Origin: Wenjunlia vitaminophila DSM 41686 | Lineage (GTDB): Bacteria; Actinomycetota; Actinomycetes; Streptomycetales; Streptomycetaceae | Reading direction: 5' to 3' | Assembly: GCF_000380165.1 (NCBI RefSeq) | Contig: NZ_KB904651.1 | Location: forward strand, 70,265-134,264 | DNA: 64,000 bases | Part shown: positions 1 to 64,000 of the stretch, in pieces | Layout of the letters: every line of letters starts with the position of its first letter | How positions within the stretch are numbered: the stretch's first letter is position 1 | Position numbers and translations under genes: made by a program | Notes under the pieces: model-generated | Told to the model about the DNA's origin: nothing | The model's input: the letters and a program-made list of their open reading frames with translations, nothing else | Database searches by the model: none

Positions 1-995
1 CCCTGGCCGGCCGCCGGGCCCCGGGCCGCTGCCGGCCCGGCACCGGGTCTGCGCCCGGGAGGTGGTGCCGCGTCAGCGGTGCGGACACCGTCCCGCGGGG
101 TGGGCAGTGCCGTGGTGGCGGTGGCGTCCGCCCCGCGGGGGCCGGGCTCCGGCTCGGCGTCCGGCCCGGCGTGCGCCACCGCCAGCAGCAGTTGCCGGAC
201 CTCCGGCTCCTTCAGCCGCCGCATCGGGTCCTTGCGCAGCAGGCCGTAGATGGAGTCGGTGAGCGGGCCGGCGTTCAGCGGCGGCTCCAGCGGCTCGGTC
301 ATGACCGCGGTGAGGGTGGCCAGCGCCGACCCCCGGTCGTACGGCGGCCTGCCCTCGACCGCCGCGTAGAGCAGCGCCCCCAGTGACCACAGGTCGGCGG
401 CCGGGCCGGGCTTCTGACCACGGGCCCGCTCCGGTGAGATGTACGACGGCGCGCCCACCAGCATGCCGGTGGAGGTGACCGACGGGTCGCCCTCGACCTG
501 GGCGATCCCGAAGTCGGTGAGCACCACGCGGCCGTCGTCGGCGATCAGCACGTTGGACGGCTTCACGTCGCGGTGCAGGATGCCCTCGCGGTGCGCCGCG
601 CGGAGCACGTCGAGGACGGCGAGGCCCACTTCGGCCGCGCGAACGGGCGTCAGCGCGCCGTCGTCCCGGATCACGTCGGACAACGAGCGGCTCTCGACCA
701 GCTCCATCACGATCCAGGGCCGGTCGTCCTCCTCGACCACGTCGAAGACGGTGACCGCGCCGGTGGACCTGATCCGCGCGGTGGCCTTGGCCTCCCGCAG
801 GGTGCGGGTGATCAGGCGGCGCTTCTCCTCCTCGTCGACGTTCCCCGGGAAGCGCAGCTCCTTGACCGCGACCACCCGGCCCAGTGTCTCGTCCGAAGCC
901 CGCCACACGGTGCCCATCCCGCCACGGCCGAGTACTTCGCCCAACCGGTAGCGGTTCGCCAGGAGGCGGCCGGTGGTGCCCTGCGCCTGGGTCAT
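1..995 (-). CDS. Ser/Thr protein kinase (PASTA/Pkn-type catalytic domain), C-terminus beyond window
   Basis: The reading frame is open from an ATG at 995 to the window edge and gives about 331 residues, so the stop is not seen. It shows a complete Hanks-type kinase core: glycine loop GRGGMGTV at residues 23-30, catalytic Lys45 in AVKE, HRDVKPSN at 141-148, DFG at 161-163 and the SPER motif near 187. After about residue 275 it becomes a Pro/Ala/Gly-rich linker, as is usual before a membrane anchor or sensor domain in actinobacterial kinases. The role is phosphorylation of Ser/Thr on unknown proteins. It stands alone, with a 377-bp gap separating it from glpD, and no sensor domain is visible because of truncation. 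Confidence 0.93.
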   Translation of the reverse strand, partial: MTQAQGTTGRLLANRYRLGEVLGRGGMGTVWRASDETLGRVVAVKELRFPGNVDEEEKRRLITRTLREAKATARIRSTGAVTVFDVVEEDDRPWIVMELVESRSLSDVIRDDGALTPVRAAEVGLAVLDVLRAAHREGILHRDVKPSNVLIADDGRVVLTDFGIAQVEGDPSVTSTGMLVGAPSYISPERARGQKPGPAADLWSLGALLYAAVEGRPPYDRGSALATLTAVMTEPLEPPLNAGPLTDSIYGLLRKDPMRRLKEPEVRQLLLAVAHAGPDAEPEPGPRGADATATTALPTPRDGVRTADAAPPPGRRPGAGPAAARGPAAGQ

Positions 996-1372
996 CGACG
1001 TCCTATCCCTCAGAGCCTGCGGGCTTGCGGCGCACCCGGAGTGAGGGTGCGTCGGCCCGACCCCCGCCCGGTCGCGACCGCCCGCCCTATCATCTCTTGA
1101 CTCACGGGGTGCCCGTGCGCGGGCCCGTGCCTTCGCGGGTGGCGAACTCCTCGCTCCGCGCTCCCGTTGGACATCGTGCCGGGCCGTCAGCGACGGCGCC
1201 AGTCCCATCGCCGCTCGTCCCTGCGGTGTCGTCGGACCGCTCCCCCGGGTGGGCGCGTCCGTTCCGATCCGGGGGGTGCGGTCCGCGGGCTCCGGTGCGG
1301 CGGGAACGGTACGGCGGGTCGGCTCCCGGGCCACGGCGGCGGTCGGGCGCTGGGACGGCGACGGGCGCGCGG
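996..1372. other. Intergenic region between glpD and the kinase gene
   Basis: These 377 bases lie between the end of glpD and the start of the kinase, both on the minus strand. Several frames are open here only because of the GC content. None has a convincing ribosome binding site or recognisable protein. It presumably carries the glpD terminator and the kinase promoter, but I cannot point to either. Confidence 0.5.
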
Positions 1373-3082
1373 TCAGCCGGAGACGATGTCGGGGGCGCCC
1401 AGCCGGGCCGCGTCGGCGGTGAGGTCGTCCGGCTGCCGCTGCGACTCCCGTTCGGCCTCGACGCGCTTGTGGTAGTGGTCCACCTCACGCTCGATCCGCT
1501 CGGCGTCCCAGTCCAGTACCGGGGCCATCAGCTCGGCAACCTCCCGGGCGCAGCGGGTGCCCCGGTCGAACGTCTCGATGGAGATCCGCGTGCGGCGGAC
1601 CAGCACGTCGTCGAGGTGCCGGGCGCCCTCGTGGGAGGCGGCGTAGACGGCCTCGGCCCGCAGGTAGTCGTCGGCGCCGGTGAGCGGCTCACCCAGCCGG
1701 GGATCGGCGGCGATCAACTCGAGCACCTCGTCGGCCAGCGAGCCGAACCGATTCAGCAGGTGCTCCACCCTTGCCACGTGCAGCCCGGTGCGCGCCGCGA
1801 CGCGCCCCCGGGCGTTCCACAGCGCCGCGTACCCCTCCGCACCCACCAGCGGAACGTCCTCGGTGATCGACGGGTGCACCCGGGTGTTCAGGCCGTGCAC
1901 CGCCTCGTCCACCGCGTCCTTGGCCATCACCCGGTAGGTGGTGAACTTCCCCCCGGCCACGACCACCAGGCCGGGCACCGGGTGCCCCACGGTGTGCTCC
2001 CGGGACAGCTTGCTCGTGGCCTCGGACTCCCCGGCCAGCAGCGGGCGCAGCCCGGCGTACACGCCCTCGACGTCGTCCCGGGTGAGCGGTACCGCGAGCA
2101 CCGAGTTGACGTGCTCCAGGAGGTAGTCGATGTCCGCGCTGGACGCGGCCGGGTGCGCCTTGTCCAGTTCCCAGTCGGTGTCGGTGGTGCCCACGATCCA
2201 GTGCCGGCCCCACGGGATCACGAAGAGCACGCTCTTCTCGGTGCGCAGGATCAGCCCGGTGCTGGAGTGGATGCGGTCCCGGGGGACCACCAGGTGGACG
2301 CCCTTGGACGCCCGGACGTGGAAGAGGCCGCGTTCCCCGACGAGCGCCTGGGTGTCGTCGGTCCACACCCCGGTGGCGTTGACCACCTGCTGGGCGCGCA
2401 CCTCGAACTCACCGCCGTGCTCCAGGTCGTGGACCCGGGCACCGACGACCCGCTCCCCCTCCCGCAGGAACCCCACCACCTTGGCGCGGTTGGCCACGTG
2501 CGCCCCGTACGACGCGGCGGTGCGGACCACGGTGGCCACGAAACGGGCGTCGTCCACCTCGGCGTCGTGGTACTGGACGGCGCCGACCAGCGCGTCCCTG
2601 CGCAGGCACGGCGCCACCCGCAGGGCCCGACGGCGGCTGAGGTGCCGGTGGCGCGGCAGCCCCCGGCTGTACCCGTGGGACAGGCCCAGGGTGTCGTAGA
2701 GCAGCACCCCGGTGCCGACGTAGCCGCGTTCCCAGGCCCGGTGCTCCAGCGGGTACAGGAAGGGGACGGGCCTGACCAGGTGGGGTGCGATCCGGTGGAG
2801 CAGCAGCCCCCGCTCCCGCAACGCCTCCCGGACCAGCGCGAAGTCCAGCATCTCCAGGTAGCGCAGGCCCCCGTGCACCAGTTTGCTGGAGCGGCTCGAC
2901 GTCCCGGCCGCCCAGTCCCGCGCCTCCACCAGGCCGGTGTGGAGCCCCCGGGTGGCCGCGTCGAGGGCCGTTCCCGCTCCGACCACACCACCGCCGACGA
3001 CGAGTACGTCGAGTTCCTGTTCGGACATGCGGGCGAGCGCCGCCGAGCGCGCCGCCGGTTCGAGTTTCGCGGTCCTCAACAC
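1373..3082 (-). CDS. glpD: Glycerol-3-phosphate dehydrogenase (FAD-dependent)
   Basis: This 569-residue protein oxidises sn-glycerol 3-phosphate to dihydroxyacetone phosphate and passes the electrons to the respiratory quinone pool at the membrane. The N-terminal Rossmann motif GGGVVGAG near residue 30 binds FAD. The DAO-type body runs through the ARFVATVVRTA, GVWTDD and KGVHLVVPRD stretches, followed by the C-terminal GlpO-type helical domain. Length and order match actinobacterial GlpD. An in-frame ATG at residue 19 (MSEQELD) is a possible shorter start. No glpF or glpK lies beside it, so it is probably expressed on its own. Confidence 0.95.
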   Translation of the reverse strand: MLRTAKLEPAARSAALARMSEQELDVLVVGGGVVGAGTALDAATRGLHTGLVEARDWAAGTSSRSSKLVHGGLRYLEMLDFALVREALRERGLLLHRIAPHLVRPVPFLYPLEHRAWERGYVGTGVLLYDTLGLSHGYSRGLPRHRHLSRRRALRVAPCLRRDALVGAVQYHDAEVDDARFVATVVRTAASYGAHVANRAKVVGFLREGERVVGARVHDLEHGGEFEVRAQQVVNATGVWTDDTQALVGERGLFHVRASKGVHLVVPRDRIHSSTGLILRTEKSVLFVIPWGRHWIVGTTDTDWELDKAHPAASSADIDYLLEHVNSVLAVPLTRDDVEGVYAGLRPLLAGESEATSKLSREHTVGHPVPGLVVVAGGKFTTYRVMAKDAVDEAVHGLNTRVHPSITEDVPLVGAEGYAALWNARGRVAARTGLHVARVEHLLNRFGSLADEVLELIAADPRLGEPLTGADDYLRAEAVYAASHEGARHLDDVLVRRTRISIETFDRGTRCAREVAELMAPVLDWDAERIEREVDHYHKRVEAERESQRQPDDLTADAARLGAPDIVSG

Positions 3083-3261
3083 GGCCTCCCGTGAGTCGCG
3101 GTGCCTTCGCTACTCCGATACCCCGTCCGTCACCCCGTTCTCGCACTGTTCCGTTCGGGGGAATCAGCGAATACCTTCCCGAAAAGCCGCGCACTACCGA
3201 ATATCAGGTGAATCGCTCTTTATTCTATCCATCCGGCCTGTCTGCGCAGGAAGGACCGCCC

Positions 3262-4518
3262 ATGGCCGCTGACCTCGTCGTCATCGGACTCGGCTTCGCC
3301 GGCCTTCCCCTCGCCCAGGCCGCGGTGGCCGCCGGCATGGACGTCATCGGCTACGACCGGGACGAACAGCGGGTCGCCGAGGTCGGCTCCGGCCGCTCCC
3401 CGGTGCACGACCTCAGCGCCGCCGACATCCGCCGCATGCTCGCCTGCGGATTCCGCGCCACCACCGACCCGGACGCCCTCGGCCGGGCCCGGATCGCCGT
3501 CATCTGCGAACCCACCCCGCTCACCGAGGAGGGCACCCCCGACCTCACCGCGGTGCGGGCCTCCGCCGCGGCGCTGGCCCGCAGGCTCCGTCCGCACTCC
3601 ACCGTGATCGTGGGATCGACCGTGCACCCGGGCACCACCGAGGACGTCCTCAGACCGCTGCTCGAGGGCTCGGGGCTGCGCTGCGGCGTCGACTTCCACC
3701 TCGCCGTCTCCCCCACCCGCACCGACCCGGGCAACCGCGGTCACCGCCTCTCCAGCACGCCCGCGGTGGTCGGTGGCGCCACCCCGGCGTGCGCGGACGC
3801 CGCCGCGGCGTTCCTCAGCAGGCTCACCGAACGGGTGGTGCGCGCCCGCGGGACCCGCGAGGCGGAGACCGTCAAACTGCTGGAGAACAACTACCGCGTG
3901 GTCAACATCGCGCTGGTCAACGAGATGGCCGTGTTCTGCCACGACGCCGGGATCGACCTGTGGGACGTCATCCGCTGCGCCGAGACCAAGCCCTACGGCT
4001 TCCAGGCGTTCCGGCCGGGCCCGGGGATGGGCGGCTACTGCACCGCGCTCGACCCCGCCTACCTGCCGCGCCGCGGCCGGACCATCGGCTACCCCCTGCG
4101 GATGGTGGAACTGGCGCAGGAGGTCAACCAACGGATGCCCCGTTACCTGGTGCACCGGGCCTCGGCCCTGCTCAACGAGGACGGCAAGGCGGTGCGCGGG
4201 GCCCGGGTGCTGCTGCTCGGCGTCACCTACAAGCCCGACGTCGCCGACACCAGCGCCTCCCCCGCGCACCAGGTCGCCGCCCGGCTCCTGGAACTCGGCG
4301 CCCAGCTCAGCTACCACGACCCGTGGGTGCCGCAGTGGCGGGTGCTCGACCGTCCGGTGCCCCGCGCCGACTCGCCCTACGACGCCGCGGCCGGCGCGGA
4401 CCTGACGCTGCTGCTCCAGCCGCACCGCCTCTACGACCTCCAGGGGCTCACCGCGAAGGCCCGGCGGCTGCTCGACGCGAGGGGCGTCACCCCGGCCGGT
4501 GCCGCCCACCGCCTGTAG
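3262..4518 (+). CDS. UDP-N-acetyl sugar 6-dehydrogenase family protein (nucleotide-sugar dehydrogenase)
   Basis: The 418-residue protein belongs to the UDP-glucose/GDP-mannose dehydrogenase family, closest in motifs to WecC/WbpA-type UDP-HexNAc dehydrogenases. These enzymes oxidise a nucleotide sugar C6 hydroxyl to a carboxylate with two NAD+. Visible features are GLGFAGLP (9-16) for NAD, KLLENN with Lys205 and Asn209, and the catalytic Cys260 in GPGMGGYCTALDP. The usual SPE(R/F) motif is SPTR, so the conserved Glu is Thr152. The ATG at 3262 follows an AGGAAGGA ribosome binding site. The open frame extends upstream to 2785 but only antisense to glpD. It stands alone, and the polymer it serves is not evident. 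Confidence 0.85.
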   Translation: MAADLVVIGLGFAGLPLAQAAVAAGMDVIGYDRDEQRVAEVGSGRSPVHDLSAADIRRMLACGFRATTDPDALGRARIAVICEPTPLTEEGTPDLTAVRASAAALARRLRPHSTVIVGSTVHPGTTEDVLRPLLEGSGLRCGVDFHLAVSPTRTDPGNRGHRLSSTPAVVGGATPACADAAAAFLSRLTERVVRARGTREAETVKLLENNYRVVNIALVNEMAVFCHDAGIDLWDVIRCAETKPYGFQAFRPGPGMGGYCTALDPAYLPRRGRTIGYPLRMVELAQEVNQRMPRYLVHRASALLNEDGKAVRGARVLLLGVTYKPDVADTSASPAHQVAARLLELGAQLSYHDPWVPQWRVLDRPVPRADSPYDAAAGADLTLLLQPHRLYDLQGLTAKARRLLDARGVTPAGAAHRL

Positions 4519-4541
4519 CGGGGCCGGCCGGGGCAGCGGCC

Positions 4542-5666
4542 TCAGACCTTCTGCACCGGGGCGACGGTGACCTCGACCCGCTGGAACTCCTTCAGCTCCG
4601 AGTACCCCGTGGTGGCCATGGCCCGGCGCAGCGCGCCGAAGAAGTTCATCGAGCCGTCGGGGGTGTGCGAGGGGCCGAGCAGCACCTCCTCGGTGGTGCC
4701 CACCACGCCCAGGTTCACCCTCTTGCCCCGGGGCAGCTCCTCGTGGACCGCCTCCATGCCCCAGTGCCGGCCCCTGCCCGGCGAGTCCGTGGCCCTGGCC
4801 AACGGAGAGCCCATCATCACCGCGTCGGCACCGCACGCGATGGCCTTGGGCAGGTCCCCGCTGTGCCCGACCCCGCCGTCCGCGATCACGTGCACGTAGC
4901 GGCCGCCGGACTCGTCCATGTAGTCCCGGCGGGCCGCCGCCACGTCGGCGACCGCGGTGGCCATGGGCACCTGGATGCCCAGCACGTTCCGGGTGGTGTG
5001 CGCGGCGCCGCCGCCGAAGCCCACCAGCACCCCTGCGGCACCCGTCCGCATCAGGTGCAGCGCGGCGGTGTAGGTGGCGCAGCCGCCGACGATCACCGGG
5101 ACGTCCAGCTCGTAGATGAACTGCTTGAGGTTGAGCGGCTCGCTGTGCCCCGAGACGTGCTCGGCGGACACCGTGGTGCCGCGGATCACGAAGAGGTCCA
5201 CGCCGGCGTCCACCACGGCCTTGGAGAACTGGGCGGTGCGCTGCGGGGACAGGGCCGCGGCGGTCACCACCCCCGCCTCGCGCACCTGCCTGATCCGCTC
5301 TCCGATCAGCTCCTCGCGGATCGGCGCGGCGTAGATCTCCTGGAGCCGGCGGGTGGCCACGGCCTCGTCCGGCAGTTCGGCGATCTCCCCGAGCAGCGGC
5401 TCGGGGTCCTCGTAGCGGGTCCACAGGCCCTCGAGGTTGAGCACGCCGAGGCCGCCGAGGTTGCCTATCGCGATGGCGGTCGCCGGTGAGACGACCGAGT
5501 CCATGGGGGCGGCGAGGAACGGCAGCTCGAACCGGTAGGCGTCGATCTGCCAGGCGATGGAGACGTCCTCCGGGTCCCTGGTCCGCCGGCTCGGCACCAC
5601 GGCGATGTCGTCGAACGCGTAGGCCCTGCGCCCGCGCTTGCCCCGACCAATCTCGATCTCGGTCAA
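4542..5666 (-). CDS. guaB3: GuaB3 family IMP dehydrogenase-related protein, without CBS domains
   Basis: A TTG start at 5666 gives 374 residues beginning MTEIEIGRGKRGR, the usual actinobacterial GuaB3 length. The ATG at 5747 would add an unconserved 27-residue leader. It is an IMPDH-like TIM barrel with no CBS pair. The loop that holds the catalytic Cys in true IMPDH (GPGSICTTR in GuaB here) reads GFGGGAAHTTR, so Cys is replaced by His223. Some GuaB3 proteins are reported active, but this one may not catalyse IMP oxidation by the standard thioimidate mechanism. It lies downstream of guaB on the same strand, 168 bp away, with a probable guaB terminator between. Confidence 0.93.
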   Translation of the reverse strand: MTEIEIGRGKRGRRAYAFDDIAVVPSRRTRDPEDVSIAWQIDAYRFELPFLAAPMDSVVSPATAIAIGNLGGLGVLNLEGLWTRYEDPEPLLGEIAELPDEAVATRRLQEIYAAPIREELIGERIRQVREAGVVTAAALSPQRTAQFSKAVVDAGVDLFVIRGTTVSAEHVSGHSEPLNLKQFIYELDVPVIVGGCATYTAALHLMRTGAAGVLVGFGGGAAHTTRNVLGIQVPMATAVADVAAARRDYMDESGGRYVHVIADGGVGHSGDLPKAIACGADAVMMGSPLARATDSPGRGRHWGMEAVHEELPRGKRVNLGVVGTTEEVLLGPSHTPDGSMNFFGALRRAMATTGYSELKEFQRVEVTVAPVQKV

Positions 5667-5787
5667 CGTCTCTGACTCTCTTTCCTGTGTCGCCCGCCCC
5701 ACGGCTGCGGCTCGGAGCGGCTCGTCCGTCGGTAGGGCCCGGGTCACCGGCTTGCGCCAAGGGGTGACCGGTGTCCGTTCGGGGGGA

Positions 5788-5813
5788 GCCCGGCCGGCCG
5801 GGACCGGCCGGGC
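5788..5813 (-). terminator. Hairpin downstream of guaB
   Basis: A perfect 10-bp stem (GCCCGGCCGG paired with CCGGCCGGGC) has a 6-nt loop and lies 22 bases beyond the guaB stop. There is no T-tract, which is common for actinomycete terminators. It may reduce read-through into guaB3. Confidence 0.55.
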
Positions 5814-5834
5814 GTCACCGGAACGGTGCGGGGC

Positions 5835-7514
<1,680 letters not shown>

Positions 7515-8228
7515 CTAGGCGCTGAGGTTCTGGGCCGCGTCGGTCTCCTCGGCCAGCGCCCTGAGCCGGCTCAGGGCGCGGTGCTGCGCCACCCGGACCG
7601 CGCCGGGGGACATGCCCAGGACCTGCCCGGTCTCCTCGGCGGTGAGCCCCACGGCGACCCGCAGCACGATCAGCTCGCGCTGGGTGGCCGGCAGACAGGC
7701 CAGCAGTTCCCTGGCCCAGGCCGCGTCGTAGCTGAGCAGCGCGCGCTCCTCGGGCCCCAGGGCGTCGTCGGGCTTCTCCGGCAGGGCGTCGGCGGGCACG
7801 GCGGTGCTCCCCGGGCCCCGCATCGCCGCCCGTTGCAGGTCGGCGACCTTGTGGGAGGCGATGGCGAAGACGAACGCCTCGAACGGCCGCCCCTGGTCGC
7901 GGTAGCGCGGCAGGGCGCAGAGGACCGCGAGGCAGACCTCCTGGGCGAGGTCGTCCACGAAGTGGCGGGCGTCCCCCGGCAGCCGGGCGAGCCGGGTGCG
8001 GCAGTAGCGCAACGCCAGCGGGTGCACCTGGGCCAGCAGGTCGTGAGTGGCCTGGGCGTCCCCGGCGACCGCACGACGCACGAGGGCACCGATGGCCGCG
8101 GCCGGGGTCTCGTCGTCGCGCATCGGTCCATGGTGCCTCGCCACCGCCTGATCCGCCGCACCGCGTCCGTACTTGTGCACCGAAGCGTTATGCGACGCCA
8201 CGGTCCGTGCAGTGGTTGGCGCGGTCAT
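7515..8228 (-). CDS. shbA: ECF-like sigma factor, ShbA family
   Basis: This is a sigma-70 family protein with region 2 ([20 protein letters not shown] and the [13 protein letters not shown]-like core) and a region 4 HTH ([28 protein letters not shown]). Sequence and position beside bldM and guaB match Streptomyces ShbA, which is known to transcribe the principal sigma gene hrdB. I place the start at the ATG at 8228 (237 residues) because AGGGGGCA lies just upstream; an ATG at 8231 is equivalent. The Streptomyces proteins I recall begin near MRDDE, which corresponds to 8123 and has a weaker ribosome binding site. The stretch between the two starts is low-complexity. Confidence 0.88.
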
Positions 8229-8341
8229 CATCTGGTGCCCCCTGCCTGCTTGTCCTTGCCTCCTCGCCCGTCCCCGGGCGGAAGAGTCCCTCGCGCCCAC
8301 CCGGTCACGGGCGAGGATTCGCGGCAGGGTGCCTTCCGGTT

Positions 8342-8383
8342 CCTGGTCCCCGTGTTCCTGGTCCCCGTGTTGGTCCCCGTGGT
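8342..8383. repeat. Short tandem repeat upstream of shbA
   Basis: Two perfect copies of the 15-mer CCTGGTCCCCGTGTT (8342-8356 and 8357-8371) are followed by a partial third. The array lies in the gap between bldM and the preferred shbA start. If an upstream start were used it would encode a Gly-Asp-Gln-His repeat. Confidence 0.8.
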
Positions 8384-8518
8384 CGCCCATACCTCAAGGA
8401 TGCGTCCTCCGGGCAGAAACCGGCAGCGGGGCGGGGAGAACGCCGTATGCAGGGCGGCGGCGATCCCCCGTCCCGGTACGGAACCGGGTCGGGGGTTTGC
8501 TGGTCGCCCCGCCACGGC

Positions 8519-9130
8519 CTAGCGGACCAGACCCCAACGGAAGCCGAGCGCCACCGCGTGCGCGCGGTCGGAAGCACCGAGCTTCTTGAACAGCCGTCTG
8601 GCATGGGTCTTGACGGTGTCCTCGGAGAGGAACAGCTCCCGGCCGATCTCCGCGTTGCTGCGGCCGTGGCTCATCCCCTCGAGGACCTGGATCTCGCGGG
8701 CGGTCAGGGTGGGCGCCGCGCCCATCTCGGCCGAGCGCAGCCGGCGCGGGGCCAGCCGCCAGGTGGGGTCGGCGAGGGCCTGGGTCACGGTCGCCCGCAA
8801 CTCGGCGCGCGAGGCGTCCTTGTGCAGGTAGCCCCGCGCCCCGGCGGCGACGGCGAGCGCGACGCCGTCCAGGTCCTCGGCGACGGTGAGCATGATGATG
8901 CGCGCCCCCGGGTCGGCCGAGAGCAGTCGCCGGACCGTCTCCACCCCGCCGAGGCCGGGCATGCGGACGTCCATCAGAATCAGGTCGGAGCGGTCGGCGC
9001 CCCAGCGGCGAAGGACTTCCTCACCGTTGGTGGCGGTCGTCACCCGCTCGACGCCGGGCACGGTCGCGACCGCGCGGCGGAGCGCTTCTCGGGCAAGCGG
9101 AGAGTCGTCGCAGACGAGGACGGATGTCAT
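8519..9130 (-). CDS. bldM: Atypical response regulator BldM (developmental transcription factor)
   Basis: The 203-residue protein is nearly identical to remembered Streptomyces BldM. It has a receiver domain with the acidic pocket (CDDS at 7-10) and Asp54 in ILMDVRMPG, and a C-terminal LuxR-type HTH (LTAREIQVLEGMSHG...SEDTVKTHARRLFKKL). BldM activates sporulation genes as a homodimer or as a heterodimer with WhiI. In Streptomyces it has no paired kinase, and none lies here. The ATG at 9130 gives the standard length; the frame continues to 9229 without conservation. It is divergent from whiD. Confidence 0.95.
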   Translation of the reverse strand: MTSVLVCDDSPLAREALRRAVATVPGVERVTTATNGEEVLRRWGADRSDLILMDVRMPGLGGVETVRRLLSADPGARIIMLTVAEDLDGVALAVAAGARGYLHKDASRAELRATVTQALADPTWRLAPRRLRSAEMGAAPTLTAREIQVLEGMSHGRSNAEIGRELFLSEDTVKTHARRLFKKLGASDRAHAVALGFRWGLVR

Positions 9131-9626
9131 GGCCGTCCTCCGCAGATCCGCGTCACGTTGGGCCTCCAGGCTGGTACGAATCGTCTCGATACGGTCGGCG
9201 ACGCCAGGCATCTGCCTCATGCCCGACACCCGTTGACCGCCTCCGCACTCTCAACGACGGTCACTCGAAAGAGTTACGGAGTTTGGCAGCCATCGCCGAC
9301 ACTCTACGTGATTGACCAGCTACGGATCAGCCACACCGCACCGGTCGGGCGTGAACGCCCGGCTCGCGGGTACTCCGTGAAGCCCCGGCGGGCTCGCCCT
9401 GATGCCAACGAGGGCACCCGCTCGCAGGACACGCGACGTCCCGGCGAGCCACCCGCCCCAACGAGTCGAGCGGCTGTTGTGCACTGTTCGGGCGCTTTTG
9501 CGGGCTAATACTCATGCTCGCGGGTACATGCGAAAAGAGTCATATTTACAGCTCTTGGACAGTGGCTCCTGATGGACGCAACGACCCTCGCCCTGTCCGT
9601 CACCGCACTCCCAAGGGGAATGAGCA
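9131..9626. promoter_or_regulatory. Divergent regulatory region between bldM and whiD
   Basis: This 496-bp non-coding stretch between two developmental regulators is longer and less GC-rich than its surroundings, especially at 9500-9560. It holds the BldN-type promoter annotated separately. A 5-bp inverted repeat (AAGAG...CTCTT) at about 9534-9555 on the whiD side is too weak to assign. The whiD start has an AAGGGGAA ribosome binding site. No ORF here looks real. Confidence 0.7.
9251..9278 (-). promoter_or_regulatory. Match to sigma-BldN promoter upstream of bldM
   Basis: Read on the bldM strand, CGTAAC (9278-9273) and CGTTGA (9256-9251) are separated by exactly 16 bases. This matches the sigma-BldN consensus as I recall it from Streptomyces bldMp1. 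The -10-like element lies about 120 bases before the bldM start codon. Confidence 0.8.
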
Positions 9627-9926
9627 ATGGCAGACTTCTCCCGCCTCCCCGGCCCCAACGCAGACCTGTGGGACTGGCAACTGCTGGCCGCTTGCCGCGG
9701 AGTGGACAGCGCCCTGTTCTTCCACCCGGAAGGTGAGCGGGGGGCAGCGCGCACCGCCCGTGAGTCGGCGGCCAAGGAGGTGTGCATGCGCTGCCCGGTC
9801 CGCGCCGAGTGCGCGGCGCACGCGCTGACCGTCCGTGAGCCCTACGGGGTGTGGGGCGGACTCACCGAGGACGAACGCGAAGAGATCCAGGGCCGCGCCC
9901 GGCGCCGGCTCGTCGGCACCCAGTAG
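9627..9926 (+). CDS. whiD: WhiB-family iron-sulfur regulator WhiD
   Basis: The 99-residue Wbl protein has four cluster-ligand cysteines at 23, 53, 56 and 62 (C...CxxC...C) for a [4Fe-4S] cluster, the GVWGG turn at 74-78 and a basic C-terminus. N-terminal MADFSRLPGPNADLWDW and its divergence from bldM identify it as the WhiD orthologue, which is needed for spore maturation in Streptomyces. Such proteins act with sigma region 4. The ATG at 9627 follows AAGGGGAA. It is slightly shorter at the C-terminus than the 112-residue S. coelicolor protein I remember. Confidence 0.94.
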   Translation: MADFSRLPGPNADLWDWQLLAACRGVDSALFFHPEGERGAARTARESAAKEVCMRCPVRAECAAHALTVREPYGVWGGLTEDEREEIQGRARRRLVGTQ

Positions 9927-9959
9927 CGACCGCGCTCGCCGCGCAGCGTCCGCGCGCCC

Positions 9960-10937
9960 TCACGCCCCGGTGTGGGGAAGCCCCAGGCTGGCCCCGGTGT
10001 CGCGTAAGGCGCTGATCCGCAGGGCGGCCCGGGACAGCCGGCCGAGCGTCACGTCCACCGCCGGGACGTTGACCAGGTCGGGGAGGGTGAGCGCGACGAC
10101 CTCCCGGCACGCCTCGGGACCCAGCGGGAGCACGGCGACGCCCGCGAGCCGGACCGCCTCAAGCGCGAGCAGCGGCAGCACGGCGACCCCGAGGCCGGCG
10201 GCGACCAGGCCCACCACCGCCGGATAGTCGTCGGTGGCGAACTCGATCAGCGGCGTGAAGCCGGCGCTCTCGCACAGGTCCACCAGATGGCTGCGGCACT
10301 GCGGGCAACCCGCGATCCAGTGCTCGTCGGCCAGCTCGGCGACGTTCACCGGACCCACTCGACCGGCCGCCGCCAACGGGTGCCCGGCCGGCACCAGGCC
10401 GACCAGTCGGTCGTCGAGCAGCGACCGGACCACCAGGTCGGACCAGTCGTCCCCGGCCGGGCCCAGCCGCGCCCCGGACGGCGACGGGTACCGGAACGCC
10501 AGGGCGATCTCCACGTCCCCCGCGCGCAGCATGGCCGCAGCCTCCGGCGGCTCCGCCTCCACCAGCGAGACCCGGACCCCCGGGTGCGCGGCGCGGACCT
10601 CGGCCACGGCGTGCGGCACCAGGGAGGAGCTGCCGCTGGGGAAGGCGACCAGCCGGACCCGCCCGGCCCGCAGCCCCGCCATCGCGGCGACCTCCTCCTC
10701 CGCGGCGGTGAGCCCGGCGAGGATTCCGGCGGCGTGCCGGTGCAGCGCCTCGCCCGCCTCGGTCAGCCGCGTGGTGCGCCCCGAGCGCACCACCACCGGG
10801 ACGCCGACCGCCTGCTCGAGCGCCTTGATCTGCTGGCTCACCGCGGGCTGGGTACAGCCGAGCTCCCGCGCCGCGGCGGAGAAGGAACCGGACTGGGCGA
10901 CGGCGCGGAGCACTCGGAGGTAGCGCGCTTCGATCAC
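9960..10937 (-). CDS. LysR-family transcriptional regulator
   Basis: A GTG start at 10937 gives 325 residues. The N-terminal winged HTH (about 1-65) contains SGSFSAAARELGCTQPAVSQQIKALE, the LysR signature. The rest is a periplasmic-binding-like effector domain (about 95-300). The in-frame ATG at 11033 would overlap the divergent aminotransferase start and is less likely. It probably controls that divergent gene, as LysR genes often do, with an AT-rich TATAAT-like sequence near 10943 in the short shared promoter region. The inducer is unknown. Confidence 0.88.
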   Translation of the reverse strand: MIEARYLRVLRAVAQSGSFSAAARELGCTQPAVSQQIKALEQAVGVPVVVRSGRTTRLTEAGEALHRHAAGILAGLTAAEEEVAAMAGLRAGRVRLVAFPSGSSSLVPHAVAEVRAAHPGVRVSLVEAEPPEAAAMLRAGDVEIALAFRYPSPSGARLGPAGDDWSDLVVRSLLDDRLVGLVPAGHPLAAAGRVGPVNVAELADEHWIAGCPQCRSHLVDLCESAGFTPLIEFATDDYPAVVGLVAAGLGVAVLPLLALEAVRLAGVAVLPLGPEACREVVALTLPDLVNVPAVDVTLGRLSRAALRISALRDTGASLGLPHTGA

Positions 10938-11019
10938 GTTCGCATTATAAGGATTGCTTTGGGTTTCACCTGCTTTCTCTGGCTGTACTTTGAGGAGGAA
11001 AGGTTCCAGGCTGGGGGTC

Positions 11020-12081
11020 ATGGACCTCATCAAGCAGCAGTTCGCCCCGGAGACGACCTACCTGAACACGGCTTCCATGGGCCTGACCCCCGCCAGGACG
11101 GTCTCCGCGGTGCGGCGCGGCGCGGAGACCATGGCGGCGGGCCTGATGACGGTGCCCACGCTGGTGGGCGCCGAGGAGTCTGCGCGGGCCTCGTTCGCCA
11201 GGCTGGTCGGCACCGAGACGGACCGGGTGGCGTTGGGCTCCGTGGTCTCCCCGATGGTGGGGGCTGTCGCCGCGGGACTGCCTCCGGGGGCGGAGGTGCT
11301 GCTCGCGGAGAGAGAGTTCACCTCGCTCGTGCAGCCGTTCGTGGTCCGCGACGACCTGTCGCTGCGGTTCGTCCCGCTGGACCGGATCGCCGAGGAGGTG
11401 GGGCCCCGCACCGAGCTGGTCGCGGTCAGCGCGGTGCAGTCCGTGGACGGCGGGGTGCCCGACCTGCCCGCGCTGCGCGCCGCGGCGCGGACCCACGGGG
11501 CCAGGACCCTGCTGGACATCACCCAGGCCGCCGGCTGGTTCCCCATCGTCGCGGACGACTGGGACTACACGGTGTGCGGTGCCTACAAGTGGCTGCTCTG
11601 TCCCCGCGGGGTGTCGTTCCTCACGGTGCGTCCCGAGGCCGCGGACCGGGTGGTGCCGGTGGCCGCGGGCTGGTACGCCGGGGCGGAGGACCCGTGGTCC
11701 AACTGCTACGGACCGGTCACCCTGGCGTCGTCGGCCCGCCGCTTCGACGTGTCCACCGCCTGGCTCCCCTACCTCGGTGCCGCCGCCTCGCTGCGGCTGG
11801 TCGAGGAGATCGGGGTGGACTGGATCGGGGCGCACGACGTGGCGCTCGCCGCCCGGTTCCGCGCCGGTCTGCGGGAGTTGGGCCACGAGGTGCCCGACGC
11901 GCCTTCGGCGATCGTGAGCGTGCCTGGCCTCGGCCGTCTGGAGGCGGACCTGGCCAGCGCCGGAATCCGGGCCTCCATGCGCGCGGACGGCCTTCGGTTC
12001 GCGTTCCACCTGTACAACACCGACGAGGACGTGGACCGGGTGCTCGACGTGCTCTCCACGGCCACCGCGGCGGCCCGCTGA
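11020..12081 (+). CDS. Class V aminotransferase-fold PLP enzyme (SufS/NifS-like)
   Basis: The protein has 353 residues from an ATG at 11020, which follows GGGGG. It has the fold-type I PLP pattern of class V enzymes: LLDITQAAG with the pyridine-binding Asp166, and CGAYKWLL with Lys190 as the likely Schiff-base lysine. It lacks an obvious catalytic-Cys loop of true cysteine desulfurases and no suf/isc genes are nearby. The substrate is therefore unknown: desulfurase-like, kynureninase-like or aminotransferase. It is divergent from a LysR gene that probably regulates it. Confidence 0.8.
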   Translation: MDLIKQQFAPETTYLNTASMGLTPARTVSAVRRGAETMAAGLMTVPTLVGAEESARASFARLVGTETDRVALGSVVSPMVGAVAAGLPPGAEVLLAEREFTSLVQPFVVRDDLSLRFVPLDRIAEEVGPRTELVAVSAVQSVDGGVPDLPALRAAARTHGARTLLDITQAAGWFPIVADDWDYTVCGAYKWLLCPRGVSFLTVRPEAADRVVPVAAGWYAGAEDPWSNCYGPVTLASSARRFDVSTAWLPYLGAAASLRLVEEIGVDWIGAHDVALAARFRAGLRELGHEVPDAPSAIVSVPGLGRLEADLASAGIRASMRADGLRFAFHLYNTDEDVDRVLDVLSTATAAAR

Positions 12082-12175
12082 CCCGGCGGCCGGTGAGGGC
12101 GCGACGACCCGACCGGCCCCGCGGCGGCCCGAAAGCCCTTCGTGTCCCGGCCCGGTGCCGCCTTACTGTTCCGCC

Positions 12176-12844
12176 ATGGGTTCTCTTCTCTCGGTGAACA
12201 TAGGCAGGCCCCGCCCCGACCCCGGGAAGCGCCACGCGCTCACCGGCATCGACAAGCGTCCCGTCGCCGGCCTGGTGGCGGTCCGGGCACCCGGGCCCAA
12301 GGGGACCGGCGCCGTCGGGCTCGCCGGCGACCGGGCCTATGACGTGGACCACCACGGCGGGGACGACCAGGCGGTCTACGCCTACGCCCGGGAGGACCTC
12401 GACGGCTGGGCGCGGGAGCTGGGCCGGGAGCTGGCCGACGGCACCTTCGGGGAGAACCTCACCACCTCGGGGCTCGACGTCAACGGCGCGCTGATCGGCG
12501 AGCGTTGGCGCGTGGGCGGCCAGGTGCTGCTCGAGGTGAGCTGCCCGCGCATCCCGTGCCGGACCTTCCAGGACTGGATGGACAGGGCCGGCTGGGTCCG
12601 GCTGTTCACCGAACGCGCCCTGCCGGGCGCCTACCTGCGGGTGCTGGAACCGGGCGAGATCACGGCCGGCGACGAGGTCGTGGTGGAACACCGTCCGGAC
12701 CACGAGGTGACGGTGGCGTTCGCCTTCCGGGCGCTTACCAGGGAACGCCACCTGCTCCCCGCGCTGCTGGCCGCGGACGCGCTGCCCGAGGAGGAGAAGG
12801 ACACGGCCCGCGCCTACCGGCCGGCGGCGACGCTGGAGGCCTGA
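12176..12844 (+). CDS. MOSC domain protein (YiiM-like)
   Basis: The 222-residue protein has the MOSC beta-barrel signature: GDRAYDVDHHGGDDQAVYAY (residues 51-70), GENLTTSG, and the conserved Cys in VSCPRIPCRTF (Cys123 or Cys128). A C-terminal helical segment follows. MOSC proteins handle molybdenum cofactor sulfur or reduce N-hydroxylated compounds using the conserved Cys. The ATG at 12176 begins MGSLLSVNIG, typical of the family. It is convergent with groEL, and a strong hairpin lies between. Confidence 0.87.
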   Translation: MGSLLSVNIGRPRPDPGKRHALTGIDKRPVAGLVAVRAPGPKGTGAVGLAGDRAYDVDHHGGDDQAVYAYAREDLDGWARELGRELADGTFGENLTTSGLDVNGALIGERWRVGGQVLLEVSCPRIPCRTFQDWMDRAGWVRLFTERALPGAYLRVLEPGEITAGDEVVVEHRPDHEVTVAFAFRALTRERHLLPALLAADALPEEEKDTARAYRPAATLEA

Positions 12845-12908
12845 CCCCTCCCTCCCCCGGGGCCCGGCCCGGCCTCGATCAGACGGGGACAGCCCGTTTC
12901 CACGCGTC

Positions 12909-12948
12909 GGGCCCGGTTCCCCCGCCGGTCGGCGGGGGAACCGGGCCC
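12909..12948. terminator. Bidirectional terminator between MOSC gene and groEL
   Basis: A perfect 18-bp stem (starting GGGCCCGGTTCC and ending GGAACCGGGCCC) has a GGTC loop and lies 17 bases past the groEL stop and 65 past the MOSC stop. It is the strongest hairpin in this region. Confidence 0.85.
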
Positions 12949-12964
12949 TTCGGGCGCGCTCGCG

Positions 12965-14746
<1,782 letters not shown>

Positions 14747-14772
14747 CTATGGAGGCAACGGGCTGCGGGTGC

Positions 14773-15081
14773 TTACTTCTCGACGATCGCGAGGACGTCG
14801 CGGGCCGAGAGGACGAGGTACTCCTCGCCGTTGTACTTCACCTCGGTGCCGCCGTACTTGCTGTAGAGGACGACGTCGCCGACGTTCACGTCGAGCGGCA
14901 GGCGCTGCCCGTCCTCGAAGCGGCCCGGACCGATCGCGAGGACCCGCCCCTCCTGGGGCTTCTCCTTCGCGGTGTCCGGGATGACCAGGCCCGAGGCCGT
15001 GGTCTGCTCGGCCTCGAGCGGCTGGACCACGATGCGGTCCTCGAGCGGCTTGATGGCAACCTTGGTGCTGGCGGTCGTCAC
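14773..15081 (-). CDS. groES: Co-chaperonin GroES
   Basis: The 102-residue lid protein has [32 protein letters not shown]-type sequence containing the mobile loop (residues about 20-35) and the C-terminal [14 protein letters not shown] strand. The GTG at 15081 is preceded by GGGGGAGG, deciding this start over an in-frame ATG at 15183. It is the first gene of groES-groEL1, with 185 bp between the two. Confidence 0.97.
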
Positions 15082-15176
15082 GATCCGACCTCCCCCTTCG
15101 GAGATCTCACGGGAGTGTGTCTGTGGTGGCGACCTGGTAGGCCCGTCGTCGCGGGTGCCGGACCTGCCCGTCGCGG

Positions 15177-15203
15177 TTGGCACCCTCGGGGTGAGAGTGC
15201 CAA
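15177..15203 (-). promoter_or_regulatory. CIRCE-like operator, promoter-distal copy
   Basis: TTGGCACCC, a 9-nt spacer and GAGTGCCAA form an imperfect CIRCE (8 of 9 complementary positions). It lies between the groES promoter and start codon. HrcA would bind it to repress the operon without stress. Confidence 0.8.
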
Positions 15204-15208
15204 CGCTG

Positions 15209-15238
15209 ACATTAGGACGGCGATTAGCACTCAGTCAA
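15209..15238 (-). promoter_or_regulatory. groES promoter (-35 TTGACT, -10 TAATGT)
   Basis: On the minus strand TTGACT (15238-15233) and TAATGT (15214-15209) are 18 bases apart. The -35 element sits inside the upstream CIRCE and the second CIRCE lies just after the -10, so repressor binding would occlude polymerase. Confidence 0.75.
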
Positions 15239-15250
15239 CTAGAGTGCCAA
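15224..15250 (-). promoter_or_regulatory. CIRCE operator for HrcA
   Basis: TTAGCACTC, a 9-nt spacer and GAGTGCCAA match the CIRCE consensus TTAGCACTC-N9-GAGTGCTAA with one change. It overlaps the groES -35 element. Confidence 0.92.
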
Positions 15251-15389
15251 TGAGCGGCTGATCATGTCGTCCTCCCACTCGCGGCGGATCCGGCGAACCC
15301 GCAGGTCGGAAGGCCATCACCCGGCCGAGGGAGCAGCGGGCAACTCGACCGGATCGTGCCCCGGATGGCCGATTCCCCGGGTCGGACGC

Positions 15390-16415
15390 CTACAGGTAGT
15401 CCTCCAGTCGAGCTACGGTGAAGCCCTGCTCGCGTGCCTCGCGCAGCACCCGCCGGGTCATGTCGTTCATGGTGCCGCCCCACTCGGCCGGCCCCCGGAA
15501 GTGGGACAGGATGATGTCACCCGGACGCAGTTGGCGGTCCCTGTTCTGGTAGTCGATGCGCCCCGCCCACGCCTCGAGCGTCCACAGCACCACGGCCTGG
15601 AGCCCGCAGTCCCTGGCGGCCCGCAGGGTGTCCTGGTTGTAGCTGCCGTACGGCGGGCGGAAGAACCGCGGCGCCACCCCCATCTGCCGCGTCAGGACCC
15701 GCTGCTGGCCGCAGATCTCGGCGCGCTGCTGCGCGTAGGACAGGGTGCGCAGGTCGGGGTGTTCCAGCGTGTGGTTGTGGATCCCGGCACCCAGGGTCCG
15801 CAGCCGTCGGAAGTAGCCGTACTCCTCTCCCACCGACTGGTCGGTGAGGAAGGCGCTGACCGGCAGGTCGCGCTGGCCCACCAGGCGGAGGAACGCGGGG
15901 TCCTTCTCCCCGCCGTCGTCGATGGTCAGGAACACCACGCGCTCCTCGACGGGCACCCGGGAGACGACCGGCACCCCGGCACCGGTGGGCGCTCCACCGC
16001 CGGGCGGTCGCGCCGGGCCGCCACCGGAACCCCGTTCGGGCCGCGGCGGGCTGCCCGACGCCCGTCCGACGAGGGACTCGACGTCCGGCTCCACCACGGC
16101 CGGGGGCGGGACCATGCCGTTCTCGGCGGCGAGCGACGGGAACAGCGGGGGGAGGGGGCGGGGGAACGGGCGCGGTACCCACCGTGGGGAGGCCGTCCGC
16201 GCCAGGCGGCCCGCCGTGGCGCGCGGCTTGCCGTCCGGCTCCGGGCTGGGGTGCGGCGCGGGGCCCGCACGGGACCCGGCGGGTGTGGGGCGGTCGGGAA
16301 CGGCCGCGGCGCCGCAGGTGGCGGCGAGGGACAGGGTGAGGGAGGCAGCCAGGACACGGCGGGTGCGCCGCAGGCGGGGCCCCCATGCTCCCCCCTTTTG
16401 TAGAAATACTTCCAT
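15390..16415 (-). CDS. Secreted polysaccharide deacetylase (NodB domain)
   Basis: The 341-residue protein has a basic N-terminus and a hydrophobic signal segment (about 20-38, VLAASLTLSLAATCGAAA), a Pro-rich linker to about residue 155, then a NodB domain. Catalytic motifs are TIDDG (Asp166, Asp167), HNHTLEHP (metal His215 and His219), RPPYG (253-257) and LSHF. Such enzymes remove N-acetyl groups from peptidoglycan or chitin-like sugars outside the cell. The ATG at 16415 is the only start that keeps the signal peptide, although the purine-rich AAAAGGGGGGAG falls just inside the gene, upstream of an out-of-frame ATG. Confidence 0.88.
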   Translation of the reverse strand: MEVFLQKGGAWGPRLRRTRRVLAASLTLSLAATCGAAAVPDRPTPAGSRAGPAPHPSPEPDGKPRATAGRLARTASPRWVPRPFPRPLPPLFPSLAAENGMVPPPAVVEPDVESLVGRASGSPPRPERGSGGGPARPPGGGAPTGAGVPVVSRVPVEERVVFLTIDDGGEKDPAFLRLVGQRDLPVSAFLTDQSVGEEYGYFRRLRTLGAGIHNHTLEHPDLRTLSYAQQRAEICGQQRVLTRQMGVAPRFFRPPYGSYNQDTLRAARDCGLQAVVLWTLEAWAGRIDYQNRDRQLRPGDIILSHFRGPAEWGGTMNDMTRRVLREAREQGFTVARLEDYL

Positions 16416-16495
16416 ATTTTCGGATGGTGCCAGGGGGGTCCCGGTCTCCCGGGACGGCTCGCGGCACCTCGTCAGCGCTTCGGCACAATGGCGCA

Positions 16496-17788
16496 GTGGA
16501 TCTCGAGACGTTCTCCCCGCTGATGTCCGACGAAGGGCAACGGCTGCTCGACGAGGTGGCCGAGTTCGGCGACTACGCCCCGGAGCGGGAGCTGGCGCTC
16601 GCCACCAGGCTGCGCCGGGACCATCCGGCCCCGCTGGTGTCCGCGGCGATGGCCCAGACCAGACTGCGGCAGCGGGCCGGCGCCAAGTTCGGGGCGGACG
16701 CCCAACGGATGTACTTCACCCCCGACGGGGTCGAACAGGCCACCCGGGCGACGGTCGCCGCACACCGGGCCGATCGCTTCGCCGCCCGCGGGGTGCGCCG
16801 GGTCGCCGACCTCTGCTGTGGGATCGGCGGTGACGCGCTGGCGCTGGCACGGGCCGGGATCGAGGTGCTCGCGGTGGACCGCTCCCCCCTCGCCTGCGCG
16901 GTGACCGCGGCCAACGCCCGGGCCCTGGGGCTCGCCGACCGGATCGAGGTGCGGTGCGCGGACGTCACCGACGTCGACGTGGCCGGCTTCGACGCGGTGT
17001 TCGTGGACCCCGCGCGACGGGGCGGGCGGGGGCGCGTCTTCAACCCCGAGGCGTACTCACCTCCGCTGTCCTGGGCGGTGCGCGCCGCCCGCCGGGTCCC
17101 GCACGCGGCGGTGAAGGTCGCCCCCGGCATCCCGCACGAGGTGGTGCCCGAGGAGGCGGACGCCGAGTGGGTCTCCGACCGGGGCGAGGTCAAGGAGGCC
17201 ACCCTGTGGTTCGGCGGCGGACCGGGCCGCCGGGCCACCCTGCTGCCGGGGCCGCACGTGCTGACCGGGGCAGCGCCCGGTGCCGCGCCGCGGGACGGTG
17301 CCTCGGGCACCTCGGGGGCGCCCCGGCCCGGTGGCCCACGGGGGCCGCACGGGGAGGGAACGGCGCCGGTCGGCCCGGTGGCCCGCTACCTCTACGAGCC
17401 CGACGGGGCGGTGATCCGGGCGCACCTGGTGGCCCGGGTGGCGGAGCTGGTCGGGGGCACGTTGATCGACCCGGCCATCGCCTACGTCACCTCCCCCGAC
17501 CTGGTCGCCACGCCCTTCGCGACGGCCTACCAGGTCACCGATGTGCTGCCCTTCCACCTCAAGCGGCTCAGGGCGCTGCTGCGGGAACGCGGCGTCGGCA
17601 CCGCCGTGATCAAGAAGCGGGGGTCGGCGGTGGAACCGGAGGAACTCCGCAGACGGCTGGCCCTGTCCGGCCCCCGCTCCTGCGTGGTGATCCTGACCAG
17701 GGTGTCCGGCGCCCCCAGCATGCTCCTCGCCCAGCCGGCACCCGGGGCCGGTGGGACCGGGGAAGCCGGTGAGGTCGGGGCCGGCTGA
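16496..17788 (+). CDS. Class I SAM-dependent methyltransferase with THUMP-like C-terminus
   Basis: The 430-residue protein starts at GTG 16496 (VDLETFSPLMSDEG). Its SAM-binding motif is DLCCGIGGDALALA (about residues 105-118), followed by VDRSPLACAVTAANA and FVDPARRGGRGR, a pattern of RNA-type Rossmann methyltransferases. The C-terminal part (LPFHLKRLRALLRERGVGTAVIKKRG) is the THUMP-like domain of this conserved actinobacterial family. The substrate is not established. A low-complexity Gly/Pro/Ala insert lies around residues 255-295. Confidence 0.82.
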   Translation: MDLETFSPLMSDEGQRLLDEVAEFGDYAPERELALATRLRRDHPAPLVSAAMAQTRLRQRAGAKFGADAQRMYFTPDGVEQATRATVAAHRADRFAARGVRRVADLCCGIGGDALALARAGIEVLAVDRSPLACAVTAANARALGLADRIEVRCADVTDVDVAGFDAVFVDPARRGGRGRVFNPEAYSPPLSWAVRAARRVPHAAVKVAPGIPHEVVPEEADAEWVSDRGEVKEATLWFGGGPGRRATLLPGPHVLTGAAPGAAPRDGASGTSGAPRPGGPRGPHGEGTAPVGPVARYLYEPDGAVIRAHLVARVAELVGGTLIDPAIAYVTSPDLVATPFATAYQVTDVLPFHLKRLRALLRERGVGTAVIKKRGSAVEPEELRRRLALSGPRSCVVILTRVSGAPSMLLAQPAPGAGGTGEAGEVGAG

Positions 17789-17821
17789 CCACCGGTCCTG
17801 CTGGTCGGTCGGCTGGGCGGC

Positions 17822-18115
17822 TCAGTCCCGCCCGGGGGCGCCGTGGTCCCGTTCCGGGGATGCGGTGTCCACCTGTTCGAACCGCCACCGGTGCGGCGGG
17901 CGGGCCACCAGTTCGGCGGGCGGCTCCGGCAGCTCCGGGAGCACCGCGGTGTAGGGGGCGTCCCACCAGGTGACCACCAGCACCCGGTCCTGGGGCGCGC
18001 GGAAGGTCTCCCGGCGCAGCGGCGCCCCGTCCAGCCGTTGTCCGAGGGCCCAGGCCAGCAGCTCCGCGCCACGGCCGGCGGCGGCCCGGGCCTCCCACAT
18101 CAGGGCGACGGTCAC
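17822..18115 (-). CDS. Conserved small protein of 97 residues, coupled to tsaD
   Basis: I do not recognise a named family. The protein begins [30 protein letters not shown] and has VVTWWD and a Pro-rich second half ([19 protein letters not shown]). The GTG start overlaps the tsaD TGA by four bases (GTGA), which indicates translational coupling and a real gene. Its small alpha/beta character and VVTWW could suit an ABM-like dimeric barrel, but that is a guess. It is the last gene of tsaB-rimI-tsaD-97aa. Confidence 0.72.
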
Positions 18116-19299
18116 GAGTAGAGGTTCTCCCCGCTCACCTCGTGGACGTGGTCGTGTCCCGGGCCGTGCCGGTGCCCACCGCCCACCTGACGGTCATGGC
18201 TGTTCTCCGGCCCCTGGGACAGCCCGTGGGCCCGGCCCAACCCCGTCCCAGGGCCCGGGCCCGGCACGGAGATCTCGGTGACCGGCAGCGAGGAGTCCGC
18301 GGACAGGTCGAGCGCGGACGGCGCGCGGTTCCTGGCCACCATCTCCGCGCCGAGGGCGGCGACCATGGCGCCGTTGTCGGTGCACAGCTTGGGCCGGGGC
18401 ACCCGCAGCACGATCCCGGCCGCGGCACAGCGCTCCTCGGCGAGCGCGCGCAGCCGGGAGTTGGCGGCCACCCCCCCACCGATCATCAGGTGGTCCACGC
18501 CGTTGTCCCGGCAGGCCCGGACCGCCTTGCGGGTGAGGACGTCCACCACGGCCTCCTGGAACGACGCCGACACGTCCGCCACCGGCACCGGCTCGCCCGC
18601 CCGCTTCCTGGCCTCGACCCACCGTGCCACCGCGGTCTTCAGACCGGAGAACGAGAAGTCGTACACCGGGTCGCGGGGCCCGGTGAGCCCACGGGGGAAG
18701 CCGATGGCGGTGGGGTCGCCCTCCCGGGCGTGCCGGTCGATCGCCGGGCCGCCGGGGAAGCCGAGCCCGAGCAGCCGCGCCACCTTGTCGAACGCCTCCC
18801 CGGCCGCGTCGTCGATGGTGGCTCCCAGGGGCCGCACGTCGCTGGTGATGTCGGGGGCGAGAAGCAGTGAGGAGTGGCCGCCGGAGACCAGCAGCGCCAT
18901 GGTCGGCTCGGGCAGCGCGCCGTGTTCCAGTTGGTCCACGCAGATGTGTGAGGCGAGGTGGTTCACCCCGTACAGCGGCTTGCCCAGGGCGTAGGCGTAC
19001 GCCTTCGCGGCGGCGACGCCCACCAGCAGCGCCCCGGCCAGTCCCGGGCCCGAGGTGACCGCGATGCCGTCGAGGTCCGAGGCCTTCACCCCGGCCTGCT
19101 CAAGCGCCCGCTGGATGGTGGGCACCATCGCCTCCAGGTGGGCGCGGCTCGCCACCTCCGGCACCACACCGCCGAACCTGGCGTGCTCGTCCACGCTGGA
19201 GGCGACGGCGTCCGCCAGCAGGGTGTGGCCGCGGACGATGCCGACTCCGGTCTCGTCACAGGAGGTCTCGATCCCGAGGACCAGGGGTTCGGATGTCAT
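18112..19299 (-). CDS. tsaD: tRNA N6-adenosine threonylcarbamoyltransferase TsaD
   Basis: The 395-residue protein transfers the threonylcarbamoyl group to A37 of ANN-decoding tRNAs with TsaB and TsaE (both in this window). The ASKHA fold shows [12 protein letters not shown] (9-20), the metal-binding HxxxH at His114 and His118 ([10 protein letters not shown]), SGGHSSLLL, and [11 protein letters not shown]. It is about 45 residues longer than typical TsaD because of a Gly/His-rich tail ([23 protein letters not shown] region); a similar tail is in the S. coelicolor protein as I recall. Its ATG overlaps the rimI stop (ATGA). Confidence 0.97.
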
Positions 19300-19883
19300 G
19301 GGGTCTCCCCAGTCTCCGTGGTGGCGTTGGCTTCCGTGGTGCTGCCGGTACCGATGGCGGTGGCCCCCGGGGCGGTGGCCCCGCCGGCCGGCTTCCTGGC
19401 GCCCGCGGTGGGCCCCGATCCGCCGGGGTCGGCGAGCCGCATCACCAGGGCGTCCACGTTGTCGGGCTGGTAGTAGCCGCGGCGGATGCCGACCGGCTCG
19501 AAGCCGAAGCGCTCGTAGAGACGCTGTGCCCGGTCGTTGTCCACCCGCACCTCGAGCAGCACGTCGCCGCACTCGAACGCGGTGGCCGCGCGGAGCAGGT
19601 CGGTCAGCAACCTTGCCCCGAGCCCCGTACCCCAGTGGTCCCGGGCGACACCGATGGTCTGCACGTCGCCCTCGCCGGCCACCGCCATCAGGCCCGCGTA
19701 CCCGACGATCCGTTCGCCCTCCTCGGCGACGACGTAGTAGCGCGTCGCCCCGGGGTGGCCCGCCTGGGCCAACTCGGACCACAACATCCCCGACGACCAG
19801 GCGTCCTGTGGGAAGAGCTCATGTTCGAGGTGGACGATGGCCGGGATGTCCCACCACCGCATCGGGCGAAGACGGGCGGTCAC
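19296..19883 (-). CDS. rimI: Ribosomal protein S18-alanine N-acetyltransferase (GNAT)
   Basis: The 195-residue GNAT protein begins [29 protein letters not shown], the RimI pattern, with the acetyl-CoA loop [15 protein letters not shown] at about 88-102 and the [18 protein letters not shown] segment. The last 45 residues are a Gly/Ala/Thr-rich tail that is not part of the domain. The GTG start overlaps the tsaB stop by four bases and its stop overlaps tsaD, so all three are translationally coupled. RimI acetylates the S18 N-terminus, although in actinobacteria its range may be broader. Confidence 0.93.
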
Positions 19884-20533
19884 GTCGGCAGGACCGCCTT
19901 GTACCCGGCCGGGACCTGGGCGTCAGGACGACGCAGGTACAGCGGCCGGGGCGGCAGCAGCGGCACGCCCCCGGCCAGCCGGGCGGCGGCCAGCGAGGCC
20001 AGGGCGGCGGCCGAGACGTGCTCGGGCCCCGCGGCGCCCGGGAACGCCTCCGGGTACAGCAGCGCGCCCGCGCCCACCGCGGGCAGCCCGGCGACCCGGG
20101 CGGCGACCTCGGCCGGTCGGTCCACCGCCGGTTCCCCCTCACGGGTGAACGGGTCCTGGTACCTGGCCCAGTACACCTCCTTGCGCCGGGCGTCCGTGGC
20201 CACCACGAACGGCCCGTCAAGACCGGACGCGGCGGCGATCCCGTCCAGGGTGCAGACGCCGTGCGTCGGCACGCCGAGGGCGTCACCGAGCGCCGCGGCG
20301 GTGACCAGGCCGACCCGCAGTCCCGTGTAGGGGCCCGGTCCCACGCCCACCACCAGGTCGGTGACGTCGCCGATCCGGGCCCCGGCCGTCGCCAGCACCC
20401 GGTCCACGGCGGGCAACAGCAACTCGCCGTGGCGGCGCGCGTCCACCTCGGTCGATTCCGCGAGCACCCGGACGCCGTCGTGCAGGGCGACGGTGATCGC
20501 CGGGGTGGCCGTGTCAAACGCGAGGAGCAGCAC
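19880..20533 (-). CDS. tsaB: tRNA threonylcarbamoyladenosine modification protein TsaB
   Basis: The 217-residue inactive TsaD paralogue acts as the scaffold of the t6A complex. It shows AFDTATPAITVAL, the VGVGPGPYTGLRVGL motif diagnostic of TsaB at about 63-77, and ATDARRKEVYWARY. The GTG at 20533 starts the coupled tsaB-rimI-tsaD operon. tsaE, the third partner, normally lies nearby but is here about 8.7 kb away, beyond an accessory block. Confidence 0.95.
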   Translation of the reverse strand: MLLLAFDTATPAITVALHDGVRVLAESTEVDARRHGELLLPAVDRVLATAGARIGDVTDLVVGVGPGPYTGLRVGLVTAAALGDALGVPTHGVCTLDGIAAASGLDGPFVVATDARRKEVYWARYQDPFTREGEPAVDRPAEVAARVAGLPAVGAGALLYPEAFPGAAGPEHVSAAALASLAAARLAGGVPLLPPRPLYLRRPDAQVPAGYKAVLPT

Positions 20534-20621
20534 GCCACCACCCTAACGGCCTCCGTGGCGACCTCCTGGCACGATGAGCAAAGCGGCAAAACCCTATAAA
20601 AGTGAGAGAAAGGGGCGAGTC

Positions 20622-21173
20622 GTGCCAGGAGTTGCCTCAGCCACCGCCGTTGCGGCGCTCACCACGGCGGCCTTCGCCGGGGTCGCCTTCCTGGGCGTCC
20701 AGGCGCTGGACAGCCTGCGGGAGGGCGGCTCCGTCGCCCTCCCTCCCGACGCCACCGAGACCCGACGGCACTCCCCCGGGCGCCACGAGCCCACGGTGGT
20801 CCCGCCCCGTTCGGGGCACGGGAAGCGGGTGGTGTACTCGGTGTCCGCACAACGGGTGTGGCTGGTCCGCCCCGACGGTGGGCTGCTGCGCACCTTCACG
20901 GTGACGCCCGGCGCGGTCCAACCCGTTCCCGGCCACTACCAGGTGCGGAGCAGGACCGGGCGCGCCACGGGTTCGGACGGCGTGCCGGTGGAGCACGTGG
21001 TGCGGTTCTCCGACGCCGACGGGACGCCCATCGGGTTCAGCGCCACGGTGGACGAGGACGCCCGCCCGGGGACGTCGGGCGTGGGCGGCGGGGCGATCCG
21101 GGAGGGCCGTGCGGACGGCGAGGCGATGTGGCGGTTCGCGGTGATCGACGTCCCGGTGGTGGTGGTCAGGTGA
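20622..21173 (+). CDS. Membrane-anchored protein resembling a degenerate L,D-transpeptidase domain
   Basis: The 183-residue protein starts at GTG 20622, seven bases after GAAAGGGG. An in-frame ATG at 20574 lacks a ribosome binding site. Residues about 5-28 (SATAVAALTTAAFAGVAFLGVQAL) form one signal anchor, followed by a Pro/His-rich linker. The rest (VVYSVSAQRVWLVRPDGG, FTVTPGAVQPVPGHYQV) resembles the N-terminal strands of YkuD L,D-transpeptidases. The catalytic HxxxxS/T...C region is absent. Function unknown; possibly a cell-wall binding remnant. A TATAAA-like sequence sits near 20594. Confidence 0.65.
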   Translation: MPGVASATAVAALTTAAFAGVAFLGVQALDSLREGGSVALPPDATETRRHSPGRHEPTVVPPRSGHGKRVVYSVSAQRVWLVRPDGGLLRTFTVTPGAVQPVPGHYQVRSRTGRATGSDGVPVEHVVRFSDADGTPIGFSATVDEDARPGTSGVGGGAIREGRADGEAMWRFAVIDVPVVVVR

Positions 21174-21211
21174 CGGCGGCCCGGGACGGCGGGCCGGGAC
21201 GGCGGGCCGGG

Positions 21212-21403
21212 TCAGGCGGCGTCGCGGCTGGCCGGGCCGGTGACACCGGGGCCCTCGTCCAGCGGCTCCGGGGGCCTCGGCGGGGTGGAGACGGCGGTGG
21301 CCGCGACGCCCGCAGCCAACAGGTCCCGCACGCAGGGCGCCGGCCGGGCAGCCGTCGGCGGTCGCGCGGCACGCGCCGCGTCGGGGGTGTCGTGGGCGGA
21401 CAT
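21212..21403 (-). CDS. Small hypothetical protein, 63 residues
   Basis: An AGGAGG ribosome binding site six bases before the ATG at 21403 argues that this ORF is translated. The protein starts MSAHDTPDAARAARPP and has a central CVRDLLAAGVAATAVSTPP segment followed by a Pro/Glu-rich tail. It has no signal peptide or membrane segment and a single Cys. I do not know its function. An imperfect inverted repeat lies 20-37 bases upstream, and the broken MFS gene runs divergently beyond that. Confidence 0.6.
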   Translation of the reverse strand: MSAHDTPDAARAARPPTAARPAPCVRDLLAAGVAATAVSTPPRPPEPLDEGPGVTGPASRDAA

Positions 21404-21422
21404 GACGCCTCCTGGGGGACGT

Positions 21423-21440
21423 GGTGAGGCAGCCCTAACC
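21423..21440. promoter_or_regulatory. Imperfect inverted repeat, possible operator
   Basis: GGTGAGG, a 4-nt spacer and CCTAACC form a 7-4-7 inverted repeat with one mismatch. It lies 20 bases upstream of the 63-residue ORF and is partly similar to DtxR/IdeR-type iron boxes, but its spacing differs from the consensus. Confidence 0.35.
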
Positions 21441-21705
21441 AGCTCCATGTGACCACGCGCCGGGTGTGCTGCGCAACATCTTGCCGACAGCGCGTCGGAA
21501 CGTGTGCGACAGCGGGGCCCGAGCGGTCCTCACCCCGGGTGGGTGGGCTCGGCAGGGGGGAGGACGGCGCCCCGGCCGACGGCCGGGCGACCTCGGCAGG
21601 TGGAGGAGGCCCGATGGCGGGTGATCCGGTGACCGGTCCCGGGTGGCTTCCCGGGCGCACGCCCCCGGTGTGCGGCGCCGTCCGCGGGCCGGCCAGGACG
21701 CGGGG

Positions 21706-22981
21706 ATGAGCCGGCGCGACAAAAGGGAGACGTTCGCGGCGCTGCGGGTGCCGAACTTCCGGCTGTACTTCGCCGGGCAGTCCGTCAGCCTGGTCGGCAC
21801 CTGGATGCAGGTCGTGGCCCAGTCCTGGCTGGTGCTCCAGCTCACCGGCTCGGGCACGGTCCTCGGCCTGGTGGTGGCCGCGCAGTTCCTGCCGGTGCTG
21901 CTGGTCGGCCCCTACGGAGGGCTCGTCGCCGACCGCGCCGACAAGCGCCGGCTGCTGATGGCCACGCAGACCACCCTCGCGGCCCTGGCCCTGCTGCTGG
22001 GCCTGCTGACGGCCACCCGGGTCGTGGCCGTGGATGGTCGTGCTCCTCGCCGTCGCGTTAGGCACCGTCAACGCCGTCGACAGTCCCACCCGGCAGACGT
22101 TCGTGCCCGAGGTGGTCGGGCCGCGGCTCCTGCGCAACGCCGTCAGCCTCAACAGCGTGATGACCAACGCCGCCAGGGCCGTCGGCCCGGCGCTCGCCGG
22201 CATCCTCATCGCCTCCGTCGGAGTGGGCGTGTGCTTCCTGGCCAACGCCGCCAGCTTCGCCGCGGTGCTGCTCGCCCTGCGCGTCATGCGCACCGACCGG
22301 CTCCAGCGGAGCCCGGCACTGGAGAAGGAACGGGGGCAGGTCGCCGCTGGTCTGCGCTACGTGCGGGGCACCGCGGGGCTGTGGGCGCCGCTGGCCATGA
22401 TGGCCCTGATCGGCACGCTCGCCTACGAGTTCCAGGTGGTGCTTCCCCTGCTGGCCCGCGCCGGTGCGCACGGCGACGCGCGCACCTACGGCTTCGTGGC
22501 CTCCGCCATGGGCCTCGGCGCCGTGGTGGGCGGCCTCGCCGTGGCCGCCCACGGCCGGGCCGGGGTCATCCCGCTGATCGGCGCCGCCGCCGGCTTCGCC
22601 GCCGCGCTGGCGGCGGCGGTCATCCCCTGGCTCCCCGCGCAACTGGCGGCCCTGGCCTGCGTGGGCGTTGGGGAGCACCGCGTTCCTCGCGACCGGGAAC
22701 ACCACCTTGCAACTGGTCGCCGCCCCGGCGTTCCGCGGCCGGGTCATGGCGCTGTGGTCGGTCACCTTCCTGGGCAGCACGCCCGTCGGCGGGCCCGTCG
22801 TCGGCGCTGTCGCCCAGCACCTCGGCCCCGTGCCGGGCTCGGCCTCGGCGCCGCCGCCTGCCTGGCCGCGGCCGTCCTCGGTCTGCTCGCCCTGCCCCGC
22901 GTCCCCCAGCGGCACCGTTTCCTGGAGCCCCGGGGCGCACCAGGGCCCCCGCCGCCGCTCCCCGACACCGGCCGCACCTGA
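21706..22981 (+). pseudogene. MFS exporter (MFS_3/EntS type) broken by three frameshifts
   Basis: Joined across frames, the product is a typical 12-helix MFS exporter of about 425 residues. It begins MSRRDKRETFAALRVPNFRLYFAGQSVSLVGTWMQ-like, with the GPYGGLVADRADKRR loop after helix 2. The first frame ends near 22035 (extra base around CGTGGATGG), the second runs from 22034 to about 22666 (extra base near GGGCGTTGG), and the third to about 22830. A one-base loss then returns to the second frame, which ends at 22981. No single frame encodes the protein. It is either a decaying gene or a locally poor assembly. Substrate unknown. Confidence 0.85.
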
Positions 22982-23121
22982 CCCCCGCGGAGCCGGCACC
23001 CGTGTGTCGCTGACGGCCGCGGCCGGGCCGTCGCACTGCGGCACGGCCACCCGAGCGGCCGGCCCGAACGAGTAGGCGACCCATCACCCATCCACACTGT
23101 CCGTGGCGGATCGGTTACCTT

Positions 23122-23544
23122 GTGCACGTGGGCGTCAGTGATCCGGTCGGGCGGCGGACAGCCGCGCGGGCACCGTGGGGGGTGCTCGTCCTGATCGTGC
23201 TGCTGCACGTCGTGGGCTGCGCGCACGGCCCGTTGCCGACCGGTGCGTCCCGGATCGACACCCTGGGGTTCGTGGCGTCCGCGCCCGTGTCCGTGGCGGA
23301 GACCGCCACGGCCCGTTCGGACGGGTGCGGATCGCACGACCAGGACCGCCGGACGTGTACCGGCACCGACGGTCCGGCGCTCCCCCAGGCCGAGCGGGGC
23401 CCGGGTCTGCTGCCGGCCCCGGCGGTCCTCGACGCGGTGGCGGCGCCGGGCCCCGCTCCCCTGCGCGGGCCCACGGTCCGGCGCGTGCCCAGGTCGGTCA
23501 GCGGCACGGATGCCCTCGCGGTGTTGCAGGCCTGGCGGAACTGA
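23122..23544 (+). CDS. Small single-pass membrane or secreted protein
   Basis: The 140-residue protein has one hydrophobic helix ([18 protein letters not shown], about residues 20-37) after a short Arg-containing N-terminus. A Pro/Ala-rich, cysteine-poor outer part follows. The helix with a His and a Cys near its end resembles short actinobacterial membrane proteins of unknown function (DUF6153-like). The GTG at 23122 or 23128 may be the start. A TTACCT sequence seven bases before 23128 would suit a leaderless transcript, but this is inference. It precedes the PLP/MFS pair on the same strand. Confidence 0.6.
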
Positions 23545-23678
23545 CGGAGCCACCCCCGGCCATGGCAGGGCCACGCGTCCTTCCGCGGCCGGGGCGGCGC
23601 CCGTCACGTACCGACCGTCACCCGATGCACACCGCCGCGGCCGACACGCTGTCGTGCCCGTGCGGTGGGAGAGCCGTC

Positions 23679-24833
23679 ATGATGCACCCCCAGCCTTCCC
23701 TCCTCGCCCCCGCCCCTTCCTCACCCGCGCAACTGCTGCCCCTCGCGGCCCGGTCGGCGCACACACCGGCCGCCCTGGTCGGCGACACGCCCGTGCTGTG
23801 GGTGGGTGAGCCGTTCACCGCCGCCGGACGCGGATTCTGGGCCAAGCTGGAGGGCCACAACCCCGGCGGACTCAAGGACCGCACCGCGCTGTACATGGTG
23901 GCTGCCGCCCGCGAGCGCGGGCAGCTCAGGCCCGGCGCCCGGATCGTGGAGTCCACCTCGGGCACCCTCGGGCTGGGCCTGGCCCTGGCCGGCGTCACCT
24001 ACGGCCACCCCGTCTCGGTGGTCACGGACCCCGACATGGAACCCCAGGTCGCTGGCCTGTTGCGGGCCTACGGCGCGGAGGTGCACACCGTCACCACCGC
24101 GCACCCCGTCGGGGGCTGGCAGCAGGCCCGCCGCGACCGCGTCGCCGAGCTGCTGGCCGCCCACCCCGGCGCCTGGTGCCCCGACCAGTACCACAACCCG
24201 GACAACGTCGCCGCCTACCGGCCCCTGGCCCACGAACTCGTCGCCCAACTGGGCCGCGTGGACACCCTCGTCGTCTCCGTCGGCACCGGCGGCCACTCCG
24301 GCGGGGTGGGCCGTGTCCTGCGGTCCTTCTTCCCCTCGCTGCGGGTGGTCGGCGTGGACACCTGCCACTCAACGATCTTCGGTCAGCCGGCCGGCCCCCG
24401 CCTGATGCGCGGGCTGGGGTCGTCCATCTACCCGGGCAACGTCGCCTACGACCTGTTCGACGAGGTCCACTGGGTCGCCGCCGGCGAGGCGGTGTGGGCG
24501 GCCCGGCAACTGGCGCGCACCCGGTACGCCACCGGCGGGTGGAGCGTGGGCGCGGTCGCCCTGGTCGCCCGGTGGACCGCGCGCACCGGCCCGGCGGAGC
24601 AGCGGGTCGCCGCGGTGTTCCCCGACGGGCCGCACCGCTACGTCGGAACGGTCTTCGACGACGACTGGTGCCGTCGGCACGACGTCCTCGGGCACGTACC
24701 GGCCGACGACCCGGCCGAGATCACCCAGTGCGCCGAAGTGGTCGTGACGCACTGGACCCGCTGCCGCACGGTCCGGCCCCCGCGCTCCGCCGCGCGTCCC
24801 GACGGAACGGGGCTGACGGGAGCCGCCCGGTGA
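23679..24833 (+). CDS. PLP-dependent cysteine synthase family protein
   Basis: The 384-residue protein starts at ATG 23679 after GGGAGAG; an ATG at 23625 would add a CPCGG-containing leader. It is a fold-type II PLP enzyme with the Schiff-base lysine in [13 protein letters not shown] (about residue 65), the [12 protein letters not shown] phosphate/substrate loop and [16 protein letters not shown] for PLP phosphate. Canonical cysteine synthases read NPxxSxKDR and TSGNTG; here the loop is TSGTLG, so a different amino acid product is likely. The stop overlaps the next gene, an MFS transporter, by four bases. Confidence 0.83.
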
Positions 24834-26089
24834 GGAGCCTGATCGCGCAGACGCGTTCGTTCCCGTTCCCGGTCCGACTGCTCATGGCGAACCAGTTCGG
24901 CATCAACCTCGGCTTCTACATGCTCATGCCCTACCTGGCCGGGCACCTCTCCGGAGACCTGGGGCTGGCGGCGTGGACGGTCGGCCTGGTCCTGGGCGTG
25001 CGCAACCTCTCCCAACAGGGCCTGTTCCTCATCGGCGGCACCCTGGCCGACCGCTTCGGCTACAAGTCACCCATCCTGGCCGGGTGCCTGCTGCGCACCG
25101 GGGGGTTCGCCCTGCTGGGCTGGGTGGACTCGTTGCCCGCGCTGGTCACCGCGTCGGCGGCGACCGGCTTCGCGGGCGCGCTGTTCAACCCGGCTGTGCG
25201 TGCCTACCTCGCCGCCGAGGCGGGCGAGGAGCGGCGGGTGGACGCGTTCGCGGCGTTCAACGTCCACTACCAGGCGGGGATGCTGTTGGGTCCGCTGGTG
25301 GGGCTGGCCCTGCTGGCCGCTGACTTCCGGGCGGTGTGCACGGCCGCGGCCACCGTCTTCGCGGCCCTGACGCTCCTACAGGCGCGGGCCCTGCCGCGGC
25401 GGCGGGGCGCCGGGGAGGGCTCCGGCGGCCGGGGCGGGGTGTGGGACCAGTGGCGGCGGGTGGTCGGCAACCGGTCCTTCCTGCTGTTCTCGGCCGCGAT
25501 GACCGGCTCGTACGTACTGGCCTTCCAGGTCTACCTCGCGCTGCCGCTGGCCGCCGACGCCGCGCTGGGCCGCCAGGGCGCGAAGGCCACCAGCGGACTG
25601 TTCGTGGTCTCCGCGGCGGTCGCGGTGGCCGGACAACTGAGGCTGACCGGCTGGGCCAAGCGTCGCCTCACCCCGCACCAGGCGCTGGTGCGGGGACTGA
25701 CCGCCATGGGAACCGCCTTCCTCCCCCTCGCCCTGGTCCCAGCCTCGGTGCCGGTGGCGGAGCTGGGGGCGCTGGTGGTCGCGGTCACGGTGCTGGCCGC
25801 GGGCAGCGCCATCGTGTACCCGTTCGAGATGGACACCGTCGTCACCCTGTCCGGCAACACCCTGGTGGCCACCCACTACGGCCTGTACAACACGGTCTCC
25901 GGCCTCGGCATCACGCTGGGCAACCTGGGTTGCGGGGCCCTGTGGGACTTCGCCCACGCCCGCGACGCCCCCTGGCTGGTGTGGGCCGTCCTCGCCGGCA
26001 CCGGCGGCGGGTGCGCGGTGGCCGTGGCCGCGCTGGCCCGCACCGGCCGGCTCAACGCCGCCGCCACCGCCCGCCCCGCCACCGCCTGA
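24830..26089 (+). CDS. MFS transporter coupled to the PLP enzyme
   Basis: The 419-residue, 12-helix transporter begins [24 protein letters not shown]. It has [17 protein letters not shown] after helix 2, the motif A of the major facilitator superfamily, and the [19 protein letters not shown] segment in the second half. The GTG start overlaps the upstream stop (GTGA), so the two are translated together. Context suggests export of the amino-acid-like product of the PLP enzyme, or resistance to it. The substrate is not known. Confidence 0.85.
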
Positions 26090-26223
26090 TCACCTGACTG
26101 TCTGACTGCCTTTGGGCTCAGCGGGCGAGCAGCCCCGCCAGATCCAGGGGCGCCCCCGGTTCGACCAGGCCGTGGCGGAGGCCCGGTGGGCCGGACTGAC
26201 GACCGGCGGCCCCGCCCGTTCCC

Positions 26224-28266
26224 CTACTCCCCGCCCTCCGCGGCGCCGTCCCCGTCGTCCTCCTCGTCCTCGTCGTCCTCCTCGTCATGGTCGTACTCGT
26301 AGGCGGTTTCCAGGAGCTCGCGAAGCTCCTTGTCCCCGGCCGGGTCCTGCTCGACCCACCAGGCCGCCCCGGGTCCCCCGTCGGACTCCCGCCCCAGGGC
26401 GCGTTCCGCCGCGGCTATCCAGGGCACGGCCTCGGCCGCGGGGACCGACGAGTCCCAGTCGTCGGGGTCGAAGTCCATGTCGTCGTAGTCGCGGATCATC
26501 GGGACGGGAACCCGGACCTGCCGGTGCTTCGCCATCCAGGTGTTCCGGAAGAAGTCGAACCGCAGGTGGTAACAGTCGTCCGTCTCGGTGAAGAAGATCG
26601 GGGGGACCAGGAAGTGCGCCGCGTCCACGGTGGCCGCCACGTCGATGTAGTTCGCCGGTGTGCCACCGGCGTTCCAGCAGGCCGCGAAGTTCACCGGGGC
26701 CAGCGACTCCCGGCCGAGGACGTGGATCTGGTTCCCCCGGACCTGGAACCTCGCCGGGTCCAGGACCACGTCCTGGCCGAGCATCAGGATGGGCGCCGGC
26801 ATGATGTGCGCCCTGGCGAACGTCTGCGCCGTCTCGTTGAGGTCGACGATCTCGTCGAACCGCGTGGCGACGAACTCGGGGAAGGAGTGGAACGGGCAAC
26901 AGGCGTCGTTCGTCTCCTCCGACTCGGGGAAGAGCAGGGACTTGTCGAAGGCGGCGACGGCGTCCGCGGCCCGCTCGCCGCCCCCGCCGCGCTCGTCCCG
27001 CCGCGCGGTGAGGAAACCGGGAATCCAGTCCGTGCCCGCGGCCTCGATCACGGACGACTCGCACACGTCCCGGAACGCTGAGTCGCCGAGCTTGCAGTTG
27101 AAGTAGTCGAGCAGCGTGATCGCGGCGCACTCGGCGAGCGAGATCCCCTCCTGCCTGGCGAACCAGAAGTCGTAGCCGTTGGCGACGAAGTCGACGCCGC
27201 GGAACCGCTTGTGGACGAACGGCTCGCTCGCGGCGGCGCCGTCGGACGGGCCGTTCCAGTGGGCGGCCGCGACCTGGTTGTAGTAGGCGTCGGCGTGCGC
27301 GGCCAGCTCCGGGGCGAAGACGCTCTCCCCGGTCAGGTAGCACGCCTTGCTGAACAGCGCGCCGATCTCCGGGGCGTGCGCCACCTCCGACCCGGCCTGC
27401 TCGAAGACCAGCTCGGTGCGGAGGAAGACCTTGCGGCCGTCCCGGTAGGGCGCGCCCTCGTGCTCGTACCGCTGGTCGAAGACGACGCAGGTGAAGGGCG
27501 CGATGTCGGTGAGGGCGACACCGTCGGAGAGGTCGAGCGCGGGCTCGCCCGAACCACCGGTGAGGTAGAGCAGCAGCGTGTGACGGGAGACGTGGCCGCG
27601 GGCGGCGTCGTAGTACGGGGTGTCCAGGTGGTGGTGGAAGTTGGCGTCGCCCGGCTCGAAGCGGTTGCACCGGAACACCGGGTTGACGTGCAGGAAGCCG
27701 TCGAGCACCGCCTCGGGCAGCGCCGCGGACACCGCCTTGGTGAGCGCGTCGGCCAGCAGCGCCGAGTGGAAGATGAAACGCTCGCCACCCCGGGAGCCCG
27801 AGTTGAGCGGCGGGACGTACAGGCCCAGTCCGTCCAGGCCCTCGACGCGGGCCCGGCCGGCGTCCGGCAGCCGCAGCCGCGCCGAGTACACCCCCCGCGC
27901 CAGCTCCTCGGGCTCGGCCAGCGTGAGGTCCAGGGGGACGTCCGCGAAGAGCCGGTCCAGCGGCACGATGTTCTCGAAGGTGCGGAACGACAGCTCCCGC
28001 GGGTCCACGAACACGGCGGCCAGATGCGGCGCGCCCTCGCTGGGCCGGGCGAACAGCTCGCGGGTGGGGGCGTCGATGCGGTCCGCGTCGACGAAACGCA
28101 CCGCCTTGAAGCGGGCCGTCGGGTGCCAGGAGACGGCCAGCCCGTCGACGAACGCGGCGGGCTCGGCGTCGGTGGCATCGACCTCGGCGCGGTAACGGGC
28201 CACCTCGTCCGCGCTGGCGGTGCCGGTGGACAGGGCAAAGAAGCGGTCGCGGAGATCGGTGCTCAC
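26224..28266 (-). CDS. Large 2OG-Fe(II) dioxygenase-like protein with an unassigned C-terminal half
   Basis: The 680-residue protein starts at GTG 28266, which overlaps the stop of the LRR gene (GTGA). Residues about 160-290 look like a prolyl-4-hydroxylase-type double-stranded helix: metal motif HLD (His213, Asp215) in HHHLDTPYYD, distal His269 in YEHEG, and basic residues in GRKVFLRTELVF (Arg278 or Arg283) that could bind 2-oxoglutarate. Residues 1-150 and 300-650 match no family I know. The latter is rich in aromatic residues, with CCPFHSFPEF and YHLRFDFFRNTW. The tail (about 655-680) is nearly all Asp/Glu. Cytosolic, with no signal peptide. Confidence 0.75.
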   Translation of the reverse strand: MSTDLRDRFFALSTGTASADEVARYRAEVDATDAEPAAFVDGLAVSWHPTARFKAVRFVDADRIDAPTRELFARPSEGAPHLAAVFVDPRELSFRTFENIVPLDRLFADVPLDLTLAEPEELARGVYSARLRLPDAGRARVEGLDGLGLYVPPLNSGSRGGERFIFHSALLADALTKAVSAALPEAVLDGFLHVNPVFRCNRFEPGDANFHHHLDTPYYDAARGHVSRHTLLLYLTGGSGEPALDLSDGVALTDIAPFTCVVFDQRYEHEGAPYRDGRKVFLRTELVFEQAGSEVAHAPEIGALFSKACYLTGESVFAPELAAHADAYYNQVAAAHWNGPSDGAAASEPFVHKRFRGVDFVANGYDFWFARQEGISLAECAAITLLDYFNCKLGDSAFRDVCESSVIEAAGTDWIPGFLTARRDERGGGGERAADAVAAFDKSLLFPESEETNDACCPFHSFPEFVATRFDEIVDLNETAQTFARAHIMPAPILMLGQDVVLDPARFQVRGNQIHVLGRESLAPVNFAACWNAGGTPANYIDVAATVDAAHFLVPPIFFTETDDCYHLRFDFFRNTWMAKHRQVRVPVPMIRDYDDMDFDPDDWDSSVPAAEAVPWIAAAERALGRESDGGPGAAWWVEQDPAGDKELRELLETAYEYDHDEEDDEDEEDDGDGAAEGGE

Positions 28267-28970
28267 ACGCTCCTCCAGAAGCTGCGCAGCGCGGACGGGA
28301 GCTGAGGGGCGGACGCCAGGACCGCCACACCCGCGTCGGAGACGTCGCGCCGGTAGAGCAGGAGACGGGTGAGGGAGCCGACGAACGGCGCCGCCAGCAG
28401 CGCCCGCGCGCCGTCCGCGCCGATCCGGTTGTACCGCAGGTCGAGCTCGCGGAGCCGCTCGAAGCCGGCCAGGGCGCGCACCCCCTCGGCGGTCAGCGCG
28501 TTGGACTGGAGGTGCAGCCGCCGCACGCCGCGGAACGTCGCAGAGCGGGCCAGGGCCGCCACCCCGTCGTCGCCGATGCCGCAGTAGCGCAGGTCGAGCG
28601 TCTCGATCCGCCCGTCCGAGGAGGCGGCGGCCAGGCTCGTGGCACCCGGGTCGCCGAACCGGAAGTGCGCGAGGTCCAGCTCGCCGATCCCGCCGAGATC
28701 CAGCCCAGCGAGGCCGCCCGCCTCGTGCGGCGGCAGGAGCGGCTTGCCGTCCTCGTCGAAGTCCGGCTCGTCGCTCCAGTACTCGTCGTCCGCCTCCGCG
28801 GCCTCCGCCCCGGGCCTGATCCGCAGCCCGGTCACCCCCGGGGCGCGCACCAACTCGGCTATGCGCGCGGGCGCCTCGGACGACCACTCGACGACCACCG
28901 TGTGGCCGCCGTCGGCCTCCGGGACGCCAGGAGGCAGTAATGACACGTGTTCTGACGGCATCGCGGTCAT
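28263..28970 (-). CDS. Leucine-rich repeat protein (ribonuclease-inhibitor-like repeats)
   Basis: The 235-residue protein starts at ATG 28970 (MTAMPSEHVSLLPPG); ATG 28961 is an alternative. After an N-terminal domain with an acidic segment (EAAEADDEYWSDEPDFDEDG) it has four or five 24-29-residue repeats of the RI/LRR type: IETLDLRYCGIGDDGVAALA, VRRLHLQSNALTAEGVRALA, LRELDLRYNRIGADGARALL and LTRLLLYRRDVSDAGVAVLA. LRR arcs bind proteins. Its stop overlaps the 2OG-oxygenase start, so it may present substrates to that enzyme or regulate it. Confidence 0.8.
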   Translation of the reverse strand: MTAMPSEHVSLLPPGVPEADGGHTVVVEWSSEAPARIAELVRAPGVTGLRIRPGAEAAEADDEYWSDEPDFDEDGKPLLPPHEAGGLAGLDLGGIGELDLAHFRFGDPGATSLAAASSDGRIETLDLRYCGIGDDGVAALARSATFRGVRRLHLQSNALTAEGVRALAGFERLRELDLRYNRIGADGARALLAAPFVGSLTRLLLYRRDVSDAGVAVLASAPQLPSALRSFWRSV

Positions 28971-28984
28971 GTCCAGCACCCTAG

Positions 28985-29110
28985 ACGCGACCACTGACAG
29001 TCGACCGGCCCGCGCCCCGGCGCACACGGCGACCCCCGACGGGGCCTTGCCGTCACGCACCGGGACGACGCCCGGGAGTCCGACGCCTCCGCGCCGGTGG
29101 CTGCCGAATC
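28985..29110 (-). pseudogene. Possible DUF397 gene remnant
   Basis: On the minus strand just before the LRR gene a short frame reads VGLPGVVPVRDGKAPSGVAV, aligning with GLHGVVPVRDSKDPQGPAL of the intact DUF397 proteins at 34.1-34.5 kb. There is an upstream stop and no start, so it would be a remnant. The match is short and may be coincidental. Confidence 0.35.
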
Positions 29111-29204
29111 ACCCGCACCCCTCGACAACGGCGAGCTGATCGTGGGGGTCCGCGTCGGTCACCGGTCCCGGGTCCGCAACCGGTGGTCCGCCCGGCAGCG
29201 ACGC

Positions 29205-29774
29205 TCACACTGCGGCCACCGCGGCCAGGTCCACCCCGGCCCAGCGGGCGCCCACCCCCCGCAGGGTGACCGCGCGGTCCTCGTCCGGTTCGGCGTCCGG
29301 CGCCTCCGTCCCGGCTCCACCGGTGGTGCGCTCGATGACCACCTGGAGGTAGTCCTGGGAGAGCTCCTCGACCCTGCCCTCGCCCCACTCGACCACCACC
29401 ACCGACTCCGGCAGCGACACGTCGAGGTCGAGGTCCTCCATCTCATCGAGGCCACCACCGAGCCGGTAGGCGTCCACGTGGACCAGCGGCGGGCCGCCGA
29501 CCGTGGAGGGGTGGACCCGGGCGATCACGAACGTGGGGGAGGTGACGGCCCCCCTGACCCCGAGGCCCTCACCGACCCCCCTGGTCAGCGTGGTCTTGCC
29601 GGCGCCCAGGGCACCGGTGAGCAGCACCAGGTCCCCGGGGCGCAGCGCGGCGGCGAGGCGGCGGCCCAGCTCCCGCATCCGTTCCGCGGAGTCGATCGTG
29701 GCCCTGGCCACCGTCAGCGGCACGGGGGCGTGTGGTGCTTCCCCGTTCTGTGTCTGGCTGATGGGTGCGTCCAT
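29205..29774 (-). CDS. tsaE: tRNA t6A biosynthesis ATPase TsaE
   Basis: The 189-residue P-loop ATPase has Walker A GALGAGKTT (54-62), the SPTFVIARVH switch and VHVDAYRL, and the WGEGRVEEL segment. These are the TsaE hallmarks. It powers the TsaB-TsaD cycle that makes threonylcarbamoyl-adenosine in tRNA. It starts 12 bases after the hydrolase stop, so alr-hydrolase-tsaE is one operon. tsaB is separated from it by the accessory block at 20.6-29.0 kb. Confidence 0.95.
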   Translation of the reverse strand: MDAPISQTQNGEAPHAPVPLTVARATIDSAERMRELGRRLAAALRPGDLVLLTGALGAGKTTLTRGVGEGLGVRGAVTSPTFVIARVHPSTVGGPPLVHVDAYRLGGGLDEMEDLDLDVSLPESVVVVEWGEGRVEELSQDYLQVVIERTTGGAGTEAPDAEPDEDRAVTLRGVGARWAGVDLAAVAAV

Positions 29775-29785
29775 GTCCGCGGACT

Positions 29786-31117
29786 CTACGCGTCGGGCGG
29801 CCGGGCTCCCGCGCTCACCGTCGCCGCCAGGGCCCTGATCGGCTCGGGCAGCGCCGCCCCCGCCCGGTCGGCGGCCCGTACCAACAGCCCGGCCAGGTGC
29901 GCGTTGACCAGCTCGGGCCGCTCCAGGAGCGCCATGTGCGCCGCGTCCTTGACGGGCACCAGTTCGGCACCCGGGAGCTGAGCGGCGATCGCGGCGCTGT
30001 GGTCCAGTGGGGTGATCAGGTCCCGCTCCCCGGCCAGGATCAGCACGGGTATCCCGTCCAGGTGGGCGAGCGCCTCGGTCTTCTCGTGGGCGGCGAACGC
30101 CGGGTAGAACTCCGCCACGACGTCGATGGGGGTGGACTCCAGCATGCGCTGGGCGAACCGCACCACGGCGGGGTCCACGTCGCGGCTGCCGAACGAGTAC
30201 CGCTTGACCAGCGAGGTCAGCACCTCCGATGCGGCGCGGCGGCCCCGTTCCACCAGGTCCACCTGGTTGCCGAGGGCCCGCAGGACCCCGGGGGCGACCC
30301 GGTGCAGCGTCCGTGCGCCGGCGGCCGGAAGTCCGAACGTGACCGTGCCGAGACCGCCAGCAGTGGTGCCGAGGAACGCCACCCCGGCCACCCGCTCCCG
30401 CACGAACTCGGGGAACTGGTCGGCGAACGCCATGATCGTCATCCCGCCCATGGAGTGCCCCACCAGCACCACCGGCCCCTCGGGAACGGCGGCGTCAAGC
30501 ACCGCCTTGAGGTCCCGGCCCAGCTCGTCGATGGTGGCGGGGGTGCCGTCGCCCTGGGTCACCCCGCGCTGGGACCGCCCGTGGCTGCGCTGGTCCCAAT
30601 AGATCGAGCGGACCCGGCCGCGCAGTGCCTGGCGCTGGAAGTGGAACGAGTCCTGGTTGAGCGCGTAGCCGTGGCAGAAGACCGCGGTCAGCGGCGGGCG
30701 GGACGGTGCCTGACCGGTGCCCGTGTCCACCCGGGGGTGGCCGAGTCCCAGCGCGCCCAGCACCCGCTGCCCGGGTCCGACCTGAGCGGCCCCGGCCCCG
30801 TCGGCCCCGGCCCCGTATGCCTCCGCCGGGTCGGTCTCGTAGGACAGCACCGTGCCGTCCTCGGCCACCACGGTCCCCGGAGTGCCGCGCAGCGAGCCGT
30901 AGGGGCCCGCCACGTCCAGGGCGAGCTGCGCCCTGCGGCGGATGGACCTGCCCACGGTCAGCCGCTCCGCCGCGACCCCGGCCACCGCGCCCGCGGCGAC
31001 CACGCCGACCGCGACGCCCAGGACCCCGGCCTGTTTGCCGGCCTTGGCCCAGCGGCCCCGCACCGCTTCGGACAGCGCCTCTCCCGCGGCTGCCGCCACC
31101 CCCGGCCGATCAGCCAT
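29786..31117 (-). CDS. Alpha/beta hydrolase with N-terminal membrane anchor
   Basis: The 443-residue protein has a hydrophobic segment at 31-50 (GVLGVAVGVVAAGAVAGVAA) and then an alpha/beta hydrolase domain. It contains FCHGY (oxyanion, about 148), nucleophile Ser222 in VGHSMGG, an acid in GERDLITP and His in DAAHMALLERP. The substrate is unknown; the gene is conserved between alr and tsaE in actinomycetes as I recall. The ATG at 31117 overlaps the alr stop by eight bases and follows GTGAGGG. Confidence 0.9.
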   Translation of the reverse strand: MADRPGVAAAAGEALSEAVRGRWAKAGKQAGVLGVAVGVVAAGAVAGVAAERLTVGRSIRRRAQLALDVAGPYGSLRGTPGTVVAEDGTVLSYETDPAEAYGAGADGAGAAQVGPGQRVLGALGLGHPRVDTGTGQAPSRPPLTAVFCHGYALNQDSFHFQRQALRGRVRSIYWDQRSHGRSQRGVTQGDGTPATIDELGRDLKAVLDAAVPEGPVVLVGHSMGGMTIMAFADQFPEFVRERVAGVAFLGTTAGGLGTVTFGLPAAGARTLHRVAPGVLRALGNQVDLVERGRRAASEVLTSLVKRYSFGSRDVDPAVVRFAQRMLESTPIDVVAEFYPAFAAHEKTEALAHLDGIPVLILAGERDLITPLDHSAAIAAQLPGAELVPVKDAAHMALLERPELVNAHLAGLLVRAADRAGAALPEPIRALAATVSAGARPPDA

Positions 31118-32318
31118 CGCCCTCACCGGTGCCGGCGAGCGGGGCCTCAAGGCCGGGGCTCGGGGCGCCGCCGCCCCGCTCGGGCGGTGCGGTGCGGTAC
31201 ACCCGGGGAACCCGGACCCCGATCCGGGTGACGATCTCGTAGGCGATGGTCCCGCAGGCCCGCGCCCAGTCCTCCGCCGTCGGCTCCCCGGCGTCCCCCG
31301 GACCGAACAGCACCACCTCGTCCCCGACCTCCGCCGCGTCGCCGCCGAGGTCCACCACGAACTGGTCCATCGCCACCCGCCCGGCGACGGTGCGCCACTT
31401 GCCGGCGATCCACACCGGCCCGGTGCCCGAGGCGTGCCGGGGCACGCCGTCCGCGTAGCCGACCGGGACCAGGCCCAGCGTCGTGGACCCGGGCGTGGTG
31501 TAGGTGTGCCCGTAGGAGACGCCGTGCCCGGCGGGGACCCGTTTGACGTTCGCCAGCCACGCCCGCAGCGTCATCGCCGGGCGCAGCCCGAACTCGGCGG
31601 GCCCACCGAGCTGCGGCACCGGGGACAGGCCGTAGACCGCGAGGCCCGGGCGGACCAGGTCGAAGTGCGCGGCGGGCAGGGTGAGGGTGGCCGGGGAGTT
31701 GGCCATGTGCCGCACCTCGGGATCGATCCCCGCGGCGCCGGCCACCGCGAGGGCCTGCCGGAACGCGGTGAGCTGCGCCTCGATGGAGGGGTGCCCGGGC
31801 TCGTCGGCGCAGGCGAAGTGCGACCACAGGCCGGTGACCTTCAGCACGCCGGCGGCCTCGGCGGCCCGGGCGTCGGCCACCAGGTCGGGCCAGTCCGCGG
31901 GCTGGCAGCCGTTGCGCCCCAGGCCGGTGTCTGCCTTGAGGTGCACCCTGGCCGGCCGCCCCGTCTCCTCGACCGCGGCGACGACCTCGCGCAGCGCCCA
32001 CCGGCCGCTGACCGAGACGTCCACGTCGGCGCGGATCGCCTCCGCCCAGGGGCCGCCGGGCGTCCACAGCCAGCACAGGATGCGCCCGTCGAGCCCGGCG
32101 GCGCGCAGCTCCAACGCCTCGTGCGGGGTCGCGGTGCCCAACCACTCCGCCCCGGCCGCCCGGGCCGCGCGGGCGACCCGCACCGCGCCGTGCCCGTACC
32201 CGTCGGCCTTGATCACAGCCATCACGCCGGCCCCGCGGACCCGGTCGCGCAGGGCCCGGACATTGGCCCCGATCGCGGCCAGATCAACGGTCGCCTGGGC
32301 TCGCATCGCAGTATCCAT
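31110..32318 (-). CDS. alr: Alanine racemase
   Basis: The 402-residue PLP enzyme interconverts L- and D-alanine for peptidoglycan. The Schiff-base lysine is Lys37 in AVIKADGYGHG. The second active-site Tyr is in the VSYGHTYTTPGST region, and GYADG is the PLP phosphate contact. The ATG at 32318 (MDTAMRAQATVDL) is chosen; an ATG at 32306 is equally possible. The upstream frame to 32372 lacks conservation. In the usual order nnr would precede it, but a 3.5-kb accessory block intervenes. Confidence 0.96.
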   Translation of the reverse strand: MDTAMRAQATVDLAAIGANVRALRDRVRGAGVMAVIKADGYGHGAVRVARAARAAGAEWLGTATPHEALELRAAGLDGRILCWLWTPGGPWAEAIRADVDVSVSGRWALREVVAAVEETGRPARVHLKADTGLGRNGCQPADWPDLVADARAAEAAGVLKVTGLWSHFACADEPGHPSIEAQLTAFRQALAVAGAAGIDPEVRHMANSPATLTLPAAHFDLVRPGLAVYGLSPVPQLGGPAEFGLRPAMTLRAWLANVKRVPAGHGVSYGHTYTTPGSTTLGLVPVGYADGVPRHASGTGPVWIAGKWRTVAGRVAMDQFVVDLGGDAAEVGDEVVLFGPGDAGEPTAEDWARACGTIAYEIVTRIGVRVPRVYRTAPPERGGGAPSPGLEAPLAGTGEGDG

Positions 32319-32420
32319 CCAGGTCAGTGTCTCAGGCGGACCGATCGGCGGAAAACGGTAATCCGCCCTCACCGGTCCCGCTGGCGCACCGCGAGGGCGT
32401 CAGTCACCGCGGGGCGGCTC

Positions 32421-33278
32421 CTACCGGAAGGCCGCCAGGTTCCGCGCGACCCACGCGCCGAAGGGTCTGGCGGGGCGGTGGAGGACGTCCTCCACGGCGG
32501 GGCTGACCTCCTGTTCGGCCGGCCGTGGGACGCCGAGGACGTCCAGGGTGCCGCCGACGACGTCCTCGGGCATGAACTGCGCCATGTGGGCGTGGGCGTC
32601 CGCGCGGGACAGCTCCACGAAGGTCACCTCCTCGCCGAGGGCCTGGGAGATCACCGCGGTCTGCCGGCGCGGGCTGATGACCTCCGGGCCGGTCAGTTCG
32701 TACGTCCGGCCGGTGTGGTCGTCCCCGCACAGCGCCGCCGCGGCGACCTCGGCGATGTCCGCCGGGTCGATGACGGGCAGGGCCACGTCGCCGAACGGGG
32801 CGAGGACCGTGCGCCGGGTGCGGACCGACTCGGCCCAGGCGAGGGCGTTGGAGGCGAAACCGCTGGGGCGCAGGACCGCGAAGTCAAGGCCGGACGCGCG
32901 CACGGCGGTTTCGAACTGGCGCAGGCGGGCGTGGGATCGGGCCTCTGGGCGGGTGGAGTTGACCTGCGAGGAGAGCAGGACGACCCGCTTGACCCCGCTG
33001 TCCGCGGCCACGCCCAGCAGGGCGTCGGGGCCCTCTCCGCGGATGTTGAGCTCGCCGCCCAGCAGGACGAACAGGGCGTCGGCGCCCTCGAGGGCCGGCC
33101 GCATGCTGGCGGAGTCCCCGACGTCGGCCTGGACGTGCCGGACACCCGCGGGATGCCCCACGGGCCGCGGTCGCCTCGAGACGGCCACGGTCTCCTCGCC
33201 CGCCTCGGCCAGCAGCCCCACCAGGGTCCGCCCGATGTTGCCCGTCGCACCGGTCACCACGATCACTGCCACTCCCAC
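32421..33278 (-). CDS. NAD(P)-binding NmrA/SDR-like protein
   Basis: The 285-residue protein begins with the Rossmann loop VTGATGNIGR (9-17) and has the NmrA/atypical SDR layout (VRHVQADVGD, LRPSGF, VIDPADIAEVAAAAL). It is similar to QOR2- and azoreductase-type NAD(P)H-binding proteins. The start is GTG 33278; GTG 33272 or 33266 are alternatives. It is divergent from a TetR gene and shares an operator with it, so it is probably the TetR target. Substrate unknown. Confidence 0.85.
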   Translation of the reverse strand: MGVAVIVVTGATGNIGRTLVGLLAEAGEETVAVSRRPRPVGHPAGVRHVQADVGDSASMRPALEGADALFVLLGGELNIRGEGPDALLGVAADSGVKRVVLLSSQVNSTRPEARSHARLRQFETAVRASGLDFAVLRPSGFASNALAWAESVRTRRTVLAPFGDVALPVIDPADIAEVAAAALCGDDHTGRTYELTGPEVISPRRQTAVISQALGEEVTFVELSRADAHAHMAQFMPEDVVGGTLDVLGVPRPAEQEVSPAVEDVLHRPARPFGAWVARNLAAFR

Positions 33279-33280
33279 AA

Positions 33281-33302
33281 GTTAGTTAGCTCACTGACTA
33301 AC
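33281..33302. promoter_or_regulatory. Inverted repeat, likely TetR operator
   Basis: GTTAGTTAG, a 4-nt spacer and CTGACTAAC form a 9-4-9 palindrome with one mismatch between the divergent NmrA-like and TetR genes, immediately upstream of the former's start. Its AT richness in this GC-rich DNA supports a functional site. Confidence 0.75.
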
Positions 33303-33317
33303 TCGAAAGGTAGCACA

Positions 33318-33335
33318 GGTCCCCGCGGGGACCTA
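33318..33335. repeat. Perfect 18-bp palindrome upstream of tetR gene
   Basis: AGGTCCCCGCGGGGACCT is a perfect palindrome 15 bases before the TetR GTG start. It could be a second operator or a hairpin in the leader of the tetR mRNA. No T-tract follows. Confidence 0.55.
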
Positions 33336-33350
33336 CCTACAGTTGGTCGG

Positions 33351-33965
33351 GTGACTGACTCACCGAAGCCCCGGGCGCGGGGGGCCGACAAACGCCGACG
33401 GCTGGCCACCGCGGCGGCCCGGGTCCTGCACGAGCAGGGCGTCGAACGCACCACCCTCGGCGACATCGCGCGCGCCGCCGACGTCCCGGTCGGCAACGTC
33501 TACTACTACTTCAAGACCAAGGACGAGCTGATCCAGGCCGCGTTGTCCGAGCACAGCGCGCGCCTGGACGAACTCACCCGTCGGCTGGAGGAGTTGCCCG
33601 ACCCGCGCGACCGCCTGCGGGCCCTGGTCGAGGTCTGGGTCAACCAGCGTGTCGTCGCCGCCCGCTACGGCTGTCCCACCGGCACGCTCGCCGTCGAGCT
33701 GGACAAACGCGACGACGGGGCCCTCGACATGGCTGCCGGCGGCGTGATCCGGCAACTGCTGGACTGGACGGGACAGCAGTTCCGCTCCCTGGGCCTGCCC
33801 GACCCGGACGACCTCGCCGTCACCCTGGTCTCCGGCTACCAGGGCATGTCGCTGCTGGCCAACGCCCTGCGCGACCCGGACATCATGAGCCGCGAGGGCG
33901 CCCGCCTGATCGGCTGGATCGACTCCCTCGCGGCACCCGACCAGGCCCCCGACCGGACTCCCTGA
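33351..33965 (+). CDS. TetR-family transcriptional regulator
   Basis: The 204-residue repressor starts at GTG 33351. The N-terminal HTH (about 13-58) reads RRRLATAAARVLHEQGVERTTLGDIARAADVPVGNVYYYFKTKDEL, the TetR signature. The C-terminal ligand domain carries a TetR_C-like helical bundle (LANALRDPDIM). It probably represses the divergent NmrA-like gene and itself through the palindrome at 33281-33302. An upstream open frame reaching 30942 is antisense shadow. Confidence 0.9.
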   Translation: MTDSPKPRARGADKRRRLATAAARVLHEQGVERTTLGDIARAADVPVGNVYYYFKTKDELIQAALSEHSARLDELTRRLEELPDPRDRLRALVEVWVNQRVVAARYGCPTGTLAVELDKRDDGALDMAAGGVIRQLLDWTGQQFRSLGLPDPDDLAVTLVSGYQGMSLLANALRDPDIMSREGARLIGWIDSLAAPDQAPDRTP

Positions 33966-34005
33966 CCCCACAGGCGACCAGCGGCGGCGCACACGGGAAC
34001 GACAC

Positions 34006-34041
34006 GGGGCCCGTCCCGGCAGAACTCCCGGGGCGGGCCCC
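34006..34041. terminator. Bidirectional terminator between tetR and DUF397 genes
   Basis: A 14-bp stem (GGGGCCCGTCCCGG with CCGGGGCGGGCCCC, one G-T pair) has an 8-nt loop. It lies 41 bases past the TetR stop and 16 past the convergent DUF397 stop. Confidence 0.75.
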
Positions 34042-34056
34042 CGTCAAGAAGGGGGC

Positions 34057-34278
34057 TCAGCCCTCGGGGAACTCCCCGAGCCGCACCGCGGCCACGAACG
34101 ACGCCCAGCCGCGCGCGGAGAACACCAACGCCGGCCCCTGCGGGTCCTTGCTGTCACGCACTGGCACCACCCCGTGGAGGCCGTCGGCCACCTCCACGCA
34201 GTTGCCGCCCTCCTTGTTGCTGTAGCTGGACCTTCGCCAGACGACGACGCTCGGATCGGGACGGGACACGTTCGACAC
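34057..34278 (-). CDS. DUF397 protein, distal copy
   Basis: The 73-residue DUF397 protein starts at GTG 34278 (MSNVSRPDPSVVVWRRSSYSN), with GGAGG 11 bases upstream. The domain signature is WRRSSYSNKEGGNCVEVADG, VVPVRDSKDPQGPALVF and WASFVAAVRLGEF. It differs from the proximal copy at four residues (Pro/Arg9, Asn/Asp, Gln/Leu, Ala/Val). DUF397 proteins accompany WhiJ-type XRE regulators in actinomycetes, where such pairs affect development or antibiotic production and have been likened to toxin-antitoxin modules. Confidence 0.88.
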   Translation of the reverse strand: MSNVSRPDPSVVVWRRSSYSNKEGGNCVEVADGLHGVVPVRDSKDPQGPALVFSARGWASFVAAVRLGEFPEG

Positions 34279-34321
34279 GGTATTCGTCCTCCAGAACCGC
34301 TCGGATGCGGCAGCGGCAAGC

Positions 34322-34543
34322 TCAGCCCTCAGGGAACTCCCCGAGCCGCACCGCGGCCACGAACGACGCCCAGCCGCGCGCGGAGAACACCAACACCGGC
34401 CCCAGCGGGTCCTTGCTGTCACGCACCGGCACCACCCCGTGGAGGCCGTCGGCCACCTCCACGCAGTCGCCGCCCTCCTTGTTGCTGTAGCTGGACCTTC
34501 GCCAGACGACGACGCTTCGATCGGGACGGGACACGTTCGACAC
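34322..34543 (-). CDS. DUF397 protein, XRE-proximal copy
   Basis: The 73-residue protein (MSNVSRPDRSVVVWRRSSYSN) is 69/73 identical to its tandem copy. The GTG start at 34543 lies inside the 3' end of the XRE gene, whose frame continues 125 bases into this gene before stopping. This unusually long overlap suggests tight translational coupling, or a lost stop in the XRE gene. It is the presumed partner of the XRE protein. Confidence 0.88.
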   Translation of the reverse strand: MSNVSRPDRSVVVWRRSSYSNKEGGDCVEVADGLHGVVPVRDSKDPLGPVLVFSARGWASFVAAVRLGEFPEG

Positions 34544-35363
34544 GGTATTCGTCCTCCAGAACCGCTCGGATGCGGGCGAGCGACGCTCGCGGGGGCAGGG
34601 CGAGCACCCTCAGCCGATCGTACGCCCATGTACAGGACATGACATCCTCTAGCTCCTCGAGCAGCCGCCCGTCCTCGGCCCCCTCCCGGTAGCCCACCCT
34701 GGAGCCGTCCGGCATGGTCAGCACGGTGAGCGACCCACCGAGCGACGGGTGCTCCCCACTGCGGAACGGCAGCACCTGGAGCGTCACGTGGCCTGCGCCC
34801 GCCGAGCGCAACAGGTGCTGGAGCTGGCTCCGCATCACCTCCGCCTCGCCGACGTGCCGCAGCAGCACCGACTCGTCGAGGACCACCTCGTACTCCGGGC
34901 GGTCCGGTCCGTCCAGGCGCTGCTGACGGGTCATCCGCGCGGCCACCCGCTCCTCGAGGTGCGCCGGGTCACGGAGGGTGCACCCCACGCCCAGCACGGC
35001 CCGCGCGTAGTCCTCGGTCTGGAGCAGGCCGGGCACCTCGTGCGCCAGGTACTGGCGGATGCCGGTGGCCCGGTGCGACAGCTCCATGAACCGCCGGGAC
35101 CAGTCCGGGAACGCCTCCCGCCACACGTGCGGCAAGAGCTCCACCAGCAGGCCGTCGGCGTCCAGGACCGCGTCGAGGGCGCGGGTGAGCGCCAGGGTGG
35201 GCCGGTGCCCCGTGCCGCCCTCGAGCTGGGCGATGCGGGAGCCGACCACGTGGACCCGACGGCCCGTCTCGGCCTGGGTCCACCCGGCACGCAGGCGGAG
35301 CCGGCGCAGGTGCGAGCCGAACAACTCCGCCATGGACGCGGTGGGGTCGGTGTCCTTGGCCAT
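34419..35363 (-). CDS. XRE-family regulator, WhiJ-like (HTH plus DUF5753)
   Basis: The 314-residue protein has an N-terminal HTH (about 15-70: LGSHLRRLRLRAGWTQ-like, GRRVHVVGSRIAQLEGG) and the DUF5753 domain typical of WhiJ-type regulators (LLQTEDYARAVL, VVLDESVLLRHVGE, HVTLQVLPFRSGEHPSLGGSL, VMSCTWAYDRLRVLAL). Homologues usually end soon after the last motif. Here about 40 extra basic residues are read from the overlapping DUF397 gene in another frame. The ATG at 35363 follows GGAGGGGAGC. Three TAACG repeats lie just upstream. Confidence 0.9.
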   Translation of the reverse strand: MAKDTDPTASMAELFGSHLRRLRLRAGWTQAETGRRVHVVGSRIAQLEGGTGHRPTLALTRALDAVLDADGLLVELLPHVWREAFPDWSRRFMELSHRATGIRQYLAHEVPGLLQTEDYARAVLGVGCTLRDPAHLEERVAARMTRQQRLDGPDRPEYEVVLDESVLLRHVGEAEVMRSQLQHLLRSAGAGHVTLQVLPFRSGEHPSLGGSLTVLTMPDGSRVGYREGAEDGRLLEELEDVMSCTWAYDRLRVLALPPRASLARIRAVLEDEYRVERVPSRSKRRRLAKVQLQQQGGRRLRGGGRRPPRGGAGA

Positions 35364-35377
35364 GAGCCGCTCCCCTC

Positions 35378-35415
35378 CGATAACGACGACTCCGTTAACG
35401 CCGAACGCGTAACGC
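35378..35415 (-). promoter_or_regulatory. Three direct repeats upstream of the XRE gene
   Basis: The core TAACG (CGATAACG, CGTTAACG, GCGTAACG contexts) occurs at 35381, 35396 and 35410, spaced 15 and 14 bases. It begins 15 bases before the XRE start. The helical spacing would suit autoregulation by the XRE protein. Confidence 0.5.
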
Positions 35416-35555
35416 CGTCACGCCTGGTGAACATAGCTGCACGGACCGATGCTGATGGCTGGCAACCCGACAGCGCACGGGCCACCGCCCCGGCGCGCGG
35501 AGGCCCGACGGCGCGCGGCGCCGGGGCGTGACCCAGGACGAACAGGGAGCACAGC

Positions 35556-35876
35556 GTGGTGCGGACGACGAACGGGGCCGACGTGCCCCCACCCCCCTTC
35601 CGGCTCGGTGACCGGGTCCGCGGCGTGTCGTACGTGCCGCCGGAACGACGGCGGTGGGAGCGGCCGGAGCCCTTCGAGGGCGTCGTGGTGCAGGTCGGCA
35701 GCGGGTACGCGGGCGTGGACGCCCGGCACGCGTACCTGTGGACCCGCCTGGCGGACCACACCGAACGGCAGTCCCTGGTCTCCGAGACCGTCCTGGTCGA
35801 GCCGGCCGGGGAAGACCCGGCCGACGGCCCCACCGGGGCGGGCGTCCCCGGTCCGGCCCCGGTCAGCCCGGGGTGA
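35556..35876 (+). CDS. Small hypothetical protein, 106 residues
   Basis: A GTG at 35556 follows AGGGAGC at a suitable distance. The protein (MVRTTNGADVPPPPFRLGDRVRGVSYVPPERRRWERPEPFEG) has a beta-rich middle with VVVQVGSGYAGVDARHAYLWTRL that could form a small barrel. A Pro/Gly tail follows, with no membrane segment. It is divergent from the XRE gene and its last 14 bases overlap the convergent end of nnr. It looks like one of the accessory-block genes; I recognise no family. Confidence 0.6.
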   Translation: MVRTTNGADVPPPPFRLGDRVRGVSYVPPERRRWERPEPFEGVVVQVGSGYAGVDARHAYLWTRLADHTERQSLVSETVLVEPAGEDPADGPTGAGVPGPAPVSPG

Positions 35877-37311
35877 CCGCGTCCCGCCAGGCCCCGGGGA
35901 GGGCCGCCGCCACGTCCATCGCGGTGATCGGCGCACCGGGCACCCCGGTGGCGCGGCGGGCGGCCAGCCCGTGCAGGTACGCCGCGACCGAGCCCGCGTC
36001 CCGGGCGGTGAGCCCCGCCGCGAGCAGCGAGCCGGCCAGCCCGGACAGCACGTCCCCGCTGCCGGCGGTGGCCAGCCAGCCCGTGCCGGTGGGGTTCACC
36101 CGGACCGGGGCTGGCACGGGGTCGGCCACCAGGGTGGTGGAGCCCTTGAGCAGCACCGTCGCCCGGCGCGCCCGCGCCAGTTCGCGGACGTGGGCGAGCC
36201 GGGCGGCCTCCACGGCGGCCCGGTCGGTGCCGAGCAGCGCCGCCGCCTCCCCGGCGTGCGGGGTGAGCAGCAGCTCCGCGGACGGCTCCACAGTGGTGTC
36301 CCGGAGCAGGGCCAGGCCGTCGGCGTCCACCAGCACCGGCACCCCGGAGCCGAGCACCTGGGCGATCGCCTCCCTGGCGCCTGAGCCGTCGCCGATCCCG
36401 GGGCCGATCACCCACGCCTGCACCCGGCCCGCGTCCGCCGGCGGCCCGGCGTGCACCAGGACCTCGGGGAACCGTCGCACCACCGCGTCGGCGGCGGGCC
36501 CGACGTAGCGCACCGCACCGGCCGCGCCGGCCAGCGCACCGGCCACCGCGAGCACCGCCGCCCCCGGGTAGCGGGCCGAGCCGGCCACCACGCCGACCAC
36601 GCCGCGCCGGTACTTGTCGCTGAGTTCGCCGGGCACCGGCAGCAGCCCGGCCAGGTCGGAATGGTGCAACGCCTCCAGCACCGGCGGCCCCGGGTCGATC
36701 CCGATGGGGACCAGCCGGACGGCGCCGGCGTACCGGGCCCCGGGGTCCACCAGCAGCCCGGGCTTGTGGGTGCCGAAGGTGACGGTGACGTCGGCCCGCA
36801 CCGCCGCGCCGGGAACCTCCCCGGTGTCCGGGTCGATGCCGCTGGGCAGGTCCACGGCGACGGTGAGGCCCGCCGACCGGTCGGCGGCGGCGGCCAGCGG
36901 CGCGGCGTCGTCGCGGAGCCCGCCCTTGCCGCCGATGCCCACGATGCCGTCGAGCACCACGTCGGCCCGGTCGATCAGCCGCGTCGCCGCGGCCAGGTCG
37001 GTGACGGCCAGCCCACCGGCGGCGCGCAACGCGTCGAGGCCGCCGGGGTGGGCCCGTTCCGGCGCGAGCAACGCCGCGGTGACGCCGGCACCGCGGCGGG
37101 CCAGCAGCGCGCCCGCGTACAGCGCGTCACCCCCGTTGTCGCCGCTGCCCACCAGCAGCACCACCCGGCTGCCGTACACCCGCCCGAGGAGCCCGGCGCA
37201 GGTCGCCGCGAGCCCCGCCGCCGCCCTGCGCATCAGGGTGCCCTCCGGCAGCCGCCGCATCAGGGCGGCCTCGGCGTCCCGGACGTCGGCGACCGCGTGT
37301 GCCCTACGCAT
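35863..37311 (-). CDS. nnr: Bifunctional NAD(P)H-hydrate epimerase / dehydratase
   Basis: The 482-residue fusion repairs damaged NAD(P)HX. Residues 1-215 are the YjeF_N epimerase ([39 protein letters not shown]). The rest is the YjeF_C ADP-dependent dehydratase, with the [11 protein letters not shown]-like motif present as [13 protein letters not shown] near residue 425. The ATG at 37311 follows GAAGGAGAA and overlaps the acpS stop by eight bases. It is co-transcribed after glmS-acpS. Confidence 0.96.
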
Positions 37312-37687
37312 GTCCCGGTTCTCCTTCCGCGATGACCACCGCGGTGGCGATCCCCGCGTCGTGGCTGAGCGAGACGTGCCAGTGCCGGACGCCCAGGGCC
37401 GCGGCGCGGGCGGCCACGGTGCCGGTGACCACCAGACGGGGGCGGCCGTCGGGGTCACTCGTCACCGTGGCGTCGGTCCAGGACAGGCCGCCCGGCGCGC
37501 CCAGGGCCTTGGCCACGGCCTCCTTGGCGGCGAAGCGGGCCGCCAGGGAGGCCGTGCCGCGGGGGGTGCCGTCCCGGCCGAACCGTTCCGGCTCGGTGAA
37601 CAGCCGTTCCGCGAGCTGCGGGGTCCGCTGCAACGCCCGCGCGAAACGGTCGATCGACGCCACGTCGATGCCGACTCCGATGATCAC
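37304..37687 (-). CDS. acpS: Holo-[acyl-carrier-protein] synthase
   Basis: The 127-residue enzyme transfers 4'-phosphopantetheine from CoA to ACP. Motifs are [11 protein letters not shown] (5-15), with the metal Asp, and [12 protein letters not shown] with the second catalytic Glu. The GTG at 37687 has GGGGGAG upstream. It overlaps nnr and starts 18 bases after the glmS stop. CoA supply is encoded nearby by coaA. Confidence 0.96.
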
Positions 37688-37705
37688 CTGCTCCCCCGGG
37701 GCCGG

Positions 37706-39553
37706 CTACTCGACGGTGACCGACTTCGCCAGGTTCCGCGGCTGGTCCACCTCGTTGCCCCGGGCGGTGGCCAGCTCGCAGGCGAACACCTGGAGGGGAA
37801 CGGTGGCCACCAGCGGCTGGAGCAGGGTGGGCGTCTGGGGGATGGAGATCAGGTGGTCGGCGTAGGGCAGGACGGTGGTGTCCCCCTCCTCGGCGATCAC
37901 GATGGTGCGGGCGCCGCGGGCCCGGATCTCCTGGATGTTGGACACTATCTTGTCGTGCAGGACCGAGCGGCCCCGCGGCGACGGCACCACGACCACCACC
38001 GGCAGGTCCTCCTCGATCAGCGCGATCGGGCCGTGCTTGAGCTCGCCCGCCGCGAACCCCTCGGCGTGCATGTAGGCGAGCTCCTTGAGCTTGAGCGCGC
38101 CCTCGAGGGCCACCGGGTAGCCCACGTGCCGGCCGAGGAACAGCACGGTGTTCTTGTCCTTCAGGGAGCGGGCGAGCTCCCGCACCGGCTCCATGGTGCC
38201 GAGCACCTGCTCGACCTGGCGGCCGATGTCCGACAGCTCGTGGATCACCGTGTCGATCTCGTCGCCCCACTTGGTGCCGCGCACCTGGCCCAGGTACAGC
38301 GCCACCAGGTAGCAGGCCACCAACTGGGTGAGGAACGCCTTGGTGGAGGCGACCGCGACCTCGGGACCGGCGTGGGTGTAGAGCACCGCGTCGGACTCGC
38401 GGGGGATCGTCGAGCCGTTGGTGTTGCAGATGGCGAGCACCTTGGAGCCCTGCTCGCGGGCGTGCCGCAGGGCCATCAGGGTGTCCATGGTCTCCCCGGA
38501 CTGGGAGATGGCCACCACCAGCGTCCGCGGGTCCAGGATCGGGTCCCGGTAGCGGAACTCGCTGGCCAGCTCCACCTCACAGGGCACCCTGGTCCAGTGC
38601 TCGATGGCGTACTTGGCGATCAGCCCGGAGTGGAACGCGGTGCCGCAGGCCACGATCACTATTTTGTTGATCTCCCGGAGCACCGGCTCGGGGATGCGCA
38701 CCTCGTCGAGGGTGAGCCGGCCGGAGGCGTCGATCCGCCCCAGCAGCGTGTCGGCGACCGCCTTGGGCTGTTCGGCGATCTCCTTGAGCATGAAGTAGTC
38801 GTAGCCGCCCTTCTCGGCGGCCGAGGCGTCCCAGTCCACGTGGTACTCACGGACGTCGGCGGGGTTGCCGTCGAAGTCGGTGACGGTCACCGTGTCCCGG
38901 CGCAGCTCCACGACCTGGTCCTGGCCGAGTTCGACGGCCTCCCGGGTGTACGCGATGAACGCGGCCACGTCCGAGGCGAGGAAGTTCTCACCGTCACCGC
39001 GGCCCACCACCAGCGGCGAGTTGCGGCGGGCGCCCACGACCACGCCCGGCTCGTCGGCGTGCACCGCGACCAGAGTGAAGGCGCCCTTGAGCCGGTGGCA
39101 CACCCGGCGCATCGCGTCGGCGAGGCCGGTGTCGGCGTGGAACTCCTCCGCCAGCAGGTGCGCCACCACCTCGGTGTCGGTCTCCGAGACCAGGGTGTGG
39201 CCCCGTTCGGCCAGCTCGTCGCGGAGCGCCGCGAAGTTCTCGATGATCCCGTTGTGGATGACGCTGACCCGGCCCGCGTTGTCCAGGTGCGGGTGGGCGT
39301 TGGCGTCGTTGGGCACGCCGTGGGTGGCCCACCGGGTGTGTCCCAGGCCCGTTCCCCCGTCCGGCAGCGGCGCCTCGGCCAGTGCCTTCTCCAGGTTGGC
39401 GAGCTTGCCCGCCCGCTTCGCCGAGGCGAGCTGGCCGTCGGCGAGCACGGCCACCCCGGCCGAGTCGTACCCCCGGTACTCGAGTCGCCGGAGACCGGCA
39501 ATGACAATGTCCAGGGCGGACCTGCCGCCCACGTACCCAACGATTCCGCACAT
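37706..39553 (-). CDS. glmS: Glucosamine-fructose-6-phosphate aminotransferase (isomerizing)
   Basis: The 615-residue enzyme makes glucosamine 6-phosphate from fructose 6-phosphate and glutamine, the first step to UDP-GlcNAc. The N-terminal glutaminase begins MCGIVGYVG with nucleophile Cys2, and two SIS domains follow (ISQSGETMDTLMAL; ELKHGPIALIEE). It ends LAKSVTVE as in the family. It works with glmM (43.6 kb) in the same pathway. No glmS ribozyme-like leader is evident. Confidence 0.98.
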   Translation of the reverse strand: MCGIVGYVGGRSALDIVIAGLRRLEYRGYDSAGVAVLADGQLASAKRAGKLANLEKALAEAPLPDGGTGLGHTRWATHGVPNDANAHPHLDNAGRVSVIHNGIIENFAALRDELAERGHTLVSETDTEVVAHLLAEEFHADTGLADAMRRVCHRLKGAFTLVAVHADEPGVVVGARRNSPLVVGRGDGENFLASDVAAFIAYTREAVELGQDQVVELRRDTVTVTDFDGNPADVREYHVDWDASAAEKGGYDYFMLKEIAEQPKAVADTLLGRIDASGRLTLDEVRIPEPVLREINKIVIVACGTAFHSGLIAKYAIEHWTRVPCEVELASEFRYRDPILDPRTLVVAISQSGETMDTLMALRHAREQGSKVLAICNTNGSTIPRESDAVLYTHAGPEVAVASTKAFLTQLVACYLVALYLGQVRGTKWGDEIDTVIHELSDIGRQVEQVLGTMEPVRELARSLKDKNTVLFLGRHVGYPVALEGALKLKELAYMHAEGFAAGELKHGPIALIEEDLPVVVVVPSPRGRSVLHDKIVSNIQEIRARGARTIVIAEEGDTTVLPYADHLISIPQTPTLLQPLVATVPLQVFACELATARGNEVDQPRNLAKSVTVE

Positions 39554-39631
39554 GCGGCCCAGCTTAAGGCGGGGACCGGCCGGCCCCGGACCACGGGGCC
39601 GTCGCCCGCGGGTCCGTGGCGGCCGTACGGG

Positions 39632-40444
39632 TCAGGCGCGGGCCCGGTAGGCACGCATCGCCAGGGGGAAGAAGACCGCCGCGAACCCCGCGGCCCACAC
39701 CAGCGACCACAGCACGGGCGAGGCCACCTCGCCGCCGGTCAGCAGTCCCCGGCAGGCGTCGGACAACTGGGTGGCCGGGTTGATGTCCGACCAGGCCCGC
39801 AGCCCGTCCGGCATGGTCTCCGGGCGGACGAACGCGCTGCTGGTGAACGTGATCGGCATGATCAGGGTGAACACGAGGATCTGGACCTTCTCCGGGTCAC
39901 CGGCCACCATGCCGACCAGCACCGAAAGCCACGACACGGCCAGCGCGAACACGAGGATCAGCAGGGCCGTGCCGAGCACCCCGGCCACCCCCCGGTCGGC
40001 CCGGAAGCCGAGCGCGAAGCCCAGCGTCAGCATCAGCGCCAGCGACCAGAGCTGTTTGCCGAGGTCGGCGAGGATACGGCCGAGCAGGGGAGCGAACCTG
40101 GCGATCGGCAGGCTGCGCAGCCGGTCGAAGACGCCCTTGGTGAGGTCGGTGTTCAGCCCGATCGCCGTGGACATGGTGGCGAACAGCGCGTTCTGCACGA
40201 TGATGCCGGGCAGCGCGTACTGCAGGTACCGCTCGGTCGAGCCCTCCATCTGGCCGCCGAAGACGTAGGTGAACAGCAGGACGAACATCACCGGTTGGAC
40301 GCTCAGGTCCATGAGCTCCATCGGGTTGTGCTTGATCTGCACCAGGTTCCGCCAGGCCATGGTGGCGGTCTGCTGGATCGCGGCCCACGGCCGGGCGTGT
40401 CCGCTCCCGGTCGGCCGCTCGGCGGTCAGGCCCACGGCGGTCAC
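39632..40444 (-). CDS. ABC-2 type permease (DrrB-like)
   Basis: The 270-residue protein begins VTAVGLTAERPTG and has six predicted helices, with the DrrB-family segments YALPGIIVQNALFATM and the FTSSAFVRPETMPDGLRAWSDINPATQLSDA region. The GTG start overlaps the ATPase stop (GTGA). With the upstream ATPase it forms a daunorubicin-resistance-type exporter for a hydrophobic compound. The substrate is unknown and no biosynthetic cluster is in the window. Confidence 0.92.
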   Translation of the reverse strand: MTAVGLTAERPTGSGHARPWAAIQQTATMAWRNLVQIKHNPMELMDLSVQPVMFVLLFTYVFGGQMEGSTERYLQYALPGIIVQNALFATMSTAIGLNTDLTKGVFDRLRSLPIARFAPLLGRILADLGKQLWSLALMLTLGFALGFRADRGVAGVLGTALLILVFALAVSWLSVLVGMVAGDPEKVQILVFTLIMPITFTSSAFVRPETMPDGLRAWSDINPATQLSDACRGLLTGGEVASPVLWSLVWAAGFAAVFFPLAMRAYRARA

Positions 40445-41472
40445 GCGGGGACCTCCGTCCTCGCGGCGTGCGCCCGGGCGCCGGGGTGCCCGGGCCCCGG
40501 CCCCGGTGGTGCGGCGCCAGGACCCGCGTGTGACGGGTCCGCCTCGGCGCGGTGCCCGGTCAGGGCGAGGAACACCTCGTCCAGGCTGGAGCGGCGCAGC
40601 TCGAGCTCGGCCACGGCGACGCCGGCCTCGGCCAGGTGCCGCACCACGGTGGGCAGCAGCCCCGGGTCGCGGACCGGGGCGGTCACCGCCTGGCCGTCCA
40701 GCGCGGTGGCCGGGCCCGCGGCCACCGCCACCAGGGCGTGGACGGTGTCCAGGTCGGCCGGGTCCGCCGGGCGCACCCGCAGCACCTGCCCGCCCACCTG
40801 GTCCTTGAGCTCGTCGGGGGTGCCGCCGGCGATGACCCGGCCGTGGTCGATGACCACGACGTGGTCGGCGAGCTGGTCCGCCTCCTCCAGGTATTGCGTG
40901 GTGAGCAGCACGGTGGTGCCGTCGGAGACCAGGCCCCGCACGATCTCCCAGAGCTCGCCGCGGCTGTGCGGGTCCAGCCCGGTGGTGGGCTCGTCGAGGA
41001 ACAGCACCTCGGGGCGGCCGACCAGGCTCGCCGCCAGGTCCAGCCGCCGCCGCATCCCGCCGGAGAAGGTCTTGGCCGCCCTGCCCGCGGCGTCGGCGAG
41101 CCGGAACCGCTCCAGCAGCTCGGTGGCGCGGTGGCGGGCCGCGGGGCGGGGAACCCCCAGCAGCCGACCGATCATCAGCAGGTTCTCGTACCCGGTGAGC
41201 ATCTCGTCCACCGCGGCGTACTGCCCGGTCAACCCGATCGAGGCGCGGACCAGGCCGGGTCGGCGCAGCACGTCGTGCCCGGCCACCCGGGCCCGTCCCC
41301 CGTCCGGGCGGAGCAGGGTGCACAGGACGCGCACCGTGGTGGTCTTCCCGGCGCCGTTGGGGCCCAGCACCCCCAGCACGGTGCCGGTGCGCGCCGCGAG
41401 GTCCACCCCGGCCAGCGCCTGGGTCTGTTTGAAGCGTTTGGTCAGGCCTTCGGCCTCGATCGCGTAGGTCAT
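40441..41472 (-). CDS. ABC transporter ATP-binding protein (DrrA-like)
   Basis: The 343-residue ATPase has Walker A GPNGAGKTTTVR (about 37-48), signature FSGGMRRRLDLA, Walker B VLFLDEPTTGLD, and the H-loop TTQYLEEADQLAD. The C-terminal DUF4162-type domain is as in DrrA, with an added Pro/Gly/His tail. The ATG at 41472 (MTYAIEAEGLTKRF) follows GAAGGG; the GTG or ATG 12 codons earlier is less conserved. It is coupled to the permease. Confidence 0.93.
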   Translation of the reverse strand: MTYAIEAEGLTKRFKQTQALAGVDLAARTGTVLGVLGPNGAGKTTTVRVLCTLLRPDGGRARVAGHDVLRRPGLVRASIGLTGQYAAVDEMLTGYENLLMIGRLLGVPRPAARHRATELLERFRLADAAGRAAKTFSGGMRRRLDLAASLVGRPEVLFLDEPTTGLDPHSRGELWEIVRGLVSDGTTVLLTTQYLEEADQLADHVVVIDHGRVIAGGTPDELKDQVGGQVLRVRPADPADLDTVHALVAVAAGPATALDGQAVTAPVRDPGLLPTVVRHLAEAGVAVAELELRRSSLDEVFLALTGHRAEADPSHAGPGAAPPGPGPGHPGARAHAARTEVPA

Positions 41473-41670
41473 GGGAAGCCCTTCGTGCGCTGTGCTCGTG
41501 GGTTCCACGCTGGACCGCCGCGCTGACAGAACGGGTGCAGGACGCTGACAGCGCTCCCGGGGCGGGCCGTACGGCTGTCAGGGCACCGTCAGCGGCCCCG
41601 GACGAGCGGCCAACCGGGCGGCGCACAACCCCCGCGCATCGGGGGCGCACCGGTGTGGTGACATGGGTGC

Positions 41671-42627
41671 GTGGTCTCCCCCAGTCCCTATGTGGACCTC
41701 TCCCGCGCCGAGTGGAGCGCCCTGCGGGACGTCACCCCGCTGCCGCTCACCGCCGACGAGGTCGAACAGCTCCGCGGCCTCGGTGACGTGGTGGACCTCA
41801 CCGAGGTCATCGAGGTGTACCTGCCGCTGTCACGGCTGCTCAACCTCCACGTCGCCGCCACCCACGGGCTGCGCGGAGCGATCAACACGTTCCTCGCGGG
41901 CGCCGAGACCCACCGGCCCCCGCAGTCCGGCACCCCGTTCGTCATCGGGGTGGCCGGCAGCGTCGCGGTGGGCAAGTCCACCGCCGCCCGGCTGCTGCGG
42001 GCCCTGCTCGCCCGCTGGCCCGAACACCCCCGGGTGGAGCTGGTCACCACGGACGGCTTCCTGCTGCCCCGGGCGGAACTGGAACGGCGCGGGCTGATGT
42101 CCCGCAAGGGCTTCCCCGAGTCCTACGACCGGCGGGCACTGACCCGGTTCGTCGCGGCGGTGAAGGCCGGGCAGGAGGAGGTCGGCGCGCCCGTCTACTC
42201 CCACCTCACCTACGACATCGTCCCCGGCGCGGTACAGACCGTGCGCCGCCCGGACATCCTCATCGTCGAGGGCCTCAACGTGCTCCAGCCGGCCCTGCCC
42301 GGCAGCGACGGCCTGATGCGGGTGGCCCTCGCCGACTACTTCGACTTCAGCGTGTACGTGGACGCCCGCACCGAGGACGTCGAACGCTGGTACCTCAGCC
42401 GGTTCCGGCAACTGCGGCAGACCGCGTTCCAGAACCCCTCCTCGTACTTCCACCGCTACACCAAGGTCAGCGAGGAGGAGGCGCTGGAGTACGGCGCCAT
42501 GATCTGGCGCACCGTCAACCGACCGAACCTCGAGCGCAACATCCTGCCCACCCGCGGCCGGGCCACCCTGGTGCTGCGCAAGGGCAGCGACCACACCGTC
42601 CAACGGCTGAGCCTGCGCAAGCTCTGA
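41671..42627 (+). CDS. coaA: Pantothenate kinase type I
   Basis: The 318-residue kinase phosphorylates pantothenate, the first step to coenzyme A. The P-loop is [12 protein letters not shown] (92-103), followed by [19 protein letters not shown], and the [12 protein letters not shown] lid segment. These are all CoaA signatures. A GTG at 41671 is the likely start. It is divergent from the DrrAB-type transporter and runs towards the DUF389 gene, 18 bp downstream. Confidence 0.97.
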
Positions 42628-42645
42628 CCCGCCTATTCTCGGCTC

Positions 42646-43584
42646 GTGCTCCATCTACGACTGATCGTCCCCACCGACCGCACCGAGAAGATCGTCGCCA
42701 TGCTGGACCGGGCGGTCGGCACCACCCACCTGACGGTGCTGCCCGGAGCCGCCCGGCGCCCACCCGGCGACGTGGTCACCTGCGACGTCGCCAGGGAGGC
42801 CGCCCACGAGGTGCTGACCGCCCTGCGCGAACGCGGCCTCGGCGACGAGGGCGCGATCACCATGGAGGACCTCGACCTGACCCTGTCCCGGTACGCGGAA
42901 CAGGCGGACCGGGAAGCCCCCGGCGAACCGGCCGACGCCGTGGTGTGGGAGTCCATGACCGAGGCCACCAGCGAGGAGTCCACCCTCTCCGGCACCTTCC
43001 TGGCGTTCCTCACCGTCGCGGTGATGCTCGCCGCCTGCGGCGTGGTGGTGGACAGCTCCATCCTGGTGGTCGGCGCCATGGTCGTGGGACCCGAGTTCGG
43101 CCCGCTGGCGGGGGTGTCCGTCGCCCTGGTGCAGTGGCGGTTGCGGCTCGCGTTGCGCTCGGTGCTGGCGCTGCTCGTGGGGTTCCCCGTGGCGATGCTC
43201 ACGACGTTCGCGTTCAGCAGGCTGATGAACGGCATCGACCTGTTCCACCGGTCACAGTTCGAGGGACCGCGCCCGGTCACCTCGTTCATCTTCTCCCCCG
43301 ACCCGCTGTCGTTCGTGGTGGCGCTGCTCGCCGGGATCGCCGGCGTGCTCTCCCTGACCTCGCAGAAGTCCGGGGCGCTGGTCGGGGTGGCGATCTCCGT
43401 CACCACCGTCCCGGCCGCCGCCAACACCGCGGTGGCGCTCTCCTACGACGACCGGGACCAGGCGTTCGGCTCGGCCGAGCAGCTCGGGGTGAACCTGTCC
43501 GGCATCCTGCTCGCCGGCACGCTCACCCTGCTGGTCCAGAAGGGGTACTGGCGGTGGAGGCTGCGGCGCACCCCCGGGCTGTGA
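42646..43584 (+). CDS. DUF389 membrane protein
   Basis: The 312-residue protein has a soluble N-terminal domain (1-115) and six to seven hydrophobic helices. Among them are GTFLAFLTVAVMLAACGVVVDS and SILVVGAMVVGPEFGPLAGVSVAL, typical of DUF389. These proteins are of unknown function, with hints of ion or small-molecule transport. The GTG at 42646 comes 18 bases after coaA, so the two are probably co-transcribed. Confidence 0.87.
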   Translation: MLHLRLIVPTDRTEKIVAMLDRAVGTTHLTVLPGAARRPPGDVVTCDVAREAAHEVLTALRERGLGDEGAITMEDLDLTLSRYAEQADREAPGEPADAVVWESMTEATSEESTLSGTFLAFLTVAVMLAACGVVVDSSILVVGAMVVGPEFGPLAGVSVALVQWRLRLALRSVLALLVGFPVAMLTTFAFSRLMNGIDLFHRSQFEGPRPVTSFIFSPDPLSFVVALLAGIAGVLSLTSQKSGALVGVAISVTTVPAAANTAVALSYDDRDQAFGSAEQLGVNLSGILLAGTLTLLVQKGYWRWRLRRTPGL

Positions 43585-43617
43585 GCCGGCGGGGGCACGC
43601 CGGGCGGGTGCCGCGGG

Positions 43618-44985
43618 TCAGTTCCCCAACGTCCGCTTCACCACGTCGGCGAGTCCCGCCGCGACCCTCTGCGCCTGGTCGCTGTCCGCCGCCTCCACCA
43701 TCACCCGGACCAGCGGCTCGGTCCCGGAAGGACGCAGCAGGACCCGACCGGTCTCACCCAACGCCCGCTCGGCCTCGGTCACCGCGGAGGCCAGCTCCGA
43801 GGAGCTCGACACCCGGCCGCGGTCCACGTTGGGAACGTTGATCAGCACCTGCGGCAGCCGCTGCATCACCGCGGCCAGCTCCGCCAGCGGACGCCCCGCG
43901 GCGGCCACCCTCGCCGCGAGCAGCAGACCGGTCAGCGTCCCGTCGCCGGTCGTGGCGTGGTCCAGCAGGATCACGTGACCCGACTGTTCCCCGCCGAGCG
44001 CGTAGTCGCCGGCCTTCATCGCCTCCAGCACGTAGCGGTCACCGACCGCCGTCTGCACCAGCTCGATGCCCTCCCGTTCCAGCGCCAGCTTGAACCCGAG
44101 GTTGGACATCACCGTGGCCACCACCGTGTCGCGCCGCAGCACGCCCTGCTCCCGCAGCGCCAGCGCCAGGATCGCCAGGATCTGGTCGCCGTCCACGACC
44201 TCGCCGTCCGCGTCCACCGCCAGGCAGCGGTCCGCGTCGCCGTCGTGCGCCACACCGAGGTCGGCACCGTGCTCGACCACCGCGGCGCGCAGCTCGTCCA
44301 GGTGGGTGGAGCCGTAGCCGTCGTTGATGTTGAGGCCGTCCGGGTCCCCACCGATGGTCACCACCTCGGCCCCGGCCCGGGCGAACGCCTCCGGGGAGAC
44401 CCTCGCCGCCGCGCCGTGGGCACCGTCCACGACGACCTTCAGGCCGTCGAGCCGGTTCGGCAGGGCCCCGACCAGGTGCGTCACGTACTGGTCGAAGCCC
44501 TCGGTGTAGTCACGGACCCGGCCCACCGCGGCGCCGGTCGGCCGGTCCCAGTCGGCGTCGCCCGCCCCGCCGTAGCGGTCGTAGTGCGCCTCGATCGCGT
44601 CCTCCATCTCGTCGGCCAGCTTGTGGCCGCCGCGGGCGAGGAACTTGATCCCGTTGTCCGGCATCGGGTTGTGGCTGGCCGAGAGCATCACGCCCAGGTC
44701 CACCCCGAGCGCCGCGGTGAGGTGGGCCACCGCGGGGGTCGGCAGCACCCCCACCCGCAGCACGTCCACCCCGGCGCTGGCCAGCCCGGCGACGACCGCC
44801 GCCTCGAGGAACTCCCCGGACGCCCGCGGGTCGCGCCCCACCACCGCCACCGGCCGATGTCCCTCGAACGCACCCGCGTCCGCCAGCACATGCGCCGCGG
44901 CGACCGAGAGCCCCAGTGCCAGTTCGGCCGTCAGGTCCTGGTTGGCGAGACCGCGCACACCGTCGGTTCCGAAGAGTCGTCCCAT
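43618..44985 (-). CDS. glmM: Phosphoglucosamine mutase
   Basis: The 455-residue enzyme converts GlcN-6-P (from GlmS) to GlcN-1-P. It begins [12 protein letters not shown] and has the phosphoserine motif [12 protein letters not shown] (Ser104) and the metal loop [11 protein letters not shown], plus [16 protein letters not shown] for the phosphate. The ATG at 44985 is followed by the canonical N-terminus. The frame continues upstream to 45354 without conservation. It is downstream of rplM-rpsI but a terminator lies between. Confidence 0.97.
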
Positions 44986-45371
44986 GTGTTCGTTCCTCCG
45001 AGGTCCAAGTGGTGAGGTCGTCCCCCGGCGGCACCGCGGGGGCCGGGGCGTGTCATCGAGGGGGCAGTCCTGGCCGCACCCCTCGACGGGCCCTGCGGCC
45101 CGGGGGGCACCCGTCGAGGGCGCCGCCCCACGGGTGCACGGCGTCGGTAACGACCGTACCCACCGACCCGGCGAAGGCCAGGACCACGACCCGCCCGGGG
45201 AACAGCGGCGCCCCGGAGGCACCACGTGCCTCCGGGGCGTGAAACCCTGCGCGGCCGGCTCCGACACCCTGCCGGCCACCCGCCCGCCGAACGGGCCAAC
45301 ACCGCGACGCCCGGCACCGGGGACGAACCCCGCCGCACCGAACGCCGCGGCCACCCGCCGCGGGCTCCGGG
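44986..45371. other. Intergenic region between rpsI and glmM
   Basis: This 386-bp gap holds the rpsI hairpin at 45209-45239 and probably the glmM promoter, for which I see no clear -35/-10. There is no coding potential beyond shadow frames. Confidence 0.6.
45209..45239 (-). terminator. Terminator of rplM-rpsI
   Basis: A perfect 14-bp stem (CGCCCCGGAGGCAC with GTGCCTCCGGGGCG) has a 3-nt loop and lies 133 bases beyond the rpsI stop. It would insulate glmM from ribosomal-protein transcription. Confidence 0.8.
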
Positions 45372-45860
45372 TCAGCGCTTGCTGTACTGGGGAGCCTTAC
45401 GGGCCTTCTTCAGACCCGCCTTCTTCCGCTCCACGGTGCGGGCGTCCCGCGTCAGGAACCCGGCCTTCTTCAGCGGGCCGCGGTTGTTGTCGGTGTCCGC
45501 CTCGTTCAGCGCGCGGGCCACCCCGAGGCGCAGCGCGTACGCCTGGCCGGAGATGCCGCCACCGCTGATCCGGACGAAGACGTCGTACTTGCCGTCCAGC
45601 TCGAGGATCTTGAACGGCTCGTTGACGGCCTGCTGGTGCACCTTGTTGGGGAAGTACTCCTCCAGGGTGCGGCCGTTGATCTTCCACTGCCCGGTACCGG
45701 GGACGATGCGCACCCGGGCGATGGCCTCCTTGCGGCGGCCCGTCCCGGCACCCGGGATGGCCTCGCCGAAGCGGCCGGCCAGCGACTCGGACGTGTAGTT
45801 CTCCTGGACCTCGATGGTCTCCTCGACCTCGAGGGGGGTCTCAGCGGTGGTCTCGGCCAC
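45372..45860 (-). CDS. rpsI: 30S ribosomal protein S9
   Basis: The 162-residue protein has an actinobacterial acidic N-terminal extension (about 1-38), followed by the S9 core [17 protein letters not shown] and the ending [12 protein letters not shown], whose C-terminal Lys-Arg reaches the P-site tRNA. GTG start at 45860. It lies 39 bases after rplM in the same operon. Confidence 0.98.
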
Positions 45861-45899
45861 GATGCTCCTCGTTGTTTCTTTCGCTTCTGGGTGGCCGGA

Positions 45900-46343
45900 C
45901 TACTGCGCGACCTGGGTGATCTCGAACGGCACGGGCTGCTGGGCGGTGTGCGGGTGCTCGGCACCCGCGTACACCTTGAGCTTCGACAGCATCTGCCGGC
46001 CCAGGGTGTTCTTCGGGAGCATGCCCTTGACGGCCTTCTCCACGGCCCGCTCCGGGTACTTCGTCAGCAGCTCGTCGTAACGGACGGAGCGCAGACCGCC
46101 GGGGTAGCCGGAGTGGCGGTACGCCAGCTTCTGGGTCCGCTTGTTACCGGAGAGGTGCACCTTGTCGGCGTTGATGATGATGACGAAGTCGCCGGTGTCG
46201 ACGTGTGGCGCGTACACCGGCTTGTGCTTGCCCCGGAGCAGGGTTGCGGCCTGTGAGGCCAGCCGGCCGAGCACGACGTCGGTCGCGTCGATGACGTGCC
46301 ACTGACGCTGGACATCGCCGGGCTTAGGGCTGTACGTGCGCAC
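45900..46343 (-). CDS. rplM: 50S ribosomal protein L13
   Basis: The 147-residue L13 has the core [21 protein letters not shown] and the ending [15 protein letters not shown] 46343 ([20 protein letters not shown]) gives the usual actinobacterial length, so the ATG at 46403 is not used. It is transcribed from the promoter at 46512-46541. Confidence 0.98.
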
Positions 46344-46652
46344 GGTCGTAGCCTTCGCTTCTTCAGTGAGTGGGTCCTGACAGGACCGCCCGAACTCGAA
46401 CACCGGCCAAAAGGACGTTGCCGCCGGTCAGTGCACGGGTGGTCCGGCGTACCGACTTCTTCACCGACTTCTCCGCAGGCGAGTCAAGCCAATACGCACA
46501 ACGAACTGGCAGAATACCGGTCTGTGGCAGCCAGGGTCAAAACGTGCCGTGGCCCCGGCCAGTGCACGGCATTCTACGTCGCCCGCCGCACCGATCCGAA
46601 ACCCCGAGGCCAAGCCCCCACGGACCCCCTCCTGGCGGCCGACACCGACCCC
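46344..46652. other. Leader of rplM and gap to the ABC-F gene
   Basis: This 309-bp region contains the rplM promoter and a leader of about 160 bases before the rplM GTG. I see no clear riboswitch or hairpin in the leader. No ORF is convincing. Confidence 0.6.
46512..46541 (-). promoter_or_regulatory. Promoter of rplM-rpsI (TTGACC / TATTCT)
   Basis: On the minus strand TTGACC (46541-46536) and TATTCT (46517-46512) are spaced 18 bases, matching the housekeeping sigma (HrdB) consensus. Transcription would start around 46505 with a leader of about 160 bases before rplM. Confidence 0.75.
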
Positions 46653-48368
46653 CTAGCGCTCCCGAACCACCCGGCCCTCGTCCCACACCGGCTCCGGCAC
46701 CTCCCGGAGCCGCCCGTCGCTCCCGAACACCACGAAGCGGTCGAAGGACCGCGCGAACCAACGGTCGTGGGTCACCGCGAGCACCGTCCCCTGGTACGCC
46801 TCGAGCCCCTCCTGGAGCGCCTCCGCGCTCTCCAGGTCGAGGTTGTCCGTGGGCTCGTCGAGCAGCAGCAGCGTCGCCCCGCCCAGCTCGAGCAGCAGGA
46901 TCTGGAAGCGTGCCTGCTGCCCCCCGGAGAGCCGGTCGAGCGGCTGGTCCCCCTGCCGGTCCAGCTCGTACCGGCGCAGCGCGCTCATCGCCGCACCCCG
47001 GTCCCTGGCGTGCTCGGTCCACAGGATCTCCACCAGGGTCGCGCCGGGCGCAACGGACCCGCCGGCGGCCACGGCACCACCCTGCCCCGGCACGGCCCCG
47101 GCCGGCCGCCGGTGGCCCTGCGCGAAGTACCCGGGGACCACCCTCGCCCCCAGCCGCCACCCCCCGGTGTGCGCCACCTCCTCCCCCGCGAGCAGCCTCA
47201 GGAAGTGCGACTTGCCCGAGCCGTTCGAACCCAGCACCGCGACCCGCTCCCCGTACCTGACCTCCAGGTCGAACGGCTGCATGAGCCCGGTCAGCCCCAG
47301 GCCCTCGCACACCACCGCCCTGACCCCGGTGCGCCCGCCCCGCAGCCGCATCGTGATCTGCTGCTCACGCGGCGGCTCCTGCGGCGGCCCCGCCTCCTCG
47401 AACCGGCGCAGCCGGGTGCGGGCCGCCTGGTAGCGGGAGGCCATGTCCGCGTTGTACGACGCCTTCTGCTTGAGGTTCCGCACCAGCACCCGGAGCTTGG
47501 CGTGCTGCTCGTCCCAGCGGCGGCGCAGCTCCTCGAACCGCGCGAACCGCTCCCCGCGGGCCTCGTGGTACGTGGCGAACCCCCCGCCGTGCACCCACAC
47601 GTCAGAGCCCGCGGGTCCCGGCTCCACACTGATGATCTTCTGGGCGGCCCGGGCCAGCAGCTCCCGGTCGTGCGAGACGAACAGCACCGTCTTCGACGTC
47701 TGCCGGAGCTCCTCCTCCAGCCAGCGCTTGGCCGGGACGTCCAGGTAGTTGTCCGGCTCGTCCAGCACCAGCACCTCGTCGGGGCCGCGCAGCAGCGCCT
47801 CGAGCACCAGACGCTTCTGCTCCCCGCCGGACAGCGAATCCAGTCCCCGCCACTGGGCCCGCTCGTACGGCACCCCGAGCGCCGCGGTGGTGCAGATGTC
47901 CCACATCGTCTCGGCCTCGTAGCCGCCGGCCTCGGCCCAGTCGCTCAGCGCCTGCGCATAGGCCATCTGGGCCGGCTCGTCGTCCTGGACCATGATCGCC
48001 AACTCCGCCTCGTCCACCGCCCGCGCCGCCTGGCGGATCCGCGGCTGCGCCACCGACACCAGCAGGTCCCGGACCGTGGCGTCATCCGGGGCGGGACCGG
48101 CGCCGACCCCCTGCGCGTCCTCCCCGGGCACCGCCCCCCGCACGCCCACGAACTGCGACATCACCCCGAGCCCACCACTGACCACCACCGAGCCGCCGTG
48201 CGGGCGCAGCTCCCCGGCCAGCAGCCGGAGCAGGGTCGTCTTCCCCGCCCCGTTCGCCCCCACCAGCGCGACCGCGGCCCCCTCACCGACCCGGAACGAG
48301 GCGTCGGTGAACAACGCCCTGCCGTCGGGCAGGTAGTACTCCACGTGCGCCACTTCCAGATGTCCCAT
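46653..48368 (-). CDS. ABC-F family ATPase (translation factor or antibiotic-resistance type)
   Basis: The 571-residue protein has two ABC domains and no membrane helices. Domain 1 has GANGAGKTTLLRLLAG (35-50), LSGGEQKRLVLEALL and VLVLDEPDNYLDVPAKRWLE. Domain 2 has GSNGSGKSHFLRLLAG, LSGGQQARFQILL and LLLLDEPTDNLDL. The linker is long and charged (about 245-310), as in ribosome-binding ABC-F proteins. It could be a housekeeping EttA-like factor or a ribosome-protection protein. The gene lies beside ribosomal-protein genes but has its own transcription. Confidence 0.9.
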   Translation of the reverse strand: MGHLEVAHVEYYLPDGRALFTDASFRVGEGAAVALVGANGAGKTTLLRLLAGELRPHGGSVVVSGGLGVMSQFVGVRGAVPGEDAQGVGAGPAPDDATVRDLLVSVAQPRIRQAARAVDEAELAIMVQDDEPAQMAYAQALSDWAEAGGYEAETMWDICTTAALGVPYERAQWRGLDSLSGGEQKRLVLEALLRGPDEVLVLDEPDNYLDVPAKRWLEEELRQTSKTVLFVSHDRELLARAAQKIISVEPGPAGSDVWVHGGGFATYHEARGERFARFEELRRRWDEQHAKLRVLVRNLKQKASYNADMASRYQAARTRLRRFEEAGPPQEPPREQQITMRLRGGRTGVRAVVCEGLGLTGLMQPFDLEVRYGERVAVLGSNGSGKSHFLRLLAGEEVAHTGGWRLGARVVPGYFAQGHRRPAGAVPGQGGAVAAGGSVAPGATLVEILWTEHARDRGAAMSALRRYELDRQGDQPLDRLSGGQQARFQILLLELGGATLLLLDEPTDNLDLESAEALQEGLEAYQGTVLAVTHDRWFARSFDRFVVFGSDGRLREVPEPVWDEGRVVRER

Positions 48369-48434
48369 GACCTGGGATTGTCACCAGGTCCCGGGCGGCG
48401 CCCAACCGGTTTTCCGTTGCGTAGGATGCGCGGC

Positions 48435-49673
48435 ATGAGCAACGGGTGGGGAACAGGGCCCCAGTCAGGCCCGAACGGACACCAGGACCCAGGTCAGGGC
48501 TGGCAACCGCACCAGGCACCACCACCGGCGGGCCACCAACCCGGGGACGACCGCCAGGTCCTCGAGGGCACGGTGATCCCCTCACGGCCCGACCCCACAC
48601 CACCGCTGACCCAGCAGGCACACCAGAACCCGCCCGGCGGTCCCCAGCAGGACCCGTACGGACAGGCCCCCTACGGGCAGGGACACAGCGGGCAGGGACA
48701 CAGCGGGCAGGGCCCGTACCCGGGGCAGCCGCAGCCCGGCGCCCCGGGCCAGCCCGGGGCGTGGCAGCAGGGCCAGCCCCAGCCCGACCAGCAGCCAGGA
48801 GCGGCACCACCCCCGGCGCAGCCACCGGGACAGGACTCCAACCAGACCTACGCCGCCGGCTGGACCGCCCCACAGGACCCCCTGGGCAGGGCCGCCCGCG
48901 ACGAACCCGACTGGGACGCCCTCGCTGCCCGGAACGACGCCCGCGCCCGCAGGCGCCGCCTGCTCGTCATCGGCGGCGGAGTCCTCGCCGCGGCGGCCCT
49001 CGCCGGCCTCGTCGCCGTGGCCATCACCCGCAGCAGCGACGACACCACCCAGGCCGAACCCACCCCCGCCCCCACCGCCCCGGCCACCGAGGACGACCTG
49101 CCGGAACCGGAGTTCCCCGAGGTCACCCAGCCGCCGCCGCCCAACCCCCTGTCCTACATATCCAGCGCCGAGAAGGACACGGCCCCGCTCACCCTGCGCA
49201 CGCTCTTCCCGGGCAAGGGCATGAGCATCGGCGACCGCAGCTACGACAAGGCGGGCACCGCCGACACCACCGACTGCGCCGCCCCCACCCAGGGCGGTCT
49301 CGGGGCCGTGCTCGACTCCAACGGCTGCACCCGGCTGCTGCGCGCCACCTACCTCCGCGGGGACGTCGCGGTCACGGTGGGGGTCGCCGTGTTCGACACC
49401 AAGGCCGACGCGGACAAGGCGCGCAAGCAGGCCAAGGGCAACATCGCGGCGCTCTCCGGCCACGGCGTCGACACCTTCTGCCGCCCGGTGGCCTGCTGGC
49501 GCACCAGCAACGCCGTCGGCCGTTACGCGTACTTCACCATCGCCGGCCCCTCGGACGGCACCGCGGCCAGCAGCGACGACGGCACCCAGCGGGCCGGCCG
49601 GGACGCCGGCCGGCTCGCCTTCAACCAACTCGTCCAACGCGGCAAGGACGCCGCGACCAAGGCCGCGCAGTAG
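48435..49673 (+). CDS. Proline/glutamine-rich single-pass membrane protein
   Basis: The 412-residue protein starts at ATG 48435 (AGGA nine bases upstream). Residues 1-150 are Pro/Gln/Gly-rich, with short repeats such as GQGHSGQGHSGQGPYPGQ. A transmembrane helix at about 177-199 (LLVIGGGVLAAAALAGLVAVAI) is followed by a Pro/Thr-rich stretch and an extracellular domain (about 240-412) with four cysteines (TTDCAAP, NGCTRLL, TFCRPVACWRT). Function unknown. Resembles other actinobacterial Pro-rich cell-envelope proteins. Divergent from the ABC-F gene, 66 bp apart. Confidence 0.75.
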   Translation: MSNGWGTGPQSGPNGHQDPGQGWQPHQAPPPAGHQPGDDRQVLEGTVIPSRPDPTPPLTQQAHQNPPGGPQQDPYGQAPYGQGHSGQGHSGQGPYPGQPQPGAPGQPGAWQQGQPQPDQQPGAAPPPAQPPGQDSNQTYAAGWTAPQDPLGRAARDEPDWDALAARNDARARRRRLLVIGGGVLAAAALAGLVAVAITRSSDDTTQAEPTPAPTAPATEDDLPEPEFPEVTQPPPPNPLSYISSAEKDTAPLTLRTLFPGKGMSIGDRSYDKAGTADTTDCAAPTQGGLGAVLDSNGCTRLLRATYLRGDVAVTVGVAVFDTKADADKARKQAKGNIAALSGHGVDTFCRPVACWRTSNAVGRYAYFTIAGPSDGTAASSDDGTQRAGRDAGRLAFNQLVQRGKDAATKAAQ

Positions 49674-49718
49674 CCACCCGGGGCCCGTCGGAACCCCTGG
49701 CGCCCCGGGCGGGACGGG

Positions 49719-50558
49719 TCAGACCGCCCCCAGCACCCGCCTGTTCCTCGCCTCGACGGAACGCGCGGCCAACTGGTCGTCCGCCGGGTACCCGACCTCC
49801 TCGAGGGTCAGGCCGTGCGGACGGACCACGTTGACCGCCGAGTGCCTCACCCGGCCGGCCAGCACCTGACCGGGGAACGCCACCGGCCGCCGCCCGTCCC
49901 CGACCAGCAGCAGCGCCCCGACCAGCGCCCGCACCATGTTGTGGCAGAACGCGTCCGCCCGGACTGTGGCCACCACGAGGCCGGCGTCCCTGGCCCCGGG
50001 CGCCGCGCGGTGCCAGGCCAGTTCCCGCAGCGCCCTGATGGTGGTCGCCCCGTCCCGCCGCTTGCAGTAGGCGGCGAAGTCGTGCTCACCGAGCAGCCGC
50101 TCGGCGGCCTCGTTCATCGCGTCCACGTCCAGGGGCCGCTCGTACCACAGCACGTGCCCCCGGTGCAGCGGGTCCACCCCGCCCGGATGGTCACAGACCC
50201 GGTAGGCGTAGCGGCGCCAGATCGCCGAGAACCGGGCGTCGAACCCCGCGGGGGCCTCGGAGACCCGCCACACCCGCACGTCCCTGGGCAGCCGCCCCGC
50301 GAGCCGCCGCAGCAGCTTGTCCCGGTGCGCCGTCCACGTCTCCAGGTCCAGGTCCAGGTGCGCCACCTGACCCCGGGCGTGCACCCCCGCGTCGGTGCGG
50401 CCGGCGACGGTCAGCTCCACCGGCTCGTCCCGCCGCAGCACCGTGCGCAGCGCCTCCTCCAGTTCGCCCTGGACGGTGCGCCGGCCGTGCTGCCGCGCCC
50501 AGCCGGAGAACTCCCGACCGTCATACCCCAGGTCCAGCCGGACTCGTACCTCAGCCAC
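49719..50558 (-). CDS. truA: tRNA pseudouridine synthase A
   Basis: The 279-residue enzyme isomerises U38-40 in the anticodon stem. The catalytic Asp is in [17 protein letters not shown] (about residue 60). Other TruA marks are [24 protein letters not shown] and [18 protein letters not shown] 50558 ([14 protein letters not shown]) with an upstream GGGG is chosen; the frame stays open to 50813 but is not conserved. It follows rplQ. Confidence 0.94.
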
Positions 50559-50888
50559 CTCTACCCCTGATGCCGCCGGTGCCTCTTCCGCACCGATGTC
50601 TCTTCTCCCGCCGGTGCCACTCCTGCCACCGGGACCGTCGCCGAGCCGGGGGTCACCCGCCCCGGTCGTCGTGGCTCCCGGCGCCACGCACGTTCCGTGC
50701 GAACAAGCATCCCCGACGCCGCAGCGGTCGCCGACGCCGCCCGCCGTTCCCGCCCGGTCACCGTTGCACCGGTGCCCCCGCTCGGTGAGCCACGGCACGG
50801 ACGGGCGCCACAACAGCAGTGGGCCCGCTCCCCCGGACGGGGAAGCGGGCCCACGGGCCGACCGGCCGCCGGCGCGGCGCCGGACGCC
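50559..50888. other. Gap between rplQ and truA
   Basis: This 330-bp stretch contains the rplQ terminator hairpin at 50821-50852. The remainder is GC-rich with only shadow frames. The truA promoter, if separate, is not clear. Confidence 0.55.
50821..50852 (-). terminator. Terminator downstream of rplQ
   Basis: GGGCCCGCT pairs with AGCGGGCCC, continued by CCCC/GGGG after a bulged A, with a 5-nt loop. It lies 37 bases past the rplQ stop and ends the rpoA-rplQ unit. Confidence 0.75.
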
Positions 50889-51470
50889 TCAGCCCTTGTC
50901 GCTGTTCTCGCCGTTGTCGCCCTCGGCCTGGGACTCACTCGTGGCCGCCGCGGTCTGCTCCGAGGTGTGGTCCTCCTCGGCGGACTCCGGCTTCTCCAGG
51001 CCCTTCAGGGCCTCCTCGCCGGCTGCCTCCTTGGCGGACTTCTTCGTGGCGTCCTCCTTGACCGCGCGCTTGGTCGCGGCCTCGGCCTCACCCACCGCCT
51101 CCTGCTGCACGGTCAGCGCCTCGACCAGCTCGATCACGGCCATCGGGGCGTTGTCGCCACGACGGGGACCGATCTTGGTGATGCGCGTGTAGCCACCCGG
51201 ACGGTTCTCGAACCGGGGACCGATCTCGGTGAACAGGGTGTGCACCACACCCTTGTCCCGGATGACCGCGAGCACCTGGCGACGGGCGTGCAGGTCGCCG
51301 CGCCTGGCCTTGGTGATCAGGCGCTCGGCCACCGGGCGCAGCCGACGGGCCTTCGCCTCGGTGGTGGTGATGCGGCCGTGCTCGAACAGCGACGTGGCCA
51401 GGTTGGCCAGCATCAGCCGCTCGTGCGCCGGGCTGCCGCCCAGACGGGGACCCTTGGTGGGCTTCGGCAT
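50889..51470 (-). CDS. rplQ: 50S ribosomal protein L17
   Basis: The 193-residue protein begins [21 protein letters not shown], the L17 core (1-120), with [25 protein letters not shown] 70-residue Ala/Glu/Lys-rich acidic tail follows, longer than in most bacteria but usual for actinobacteria. The ATG at 51470 follows GGAGGAGAG. It lies 95 bases after rpoA. Confidence 0.98.
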
Positions 51471-51565
51471 GGTTGTGTCTCTCCTCCAGGTCTGCACCGG
51501 CCGTGTCAGGTACCGGTGTCAGTTCGGCGGGGCGGGGTTGCCCCGCCGATATTCAGCGGGTCGCC

Positions 51566-52588
51566 TCAGTACTGCTCGGTCTCGACGAACCCGGCGTCCG
51601 CGTCGTCCTCGGTGCCGAAGGCGTCCGCGGCGGTGGTCGGGTCGAATCCGGGCGGGCTGTCCTTGAGGGCCAGGCCCATGCCGGCCAGCTTCGCCTTCAC
51701 CTCGTCGATCGACTTGGCGCCGAAGTTGCGGATGTCCAGCAGGTCCGCCTCGGACCGGGCCACCAGCTCGCCCACCGAGTGGATGCCCTCGCGCTTGAGG
51801 CAGTTGTAGGAGCGGACCGTCAGCTCCAGCTCCTCGATCGGCAGGGCGAGGTCCGCGGCCAGGGCGGCGTCCGTGGGGGACGGGCCCATGTCGATGCCCT
51901 CGGCGTCCACGTTGAGCTCGCGGGCCAGGCCGAACAGCTCGACCAGCGTCTTGCCCGCGGACGCCATGGCGTCACGGGGGCGCATCGCCTGCTTGGTCTC
52001 GACGTCCACCACCAGCTTGTCGAAGTCCGTGCGCTGCTCCACACGGGTGGCCTCGACCTTGTAGGTGACCTTGAGCACCGGGCTGTAGATCGAGTCGACC
52101 GGGATGCGGCCGATCTCCTGGCCCGACTGCTTGTTCTGCACGGCGGAGACGTAACCGCGACCGCGCTCGACGGTCAGCTCCATCTCCAGCTTGCCCTTGC
52201 CGTTCAGGGTGGCCAGGACGAGGTCCGGGTTGTGCACCTCGACGCCGGCCGGCGGGGTGATGTCCGACGCGGTGACCAGGCCGGGGCCCTGCTTGCGCAG
52301 GTACATCACCACCGGCTCGTCGTGCTCGGAGGACACGACGAGCTGCTTGATGTTGAGGATGAGGTCGGTGACGTCCTCCTTGACCCCCGGCACGGTGGTG
52401 AACTCGTGCAGCACGCCGTCGATCCGGATGCTGGTGACGGCGGCACCCGGGATCGAGGAGAGCAGGGTGCGGCGCAGGGAGTTGCCGAGGGTGTAGCCGA
52501 AGCCGGGCTCCAGCGGCTCGATCACGAACCGGGAGCGGTACTCGTCAACGACTTCTTCGGTCAGCGTGGGCCGCTGAGCGATGAGCAT
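51566..52588 (-). CDS. rpoA: DNA-directed RNA polymerase subunit alpha
   Basis: The 340-residue subunit has an N-terminal dimerisation domain (1-230: [28 protein letters not shown]) and a C-terminal DNA- and activator-binding domain (about 250-320: [25 protein letters not shown]). ATG 52588. A hairpin lies between it and rpsK, so rpoA-rplQ may also have an independent promoter. rpsD is absent from its place beside rpsK, as in Streptomyces. Confidence 0.99.
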
Positions 52589-52756
52589 GGGTGTTCCTCC
52601 AGTCTTCGGCGCCCGCCATATGACGCCGAGCCCTGGGCCGTCAGTCGGAACCCGACGGTCATCCGCCGTCCGGTCCGTCCGAGGTGCCCGTGGTGGACAC
52701 GACCGCGAACCCGTCCGGGCACGGTCGTGAGCCCGTGTGGTTACTGCAAGGGTACG

Positions 52757-52784
52757 GCGGCCCGGCGGAAACCCGCCGGGCCGC
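52757..52784 (-). terminator. Strong hairpin between rpsK and rpoA
   Basis: GCGGCCCGGCGG and CCGCCGGGCCGC form a perfect 12-bp stem with a 4-nt loop, about 75 bases after rpsK. It may attenuate transcription into rpoA or be an RNA-processing site. Confidence 0.55.
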
Positions 52785-52857
52785 GCGCTACACCTGGTCG
52801 CGGCGCGGGGTCACCACCCCCGCCGCTGGGTCCGACACCGGTCGGACCCGACGCCGG

Positions 52858-53262
52858 TCAGACCCGGCGACGCTTGGGCGGCCGGCAGCCGTTGTGCGGG
52901 GTCGGGGTGACGTCCTGGATCGAGCCCACCTCGAGGCCGGTGGCCTGGAGGGAACGGATCGCGGTCTCCCGGCCCGAGCCGGGGCCCTTGACGAACACGT
53001 CAACCTTGCGCATGCCGTGCTCCTGCGCCCGGCGGGCGGCGGACTCCGCGGCCATCTGCGCGGCGAACGGGGTCGACTTGCGCGAACCCTTGAAGCCGAC
53101 ATGGCCGGCGGAGGCCCAGGAGATCACGTTGCCGGACGGGTCGGTGATCGAAACGATGGTGTTGTTGAACGTGCTCTTGATGTGAGCGTGCCCGTGGGCG
53201 ACGTTCTTCTTCTCCTTGCGGCGCACCTTCTTGGCGCCGGCCTGGCGGCTCTTCGGAGGCAT
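52858..53262 (-). CDS. rpsK: 30S ribosomal protein S11
   Basis: The 134-residue protein has the S11 core [20 protein letters not shown]-like strand and [20 protein letters not shown], ending in the basic CRPPKRRRV tail. ATG 53262 (MPPKSRQAG). Located between rpsM and rpoA. Confidence 0.98.
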
Positions 53263-53355
53263 GAGCGGCAGAACTCCTGTGAGGTGGTCGGTCCTTCAGC
53301 GGGACACCCCGGGCGGCGGGGGCACTTCGGACCATGCGGTCGTGACTGCTGAGGA

Positions 53356-53736
53356 CTACTTCTTGCCCGGCTTCTTCTTGCCGGCGATCGCGCGACGCGG
53401 GCCCTTGCGGGTGCGGGCGTTGGTGTGCGTGCGCTGGCCGCGGACCGGCAGGCCGCGGCGGTGACGCAGCCCCTGGTAGCAGCCGATCTCGACCTTGCGG
53501 CGAATGTCCGCCTGGATCTCGCGGCGGAGGTCACCCTCGAGCTTGTAGTTGGCGTCCACCCACTCACGGAGTTTGACGAGGTCCTCTTCGACCAGGTCGC
53601 GGACGCGGGTGTCCGGGCTCACCCCGGTGTTCTCCAGGGTCTCCTGGGCACGGGTGCGCCCGATGCCGAAGACATAGGTCAAAGCGACCTCGACGCGCTT
53701 GTCGCGCGGAAGGTCAACGCCTGCGAGGCGTGCCAT
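53356..53736 (-). CDS. rpsM: 30S ribosomal protein S13
   Basis: The 126-residue protein starts [26 protein letters not shown] and has the helix-two-turn-helix [16 protein letters not shown]. It ends in a basic tail ([24 protein letters not shown]) that contacts the P-site tRNA. Follows rpmJ after 173 bp. Confidence 0.98.
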
Positions 53737-53909
53737 GGGCCTGGCTCCAGTTGCGATGCGGAGGTCTTCCGCAGCACCGCTCCCGGTGGCTGTACCGCCG
53801 GGTCCCCGGCCTCCGACCGGGGGTGTCGCCCCTCGCGGGGCGGGTGACTGCGTATGTACGTGGTGTTACCTGCTGCGTCGCGCGAAGGTGCGACGAGTGC
53901 GGTGGTGCG

Positions 53910-54023
53910 TCAGCCCTGGCGCTGCTTGTGGCGCAGGTTGTCGCAGATCACCATGACCCGGCCGTGGCGGCGGATCACCTTGCACTTGTCGCAGATCTTC
54001 TTGACGCTCGGCTTGACCTTCAT
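53910..54023 (-). CDS. rpmJ: 50S ribosomal protein L36 (Zn-ribbon type)
   Basis: A 37-residue L36 reads [19 protein letters not shown] and ends NLRHKQRQG. The ligands C-x2-C...C...H (CDKC, ICDNLRH) mark the zinc-binding form. It was found by reading the frame directly, because it is short. Located between infA and rpsM. Confidence 0.96.
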
Positions 54024-54078
54024 GGATGTGAGGTTCTCCGGGTCGTGCCGACACCCCGCAGCGGGGCGACGGCGAGAT

Positions 54079-54300
54079 CTACTTGTAGCGGTAGACGATC
54101 CGTCCGCGCGTGAGGTCGTAGGGAGACAGCTCCACCACGACCCGGTCGTCGGGAAGGATACGGATGTAGTGCATCCGCATCTTGCCGCTGATGTGCGCGA
54201 GGACCTTGTGCCCGTTCTGGAGCTCTACTCGAAACATCGCGTTCGGCAGAGACTCGATCACGGTGCCCTCGATTTCGATGGCCCCTTGCTTCTTGGGCAC
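54079..54300 (-). CDS. infA: Translation initiation factor IF-1
   Basis: The 73-residue OB-fold protein reads [23 protein letters not shown]..., with [19 protein letters not shown] and ending RIVYRYK. GTG at 54300, with GGAAGGCGAAGC upstream, sets the standard length; the ATG at 54366 would add an unconserved leader. Follows map on the same strand. Confidence 0.98.
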
Positions 54301-54521
54301 GCTTCGCCTTCCGAGATCGGCTACCTTGGTCGGCACACGCTCTCCCGCACGTGGGCGTGCGGGCACGCGTGAGCCGACGCATCAGTCTACGTCACGCCAC
54401 TCGGAAACACGAATCCGGGATAGGCTGCCCGGTCCGGGTGATCCTTACACCGGACGTCACCCGGGTCGGTGATGGCCCGGGGCCACCTGAGCGACGAGCC
54501 CCGCTCGTCGGCCGGCGCGCG

Positions 54522-55361
54522 TCAGGCCACCGGGTCCGGTGCCGCCTCGATGCCCAGCTCCGCCAGCTTGGCCCGTCCCCCGTCGAACGCGGTCAGCACC
54601 AGCGGGCCCTGCTCGGTCAGCGCCACCGAGTGCTCCCAGTGACAGGCCCAGGTGCCGTCGTTGGTCTTGACCGTCCACTCGTCGTCCAGCACGTGGGTGC
54701 GCGGGGTGCCGAGACCGACCATCGGCTCGATGGCGATGCAGAACCCGGGGACCAGCCGGGGACCCCGGCCGCGCCGCCGGTCCACGTAGTTCAGCAGGTG
54801 CGGGTCCATGTGCATGGCCGACCCGATGCCGTGGCCGCCGTAGTCCTCGATGATCCCGTACTTCCCCGCGGGACCGGCCGTGGGACGCGGCTGGCGGCGG
54901 ATGTAGTTCTCGATGGCCCGGGAGATGTCCACCAGCCGGTTGCCCCTGCGGACCGCGGCGATCCCGGCCCACATCGACTCCTCGGTGACCCGGCTCAGCT
55001 CGGTGATCTCCGGAGGCACCGCACCCACGGGGACGGTGATCGCGGCGTCGGCGTGCCAGCCGTCCACGATCGCCCCGCAGTCGATGGAGATGACGTCGCC
55101 CTCGCGCAGGGTCAACCCGTCGGGGATGCCGTGGACCACGACGTCGTTCACCGAGGCGCAGATCGTCGCGGGGAAGCCGCCGTAGCCGAGGAAGTTCGAC
55201 TTGGCCCCGTGCTCCCTGATCACCCTGGCCGCGATCTCGTCCAGCTCCTTGGTGGTCACTCCGGGAGCCACGGCCTCGCGGCAGGCCCGATGGGCCTCCG
55301 CCACAACAAGACCCGCCTCGCGCATCTTCGCGATCTGGTCCGGGGTCTTGATCTCCACCAT
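54522..55361 (-). CDS. map: Methionine aminopeptidase type I
   Basis: The 279-residue metallo-enzyme removes initiator methionine. Metal ligands lie in ISIDCGAIVDGWHADAAIT (two Asp), the His of GGHGIGSAMHMDP, and Glu in IAIEPM and TEQGP-type positions. ATG 55361 (MVEIKTPDQIAKMREAG) is chosen with a GAAGG ribosome binding site; the frame extends to 55433. It is preceded by adk after a 343-bp gap. Confidence 0.97.
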   Translation of the reverse strand: MVEIKTPDQIAKMREAGLVVAEAHRACREAVAPGVTTKELDEIAARVIREHGAKSNFLGYGGFPATICASVNDVVVHGIPDGLTLREGDVISIDCGAIVDGWHADAAITVPVGAVPPEITELSRVTEESMWAGIAAVRRGNRLVDISRAIENYIRRQPRPTAGPAGKYGIIEDYGGHGIGSAMHMDPHLLNYVDRRRGRGPRLVPGFCIAIEPMVGLGTPRTHVLDDEWTVKTNDGTWACHWEHSVALTEQGPLVLTAFDGGRAKLAELGIEAAPDPVA

Positions 55362-55704
55362 GCGTCTCGCCTTCTCCAGCCAGTCCGGTCGCCGTCCCGG
55401 CAACCGCGCGCGGCCGACGGGTGCTCCGTCCACACTACGACCGCCGGCCCCCGGAGGGCACCGCGGCCGTCGGCCACCAGTTCCCCCCCCCCCGCTCCTC
55501 CCGGGCGAGCGGCACGCGTCCGCGTCCGCGTCCGGAAGATACCCGGTGGTCCGGCGGGGGCCACCGGACCAGGGAGTCGGAGGGGCCTCGGGCGGCGTGC
55601 GAACCGGGCGGGGACAGCGTCGCCGAGGTGGGCCAGTTACCTGAGCGGCCCGGACGACCGGCCACCATGTCGGTCCCGGGACGGGCCCGACGGCCGACGA
55701 CGAG
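55362..55704. other. Gap between adk and map, with a poly-C tract
   Basis: This 343-bp region has a run of C residues near 55483-55493. Otherwise it is GC-rich and without a convincing gene. A map promoter is probable but not identified. Confidence 0.55.
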
Positions 55705-56379
55705 TCAGGCGGCCCCTGACTCGTCCGTCGCCTTCTCCCGCAGCGCGAGCAGCGCCCGCTCGGTCACCTCGGAGACCTTGCCGAGGGCCGAGATGGTGGA
55801 GACCAGCCCCTGCGCCCGGTAGTAGCCGATGATCGGCTCGGTCAGGTTGTAGTACTCCTCGAGCCTGGTCCTGACCGTGTCCTCCCGGTCGTCCTCCCGC
55901 TGGTACAGCTCGCCGCCGCACTCGTCGCAGACGCCCTCCTGACGGGGGGCGCTGTAGTCGACGTGGAAGACGTGGCTGCTGTCGCGCCGGCAGATCCGCC
56001 GGCCGGCGATGCGCTTGACCACTTCCTCCTCGGGAACCTCGAGGTCGAGCACCGCGTCCAGGGCGATCCCCTCAGCGGCGAGGACCTCGTCCAGGACCTT
56101 CGCCTGGTGCAGGTTCCGCGGGAACCCGTCCAGCAGGAAACCGGCGGCGGCGTCCGGCTGGCCCAGCCGGTCCCTCGCCATCCCTATGGTCACCTCGTCG
56201 GGCACCAACCGGCCGGCCTTCATGTACTTCTGTGCCTCGAGGCCGAGCGGGGTGCCCTGACTGATGTTGGCGCGGAAGAGGTCACCCGTGGAGATGTGGG
56301 GAATGGACAGCTCCTTGGCCAGGAACTGCGCCTGGGTGCCCTTCCCCGCCCCGGGCGGTCCAACAAGGACGATTCGCAT
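55705..56379 (-). CDS. adk: Adenylate kinase
   Basis: The 224-residue enzyme interconverts ATP, ADP and AMP. P-loop [11 protein letters not shown] (7-17) and FLLDGFPRN are present. The lid has ICRRD...CDEC (C-x2-D then C-x2-C), a four-ligand zinc-lid variant. The ATG overlaps the secY stop by one base (TGATG), so expression is coupled, as is usual in secY-adk operons. An acidic C-terminal tail ([10 protein letters not shown]) follows. Confidence 0.98.
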
Positions 56380-57695
56380 CAGCGGAGGAACCCTTCGTAG
56401 TTGCGCTGCTGGAGCTGGCTCTCGATCTGCTTCACGGTCTCCAGGCCGACGCCTACGATGATCAGGATGCTGGTTCCACCGAACGGGAAGTTCTGGTCCG
56501 CGTTGAACAGCACCAGGGCCACCGTCGGGACGAGGGCGATCAGACCCAGGTACAGCGAACCCGGCCAGGTGATGCGGTTCAGTACGTAGGCCAGGTACTC
56601 CGCAGTGGGACGACCAGCCCGGATGCCCGGGATGAAACCACCATACTTCTTCATGTTGTCAGCCACTTCTTCGGCGTCGAACGTGATCGCGACGTAGAAG
56701 AAGGCAAAGAACACGATGAGGAGGAAGTACGAGCTGATGTAGATCGGATCGTCACCGGCCACCAGGTGTTCCTGGATCCACAGCGCCCAGCCCGAGGTCT
56801 TGTCTTCCGTGAACTGCACCAGCAGGGCCGGGATGTAGAGCAGCGACGAGGCGAAGATGACAGGAATCACACCTGCCTGGTTCACCTTCAACGGGATGTA
56901 TGTGGACGTTCCTCCATAGGACCTTCGCCCGATCATGCGCTTTGCGTACTGCACCGGGATGCGTCGCTGCGCCTGTTCGACGAAGACCACCAGGCCGACC
57001 ATGGCCAGACCGATCGCACACACCGCGATGAACTCGCCCCAGCCACCAGCGATCTCACCCTGCTGCTTGATCGCCCACAGCGCCCCCGGGAAGCCGGCGG
57101 CGATCGAGACGAACATCAGGATGGACATGCCGTTGCCGATGCCGCGGTCGGTGACCAACTCACCGAGCCACATGATCACGGCGGTGCCGGCGGTCATGGT
57201 GATCACCATCATGGTGATCCGGAACAGCGATCCGTCCGGAACGATCTCGTTGGCCCGACGGCAGCTCTGGAAGAGACTGCCGTTGCGGGCGGTCGCCACA
57301 AGTCCGGTCGCTTGCAGTACACCGAGCGCGATCGTCAGATAACGTGTGTACTGCGTGATCTTTGCCTGACCGGCCTGCCCCTCCTTCTTCAGCGCCTCGA
57401 GCCGGGGGATCACCACGGTGAGCAGTTGGAGGATGATGCTGGCCGTGATGTACGGCATGATGCCGAGCGCGAAGATGGTCAGTTGCAGCAGCGCGCCGCC
57501 GCTGAAGAGGTTCACCAGGGCGAACAGCCCCGTCGAACTCTTCGTCTCGTCGACGCAGAACATGACGGCCTCGAAGTCCACCCCGGGCACCGGGATGTGC
57601 GCTCCGAGCCGGAACAGCACCATGATGCCCAGCGTGAACAGCAGCTTCTTGCGCAGGTCGGGCGTCTTGAACGCCCGGGCGAACGCGGTGAGCAC
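56379..57695 (-). CDS. secY: Preprotein translocase subunit SecY
   Basis: The 438-residue, ten-helix channel protein of the Sec translocon has [25 protein letters not shown] at the N-terminus, TM2 plug area, [15 protein letters not shown] and [25 protein letters not shown] start at 57695. It has its own transcription start, because a hairpin closes rplO upstream. secY-adk are coupled. Confidence 0.98.
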
Positions 57696-57870
57696 GGTGC
57701 CTCCTGCGTCCCCCTGCCCTTTGCGACAGGGTGAGACGGTCCTTAGGTGCGACTGGAGTGCCGCACCTGACGGCGATTACCTTGAGTCGGGCCCGGGCGG
57801 CACTGGGGCCGCCCGGAAAATAACAGCGCACGCCACCTTACCGGCGACGACGCCCCCCTAGGAACGACAA

Positions 57871-57906
57871 GCCGGGGATGCTCCTCGACGAAGGAGCATC
57901 CCCGGC
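57871..57906 (-). terminator. Hairpin after rplO
   Basis: A perfect 14-bp stem (GCCGGGGATGCTCC with GGAGCATCCCCGGC) with an 8-nt loop lies 26 bases beyond the rplO stop and separates the spc operon from secY. Confidence 0.8.
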
Positions 57907-57931
57907 CAGGTCAGCGAGCTCGCCCAAGACG

Positions 57932-58387
57932 TCAGCTCAGCTCGGTGACGGTGCCGCCAGCGGCGGTGATCTTCTCCCTGGCGGAGCCGGAGACCGCGTT
58001 CACGGCCACCTGGAGCGCCACGGAGATCTCGCCGGTGCCGAGCACCTTGACGAGCTCGTTCTTGCGGACCGCGCCCTTGGCGACCAGGTCCTCGACAGTG
58101 ACCTCGCCACCCTCGGGGTAGAGGGATGCGAGCTTGTCGAGGTTGACGACCTGGTACTCGGTGCGGAACCGGTTCCGGAAGCCCTTGAGCTTGGGCAGCC
58201 GCATGTGCAGCGGCATCTGCCCACCCTCGAAGCGCTCCGGCACCTGGTAGCGGGCCTTGGTGCCCTTGGTGCCACGACCGGCGGTCTTGCCCTTGGACGC
58301 CTCACCACGACCCACCCGGGTCTTGGCGGTCTTGGCGCCGGGAGCCGGCCGCAGGTTGTGGATCTTGAGCGGCTTGGTCTCCGCCAT
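57932..58387 (-). CDS. rplO: 50S ribosomal protein L15
   Basis: The 151-residue protein has the L15 core [35 protein letters not shown] with its basic N-terminus. It ends in [11 protein letters not shown] 58387. Last gene of the spc segment; rpmD ends two bases upstream. Confidence 0.98.
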
Positions 58388-58388
58388 C

Positions 58389-58571
58389 TCAGTCGACCTC
58401 CTCGACCGTGACGAGGTGCCGCACGGTGTGGACCATGCCCCGGACCTCCGGACGGTCCTCCCTGATCACGGTGTCGTTCAGGCGGCGGAGCCCGAGCGTC
58501 CGCAGGGTGTCACGGTGGTTCTGCTTGCTGCCGATGTAGGACTTCGTCTGGGTGATCTTCAGTTGGGCCAT
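58389..58571 (-). CDS. rpmD: 50S ribosomal protein L30
   Basis: The 60-residue protein reads [30 protein letters not shown] and ends [12 protein letters not shown], the L30 fold. ATG 58571. It lies between rpsE and rplO with one- or two-base spacings. Confidence 0.97.
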
Positions 58572-58572
58572 C

Positions 58573-59178
58573 TCAGGCACCTGCTCCCGCGCGAGCCCGC
58601 AGCAGCGCCGCCGGGGCCACGTCCTCCAGGGGCAGACCGCGGCGGGCCGCGATCTCCTCGGGACGCTGGAGGCCACGCAGGGCCGCCACGGTGGCGTGCA
58701 CGATGTTGATCGGGTTCGACGAGCCGAGCGACTTGCTGAGCACGTCGTGGATGCCGGCGCACTCGAGCACGGCGCGCACCGGGCCACCGGCGATCACACC
58801 GGTACCGGGGGAGGCCGGCTTCAGCAGCACGACACCGGCCGCCTCCTCACCCTGGATCGGGTGCGGGATGGTGCCCTGGATACGGGGGACCTTGAAGAAG
58901 TGCTTCTTGGCCTCCTCCACGCCCTTGGCGATGGCGGCCGGCACCTCCTTGGCCTTGCCGTAGCCGACACCCACGGTGCCGTCGCCGTCGCCCACCACGA
59001 CCAGCGCGGTGAAGCTGAAGCGACGCCCACCCTTGACAACCTTGGCGACGCGGTTGATCGCGACGACCCGCTCGACATAAGCGGTCTTCTCAGCAGCAGA
59101 GCCGCCGTCCCGCCGGTCCTTCCGGTCCCGCCGCTCGCCGCCACCGGCGCCGCCTCCGCGGCGCTGGGGTCCAGCCAT
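58573..59178 (-). CDS. rpsE: 30S ribosomal protein S5
   Basis: The 201-residue protein has a Gly/Arg-rich N-terminal extension ([21 protein letters not shown]) before the S5 core [55 protein letters not shown]-type sequence follows. ATG 59178. The extension is longer than in E. coli but common in actinobacteria. Confidence 0.98.
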
Positions 59179-59221
59179 GGGAAATTACCTCTCTTCGAAT
59201 GACGCTAGCTACGGAACCGGC

Positions 59222-59605
59222 TCAGAAGACGAGCCCGCCCTCACGGGCAGCGTCCGCCAGCGCGGCCACCCGCCCGGCGTACTGGTTGCCACCGCGGTCG
59301 AACACCACGGTCTCGATGCCGGCGGCCTTGGCCCGCTCGGCGACGAGCTGCCCGACCTTCTTGGCCAGGTCGGTCTTGGCGCCCTCGGTACCCCGGATCG
59401 ACGGGTCCATGGTGGACGCGGAGGCCAGGGTGTGCCCGGCCACGTCGTCGATCACCTGGGCCACCATGTGGCGGTTGGAACGGGTCACCACGAGACGGGG
59501 ACGCTCCGGCGTACCGGAGATCCGCTTGCGGACCCGGATGTGGCGACGCTTGAGCGCCGCGCCCTTGCGGGCGTCGCCCTTGGCGATCTTCACACCGTAT
59601 GCCAT
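59222..59605 (-). CDS. rplR: 50S ribosomal protein L18
   Basis: The 127-residue 5S rRNA-binding protein begins [38 protein letters not shown] and ends [27 protein letters not shown], the L18 signature. ATG 59605. Between rplF and rpsE. Confidence 0.98.
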
Positions 59606-59608
59606 GGC

Positions 59609-60148
59609 TTACTTACCCGCCTTTCCGACCTTGCGGCGGATGACCTCGCCCGCGTACTTCACGCCCTTGGCCTTGTACGGGTCGGGCTTGCGCAGCTTGC
59701 GGATGTTCGCGGCGACCTCGCCGACCTTCTGCTTGTCGATGCCGTCCACGTGGAGCTTGGTCGGCGACTCGACCTGGAAGGAGATGCCCTCCGGGGCCTT
59801 GACGACGACGGGGTGGCTGAACCCCAGCGAGAACTCCAGGTCGGAGCCCTTCGCCTGCACGCGGTAACCGACACCGCTGATTTCGAGTGACTTGCGGTAC
59901 CCCGCGGTCACACCGGTGATCATGTTCGCCACCAGCGTCCGCGACAGGCCGTGCAGGGCCCGGGACTGACGCTCGTCGTTGGGCCGGGTGACGACCAGGG
60001 AGCCGTCCTCGCCCTTGGCGATCTCGATCGGCGCGACGACGGTGTGGCTGAGGGAGCCCTTGGGGCCCTTCACCTGGACCGTCCGGCCATCGATGGTGAC
60101 GTCCACGCCGGCGGGAACCGGGATGGGCAGCCGTCCGATGCGCGACAT
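59609..60148 (-). CDS. rplF: 50S ribosomal protein L6
   Basis: The 179-residue protein has two duplicated L6 domains. It begins [21 protein letters not shown] and contains [27 protein letters not shown] and [25 protein letters not shown] at the C-terminus. ATG 60148. Confidence 0.98.
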
Positions 60149-60170
60149 GGCTTTACCTCCGTTTCCCGGA

Positions 60171-60569
60171 TTACCAGACGTAGGCGAGGACTTCCCCGCC
60201 CACGCCCTTCTTGGCGGCCTGCTTGTCGGTCAGCAGCCCCTGGGACGTGGAGATGATCGCCACGCCCAGGCCACCGAGGACCTTCGGCAGGTTGGTGGAC
60301 TTTGCGTAGACCCGCAGACCCGGCTTGGAGATCCGCTTGATGCCGGCGATCGAGCGCTCGCGGTTCGGTCCGAACTTCAGGTCGACGACGAGGTGCTTGC
60401 CGACCTCGGCCTCCTCGACCTTCCAGCCCAGGATGTAGCCCTCCTGCTGGAGGATCTCCGCGATGTGCGACTTGATCTTGCTGAACGGCATCACGACGGA
60501 GTCGTGGTACGCCGAGTTCGCGTTCCGCAGACGCGTGAGCATGTCTGCGATGGGGTCGGTCATGGTCAT
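60171..60569 (-). CDS. rpsH: 30S ribosomal protein S8
   Basis: The 132-residue protein has [22 protein letters not shown] at the N-terminus and the C-terminal motif [26 protein letters not shown] for 16S binding. ATG 60569. A 319-bp gap precedes it. Confidence 0.98.
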
Positions 60570-60888
60570 GATGGCCTTCGGGCCTCTCTCGCCGGGGTTT
60601 CCTGTCTGCTCCGTCCCTCTCCCCGGGCTGTGCCGGGACGGGTGCGGTGCGGGGACCTACGGCGTAGTAAGCGTTCTGTGCGGGCACCGCCCGCCGGGCC
60701 CGGTGGAGTTCACCGGGCTGGTCCGGCGGGCGTCGCCGCGTCAGTTCAACGGGCGGCCCCGGGCCCCGTCGGCCCCGGTGGTCGAGGACCACCACGGCCG
60801 ACCGCGGACCCGGAACCGCGGGCGGTAACGGCCGACGGACCTCCGACAACTCTACGCGAGCGCCGGGGCGGGTTCGCCGGCCAGGGTG
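60570..60888. other. 319-bp non-coding insertion between rpsN and rpsH
   Basis: The rest of this gene run is tightly packed, but here 319 bases hold no gene. A perfect 7-bp hairpin (GGTGGTC/GACCACC, 3-nt loop) lies at 60777-60793, with GC-rich inverted sequence around 60801-60822. It may be an attenuator, processing site or promoter for rpsH onwards. Confidence 0.65.
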
Positions 60889-61074
60889 TCACCAGGAGCT
60901 CTTGGTCACACCCGGCAGCTCGCCGCGGTGTGCCATCTCCCTCAGGCACACCCGGCAGAGGCCGAACTTGCGGTACACCGAGTGCGGGCGGCCACACCGC
61001 TGGCAGCGGGTGTACCCGCGCACTCCGAACTTGGGCTTGCGGGCGGCCTTCGCGATCAGGGCCTTCTTCGCCAC
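60889..61074 (-). CDS. rpsN: 30S ribosomal protein S14, zinc type
   Basis: The 61-residue protein begins [37 protein letters not shown]. Two CxxC pairs (CQRC and CRVC) bind zinc, so it is the C+ form. It ends [16 protein letters not shown] 61074. A C- paralogue elsewhere would suit zinc starvation, but none is in this window. Confidence 0.98.
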
Positions 61075-61083
61075 GAGTACTCC

Positions 61084-61647
61084 TTACGCTTCCTTGAACG
61101 GGAAGCCGAGGTGCCGCAGCAGGGCCCGGCCCTCATCGTCGTTGGTCGCCGTGGTGACCACGGTGATGTCCATGCCCCGGACCCGGTCGATCTTGTCCTG
61201 GTCGATCTCGTGGAACATCGCCTGCTCCGTGAGACCGAAGGTGTAGTTGCCCCGTCCGTCGAACTGCTTCGGGGACAGACCGCGGAAGTCACGGATGCGC
61301 GGCAGGGCCAGCGAGAGCAGCCGGTCCAGGAACTCCCACATGCGGTCGCCACGCAGGGTGGCGTGGGCACCGATCGGCTGGCCCTCGCGCAGCTTGAACT
61401 GCGCGATCGACTTCCGGGCCCGGGTCACCGCGGGCTTCTGGCCGGTGATGGTGGCCAGGTCGCGGATGGCGCCCTCGATCAGCTTGGAGTCACGGGCGGC
61501 GTCACCGACACCCATGTTGACCACGATCTTGGTCAGGCCGGGCACCTGCATGACGTTCTCGTACTTGAACTCGTCGCGCAGCTTGCCGACGATCTCTTCG
61601 CGGTAGCGCGCCTTCAGGCGCGGCTGCTGCGTCGCGGTAGCAGTCAT
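61084..61647 (-). CDS. rplE: 50S ribosomal protein L5
   Basis: The 187-residue 5S-binding protein has the L5 core [47 protein letters not shown] and [21 protein letters not shown]. The ATG overlaps the rplX stop by one base (TGATG). Confidence 0.98.
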
Positions 61648-61970
61648 CAGATGTCCTCACCGGTCCGCTTGGCAACGCGGATCTTGTTGCCCTCGTCGTC
61701 GAAGCGGTACCCGACGCGGGTGACGACCTTCTTGCCGTCCTTCTCCACCACGAGCTGGACGTTGCTCACGTGGATCGGGGCCTCGGTCGTGATGATCCCG
61801 CCGGTCTTGGAGCCACGGGCGGTCTGACCAGCCTTGGTGTGCTTCTTGACCCGGTTCACACCCTCGACCAGGACCCGGTCCTCGCGCGGGAAGGCCTGGA
61901 TGACCTTGCCCTGCTTGCCCTTGTCCTTGCCGGTGATGACCTGGACCAGGTCACCCTTCTTGATCTTCAT
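61647..61970 (-). CDS. rplX: 50S ribosomal protein L24
   Basis: The 107-residue KOW protein begins [28 protein letters not shown] and has [10 protein letters not shown]. It starts the 50S assembly. The ATG at 61970 lies just after rplN. Confidence 0.98.
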
Positions 61971-61973
61971 CGG

Positions 61974-62342
61974 TTACAGCACCTCCGGCGCGAGGGAGAT
62001 GATCTTCATGAACTTCTTCTCGCGCAGTTCGCGCCCCACGGGGCCGAAGATGCGGGTACCGCGGGGGTCACCGTCGTTCTTGAGGATGACGGCGGCGTTC
62101 TCGTCGAAGCGGATGTAGGAGCCGTCGACGCGGCGGCGCTCCTTCACGGTCCGCACGACGACAGCCTTGACGACGTCGCCCTTCTTCACGTTGCCACCGG
62201 GGATCGCGTCCTTGACGGTGGCCACGATGACGTCACCGATGCCCGCGTAGCGCCGACCGGAGCCGCCGAGCACCCGGATGCACAGGATCTCCTTGGCACC
62301 CGTGTTGTCGGCGACACGCAGCCGCGACTCCTGCTGGATCAC
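61974..62342 (-). CDS. rplN: 50S ribosomal protein L14
   Basis: The 122-residue protein begins [37 protein letters not shown] and ends [19 protein letters not shown] 62342. A 134-bp gap with small hairpins precedes it after rpsQ. Confidence 0.98.
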
Positions 62343-62476
62343 ATCTATCTCCTGATTGTCGCGCCGGTTCCCGGCCGGGTCCCCCGCGGTGGGGGAACCT
62401 CGGCCGAGCCTGGCGGAACGGTCCTGAGACGGGGCTCAGGGCGGACACTCCCCGGTCGGGGAGGGCCCGGTGGGGA

Positions 62477-62782
62477 TTACTTGGCCTTCTCGAGGATCTC
62501 GACGACGCGCCAGCGCTTGGTCGCGGACAGCGGCCGGGTCTCCATCAACAGGACCCGGTCGCCGACACCCGCGGCGTTCTGCTCGTCGTGCGCCTTGAGC
62601 TTGCTGGTACGGCGGATGACCTTGCCGTACAGCGCGTGCTTCACCCGGTCCTCGACCGCGACCACGACGGTCTTGTCCATCTTGTCGCTGACCACCAGGC
62701 CCTCGCGGGTCTTGCGGAAGCCGCGCGTCTCGTTCTCGGCGGGGGCGGTGTTTGCTGCCTCAGTCACATTCTTCTCGCTCAT
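62477..62782 (-). CDS. rpsQ: 30S ribosomal protein S17
   Basis: The 101-residue protein has a 20-residue N-terminal extension ([21 protein letters not shown]) before the S17 core [27 protein letters not shown] and the ending [14 protein letters not shown]. The ATG overlaps the rpmC stop. Confidence 0.98.
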
Positions 62783-63006
62783 CAGGCGCTCTCCACCGTC
62801 TCGATACCGAGCTCGCGCTCCCGCATCAGGGTGTAGATCCGGGCGATGTCCTTGCGGACGGCCTTCAGCCGGCCGTGGTTCTCGAGCTGTCCGGTCGCCG
62901 CCTGGAAGCGGAGGTTGAACAGCTCCTCCTTGGCCTCACGCAGCTTGACCAGCAGGTCCTCGTTGGTCAGCTCACGCAGCTCGCTCGCCGTGGTTCCGGC
63001 CGCCAT
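62782..63006 (-). CDS. rpmC: 50S ribosomal protein L29
   Basis: The 74-residue protein reads [35 protein letters not shown]... [17 protein letters not shown], the two-helix L29 fold. The ATG at 63006 is preferred; a GTG at 63009 is adjacent and either could be used. It overlaps rplP. Confidence 0.97.
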
Positions 63007-63425
63007 CACGACTCACCTGCCTCGCGCCGGACGATCCGGCACTTCATCGGAAGCTTGTGCGCGGCGCGCAGCAGCGCCTCACGAGCGACCTTCTCGTTCG
63101 GGTAGGACAGCTCGAACATCACCCGACCGGGCTTGACGTTCGCGACCCACCACTCCGGAGAGCCCTTGCCGGAGCCCATCCGGGTCTCGGCCGGCTTCTT
63201 GGTCAGCGGGCGGTCCGGGTAGATGTTGATCCAGACCTTGCCGCCACGGCGGATGTGCCGGGTGATGGCGATACGAGCGGACTCGATCTGCCGGTTGGTC
63301 ACGTACGCCGGAGTGACGGCCTGGATGCCGTACTCGCCGAACGCGATCTCCGTGCCGCCCTTGGCCATGCCCGAACGCTTCGGGTGGTGCTGCTTGCGGT
63401 GCTTGACCCTACGCGGGATCAGCAT
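63006..63425 (-). CDS. rplP: 50S ribosomal protein L16
   Basis: The 139-residue protein begins [37 protein letters not shown], with [24 protein letters not shown]. It is needed for tRNA accommodation. ATG 63425. The gene lies between rpsC and rpmC. Confidence 0.98.
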
Positions 63426-63430
63426 GGTGC

Positions 63431-64000
63431 TCAGGCCTCCGTTCCGGCATTGCTCGAGGTCGTGGCCTCAGCCGCCGGAGCCTCGGCAGCAGTCTCGGCC
63501 TTCACGGCCTCGGACTGCGCCTGCTGCGGCTTGCGGCCACGCCCACCGCGCTCGCCACCGCGGCGCGGACGGTCAGTGCCACCGCGCGGCGGGCGGTTGC
63601 CGGCGCGTGCGGCGGCGTTCTCCTCCCGGACCTCGCGGAGGTTCTTCACGTCGCCCTTGTAGATCCACACCTTCACGCCGATCCGGCCGAAGGAGGTGCG
63701 GGCCTCGAAGAACCCGTAGTCCACGTTGGCCCGCAGCGTGTGCAGCGGCACCCGACCCTCGCGGTAGAACTCCGAGCGGGACATCTCGGCGCCGCCGAGA
63801 CGGCCACCGCACTGGATCTTGATGCCCTTGGCGCCGGCCTTCATCGAGCCCTGCATGGCCTTGCGCATCGCCCGGCGGAACGACACCCGGGAGGAGAGCT
63901 GCTCGGCCACGCCCTGCGCGACGAGCTGCGCGTCCACCTCGGGGTTCTTCACCTCGAGGATGTTGAGCTGGACCTGCTTGCCGGTCAGCTTCTCCAGGTC
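63431..64000 (-). CDS. rpsC: 30S ribosomal protein S3, 5' end beyond window
   Basis: The frame stays open to the window edge, with upstream residues [25 protein letters not shown]. The visible 189 residues are the C-terminal part of S3: [37 protein letters not shown] and [30 protein letters not shown]. An Arg/Gly and Ala/Glu-rich actinobacterial tail follows. The N-terminal KH domain is off the edge. Confidence 0.97.

Follow-up and report, generated by a model that had tools for sequence, protein, structure and literature searches.

Prolyl and lysyl hydroxylases such as P4H, PHD2, LH3 and vCPH are built on a jelly-roll core that carries an HxD...H iron site and, on the last core strand, a basic residue ten positions after the distal histidine, which is a lysine in collagen P4H and an arginine in PHD2 and LH3. 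To our knowledge, few bacterial protein hydroxylases are known. OGFOD1, Tpa1 and Ofd1, the uS12 prolyl 3-hydroxylases, combine a catalytic N-terminal domain with a large C-terminal half, which in OGFOD1 is a second, non-catalytic double-stranded beta-helix (DSBH), and an acidic disordered region, and PMC4396695 assigns 2-oxoglutarate (2OG) binding in OGFOD1/Tpa1 enzymes to an RXS motif. Two further described elements resemble parts of the locus reported here, namely proteins joining a TIGR02996 N-terminal domain to ribonuclease-inhibitor (RI) type LRRs, and the PafBC/RecA-NDp regulon, whose promoter follows the consensus tTGTCRgtg-8nt-TannnT (PMC5656591) and whose activation following UV has been demonstrated in Streptomyces with SCO6735 (PMC5087735).

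The locus lies in a stretch of 64,000 nucleotides from Wenjunlia vitaminophila DSM 41686 (the window) and all of its features are on the minus strand. A 235-residue LRR protein gene (28263..28970, ATG start at 28970, stop ending at 28263) precedes the gene of a large 2OG-Fe(II) oxygenase-like protein of 680 residues (26224..28266, GTG start at 28266, stop ending at 26224), both being labelled "hypothetical protein" in the single annotated record examined. The start and stop codons overlap by GTGA (28263..28266), an arrangement read as translational coupling in the initial annotation and confirmed here, the computed 4-nt RTGA overlap recurring in each of the 31 further actinobacterial loci that were checked. 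Side-by-side occurrence, on which the proposal of a module depended, holds for the homologues at 36 of 38 examined places, the window among them, in hosts from three phyla: Actinomycetota, Myxococcota and, with one MAG, Planctomycetota. An apparent natural fusion of both proteins was also found in a myxobacterial MAG contig (L036); there the LRR segment is matched only modestly (E 4.5e-4), and the Pfam LRR models all stay below their cut-offs. Among actinobacteria, the distance matrices of the LRR proteins and the oxygenases are correlated (r 0.89). The pairing of the two genes is well supported.

The oxygenase family is rare (2/150, 3/395 and 1/396 genomes, the window's own genome being counted in each) and patchily distributed, with some plasmid-borne copies; synteny is vertical within clades. 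Such rarity would also suit an accessory or conflict role. No third conserved partner was found around the pair; recurrent neighbours are clade-specific and on the other strand, with DUF6745 in the Nonomuraea clade and an AAA ATPase plus DUF2201 in seven actinobacterial loci of the Actinomadura/Streptomonospora clade.

Sequence searches with the oxygenase gave no NCBIfam, PHROG, PADLOC or PDB match and chance-level Pfam matches, no relevant Pfam family being matched by any member (0/37); the public family databases that were searched lack an entry for the family, in agreement with its initial description as an undescribed module. No relative turned up in viral contigs or phage records, and a phage-borne system is therefore unlikely. 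The fold was read from structure: the AlphaFold model, with pLDDT mostly of 78-97 over residues 110-290, and its comparison with the PDB display a jelly-roll core at residues ~105-299 (27370..27954), closest to prolyl/lysyl hydroxylases, which bears out the earlier assignment of the HxD...H region to a double-stranded helix. Foldseek ranks prolyl hydroxylases first (vCPH 5c5t, E 2.8e-6; P. putida P4H, 4j25/4iw3), and structure comparison with VIA ranks 3dkq (Z 14.0) together with OGFOD1 4nhy (Z 14.0, rmsd 3.2, 169 aligned residues), followed by lysyl hydroxylase LH3 6tex (Z 13.9) and PHD2 8z31 (Z 13.7), many DSBH oxygenases reaching Z 13-14 over this region of the predicted model. Since ALKBH2 (3rzh, E 2.1e-4), placed below the prolyl hydroxylases, and the antibiotic-tailoring oxygenase KanJ are also found in the Foldseek list, the fold alone cannot separate protein from nucleic-acid or small-molecule substrates. 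In a profile-profile comparison, the catalytic HxD and H fell in register with those of 2OG-FeII_Oxy_3 proteins (P 9e-4), whereas P was 0.33 with the C-terminal half and 0.64 with the reversed profile; the probability is only 23%, diverse sequences being few.

Conservation in 37 homologues of 42-75% identity agrees with the modelled fold. The iron ligands His213-x-Asp215 (27622..27630) and the distal His269 (27460..27462), already recognised as core residues, are invariant in 37/37 down to 42% identity, as are the basic residues K279 and R283 on the last core strand (27418..27432). Arg278 and Arg283 had been put forward together in the initial annotation; Arg283 stands, while R278 varies (present in 34/37) and conservation favours K279 as the 2OG binder. 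Lying ten residues after the distal His and aligned, at the level of sequence only, with the G-x-R of the 2OG-FeII_Oxy_3 proteins, K279 is probably the residue that binds the 2OG C5-carboxylate. The class of 2OG-Fe(II) oxygenase is, on the predicted structure, well supported.

Compared with the prolyl/lysyl hydroxylases, the oxygenase differs by the absence of any Pfam or PDB sequence match, by its near-constant LRR neighbour and by extensions of about 105 residues at the N-terminus and about 380 at the C-terminus. With OGFOD1, its co-best structural match, it shares the overall layout but has no RXS motif, the sequence GRKVFLRTEL standing in place of R-x-S; its acidic stretch is a tail, and the available portions of the OGFOD1 literature mention no LRR partner. 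Unlike the second DSBH of OGFOD1, the C-terminal half (residues 299-612, 26431..27372) was not recognised as a DSBH, a missing match being no exclusion of one. Its model matched no known fold in the PDB (best Foldseek E 0.32, Z 2.8) and may represent a new fold; sliding-clamp-like matches were discarded, with E of 0.3 or worse and rmsd over 20 A. This half carries a C456-C457-x-x-H460 motif (26887..26901; conserved in 34/37, 36/37 and 34/37, respectively) and an invariant Cys530 (26677..26679; 37/37), which together possibly form a metal site. The acidic C-terminal tail noticed earlier (26227..26295) holds for actinobacterial members and is absent from the myxobacterial and planctomycete ones.

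The reading of the partner as an RI-type LRR arc was substantiated by an LRR_6 match (E 5.7e-19) at 28266..28703, boundaries being approximate. Its N-terminus, regarded initially as a strange domain, turns out to be a remnant: 26 of 31 LRR homologues combine a TIGR02996 N-terminal domain with RI-type LRRs (best E 1.9e-9), and the window's protein has lost the former in its lineage. A fixed 2OG oxygenase partner of TIGR02996-LRR proteins was not found described in the literature searched. The LRR proteins also weakly resemble the STM4015 family, which is part of an operon with predicted modification enzymes; the window's protein scores 31.7 bits against the NCBIfam model NF038076, over the LRR region only and below the cut-off of 275 bits.

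Upstream of the pair, a RecA-NDp (PafBC-type) promoter, TGTCAGTG-N8-TAGGGT, was identified at 28978..28999. This sequence, cTGTCAGTG-N8-TAGGGT, departs from the consensus only at its first, weakly conserved base, and with 7 nt between the -10 element and the LRR start codon, the LRR-oxygenase mRNA is probably leaderless. Ten homologous loci, like the window, carry the motif exactly, and six others carry it with one mismatch (shuffle P 3e-5 per region). Pattern searches, by which the host regulon was sampled, gave 20 sites in the 6.4-Mb genome and 0 with the reversed control. Several sites lie 6-8 nt before the starts of recA, polA, sbcD and xth, and also of a PDDEXK nuclease, a SWIM protein and the LRR gene, while ruvC, UDG (ung), AlkZ-like and RecD2-type genes are found further downstream of sites. 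PafC itself is encoded by the host (HTH_PafC, E 6.9e-30). In consensus, leaderless spacing and genomic company, the computed promoter resembles the described regulon, and its assignment is, from the sequence, well supported. Nonomuraea/Dactylosporangium members have instead a perfect TTGACA-16-TACATT-type promoter, hence the damage link is not universal. A 2OG oxygenase-LRR operon as a member of the PafBC/RecA-NDp regulon was not found described in the literature searched. The initial annotation had missed this promoter, and a DNA-damage link lay outside its proposal.

The best reading of these results, to which we give about an even chance, is a DNA-damage-inducible protein hydroxylase with a substrate-selecting LRR partner; that both genes form one operon for a two-subunit, damage-inducible protein-modifying enzyme is a proposition we consider equally balanced. 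The oxygenase would be an Fe(II)/2OG enzyme of the peptidyl-hydroxylase type, in which H213, D215 and H269 would coordinate the iron, and K279 would anchor 2OG with the help of R283. The LRR protein would bind the enzyme, its target or both and present one particular protein to the catalytic centre, and the oxygenase's C-terminal half would probably help to hold the partner or the substrate. In the host genome, as in many Streptomyces, accumulating single-stranded DNA would lead PafBC to activate the RecA-NDp promoter and, since transcription would start from it, the oxygenase would be made alongside RecA, Pol I and excision nucleases and hydroxylate its target during recovery from DNA damage. 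We infer catalysis, a protein substrate, the adaptor role of the LRR protein and induction by damage; the LRR-guided protein hydroxylase first proposed is likewise a reading to which peptidyl hydroxylases, as the nearest folds of the model, lend themselves.

The promoter's company, DNA repair genes among which are those of an AlkZ-like glycosylase, ung and xth, would also suit an oxygenase that is AlkB-like in function and strips alkyl lesions from DNA or RNA with the LRR protein as accessory subunit, and ALKBH2 is among the fold matches. The nearest folds are nevertheless prolyl/lysyl hydroxylases, no member has an AlkB or 2OG Pfam match (0/37) and LRR partners usually bind proteins, making this reading improbable. 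Similarly unlikely is the making or tailoring of a peptide or small molecule, in which the LRR protein would present a precursor for hydroxylation: KanJ-type enzymes among the fold neighbours, the weak STM4015 likeness and hosts rich in secondary metabolism speak for it, but co-regulation with DNA repair is atypical of such clusters, no conserved biosynthetic neighbours were found around the pair, the clade-specific ones being of other kinds, and no precursor-peptide gene was seen beside it, small ORFs not having been systematically screened.

A toxin-antitoxin-like or abortive conflict module, whose released oxygenase would damage a host component unless restrained by the co-translated LRR protein, is quite unlikely. 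A small upstream gene overlapping a large one by 4 nt, the patchy and partly plasmid-borne distribution, the damage-type promoter and the adjoining AAA ATPase and DUF2201 genes are features expected of it; against it stand the lack of a PADLOC or PHROG match, the vertical synteny, the strictly conserved active site, the apparent fusion, which would be unusual for an inhibitor, and the convergent neighbours, which are not co-transcribed. The text of a conflict-systems paper on MoxR/vWA mentions no 2OG oxygenase or LRR module. Finally, enzymes of neighbouring fold modify components of translation (uS12 in the case of OGFOD1, EF-Tu in that of P. putida P4H) and the Nonomuraea-type loci carry a sigma-70-like promoter, as would fit a housekeeping modification unrelated to DNA damage, with the RecA-NDp promoter as a lineage accident; the rarity of the family and the promoter's company in the host genome make this hardly probable.

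The damage-inducible protein hydroxylase would belong to a family that is missing from Pfam, yet has an intact active site in 37 members and an LRR partner across three phyla. No protein hydroxylase in a bacterial DNA damage response was found described in our literature search. The RecA-NDp promoter offers a direct, cheap handle on function and a condition under which to seek the substrate. That a 2OG oxygenase dedicated to this task is guided by the LRR adaptor to a protein of replication, repair, transcription or translation, in a pathway of damage-induced protein hydroxylation, is a tentative extension that we regard as rather doubtful; if true, recovery from damage would depend on oxygen and 2-oxoglutarate. 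The conserved pairing across three phyla and, in this genome, a damage promoter of the kind that recA has suggest that protein oxidation may be part of how some bacteria respond to broken DNA.

The product of the downstream gene of the pair (minus strand, GTG 28266 to stop 26224, 680 aa) is very probably a genuine enzyme of the 2OG oxygenase type that is paired with the LRR protein encoded upstream (minus strand, ATG 28970 to stop 28263, 235 aa). Searched on its own, the oxygenase had no match in NCBIfam, Pfam, PHROGs, PADLOC or the PDB sequences. A single scan of 84,980 species genomes gave 37 homologous loci; the 37-member profile found no PDB sequence, and none of the members (0/37) matches any relevant Pfam family. 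The hosts are actinobacterial (Streptomyces, Embleya, Kitasatospora, Nonomuraea, Actinomadura, Nocardiopsis, Streptomonospora, Rhizohabitans, Dactylosporangium and Virgisporangium), several are myxobacterial (Plesiocystis, uncultured Myxococcales and, carrying two copies, an Archangium metagenome-derived genome (MAG)), and one is a Planctomycetota MAG.

The 2OG-Fe(II) dioxygenase core claimed in the initial annotation is supported by structural modelling. In the AlphaFold model (mean pLDDT 77.9), confidence is high at residues ~110-290, a region resembling 2OG oxygenases, with vCPH 5c5t as best Foldseek match (E 2.8e-6), followed by bacterial and Dictyostelium prolyl hydroxylases. Structure comparison with VIA gave Z values of 14.0 for 3dkq, 14.0 for OGFOD1, 13.9 for LH3 and 13.7 for PHD2; as these values are tied, they point to the peptidyl-hydroxylase neighbourhood and pick no substrate. 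Among the core residues proposed initially, H213, D215, H269 and R283 are invariant in the homologue alignment (37/37), as is K279, but R278 is kept in only 34 of the 37. In profile-profile comparison with 2OG-FeII_Oxy_3 proteins of related genomes, the HxD motif and distal His align (P 9e-4, probability 23%; controls P 0.33 and 0.64) and K279 occupies the position of the 2OG-binding Arg.

The C-terminal half, modelled separately as residues 299-612 (pLDDT 77), matched no solved fold. Within it, C456-C457-x-x-H460 is nearly invariant across the 37 homologues and C530 fully invariant; together they may form a metal site. The equivalent half of OGFOD1 is described as a second, non-catalytic jelly roll with an acidic loop (PMC4396695). 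The oxygenase was kept out of the OGFOD1/Tpa1 group, as it lacks the RXS motif and its C-terminal half was not recognised as a jelly roll. Most actinobacterial members have an acidic tail, which the myxobacterial and planctomycete ones lack.

The overlap and pairing of the two genes proposed from the window hold well beyond it: the window genes share a 4-nt GTGA, an RTGA overlap was found at all 31 other actinobacterial loci checked, and in 36 of 38 places, window included, the oxygenase gene has an LRR gene next to it, directly upstream in most of them. In the planctomycete (L034), the LRR gene (E 6e-6) is convergent and downstream. An uncultured myxobacterial MAG contig (L036, 1988-4753) holds an apparent natural fusion, in which an IF2_N-like start, an LRR stretch (E 4.5e-4) and a complete oxygenase share a single 921-codon frame. 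The two places lacking an LRR neighbour are L037 and L038, the latter (Streptomyces sp. NBS 14/10, 7989-8720) a decaying copy reduced to the C-terminal third of the oxygenase; a Kitasatospora locus (L039) retains an LRR remnant (813-1049, last ~35 profile positions) beside a full-length oxygenase. Distance matrices of both proteins correlate among actinobacteria (r 0.89), as joint inheritance would predict, though shared species history also contributes. The family is seldom encountered, with 2 of 150 relatives, 3 of 395 genomes in the class and 1 of 396 in the phylum (window genome included each time), and copies also occur on large plasmids of Streptomyces and Embleya; its neighbours are conserved within clades and it is therefore not merely transient.

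In the window, part of contig C17 of a 6.43-Mb genome from the Streptomycetaceae, the family that also holds Embleya hyalina, tsaE (29205-29774), an alpha/beta hydrolase gene (29786-31150) and an alanine-racemase-like ORF named by eye (31110-32372), all on the minus strand, lie upstream of the pair, and plus-strand MFS transporter and PLP-dependent enzyme genes on its other side. Seven Actinomadura/Streptomonospora loci (L013, L014, L019, L020, L023, L024, L031) have conserved genes for an AAA ATPase and DUF2201, a putative metallopeptidase, tail to tail with the oxygenase gene (L013, 9989-13437, minus strand). In the Nonomuraea clade, genes for a DUF6745 protein and for an unassigned protein of 140 aa are conserved divergently upstream (L021, 5366-6889, and equivalents).

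The RI-type repeats of the LRR protein (LRR_6, E 5.7e-19) are preceded by the TIGR02996 repeat-companion domain in 26 of 31 aligned homologues (best E 1.9e-9); no paper mentioning this domain was found in the literature searched. The window protein has lost it, keeping promoter and start codon, and no N-terminal domain was found in the Virgisporangium protein (L030) with a full-length query. Thus, it is dispensable in at least some lineages.

A RecA-independent DNA damage promoter (RecA-NDp), TGTCAGTG-N8-TAGGGT, is located at 28978-28999 on the minus strand and ends 7 nt ahead of the start codon of the LRR gene; the consensus is tTGTCRgtg - 8 nt - TannnT (PMC5656591) and in mycobacteria this promoter depends on PafBC (PMC5656591, PMC6789036). 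A mechanical ORF caller begins the LRR gene upstream of this promoter, at GTG 29060 (window 28970-29060). Because of the promoter position, the start was set at ATG 28970. The window genome encodes PafC and contains 20 TGTCRGTG-N8-TANNNT sites (reversed control, 0). Starts 6-8 nt behind the motif include those of recA, polA, sbcD, xth, a PDDEXK nuclease, a poorly characterised SWIM zinc-finger protein (L048, G000:C17:39362), a 335-aa protein without Pfam match (L061, G000:C46:45529, 6 nt behind) and the LRR-oxygenase operon; farther downstream of other sites are ruvC, uracil-DNA glycosylase, AlkZ-like glycosylase, RecD2-type and poorly characterised DUF4132 (L062, G000:C51:3505) genes. Behind such a promoter, SCO6735 of Streptomyces coelicolor shows five-fold UV induction (PMC5087735).

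The motif is exact at homologous loci L004, L005, L007, L008, L009, L010, L020, L024, L026 and L072, and has at most one mismatch at L003, L006, L012, L013, L021 and L023; shuffled upstream regions contained it exactly in 3/100,000. The Nonomuraea/Dactylosporangium group has TTGACA-16-TACATT or TAGATT at the same spacing instead, perfect 5' of the LRR gene at L016, L017, L018, L021 (where the perfect TTGACA box accompanies the damage motif), L025, L027, L028 and L029. The damage link, which is not universal, is therefore strong among the Streptomycetaceae and in some Actinomadura. At several Nonomuraea/Dactylosporangium loci, a CATTCGTWCGAATG-like palindrome spans -10/+1, possibly a repressor operator serving another regulator of the same pair.

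Taken together, the oxygenase forms a new family of a known superfamily, and its partnership is also new; no description of the pair was found in the freely accessible literature searched. It is proposed to work in the manner of a peptidyl hydroxylase whose substrate is selected by an adaptor. Computation supports the promoter, the coupling, the fold and the residues; assembly of both proteins, the LRR adaptor role and a protein substrate are inferred. Damage would produce ssDNA and thereby active PafBC, an activation established in mycobacteria (PMC11804915), and RNA polymerase would then begin a leaderless mRNA for the pair. We consider the chances evenly balanced for this mechanism as a whole, in which the LRR protein and the oxygenase, made by coupled translation, would assemble and the oxygenase would hydroxylate a protein chosen via the LRR surface.
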